In this document: positions 1 through 13,503 of the stretch, one piece after another | Numbering within the stretch: position 1 is the stretch's first letter | How the letters are laid out: each line of letters begins with the position of its first letter | NCBI GenBank assembly: GCA_903821905.1 | Contig: CAIJMQ010000115.1 | Location: 1-13,503, forward strand | DNA: 13,503 bases | Source: an uncultured bacterium | GTDB lineage: Bacteria; CAIJMQ01 | Direction of reading: 5' to 3' | The notes under the pieces: model-generated | The model's database searches: none | Told to the model about the DNA's origin: nothing | The model's input: only the letters and a program-made list of their open reading frames with translations | Program-made: the position numbers and the translations under genes

Positions 1-23
1 CCAACTAATGCAATCACTATCAT
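1..23 (-). CDS. 5' end of an unidentified gene running off the left edge
   Basis: Only the first seven codons and part of the eighth are present; they read MIVIALVG. The start is supported by GGAGGTGA at 24-31 (minus strand), an eight-base perfect match to the usual anti-Shine-Dalgarno. It abuts the ATG, so spacing is short, and a GTG two codons downstream (17-15) is an alternative start with better spacing. A short hydrophobic strand ending in glycine is how many P-loop nucleotide-binding proteins begin, but that is only a hint. It lies downstream of rimI on the same strand, with its own candidate promoter between. Product unknown. Confidence 0.5.
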
Positions 24-75
24 TCACCTCCACTTAAAATTGTTACTTTCTAAGATTTATAAATGTAGACCGAAT

Positions 76-104
76 ATATTAACCAAATTACCATATCCTG
101 TCAA
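76..104 (-). promoter_or_regulatory. Candidate sigma70 promoter for the left-edge gene
   Basis: Reading the minus strand, TTGACA (104-99, a perfect -35) is followed by a 17-nt spacer and TAATAT (81-76, 4 of 6 matches to TATAAT). Transcription would start near 69 and give a leader of about 45 nt carrying the Shine-Dalgarno. The -35 lies inside an imperfect inverted repeat at 98-119. Confidence 0.5.
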
Positions 105-119
105 GTAACTCCTTGTCAG
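98..119. promoter_or_regulatory. Imperfect inverted repeat over the -35 box, possible operator
   Basis: CTGTCAAG (98-105) and CTTGTCAG (112-119) form an 8-bp dyad with one mismatch and a 6-nt centre. One arm contains the -35 hexamer of the left-edge gene's promoter, a common position for a repressor operator. It could instead be a weak RNA hairpin after rimI, but no T-run follows on the minus strand. No bound protein can be named. Confidence 0.25.
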
Positions 120-134
120 AATACCTTTTTTAAA

Positions 135-569
135 TTATAAATATTTATAATACAAAACCGCATCTTCTCCATCTGGATAATATGAATTTAGAATGCTTTT
201 ATATATAAAACCCATTCCCTCATAAAACAATATAGCCTTTTTATTACTTACACGTACTTGAAGTTCTACCACTTTAATTTTATCTCTTATTTTTTCTATG
301 AAATGATTAGCTAATTTAGTAGCTATACCTTTTCTTCTATAGTTTTCTTTTACTGCAATCGAAGCGATGATTATTTTCCTGAAACCTTTTACTCCAATTA
401 TATAACCCACAATTTCCTTGCCTTTTTCTGCAACAAAAAATGTTTTCCCGTAATTGAGATACAATTGCAGGAACTGTTTCTTGGAAAAAGGACAAAGAAA
501 GGATTCTTCCTCTATAGCTTGAATTTCGTCAAGATCTCCTTGCTCTACATCTCTAACTCTATAATCCAT
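135..569 (-). CDS. rimI: Ribosomal protein S18-alanine N-acetyltransferase (GNAT family)
   Basis: A 144-residue single-domain GNAT acetyltransferase, the usual length for RimI, which transfers acetyl from acetyl-CoA to the N-terminal alanine of ribosomal protein S18 in the cytoplasm. The acetyl-CoA pyrophosphate loop is RRKGIA at residues 78-83. The C-terminal block carries E102 (in VELQVR) and Y116 (in FYEGMGF), which line up with the catalytic Glu and Tyr of E. coli RimI. The N-terminal part, with an acidic patch followed by ESFLCPF, also fits RimI. It lies 66 nt downstream of purN on the same strand and may be cotranscribed. Upstream of the ATG there is only a weak AAGG. tsaB, a frequent rimI neighbour, is absent here. 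GNAT proteins are easily confused, so a different protein or small-molecule target is possible. Confidence 0.8.
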   Translation of the reverse strand: MDYRVRDVEQGDLDEIQAIEEESFLCPFSKKQFLQLYLNYGKTFFVAEKGKEIVGYIIGVKGFRKIIIASIAVKENYRRKGIATKLANHFIEKIRDKIKVVELQVRVSNKKAILFYEGMGFIYKSILNSYYPDGEDAVLYYKYL

Positions 570-635
570 ACAATACCTTATCTTTTAATATTTTATTTGC
601 TTTATTTGTGGCGGTTATGGATATGATAAAGGGAA

Positions 636-1262
636 CTATTTTCCTATGATTTCAACAGTTTTCCCTTTTACTTTCAATTGTCCATTTTGAAAGAGATATA
701 TTGCTTTTATAATAACTCTTTGCTCAGCTTCCTGAACCTTTTCTTTAAGAGACTGGGGGGTATCGTTTCCTTCCACTTTAACTGACTCTTGTAGAACAAT
801 AGGTCCCGTATCAGTACCCTCGTCGATAAAATGCAGGGTACAGCCAGTGACTTTTCTCCCTTGTTCTATCACTAACTTGTGAACATTTAAGTCCATACCT
901 CCAGCAAAAGCAGGAAGAAGAGAAGGATGAATATTCATGATTCTGTATTTAAATCTGCTGACAAAATATGGGGATAAAATTCTCATATAACCAAGAAGTA
1001 GAATCAGGTCTATTTTTTTCTCGTCCAGTTTTTCGATTACCTTTTTGTCAAAATCTTCCCTATCTTTAAAATCCTTAGGATTAATATAAATAGCGGGAAT
1101 TTTATGGTTCTTTGCCCTTTCCAGAATATATGCATCTTTCTTGTCAGAGATTACTATTTCAATGTGGGCGTTCAATTTTCCTTTTAGTATAGCCGTAGCT
1201 ACTCCCTCCATATCCGTACCCCTGGTAGAACCCAAAATAGCAATGCGTATTTTCTGAGTCAT
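636..1262 (-). CDS. purN: Phosphoribosylglycinamide formyltransferase (GART)
   Basis: A 208-residue protein, normal length for PurN, which formylates GAR with 10-formyl-tetrahydrofolate in de novo purine synthesis. The catalytic residues are readable: N110 and H112 in MNIHPSLLPAF, and D151 in DEGTDTGPIVLQ. LLLGYMRILSPYF at 88-100 is the folate-pocket strand and loop. The N-terminal phosphate loop is GSTRGTDMEGV rather than the common GSGSN form, so this belongs to a variant subgroup. The start is supported by GAGG at 1269-1272 and a good promoter at 1283-1311. It is followed by rimI on the same strand. No other purine genes are in the window. Confidence 0.95.
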   Translation of the reverse strand: MTQKIRIAILGSTRGTDMEGVATAILKGKLNAHIEIVISDKKDAYILERAKNHKIPAIYINPKDFKDREDFDKKVIEKLDEKKIDLILLLGYMRILSPYFVSRFKYRIMNIHPSLLPAFAGGMDLNVHKLVIEQGRKVTGCTLHFIDEGTDTGPIVLQESVKVEGNDTPQSLKEKVQEAEQRVIIKAIYLFQNGQLKVKGKTVEIIGK

Positions 1263-1282
1263 TTTTTACCTCTATCTTGTTT

Positions 1283-1311
1283 ATAATAACGTTTTTAGGA
1301 AGGTTTGACAA
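1283..1311 (-). promoter_or_regulatory. Sigma70-type promoter for purN
   Basis: On the minus strand TTGTCA (1311-1306, 5 of 6) is followed by exactly 17 nt and TATTAT (1288-1283, 5 of 6). Predicted transcription start is near 1276, giving a leader of roughly 13 nt with a GAGG Shine-Dalgarno. It probably also serves rimI. Confidence 0.6.
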
Positions 1312-1326
1312 ATATATTAGGCATAG

Positions 1327-1491
1327 AATATCAAAAAAGAAGTGAAGGAAGCATCCTACATTGACGAGGGGGCAAAAACATACCTTTCCTTCATTGAACA
1401 AGGTCATATGCCGGAATATAATACAAAATACAAAAAATTAACAGATCCTATCTGGGAACGGGAATATTTACAGAAAAAAATACCTTCGTGA
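1327..1491 (+). pseudogene. Open plus-strand stretch, probably the 3' remnant of a lost gene
   Basis: From just after a TAG at 1324-1326 there are 54 uninterrupted codons to a TGA at 1489-1491. The translation is rich in Lys, Glu and Tyr and looks like real protein; two legible pieces are SYIDEGAKTYLSFIEQG and KLTDPIWEREYLQ. The only early start is a GTG at 1342 (49 residues), with no Shine-Dalgarno. Together with the purN promoter it fills the 313-nt gap between purN and tRNA-Val. I do not recognise the family. It may be the C-terminal remnant of a larger gene, possibly an insertion next to the tRNA, or a short real gene. Chance openness in AT-rich DNA is not excluded. Confidence 0.35.
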
Positions 1492-1524
1492 TACAATCAT
1501 AAATCAATTCTTTTTATCACTATT

Positions 1525-1552
1525 TTGAACTATATCGGTAAATTATGATAAA
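1525..1552 (+). promoter_or_regulatory. Candidate promoter for the tRNA-Val / tRNA-Asp pair
   Basis: TTGAAC (1525-1530, 4 of 6), a 16-nt spacer and GATAAA (1547-1552, 4 of 6) would start transcription near 1560, a short distance before tRNA-Val. An overlapping TATGAT at 1544-1549 is an alternative -10 without a good -35. Confidence 0.35.
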
Positions 1553-1575
1553 CTAACCATTGAAAGATTTTAAAA

Positions 1576-1647
1576 GGGCGATTAGCTTAGCGGGAGAGCG
1601 CCTCCCTTACACGGAGGAAGTCAGGGGTTCAAATCCTCTATCGCCCA
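1576..1647 (+). tRNA. tRNA-Val (anticodon UAC)
   Basis: Full cloverleaf. The acceptor stem GGGCGAT (1576-1582) pairs with ATCGCCC (1640-1646). The anticodon stem CCTCC (1601-1605) pairs with GGAGG (1613-1617) around the loop CTTACAC, with anticodon TAC at 1608-1610. The T-arm has the TTCAAAT loop. The discriminator is A1647. The genome then reads CCG rather than CCA, so the 3' CCA must be added by tRNA nucleotidyltransferase. Confidence 0.97.
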
Positions 1648-1690
1648 CCGAAGTAACTTTGATATTTGGATTGTTGCTTTATTATATATA

Positions 1691-1767
1691 GGGGTCGTAG
1701 TTCAGTTGGTTAGAACGCCTGCCTGTCACGCAGGAGGTCGCGAGTTCGAGCCTCGTCGACCCCGCCA
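1691..1767 (+). tRNA. tRNA-Asp (anticodon GUC), CCA encoded
   Basis: The acceptor stem GGGGTCG (1691-1697) pairs with CGACCCC (1757-1763). The anticodon stem CCTGC/GCAGG encloses loop CTGTCAC with anticodon GTC at 1725-1727. The T-loop is TTCGAGC. The discriminator is G1764, the expected identity base for tRNA-Asp, and CCA is encoded at 1765-1767. It lies 43 nt after tRNA-Val and is probably cotranscribed with it. Confidence 0.98.
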
Positions 1768-1827
1768 TATCACAAGATAATTTCAAAATTAATATTTTGC
1801 CCACCCCCAACCCATATTTTATACAAT

Positions 1828-1833
1828 AGGAGG
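1828..1833 (+). promoter_or_regulatory. Strong Shine-Dalgarno AGGAGG
   Basis: AGGAGG lies 5 nt before the ATG at 1839 and fixes the start of the small membrane/zinc-ribbon gene. Confidence 0.85.
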
Positions 1834-1838
1834 AAATT

Positions 1839-2207
1839 ATGGCTAATTTTAGAAGATTCATAATATATTTATTACGATGGCAATTAAGTACTCCTATTTT
1901 ATGGCTTGTAATAAGGAAATTAGGAGCAGGCATTGGTGCTACAATCATAGCTAATTTAATTGGAGGAGCAATTTTCTTCTGGGTTGATAGATTTATATTT
2001 ACCAGCTATGCGATAGAGGTATGGCAGTTTAAAGACAAAGGTAAATGCGATAACTGTGGAAAAGAGGAAAGTTTATGGCGATTAGTCAAAGCTCCCAATT
2101 ATGACAAAAGCAACACAAGCCCGGTATTCCTCTGTATGGAATGCTCAAAAATCAAAACCGACGAATTAAGGGCAAAAGGGGTTAAAATCAGAGGTAAGAG
2201 CAAATAG
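1839..2207 (+). CDS. Small membrane protein with a C-terminal zinc ribbon, function unknown
   Basis: A 122-residue protein. Residues about 15-54 are hydrophobic and probably contain two closely spaced membrane segments; the stretch IANLIGGAIFFWVDRFIF at 37-54 resembles the aromatic-Asp-Arg end of GtrA-like membrane proteins, as a weak likeness only. The C-terminal half is soluble, with C70-x2-C73 and C99-x2-C102, a four-cysteine zinc-ribbon arrangement. The hydrophobic part followed by a ribbon suggests a membrane-anchored zinc protein with the ribbon probably in the cytoplasm. Start and coding status are well supported by AGGAGG 5 nt upstream. It follows tRNA-Asp and converges with the SPOR gene. 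I have the impression that similar proteins occur as conserved hypotheticals in uncultivated phyla, but I cannot name a characterised family. Confidence 0.8.
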   Translation: MANFRRFIIYLLRWQLSTPILWLVIRKLGAGIGATIIANLIGGAIFFWVDRFIFTSYAIEVWQFKDKGKCDNCGKEESLWRLVKAPNYDKSNTSPVFLCMECSKIKTDELRAKGVKIRGKSK

Positions 2208-2253
2208 AACCTTTCTTTATAATCTGTAAATATATTTGCAAGTTTTGAGACAA

Positions 2254-2826
2254 CTATTTTTCTTCAAATGGAGACTGAAGTTTTATTGTGAAGGCATCGT
2301 GGAAATCTTTTTTTAAGCTTGAGAGGGTCTCTTTCCCTTTTGCGGAATTTTCAAATTTTCCAACACATACTTCAAATAACTTCCCTTTTGTTTTTATATA
2401 TAAAGGAGAAAACTTATTCCCTTTCAATTTTTTTACTAAACTTTCAGCGCTATTTTTGTCTTTAAAAGTAGCTACTTGAATTGTATAAAATTCAGAAACA
2501 ACAGCAGAGGGTTGAGTTTGTTTGTTTTGAACAGTTTCTGTAGTTTTTACAGGTATACTCTTAACCGAACTTTTTGAACTACTAGGGGATTGTTTAGCAA
2601 TGTCTTTTGAGGTAACAATTTTTGCATCAATCCCACCCATCTTGGAAACTGCAACAGGTCCAGTGTCTACAGTTGCCAATTCCACAGTATTCCCACTTTC
2701 TGTAACCAGTGTGTGTATTATACGAAACAAGAAGAAACCACCAATTACAACCGAGATAGAAAAAACTATTATCGGGAGCTTGGATGCAGTTTTTTCAAAG
2801 TAAAGTTTATGTCTTCTTCTGATCAT
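2254..2826 (-). CDS. SPOR-domain membrane protein
   Basis: A 190-residue protein with an FtsN/DedD-like plan: a short basic cytoplasmic N-terminus (RRRHK at 3-7), one membrane segment at about 17-37, a low-complexity Ser/Thr/Lys/Gln linker (about 75-110), and a C-terminal SPOR domain (about 112-185) beginning FYTIQVATFKDKNSAESLVKKL. SPOR domains bind denuded glycan strands of peptidoglycan and usually act at the division septum, so a role in division or wall remodelling is likely, facing the periplasm. It lies 46 nt downstream of the DUF4416 gene on the same strand. There is no Shine-Dalgarno, and a candidate promoter just upstream would give a leader of only about 7 nt. Whether it is a true FtsN cannot be told from this. 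Confidence 0.85.
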   Translation of the reverse strand: MIRRRHKLYFEKTASKLPIIVFSISVVIGGFFLFRIIHTLVTESGNTVELATVDTGPVAVSKMGGIDAKIVTSKDIAKQSPSSSKSSVKSIPVKTTETVQNKQTQPSAVVSEFYTIQVATFKDKNSAESLVKKLKGNKFSPLYIKTKGKLFEVCVGKFENSAKGKETLSSLKKDFHDAFTIKLQSPFEEK

Positions 2827-2840
2827 TTTTTATTGGTTTC

Positions 2841-2869
2841 ATATTAACAAATAAATTTTAGAATGTAAA
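2841..2869 (-). promoter_or_regulatory. Candidate promoter for the SPOR gene, very short leader
   Basis: On the minus strand TTTACA (2869-2864, 5 of 6), a 17-nt spacer and TAATAT (2846-2841, 4 of 6). The -10 ends 14 nt before the ATG, so the leader would be about 7 nt and has no Shine-Dalgarno. Read-through from the DUF4416 gene is the alternative. Confidence 0.4.
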
Positions 2870-2872
2870 TCC

Positions 2873-3397
2873 CTAATTAGATAACTGTTTTCTATAGATT
2901 CCTCTTATCGTGTTGAAAACATCTATAGAAGTATCTATTTTATAGTCTGGATATGTCCAAGATAATTGCTGGAAACTCCTTCCCTTGAAAAATAGTGTAA
3001 CTTCCGCATAAATTCCTTTGCCTACATAGATTCTATGATAGTAATCCTTAGTAGATGCCAATACAAGTTTGGAATTATCGATATATCCAGAGTCTATATT
3101 CACTATTCGTTTATCTTTATTAGAGTATTTACCCTCTAATTTATTAGTAAAAAGTTTAATTGAATTAAGCTTCCCCGGGTCTATCAAATCCTTGAAGCTT
3201 ATGAATTTTTTCTTCAAGTTAAAACCCATTTCTTCCTGATAATAATCGGTATGATTAAAACCAAATACAGGACCTTTGCAATCAATTTTACCGTATTGTT
3301 TTTCAAGCACTATTTCTATTTCTGGAAAAAGTTCTAAATTACCAGTGAAAATGGCCATAATTAATTTTACAGGTAAAGGAGATTTTATTTTTCCCAT
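2873..3397 (-). CDS. DUF4416 family protein
   Basis: A 174-residue soluble protein with the DUF4416 pattern: an N-terminal KLIMAIFTGN segment at 12-21, then a conserved central region containing FNHTDYYQEEMGFNLKKKFISF (reported in pieces: FNHTDYYQEEMGF at 47-59), and a C-terminal block with YVGKGIYAEVTLFF and WTYPDYK. The family is about this length and is found in diverse bacteria, including Planctomycetes-like and uncultivated lineages. Its biochemical function is not established, and I do not assign one. It is divergent from rpmB and followed by the SPOR gene. It has no Shine-Dalgarno, and a TATAAA box ends 9 nt before the ATG, so the message may be leaderless. Confidence 0.85.
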   Translation of the reverse strand: MGKIKSPLPVKLIMAIFTGNLELFPEIEIVLEKQYGKIDCKGPVFGFNHTDYYQEEMGFNLKKKFISFKDLIDPGKLNSIKLFTNKLEGKYSNKDKRIVNIDSGYIDNSKLVLASTKDYYHRIYVGKGIYAEVTLFFKGRSFQQLSWTYPDYKIDTSIDVFNTIRGIYRKQLSN

Positions 3398-3406
3398 AGG
3401 ATTAAT

Positions 3407-3434
3407 TTTATATAAAACTTGAAAAAATTTGCAA
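3407..3434 (-). promoter_or_regulatory. Promoter for the DUF4416 gene, predicted near-leaderless
   Basis: On the minus strand TTGCAA (3434-3429, 4 of 6), a 16-nt spacer and TATAAA (3412-3407, 5 of 6). Nine nucleotides separate the -10 from the ATG at 3397. TTGCAA is its own reverse complement and is also the -35 read for rpmB on the other strand. Confidence 0.5.
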
Positions 3435-3457
3435 ATAGCTACTGAATATCATATAAT
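3429..3457 (+). promoter_or_regulatory. Promoter for rpmB, predicted near-leaderless
   Basis: TTGCAA (3429-3434, 4 of 6), exactly 17 nt, and a perfect TATAAT (3452-3457). Nine nucleotides (3458-3466) separate the -10 from the ATG, leaving no room for a Shine-Dalgarno; the bases there are pyrimidine-rich. The predicted message begins 0-3 nt before the start codon. Confidence 0.65.
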
Positions 3458-3466
3458 TTCCCTCAA

Positions 3467-3658
3467 ATGTCCAGAATATGTGAAATATGTGGAAAGGGTC
3501 CTGTAACTGGTAACCGTGTTAGCCACTCTAATAGACACACAAAAAGAAGATGGCTGCCTAATCTGCAATATGTAAGAGCAATAACCAAAGAAGGTGCAAA
3601 GAGAATCCGGGTTTGCACGTCTTGTATCCGTTCCAATAAAGTCAAAAAAGCAGCTTGA
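3467..3658 (+). CDS. rpmB: 50S ribosomal protein L28, four-cysteine form
   Basis: A 63-residue L28 of the large ribosomal subunit. It begins [16 protein letters not shown], the standard L28 start, which confirms the ATG at 3467. C5, C8, C50 and C53 form two CxxC pairs, so this is the zinc-binding (C+) version; many bacteria also carry a cysteine-free copy induced under zinc limitation, which cannot be checked here. [11 protein letters not shown] in the middle and the basic tail fit the family. It is divergent from the DUF4416 gene and convergent with dapA, whose stop lies only 26 nt away, with no terminator visible between. It lacks a Shine-Dalgarno and is predicted to be translated from a leaderless mRNA. 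Confidence 0.98.
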
Positions 3659-3684
3659 TAATCATTAAATCCTGATAGAAATAT

Positions 3685-4554
3685 CTAAATCAATTTCAAA
3701 TCTTTTAGTATTCTAACCAGTTTCTCTTTGCTTTCATCTCCCATTCTACAAAGAGGCAATCTTAAGTTTGGCTGAATTTTACCCATTAGAGCAAGAGATT
3801 CTTTTACCGGGATAGGATTCGTTTCATAGAACAGAGCTTCGAATAGAGGATATAGTTCATAATGAATTTCCCTCGCTTCTTCAAGTTTACCTTCTTTGAA
3901 ATTGTGAACAAGGTCGTGTATTTTCCTGGGAACCACATTGGCAACCACAGAAATAACGCCTTTACCACCAACAGAAAGAATGGGTAAAGTTACCGAATCA
4001 TTGCCCGAAAGAACCGTTATGTCACAAAGTGAAATTATTTTGCTTACCTGGTCAAGTGATGGATTGGCTTCTTTTACAGCAACTATATTTCGAATTTTGG
4101 AAAGTTTCGCTATTGTCTCAGGTAGCATATTCGTACCTGTACGGGAAGGCACATTATAAAGAATAATCGGTATATCCACCTCTTCAGCTATTTTCTGATA
4201 ATGTAGAAACTGTCCTTTAGGTGTAGGTTTATTGTAATAAGGTGTTATTAGTAATGCGGCATCTGCACCTGCTTTTTTTGCAAAAGAGGTCAAATCGAGC
4301 GCTTCTTCGGTAGAATTAGACCCAGCCCCAGCTATAACGGGAACTCTTCCTTTGACTTTACCAACAACGAATTCTATGATTTTTTTCTGTTCTTCATGTT
4401 TCAATGTAGCGGCTTCGCCGGTACAACCGCATGGCACTATACCATCTGTTTTTTCTTGAATGTGAAACTCAATTAAATTGTCTAAAGTTTTGAAATCAAT
4501 ATTACCATTTTTATCAAAAGGAGTAACTAACGCTACACTTGAACCTTCAAACAT
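3685..4554 (-). CDS. dapA: 4-hydroxy-tetrahydrodipicolinate synthase
   Basis: A 289-residue TIM-barrel aldolase condensing pyruvate with aspartate semialdehyde, the first committed step of the diaminopimelate/lysine pathway. Numbering matches E. coli DapA: Schiff-base K161 in IVAVKEAN, Y133 in ILYNVPSRTG, R138 and Y107 in TPYYNKP. At position 44, where DapA normally has Thr in GTTGE, this protein has Cys (GCTGE), while T45 is kept. The C-terminal ETNPIPVKESLALMG is typical of true DapA rather than N-acetylneuraminate lyase. GGAGGG lies just upstream of the ATG. It has its own promoter inside the 3' end of gspF and a leader of about 60 nt with a hairpin. Confidence 0.93.
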   Translation of the reverse strand: MFEGSSVALVTPFDKNGNIDFKTLDNLIEFHIQEKTDGIVPCGCTGEAATLKHEEQKKIIEFVVGKVKGRVPVIAGAGSNSTEEALDLTSFAKKAGADAALLITPYYNKPTPKGQFLHYQKIAEEVDIPIILYNVPSRTGTNMLPETIAKLSKIRNIVAVKEANPSLDQVSKIISLCDITVLSGNDSVTLPILSVGGKGVISVVANVVPRKIHDLVHNFKEGKLEEAREIHYELYPLFEALFYETNPIPVKESLALMGKIQPNLRLPLCRMGDESKEKLVRILKDLKLI

Positions 4555-4576
4555 TTTTCCCTCCGTATTTAACGAT

Positions 4577-4601
4577 GGACGACTCTTTTCTTCTTTCGTC
4601 C
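4577..4601 (-). promoter_or_regulatory. Hairpin in the dapA leader
   Basis: GGACGA (4577-4582) and TCGTCC (4596-4601) form a perfect 6-bp stem around a 13-nt purine-rich loop on the minus strand. It lies in the 67-nt gap between gspF and dapA, inside the predicted dapA leader. It has no following T-run, so it is not an intrinsic terminator; it does not resemble the large lysine riboswitch either. Function unknown. Confidence 0.3.
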
Positions 4602-4620
4602 CTCGTATAATCTGTGAGTT

Positions 4621-4650
4621 ATTATAGCCCGATTAATTGATTCATTTCAA
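4621..4650 (-). promoter_or_regulatory. Promoter for dapA overlapping the end of gspF
   Basis: On the minus strand TTGAAA (4650-4645, 5 of 6), 18 nt, and a perfect TATAAT (4626-4621). It starts within the last codons of gspF. Predicted start is near 4614, 60 nt before the dapA ATG. It suggests dapA can be expressed apart from the secretion operon. Confidence 0.55.
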
Positions 4651-5833
4651 ATATAGGCAGGAGAATTGAAACAGCAATAACACCAACTATAAGACCCATT
4701 GTGATTATAACAAGGGGTTCAAGAAGAGTAGTAAATCTATTTAAAGCCATTGTCACTTCTTCTTCATAACTTATCGATATATCATCCAGCATTTGTTCTA
4801 AATTACCACTTTTCTCCCCTACTTCTATCATATGTAAAAAAAGAGGCGGGAAAACACCACTTCTTCTTAAAGCTTTACTCATACTATCTCCCTTGGAAAT
4901 ATCTTCTTTTGCTTGATTTATGGCCATTGATATGACCTCATTTCTAATTGCATCTTTTGCAAGCTCAAGAGAGGTGATAATTGTAACTCCTCCTTTTCTA
5001 AGGGTAGATAAAGTCCTGGCAAAATTTGCAACGAGTGATTTCCTCATAATTTCTCCAATAATAGGAAGTTTTAGTTTTAATTGGTCTATCTTATATCTGG
5101 CTCTCTTTATATGAAGAACCCAGAAAAATGTTACTATTACTACCCCTACACCACATAAAAGTATAATCCAGTAATGTCTTAAAAAAGTAGAAAATCTAAT
5201 TAAAGCTAAAGTTAGAGGCGGTAAAGTTCTATTCATCTGTTCAAATAAACTGGAAAGATTAGGGACTACAACTACAAGAAGAAAAACAAGTACGCCAAGA
5301 CTCACAAAGCCCACCACCATAGGATATGTTAGTGCATTTCTAATTTTATTGCGCAAACTAATACTTTCCCTTATCAAAGCTGAAATTCTAAAAAGGATAT
5401 CAGGTAGACTTCCCGTTTCTTCACCACTCTTTACCATATTTATATAAATCGACGAAAAAACTCTACTAAACAAAGAAAGAGCTTCTCCAAATGATTTACC
5501 TTCTTTGACGGATTCTGCCAAACCAAAAACTACTTTTCTAAAATGGTGGGAACTAGTTTGTTCTGCTATAGCATTCAAACTGGCTAGAAGTGTAAGCCCT
5601 CCTTTTAATAAACTGGCAAGCTGATGAGTAAAAAGTGAAATGTCTTCATTGCTTGTCCTTCGAAAAGACAGAAATTGATGTGATGAAGAAGCTTGAGTTA
5701 TAGCGCTTACATTAATCGGGAAAAGAGACTGTTCTCGTAATTTATCTCTTGCTTCCTCCACTGATGACGCATCTATTACTCCCTTAGATTCCCTGCCATT
5801 TTTATTTAAAGCCCTGTATTCAAATACTGCCAT
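4622..5833 (-). CDS. gspF: Type II secretion inner-membrane platform protein
   Basis: A 403-residue GspF/PilC-family protein of normal length. It begins with the typical AVFEYRALNKNGRESKGVIDA and contains two copies of the T2SSF domain (about 65-190 and 268-390), each with the family signature, SGEETGSLP in the first and VGEKSGNLEQML in the second. Three membrane segments are visible at about 170-192, 218-242 and 372-398. It sits in the inner membrane and binds the ATPase GspE to drive pseudopilus assembly. It is the last gene of the dxr-gspCDEF run, 43 nt after gspE. There is no Shine-Dalgarno and no promoter-like box near the ATG, so translation probably depends on the upstream gene. Among GspF, PilC and related paralogues, GspF is favoured by the gspC and gspD neighbours. 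Confidence 0.93.
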   Translation of the reverse strand: MAVFEYRALNKNGRESKGVIDASSVEEARDKLREQSLFPINVSAITQASSSHQFLSFRRTSNEDISLFTHQLASLLKGGLTLLASLNAIAEQTSSHHFRKVVFGLAESVKEGKSFGEALSLFSRVFSSIYINMVKSGEETGSLPDILFRISALIRESISLRNKIRNALTYPMVVGFVSLGVLVFLLVVVVPNLSSLFEQMNRTLPPLTLALIRFSTFLRHYWIILLCGVGVVIVTFFWVLHIKRARYKIDQLKLKLPIIGEIMRKSLVANFARTLSTLRKGGVTIITSLELAKDAIRNEVISMAINQAKEDISKGDSMSKALRRSGVFPPLFLHMIEVGEKSGNLEQMLDDISISYEEEVTMALNRFTTLLEPLVIITMGLIVGVIAVSILLPIFEMNQLIGL

Positions 5834-5876
5834 GATAGTTAACCAGTAATACGGTTAGAGAGTTAATCCGCCCACT

Positions 5877-7577
5877 TTAATCCATTATTTCTTGCGTTTC
5901 ACTCAAAATTTCAGATAAGGTTGTGATACCATTACATACCTTTTTTATCCCATCACCCCTCAAAGTACGCATGCCTTTCTTCTTTGCTTCATTCCTGATA
6001 GCACGGGATGACTTCTTGTCTATTATCATTTTCTCAATCTCTTCTTTAATCAGTAAAACCTCAAATATGCCTATTCTTCCTGAATATCCCTCATGACAAT
6101 ATGAACAACCTTTACCTTTGTATAATTTTTCAGGTAGCTCTTCAATTTTTATGCCTAGTTTCTCAAGTTCTAAAATATCATCTGATTTTTTGTCTAAAAT
6201 GTAATCGGTTTTACAATGTGGACATATTTTTCTCACAAGCCTTTGAGCTATTATTGCCCTAACAGACGAAGTTAGAAGATAAGGCTCTACTCCCATATCT
6301 ATAAGTCTTGTGATGGTTCCTGCTGTATCATTTGTGTGAATAGTAGAAAAAACCAGGTGTCCTGTCAAAGAAGCTCTTATAGCAATATCTACAGTATCTA
6401 AATCTCTCATCTCACCTACCATTATGATATCGGGGTCGTGTCGAAGTATAGAGCGCAAGCCATTAGCAAATGTTAGGTTTATTTCCGGTTTAACCTGAAT
6501 CTGAGCAATGCCCGGCAATTGATATTCTATTGGGTCCTCAACGGTTATTATGTTCTTATCAGGAGAATTTATTCTAGAAAGCGCAGCGTATAAAGTAGTC
6601 GTTTTCCCCGAACCTGTAGGCCCGCTAACTAAAATAATGCCGTTGGATATATGAATTAAACCGTCAACAATTTTGTATATTTCTTCATCTAATCCCAATT
6701 CTCCTAAATCAATAAGATTTGCTCTGTCCAGTAATCTTAAAACAACCCTCTCCCCACCGGCTACCGGAATTACAGATACTCTGATATCAATTTCTTTGTC
6801 TCCGGATTTTATATTGAATCTGCCGTCTTGCGGTAATCTCCTCTCTGCAATATTCAATCCTGACATAACTTTAATTCTGGATACAATCGCTGCATGATAG
6901 GATTTGGGAGGAGTCAATGTATCATATAAAACACCATCTATGCGATATCTTATCCGTAGTTTCCCGGGTAATGGTTCTACGTGGATATCGCTGGCTTTCT
7001 TTTCTATAGCCTGGAACATCATAAGATTAACAAGTTTAATTACCGGGGCTTTATTAGCAAGGTCTAATAGATCTTCCGCCCTTTCGTCCCTTGTAAATAT
7101 AGGTACATTATCTTTCATCTCTTTCATAACCTCTTCTGTAGAGCCTGATTCCGGCCTGTATAATTTTTCCAGATTATTAAGAATTTCCTTCTCGGAAGCC
7201 AGCGCCAATTTAATTTTATACCCACTGATACTGGCAAGTTCCCCGGTAGACGGCAAATTCATCGGGTCTGAAGTTGCTATTGTAAGTGTATCTTTATTTA
7301 TTTCTACCGGTAGAAGTTTATAGTTTTTAAGAATTTTGATAGGAAGAGTTTTAAGGATAGATTCTTCTATACCATCCAAAGAAATCTGTGAAATGAATGG
7401 TATAGACAATATCTTACTTAAGAATTTTAGAAATGCATCTTCAGTTATATATCCTTCTTTGATAAGGATTTTATCAAGGCGTTCGTTCTTTTGTTTGGAA
7501 AGCTCTATAGATTTTTTTAAATCTTCTTCTTTGATAAGTTCTTCTTTAAGGAGTAACTGACTAATATCAAATTCCAT
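5877..7577 (-). CDS. gspE: Type II secretion assembly ATPase
   Basis: A 566-residue GspE/PilB ATPase that powers pseudopilus assembly from the cytoplasmic face. An N-terminal T2SSE_N/MshEN-like domain occupies about 1-145. The ATPase core has Walker A GPTGSGKTT (319-327), the Asp box TVEDPIEYQLPG (345-356), Walker B DIIMVGEMRD (383-392) and the His box TGHLVFSTIHTND (405-417). A tetracysteine zinc motif (C452, C455, C491, C494) is intact; it is found in GspE and PilB but absent from PilT retraction ATPases. The ATG lies one base after the gspD stop (TGAAATG), implying translational coupling. No Shine-Dalgarno. The gspC/gspD context favours GspE over PilB. Confidence 0.95.
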   Translation of the reverse strand: MEFDISQLLLKEELIKEEDLKKSIELSKQKNERLDKILIKEGYITEDAFLKFLSKILSIPFISQISLDGIEESILKTLPIKILKNYKLLPVEINKDTLTIATSDPMNLPSTGELASISGYKIKLALASEKEILNNLEKLYRPESGSTEEVMKEMKDNVPIFTRDERAEDLLDLANKAPVIKLVNLMMFQAIEKKASDIHVEPLPGKLRIRYRIDGVLYDTLTPPKSYHAAIVSRIKVMSGLNIAERRLPQDGRFNIKSGDKEIDIRVSVIPVAGGERVVLRLLDRANLIDLGELGLDEEIYKIVDGLIHISNGIILVSGPTGSGKTTTLYAALSRINSPDKNIITVEDPIEYQLPGIAQIQVKPEINLTFANGLRSILRHDPDIIMVGEMRDLDTVDIAIRASLTGHLVFSTIHTNDTAGTITRLIDMGVEPYLLTSSVRAIIAQRLVRKICPHCKTDYILDKKSDDILELEKLGIKIEELPEKLYKGKGCSYCHEGYSGRIGIFEVLLIKEEIEKMIIDKKSSRAIRNEAKKKGMRTLRGDGIKKVCNGITTLSEILSETQEIMD

Positions 7578-7578
7578 T

Positions 7579-9513
7579 TCACTTGATTGTCTGCTCTGTT
7601 TTGAATTTATTCTGCAGTTCTTCTTTCTGGCGTGTCAATTCTTCTATTTTTGCTTTTTCTCTTATAATATATGGAGTGATGAATACAAGAAGATTTCTTC
7701 TTTCGATAGTATCTTCTTTTCTTTGAAATAATAGTCCTAATAAAGGTATGTCTCCCAAAAGCGGAACCTTATGTAAAACTTTGGTGCTATCGTCTCTTAT
7801 GAGTCCGCCTATAACAATTGTAGAGCCATCATCTACCGATATGTTTGTTTTCGTTTCTCTTACCGTCGTAGAAGGCGTTGTTGTCGTAGCTGACGCTCCC
7901 GGGGCAATCGCTGTAACTTTCTGGTGTATATCGAGTCTCAGATTATCTTCCGTTCCTATGTGTGGTGTTATTGTCAATTCTATGCCCACATCCTTGTATT
8001 CATAGCTGCTGACCACAGTATCCTGTTCTGTGATACGAGAGGAGGTTAAATAAGGCACGTTCTCGCCAACCATTATTCGAGCCTCTTTGTTATCCAAAGT
8101 AAGTATTTGAGGAGTAGACAAAATATTGAATCCTGTTCTTTTACTATAAGCCTGTATAATCATTCCTACATTGGGAATTCCGTTGGTTGTGCCCTTCAGG
8201 GCACCTACAACAAGACCGGAGAACGTCAGACCTCTTTGGAAAAGAGTTGTTTGGTCAGTACTGTATTTTGTTCCTGCAAAACCTGTAACTTCACCCTCTA
8301 TGGGTTTATCTAAGGTACCCCATTCAATGCCCATATCCGTTATCACATCCATAGACACATCGGCAATTAACGCCTCCACAAGCACTTGAGGCCTTACTGT
8401 ATCAAGCTGGTCTATTACTTCTTTGAGGTGATTATAATCTTCCGGTTCTGCAGTAATAATCAAAGAACGGGTAGCTACATCCGCGCTAATATTGGTAGTA
8501 GTATTTGCTGCTCCTTTTTCCTTTGTTTGCCCTCCCAATGGCATAGCAGATAGTATTTTAGCCAATTCTTCCGCATCAGCATATTTTAATTTATAAATAT
8601 GTATGGTTTCCCTACCAGGAGGAGGTAGAATATCTAACTGTGCAATCAGGTCTTTCACTTTCAAAGTGTCGTCTTTATTAGCTATCAGAATAATAGAATT
8701 TATACGTTCATCCGGGATAAGTGTAACTTGTCCGCCGCTATTCATAGGAAGAGTGGTAGGAGTCCCACCTCTTACTGTTCTTGTCGGAGTAACTGTTGCT
8801 GTTCTTCCGGCACTTTCTATCGCACCGCTAACTTTTTCGGCAATCTCTGTAGCAGAAGCATATTTCAAAGCAATAATAGAAGTTTCTAATTTTGAACCCT
8901 CAATATCAAAATTATTTATTATAGTTAAAAGTTTACGTATATTTGAAGATAAATCAGTTAGGATTAGAGTATTTGTAGGAGAGTAAGAAGTTAAAAACCC
9001 CTGCTGAGAGATAAGCGGTGAAAGTATAGGAAGAAGCTGTTGGCTATCTGCATACTGCAGAGGAATTAACTGTGTTATCATTTTGTCTTCAAAGGTAATT
9101 TGTGAAATATCTTTACCTATTCCTGTAGGTAGTGACGACTGTTTAGCATTTGCAGATGGGATTATTTTTACAACTCTTCCTGAAGGGATTGTAGTAAACC
9201 CCTTAACATCAAGAACAGACATGAATACTTGATTTACTTCCCCCACCGGGATTTTTGTAGGAGATATGATAGTCACAGTACCTTTAACTCTGTCATCAAG
9301 AAGGAAATTTTGACCCGTAACTTTCGACACGAAATTTGTGACTACCCTTAAATCAACATCCTCAAAATTTATAGAGATTAACCCTTCCCCGCCTGCTCCT
9401 ACTTGGTCTGTGTCGGCAGTTTGGCTAAAAACCATGCAGACAAAAAATACAGAAAATAAAACCATAGAAAGGATAAATCCCTGTAATCGACTTTTTTTAA
9501 TCTGCATAATCAT
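7579..9513 (-). CDS. gspD: Type II secretion outer-membrane secretin
   Basis: A 644-residue GspD that forms the outer-membrane channel. A signal peptide covers about 1-31 (basic start, then ILSMVLFSVFFVCMVFSQ). Then follow N0 (about 47-118, ISINFEDVDLRVV), N1 (145-203), N2 (210-294), N3 (303-372) and the secretin barrel (about 375-616), with VPYLTS, the GIELTITPHI strand and VPLLGDIPLLGLLF. The Gly/Thr-rich insert in N2 (about 235-260) and the Thr-rich one near 540-550 are typical variable loops. The tail (617-644) is a short charged helix, and no obvious pilotin-binding S-domain or lipobox is seen. A second ATG two codons later is an alternative start. The gap from gspC is 7 nt and there is no Shine-Dalgarno. 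Confidence 0.95.
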   Translation of the reverse strand: MIMQIKKSRLQGFILSMVLFSVFFVCMVFSQTADTDQVGAGGEGLISINFEDVDLRVVTNFVSKVTGQNFLLDDRVKGTVTIISPTKIPVGEVNQVFMSVLDVKGFTTIPSGRVVKIIPSANAKQSSLPTGIGKDISQITFEDKMITQLIPLQYADSQQLLPILSPLISQQGFLTSYSPTNTLILTDLSSNIRKLLTIINNFDIEGSKLETSIIALKYASATEIAEKVSGAIESAGRTATVTPTRTVRGGTPTTLPMNSGGQVTLIPDERINSIILIANKDDTLKVKDLIAQLDILPPPGRETIHIYKLKYADAEELAKILSAMPLGGQTKEKGAANTTTNISADVATRSLIITAEPEDYNHLKEVIDQLDTVRPQVLVEALIADVSMDVITDMGIEWGTLDKPIEGEVTGFAGTKYSTDQTTLFQRGLTFSGLVVGALKGTTNGIPNVGMIIQAYSKRTGFNILSTPQILTLDNKEARIMVGENVPYLTSSRITEQDTVVSSYEYKDVGIELTITPHIGTEDNLRLDIHQKVTAIAPGASATTTTPSTTVRETKTNISVDDGSTIVIGGLIRDDSTKVLHKVPLLGDIPLLGLLFQRKEDTIERRNLLVFITPYIIREKAKIEELTRQKEELQNKFKTEQTIK

Positions 9514-9520
9514 AAATTTG

Positions 9521-10372
9521 TTATTTTATATCATAAGTTAAAGTTTCTGTTGAATCACCTCTATCAACCTCTAACTGTATAGCCGAAGATTTTGATAAAT
9601 TTCTATAAACATCGAAAATTTTCTTGGGGCTATCTATAACTTCACCGTTGATTTTCCTTACAACATCTCCTTTTTTAATCCCTAAAGTAGAAATCATACT
9701 TCCTTCTTTAATATCATCTATTGCGAAACCGTCTATTTTCCCCGAGGAAAAACGCGGTCTTACTTTTAAATCGGACATAATTTCGGAAATACTTTTTGTA
9801 GCATTCGCAATATCTTCCTTACTAACTACCCATTTGTTTGGTGCAGGATGTTCGACATCGGTAATATCAGGATATGTAGGTGGTTTATTAGCAACAACCT
9901 TTTCTTTATCCTTAACTGTGGTTTCTTCTTCGTCAATATATAAAACTATTTGTTCTGTGCCTCTTTTCAAAACCACACTATTTACAGTAATATCAGCAAC
10001 TTCCATGTCCTGTATTTTATCACCTTTTTGATAAAGGTCTTCTTTACGTTTGGTCTTATCCTCTATTATACAGAAAGTAAATTCTTTAACACCTACTACA
10101 GTGCCTTTTAATTTAAGCGCTAAAGTTTGGACAGAAGCCAAAGGTTTGGAAGCTTCATCTACATTAAACAGATTTCTCTTAGAAATCACCGAATAATCCG
10201 CAATATTCTTCTCGGATTTCTTAACATCTTGAGACGTAGCAATAGAAGAGGGAATATCAGCTTTATTTATTTCTTTACCGTAAGATTTAATAAAGAAAAA
10301 GACGTTAACCAATAGGAAAACAATCCCAGCAGATAGAAAAAAATTTAAATACTTAATCCAATCTCTTCTCAC
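9521..10372 (-). CDS. gspC: Type II secretion GspC-like protein with PDZ domain
   Basis: A 283-residue bitopic inner-membrane protein: membrane segment at about 9-28, the GspC-type SKRNLFN motif (64-70), a homology region at about 80-148 that in known systems binds the secretin N0 domain, a Pro-rich linker, and a C-terminal PDZ domain (about 196-283) containing GIKKGDVVRKINGEVID. It couples the inner-membrane platform to GspD across the periplasm. It starts at GTG (10372), overlapping the dxr stop by 4 nt (GTGA). There is no Shine-Dalgarno, but a perfect TATAAT ends 9 nt before the GTG, so it may also be made from a leaderless internal transcript. Sequence divergence is high, as usual for GspC, and the call rests on architecture and position. 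Confidence 0.85.
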   Translation of the reverse strand: MRRDWIKYLNFFLSAGIVFLLVNVFFFIKSYGKEINKADIPSSIATSQDVKKSEKNIADYSVISKRNLFNVDEASKPLASVQTLALKLKGTVVGVKEFTFCIIEDKTKRKEDLYQKGDKIQDMEVADITVNSVVLKRGTEQIVLYIDEEETTVKDKEKVVANKPPTYPDITDVEHPAPNKWVVSKEDIANATKSISEIMSDLKVRPRFSSGKIDGFAIDDIKEGSMISTLGIKKGDVVRKINGEVIDSPKKIFDVYRNLSKSSAIQLEVDRGDSTETLTYDIK

Positions 10373-11520
10373 AGTTCTTCTATTATACTCTCAGCTTCTG
10401 TTCTTGCCCAGCTATCTGCTTCTAAAATATCCTTCCACCCGTGATTAAATTTAGGAGTGTGTCTTTTCATAACAGATTCTGCTACTTGCCAGATTTGCGG
10501 GAATGATATTTTGTCTTTTAAAAAAGTTTCCACAGCTACTTCATTAGAAGCATTAAGGACAGCGGGCATAGTCCCTCCGGTTCTACCGGCTGCATAAGCA
10601 AGCCTTAAAGGAGGAAATTTTTCTTCGTCTGGTTTTAAAAAAGTGAGATGCGAAATCTCATGTAAGTCTATCGGTTTAAATGCGCTTTGTGTCCTGTGGG
10701 GATAAGTCAGTACATATTTTATAGGGATTTTCATATCAGGATAAGCCAATATTGCTACCGTTATCCCGTCTATGAATTCTACCAGAGAATGAATTATAGC
10801 TTGGGGATGTATTACCACCTCGATTTTATCCCAGTCGATATTAAAGAGCCACTTTGCAGCAATAACTTCAAAGCCCTTATTCATTAATGTTGCAGAATCT
10901 ATTGTAATCTTTGAACCCATTTTCCATATCGGATGCGACAGCGCATTCTTCGCTTTTATAGAATCAAATTCTTTTTTGCTGTAGTTATAAAAAGGCCCAC
11001 CTGAAGCCGTAAGAATAATTTTATGGATTTCTTTCGGTTCGCTTTTTTCTATGCTCTGAAATATTGCGCAATGTTCACTATCCAATGGGAATATTCTCAC
11101 CTTTTTCTTCTTGGCTTCCTCCATAACCTCTTTGCCTGCGATTACAAGAACTTCCTTGGTGGAGAGTGCAATATCATTTCCACTTTTTATCGCTTCTAAT
11201 GTCGGCAATAGACCCGCAGAACCAACAACAGCGATAACAATCAAATCAACTTTTTTACCCGCAAGTTTCCTAAGCCCTTCCGCCCCAATAAAAACCTCTC
11301 CCACCAACCCTTTAAAATTTTTCCTGAATTGTTCACCTTTCTCTTCGTCAGCTATGGCAACCCACTTAGGATGAAATTTATCAACCTGTTCTTTCAAGAG
11401 TTCTATATTCCTGCGGGTACTCAAGCCGACAACTCTGAACTGGTCTTGTAACCCAGATACAACCTTTAAGGTATTTTGCCCGATTGAACCAGTAGAGCCA
11501 AGGATGGTAATTTCTTTCAT
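10369..11520 (-). CDS. dxr: 1-deoxy-D-xylulose 5-phosphate reductoisomerase
   Basis: A 383-residue Dxr, the NADPH-dependent second step of the MEP isoprenoid pathway. The nucleotide-binding loop is GSTGSIGQ at 8-15. Metal and substrate residues are present: K122, D147 and E149 (in LDSEH), S173 (in TASGGPF), H196, and S209, N214, K215 and E218 in KITIDSATLMNKGFEV. The flexible-loop region reads HPQAIIHS and LAYPDM where HPQS and G-x-PDM are more usual; both are mild variations. It is 24 nt downstream of rpmA and overlaps gspC by 4 nt. There is no Shine-Dalgarno upstream; the gap is only a TTTTTTAAAAAA run and ATATC. Confidence 0.96.
   Translation of the reverse strand: MKEITILGSTGSIGQNTLKVVSGLQDQFRVVGLSTRRNIELLKEQVDKFHPKWVAIADEEKGEQFRKNFKGLVGEVFIGAEGLRKLAGKKVDLIVIAVVGSAGLLPTLEAIKSGNDIALSTKEVLVIAGKEVMEEAKKKKVRIFPLDSEHCAIFQSIEKSEPKEIHKIILTASGGPFYNYSKKEFDSIKAKNALSHPIWKMGSKITIDSATLMNKGFEVIAAKWLFNIDWDKIEVVIHPQAIIHSLVEFIDGITVAILAYPDMKIPIKYVLTYPHRTQSAFKPIDLHEISHLTFLKPDEEKFPPLRLAYAAGRTGGTMPAVLNASNEVAVETFLKDKISFPQIWQVAESVMKRHTPKFNHGWKDILEADSWARTEAESIIEEL
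10382..10410 (-). promoter_or_regulatory. Candidate internal promoter for gspC, predicted near-leaderless
   Basis: On the minus strand, inside the last codons of dxr: TGGGCA (10410-10405, 4 of 6), exactly 17 nt, and a perfect TATAAT (10387-10382). Nine nucleotides (10381-10373) separate the -10 from the GTG start of gspC. The same bases encode Ser-Ile-Ile in Dxr, so chance is possible. Confidence 0.45.
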
Positions 11521-11544
11521 GATATTTTTTAAAAAAGGGGGAAC

Positions 11545-11796
11545 TTAAGCGGTAACAACACTTACAAATTTCTTCTTTGTTCCTGTATATACAACTACAC
11601 CCTCAACTTTAGCAAAAATTGTATGGTCTGTGCCCATGCCAACATTTTTTCCAGGTTTAATCTTTGTCCCTCTCTGCCTTATAAGTATCTGCCCTGCTTT
11701 AACCTTTTCACCACCAAATTTTTTAATTCCAAGTCTTTTAGCTATTGAATCGCGACCTTGGTTTGTTACACTAGTACTACCTTTTTGCTGCGCCAT
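11545..11796 (-). CDS. rpmA: 50S ribosomal protein L27
   Basis: An 83-residue L27, which reaches the peptidyl-transferase centre with its N-terminal tail. It begins [17 protein letters not shown], lacking the cleavable N-terminal extension seen in Firmicutes, and contains [25 protein letters not shown] and the [13 protein letters not shown] core (positions about 20-70). AAGGAGG lies 8 nt upstream of the ATG, and a strong promoter precedes it. L27 genes usually sit beside rplU (L21) and obg; neither is present here, and instead rpmA heads the run into dxr and the type II secretion genes. Confidence 0.98.
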
Positions 11797-11824
11797 ATTA
11801 AAACCTCCTTAAATTGAGGGAGTA

Positions 11825-11853
11825 ATTATAATCCATAAAATATAATGAATCAA
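11825..11853 (-). promoter_or_regulatory. Promoter for the rpmA-dxr-gspCDEF operon
   Basis: On the minus strand TTGATT (11853-11848, 4 of 6), exactly 17 nt, and a perfect TATAAT (11830-11825). The -10 ends 28 nt before the rpmA ATG, leaving a leader of about 20 nt that carries the AAGGAGG Shine-Dalgarno. It is the strongest promoter upstream of the block. Confidence 0.65.
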
Positions 11854-11869
11854 GCATACGCAGATTACC

Positions 11870-13054
11870 CTATTCTACACTTACTATGCGAGCGTTATAT
11901 TTCAGCCAGAAGAGCGGAATAATAGATACCGAAGCTATTACACCGCTCAAAATAAAAGGATAATTTATTGAGTATTTGCTCACCCACCCTGCAAGTAAAG
12001 GCCCAAAAATCCATCCTAATCCGTGCCAGGAAAGCACCATCCCAACATCAAGCCCTCGACTTTCATTTCTTGCATAATGCTGAATAAGAGTATTCCGGGC
12101 AGGCTGCCATAAACTCGCTCCAACCAAATCGTGCATTAACCATATAACAGCTGCGGCGAGAAAATATGTAGGGATTGCAGTAAGAGCCATAAAAATCCCC
12201 TGGAGCAAAATAAAAATAATAGTGGTCATTTTCAAGTTCCACTTAACGACTTTTCCCGTAACAATCATAGGAATCCCAAAACTTAACCTGTGAAGAGCCA
12301 GAATCGCAGAAACCACTACAGGCGAAAGAGAAAACTTATGATAGAAAAATAGAGGCAACATAAAAGAATGGCTCATACTAACCCCTACTTCCATAATGAA
12401 ACCGGATATAGCCAGAAGAAACAAAGGATACGTCAAACGATGCCTGAAAGGAGAAGACCAGGAAAAAGACCTTGCAGTTGCCAAATCGCTGCTCGTTACA
12501 GAACCGTGGCTTCCAAAAGGAGTGAATTTCTCCTTAAACTTAAACATAAATAACATACACACCACAAACACAACCGTCCCGGAAAAAATAAATGAATATC
12601 GATATCCGACTTTTACCAGTAAAAATCCTCCGAGTATTGCGCCTATGCCCTGGAATGTAACATCAAAACCAGTTATCCATGCCGTAAGATGGCGGAACGA
12701 TTCCTTCCACTTATCAAAAATCAAAAGCTGTTGGAGCGTTTCCTTGATAGCATTTGAAGATTCCCGTAAAGACCTCAAGATAACTTGAGAGGAAACATAA
12801 GGGAAAAAAGGAGTACATAAATTAGCAACACTGGATAGGAAAAGAGACAGGGAAAAAATATGTTTCCTGCCGATAATATCCGAAATATGACCTGCATAAA
12901 TCCTGATAAAGAAAAGGAATATTGCAGAAAATGAAAAAATAATACCCATCTTTCCATATGACATCCCCATATGGTCTAAGAAGAGAGGCAGGAGTAAATC
13001 GTAGAGCCCAATGCTTAACCCAAAAGCCGCACTTACAATAATCAGCAAAACCAT
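11870..13054 (-). CDS. Major facilitator superfamily transporter
   Basis: A 394-residue polytopic protein with about 12 hydrophobic segments, the normal MFS length. The cytoplasmic loop between the second and third helices carries the MFS motif A as GHISDIIGRKH (55-65), a good match to G-x-L-a-D-r-x-G-R-k. A longer loop rich in Ser and charged residues sits near the middle (about 175-200), between the two six-helix halves. The substrate cannot be deduced; a drug/sugar/metabolite exporter type is as far as one can go. It lies upstream of rpmA on the same strand with a 73-nt gap that contains the rpmA promoter. It has no Shine-Dalgarno, and a TATAAA box ends 9 nt before the ATG. Confidence 0.9.
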   Translation of the reverse strand: MVLLIIVSAAFGLSIGLYDLLLPLFLDHMGMSYGKMGIIFSFSAIFLFFIRIYAGHISDIIGRKHIFSLSLFLSSVANLCTPFFPYVSSQVILRSLRESSNAIKETLQQLLIFDKWKESFRHLTAWITGFDVTFQGIGAILGGFLLVKVGYRYSFIFSGTVVFVVCMLFMFKFKEKFTPFGSHGSVTSSDLATARSFSWSSPFRHRLTYPLFLLAISGFIMEVGVSMSHSFMLPLFFYHKFSLSPVVVSAILALHRLSFGIPMIVTGKVVKWNLKMTTIIFILLQGIFMALTAIPTYFLAAAVIWLMHDLVGASLWQPARNTLIQHYARNESRGLDVGMVLSWHGLGWIFGPLLAGWVSKYSINYPFILSGVIASVSIIPLFWLKYNARIVSVE

Positions 13055-13063
13055 AGGTGGAAG

Positions 13064-13090
13064 TTTATAGGAAAAGGGAGATTTTGTAAA
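13064..13090 (-). promoter_or_regulatory. Candidate promoter for the MFS gene, predicted near-leaderless
   Basis: On the minus strand TTTACA (13090-13085, 5 of 6), a short 15-nt spacer, and TATAAA (13069-13064, 5 of 6). Nine nucleotides lie between the -10 and the ATG; they are pyrimidine-rich with no Shine-Dalgarno. The short spacer weakens the -35 call more than the -10. Confidence 0.4.
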
Positions 13091-13120
13091 CCCCGACAGC
13101 TAAACTTAAAAGTTAAAACG

Positions 13121-13160
13121 CAAAAGTAAAAACCATAAGTCAAAATTAAAAACCAAAATC
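13121..13160. repeat. Two degenerate A-rich 20-nt tandem units
   Basis: CAAAAGTAAAAACC (13121-13134) recurs as CAAAATTAAAAACC (13141-13154), 13 of 14 identical, with a 20-nt period. Flanking DNA from about 13101 is similarly A-rich. It may be a decayed minisatellite or simple low-complexity spacer. Confidence 0.4.
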
Positions 13161-13189
13161 TTTTATTGTTTTATTGAGTTTTACCTTTC

Positions 13190-13313
13190 CCTCTGGAATC
13201 TTGACCCTCTGCAATTTGAAAAATTGCGAGGACTAAAGTCCCGGGAACGCTTCGCATTCCACGGGGAAAGATTCCGAGGACTTAGTCCCGGAAATTCTTC
13301 GAATTTCTCGGGG
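13190..13313. repeat. Multi-hairpin palindromic element (REP/MITE-like)
   Basis: GC-rich inverted repeats in an AT-rich gap. The inner hairpin GCAATTT (13211-13217) pairs with AAATTGC (13221-13227). GGAATCTT (13195-13202) pairs with AAGATTCC (13268-13275), and both stems sit on a CCTC/GAGG base with a single bulged T. GGAA (13244-13247) pairs with TTCC (13257-13260), and GAAATTC (13291-13297) with GAATTTC (13301-13307), both on a CCCG/CGGG base with one bulged base. Two small palindromes, GGACTAAAGTCC (13230-13241) and GGACTTAGTCC (13278-13288), lie between. Loops are GAA or TTC. The repeated plan with different but self-paired stems indicates selection for structure. It starts 39 nt beyond the stop of the right-edge ORF on the minus strand, so it could also act as its terminator. 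Confidence 0.75.
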
Positions 13314-13352
13314 TTACTTCTCACTTTTTACTTTATTTTATTATCCTGTTCT

Positions 13353-13503
13353 CTAACATAATCCCAATATACCGGCAGATCCGATTATGCCGAAAAGATT
13401 AGAAAAGATCAGATAAAGATTGATGAACTTTTTTTCTCCAATTTTGTTTTTATTACCAGAAATTGTTTTTCTGAAGATTGAATCCGAGAAAAGATTTATT
13501 AAC
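13353..13503 (-). CDS. Possible 3' end of a gene running off the right edge
   Basis: On the minus strand an open frame enters from the window edge and ends at TAG (13355-13353) after 49 codons. It ends with a hydrophobic stretch, LFGIIGSAGILGLC, which could be a terminal membrane segment. No family is recognised, and in AT-rich DNA an open frame of this length can occur by chance, so this is tentative. The multi-hairpin element begins shortly downstream, as expected for a 3' flank. Confidence 0.35.
   Translation of the reverse strand, partial: LINLFSDSIFRKTISGNKNKIGEKKFINLYLIFSNLFGIIGSAGILGLC

Follow-up and report, generated by a model that had tools for sequence, protein, structure and literature searches.

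Close -10 boxes at start codons lacking a Shine-Dalgarno sequence suggest a minority class of leaderless or short-leader genes in an uncultured bacterium

Leaderless genes preceded by a TATAAT-like signal (TA-led genes) have been described in 207 of 953 bacterial genomes; in Actinobacteria they make up about 20% of the genes, and in Deinococcus-Thermus the share is about 40% (Zheng et al., 2011; PMC3160421). In Deinococcus, a -10 motif adjoining the open reading frame (ORF) was tested experimentally, and is present 6–7 bp upstream of about 30% of the ORFs (PMC12340547). We analyzed a 13,503-nt stretch of DNA from an uncultured bacterium (the window), the genome to which it belongs (G000) and genomes of its relatives. 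As for the TA-led genes, a TATAAT-like signal is found close to the starts of a minority of genes that lack a Shine-Dalgarno sequence (SD), and the SD is still the main signal. The spacing differs, with a plateau of 6–15 nt here and a distance of about 6 nt (about 12 bp from the first T) in the TA-led genes. The likeness to Deinococcus-Thermus lies in a -10 next to the ORF, a leader that is absent or predicted to be very short and an optional -35, but the class there was tested by experiment, whereas the lower share here, about 4–13%, is estimated from sequence alone. In actinobacterial leaderless genes, for which Arthrobacter served as a control, the close box is likewise restricted to genes without an SD; it forms a sharp TANNNT peak at 6–7 nt, in contrast to the broad distribution here of an AT-rich form, TANAAT, often accompanied by a -35.

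The phenomenon itself is already known (Zheng et al., 2011); what appears to be new is the lineage, the broader spacing and the switching of modes by some orthologues. Our preferred reading, to which we assign a probability of about 80%, is that this lineage has two ways of starting translation, and that a minority of its genes, with a sigma70-type -10 against the start codon, are expressed from leaderless or ultra-short-leader mRNAs. This would extend such expression to another deep, sparsely sampled lineage, within whose class our search found only six relatives.

Boxes and start codons in the window

The original prediction was that rpmB, a DUF4416 gene, an MFS transporter gene and gspC lack an SD and have TATAAT or TATAAA ending exactly 9 nt before the start. 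Such boxes are present at that distance from the rpmB ATG (3467), the DUF4416 ATG (3397), the MFS ATG (13054) and the gspC GTG (10372). The absence of an SD was borne out for the first three genes, and gspC has only a weak G-rich triplet. The first two genes are divergent:

2873–3397, minus strand: DUF4416 gene; no SD; PF14385, E 6e-58
3405–3410, minus strand: TAAAAT, likely DUF4416 -10; ends 7 nt before the ATG; TAMAAT at 7 nt in four species
3429–3434, both strands: TTGCAA, palindromic; predicted -35 for rpmB (plus) and DUF4416 (minus)
3452–3457, plus strand: TATAAT, predicted rpmB -10; ends 9 nt before the ATG; TANAAT at the same spot in three species
3467–3658, plus strand: rpmB (ribosomal protein L28); no SD; PF00830, E 1.5e-22, from residue 3

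A promoter scan gave TTGCAA-17-TATAAT on the plus strand and TTGCAA-18-TAAAAT on the minus strand; G003 has the same arrangement. Comparison with three genomes of the same family (G001–G003) yielded the footprints TTGCAA-N17-TANAAT-N9-ATG for rpmB and TTGYAA-N17/18-TAMAAT-N7-ATG for DUF4416. The TATAAA at 3407–3412, 9 nt before the DUF4416 start, fits less well as its -10: G003 keeps it, but G001 and G002 have instead a TACAAT that ends at 7 nt, so that the conserved -10 of this gene probably ends 7 nt before the ATG. The start of rpmB in a sister family (f2; G004 and G006) is preceded by a G-rich, SD-like stretch.

The two genes lie 69 nt apart (window 3397–3467), and the single palindromic TTGCAA common to both predicted promoters would leave room for one polymerase at a time. 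This -35 is also common to both genes in G003; those in G002 appear to be separate.

For the MFS gene, the following features were identified:

11870–13054, minus strand: MFS transporter gene; no SD; PF07690, E 1.5e-31
13062–13067, minus strand: TAAACT, predicted MFS -10; ends 7 nt before the ATG; conserved in four species
13085–13090, minus strand: TTTACA, predicted MFS -35; conserved in four species with a 17-nt spacer

Its footprint across the window genome and G001–G003 is TTTACA-N17-TAAACT-N7-ATG. The TATAAA at 9 nt (13064–13069) reads TGTAAA in the three relatives and was discarded as the -10, an example of how scanning for TATAAT only can choose the wrong hexamer. The figure of exactly 9 nt is thus a product of scanning for TATAAW, as the conserved distances are 9 (rpmB), 7 (DUF4416) and 7 nt (MFS). 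On this comparison, all three genes qualify as members of the close-promoter class without an SD. Just upstream of the MFS gene (window 13195–13325), GGACT/CCCGGGAA text looks, by eye only, repeated and inverted.

The remaining boxes are less uniform:

2826, minus strand: ATG of the SPOR gene; no SD
2841–2846, minus strand: TAATAT, predicted SPOR gene -10; ends 14 nt before the ATG; absent from the original prediction
2864–2869, minus strand: TTTACA, predicted SPOR gene -35, in TTTACA-N17-TAATAT-N14-ATG
10382–10387, minus strand: TATAAT upstream of gspC, within the dxr codons AGT ATA ATA

The SPOR gene probably belongs to the close-promoter class; in G002 it is preceded by TTTACA-N17-TAACAT, 19 nt before the ATG. 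As a leaderless example gspC is poor: its box is coding sequence of dxr and the gene begins within the dxr stop in an RTGA overlap, which reads GTGA here and ATGA in relatives, so that translational coupling is the simpler reading and the box is probably not a leaderless promoter. Similarly, gspD has TAAAAT at 9 nt and TATAAA at 11 nt, both inside gspC codons.

The contrast genes were said to have an SD and boxes farther away:

636–1262, minus strand: purN; SD-led; TATAAA ends 17 nt before the ATG
3685–4554, minus strand: dapA; SD-led; TATAAT ends 66 nt before the ATG
11545–11796, minus strand: rpmA; SD-led; TATAAT ends 28 nt before the ATG

All three have an SD, and the distances for rpmA and dapA were recovered; the 20 nt given for purN applies only to TATTAT. 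A clean split within the window did not survive, with the SPOR gene, gspD, dxr, gspF and orf1839 as exceptions. A clear SD is lacking in 9 of the 14 genes examined: for rpmB, DUF4416 and MFS a close box lies in intergenic DNA, that of the SPOR gene is 14 nt away, those of gspC and gspD fall within codons of the preceding gene, and upstream of dxr, gspE and gspF neither an SD nor a close box was found. At 1800–1841 of the window, the start of orf1839 (122 aa, without a Pfam match) is preceded by TACAAT at 11 nt and also by a strong AGGAGG SD, and a transcript from that box would begin within the SD.

Genome-wide distribution of close boxes

From the 1.30-Mb genome we sampled 887 kb as stretches; the first set of contigs was picked for TATAATN9ATG matches, a slight bias that the later sets do not share. 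A simple codon-bias gene finder, which does not use homology, gave 716 genes with 626 ATG starts. With the same finder, the coding fraction was 0.80 in the window genome and 0.73 in G002 (loci L113–L130 and L153–L192).

An SD precedes 47% of the starts (background 18%). The 16S rRNA of the window genome was not recovered; that of G002 and G004 has a normal anti-SD tail, GGATCACCTCCTTTCT, and fits an ordinary SD as the dominant translation signal. An exact TATAAT ending 5–15 nt before the start was found for 24 of 334 starts without an SD, as against 3 of 292 SD-led starts (p 1e-4), and G002 gave a similar result (24/385 versus 3/271, p 0.001). At internal ATGs, non-start ATGs and SD genes, the frequency of the close box was near background.

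As AT-rich upstream DNA yields TATAAW by chance, and picking genes that lack an SD favors AT-rich words in that same upstream region, the signal could be compositional. Plain genome counts of TATAATN9ATG showed no excess over the reversed pattern (25 versus 22), presumably since most such words lie outside starts; the distance plot had no peak at exactly 9 nt, and at least one of the four boxes first noted, that of gspC, is coding sequence of the preceding gene. Against this, boxes were about five times less frequent among controls sorted in the same way, namely non-start intergenic ATGs without an SD (30/2218) and shuffles without an SD (75/4812; both p 1e-8 against the 24/334), so that the box frequency is not the same at such sites as at true starts. 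In addition, two AT-rich genomes of the SD type, Acetoanaerobium (GC 34%) and Fusobacterium (GC 27%), showed no close-box class with the same pipeline, and Arthrobacter gave a sharp peak, with 13 and 6 of 71 starts without an SD at 6 and 7 nt. The pipeline therefore neither invents the signal in AT-rich DNA nor misses a known one, and the breadth of the spacing here is probably not due to the gene finder alone. The chance explanation is already largely refuted, and we regard it as very improbable.

The original prediction expected a sharp peak at a fixed distance among starts without an SD; the excess is indeed confined to these starts, but its distances form a plateau from 6 to 15 nt. When a -35 is required as well (4 of 6 matches, spacer 16–18), the boxes of genes without an SD lie mostly at 6–10 nt; the -35 enrichment is modest (0.31 versus 0.10–0.20 at control spacers). 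Blind EM motif finding on the starts without an SD did not converge on a TATAAT -10. Genes without an SD show a trough at 16–18 nt; in SD genes, boxes are found at about 17–30 nt, and those with a -35 partner from about 17 nt upward.

This distribution is consistent with the preferred reading of leaderless or short-leader mRNAs. Genes of the class, mostly the first in their transcription unit, would be transcribed from a sigma70-type promoter, with 6–15 nt between the end of the -10 and the start codon. Transcription starts about 6–7 nt past a -10, so that gaps of 6–10 nt predict leaders of 0–4 nt; RNA polymerase would initiate at the A of the ATG or no more than about 9 nt from it. An SD requires roughly ten or more leader nucleotides, for which such mRNAs would have no room, and this would explain the mutual exclusion of the two classes, SD genes beginning where the gap from -10 to start reaches about 16–17 nt. 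The 70S ribosome with initiator tRNA would probably recognise the AUG near the 5′ end directly. The sequences show the two classes, where they lie and how they are conserved; where transcription begins and how the ribosome reads these messages are inferred, the latter from known leaderless systems.

Size, operon position and start codons of the class

For TANAAT at 6–15 nt, the excess was 48 sites (95% 35–64), or 7.7% of the starts, and for TANNNT 79 sites (54–105), or 12.6%; the corresponding values in G002 were 4.0 and 7.2%. The class is real, and about 4–13% of the genes are predicted to be leaderless or to have a leader under about 10 nt, but "widespread", as leaderless translation was first called, overstates this, as about half of the starts lack an SD and most of these have no close box and a start signal that the class does not explain.

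Among genes of the window genome without an SD, TATAAT at 5–15 nt occurs in 11.6% of those divergent from or at least 45 nt away from the preceding gene, versus 0.7% of those closer than 45 nt, a contrast that is weak in G002. The position of the class bears on the possibility that the close promoters, though genuine, play a secondary part, with the main transcripts coming from upstream and translation relying on unstructured, A-rich start regions or on coupling. The enrichment of A directly before all starts, the lack of a close box in most genes without an SD, and the location of gspC and gspD in an operon whose genes overlap or nearly do so speak for this. The concentration of the class, in the window genome, in genes divergent or distant from the preceding gene, and its conservation together with position, argue for leaderless or short-leader expression instead, and we consider secondary promoters unlikely.

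Where a -35 accompanies a -10 at 5–10 nt, the genes are mostly ordinary housekeeping ones, including LytB/IspH, SmpB, Cons_hypoth95 (RsmD-like), isocitrate/isopropylmalate dehydrogenase, a Tyr/Trp-type tRNA synthetase, ketoacyl-ACP synthase III and PilM. Counted over unambiguous starts, the class has 35 ATG codons, one TTG and no GTG. Some starts will be wrong, as they were picked by codon bias and not by homology, and close-box genes might then be ordinary leadered genes with a true start downstream behind an SD. A downstream in-frame start with an SD is nevertheless no more common in close-box than in SD genes (0.23 versus 0.30 in the window genome, 0.17 versus 0.29 in G002), the Pfam matches of several members, such as SmpB, LytB and Cons_hypoth95, begin at residues 1–5, and both the N-termini and the start positions are retained across species. 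Misplaced starts thus seem a most improbable source of the class. Gene-finding programs that insist on an SD may put starts in the wrong place in this lineage.

Conservation of the class and changes of mode between genera

The close-box class is conserved in G002, which represents a second genus of the same family. Strict in-register scoring of orthologue pairs was underpowered (16 observed versus 6.7 at score 8), and a windowed test was used instead. In 177 pairs of orthologues whose starts agree, TANAAT at 6–10 nt in the window genome predicts one in G002 (9/19 versus 4/158, odds ratio 35, p 1e-7). These pairs showed no association for TANAAT at 20–24 or 30–34 nt and a weak one at 40–44 nt resting on very few pairs; the retention of boxes in the close window only is a further argument against chance.

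Of 18 close-box genes without an SD in the window genome, 8 have a close box in G002, 6 have an SD and 4 fall in neither group. It is conceivable, though somewhat doubtful, that leaders of any length between 0 and about 9 nt are tolerated in this lineage, which would then not be strictly leaderless, and that orthologues flip between a close promoter without an SD and a longer leader with one between the two genera. If so, this evolutionary switch of initiation modes could be traced gene by gene, for which the conserved genes provide a set. In a SIS-domain gene (about L048:5660–6295), the -10 ends 7 nt before the ATG in the window genome, and its G002 orthologue has an SD and a more distant box. 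LytB/IspH (L048:7332–8150), with a close box and no SD in the window genome and an SD in G002, is likewise a candidate for a switch of mode.
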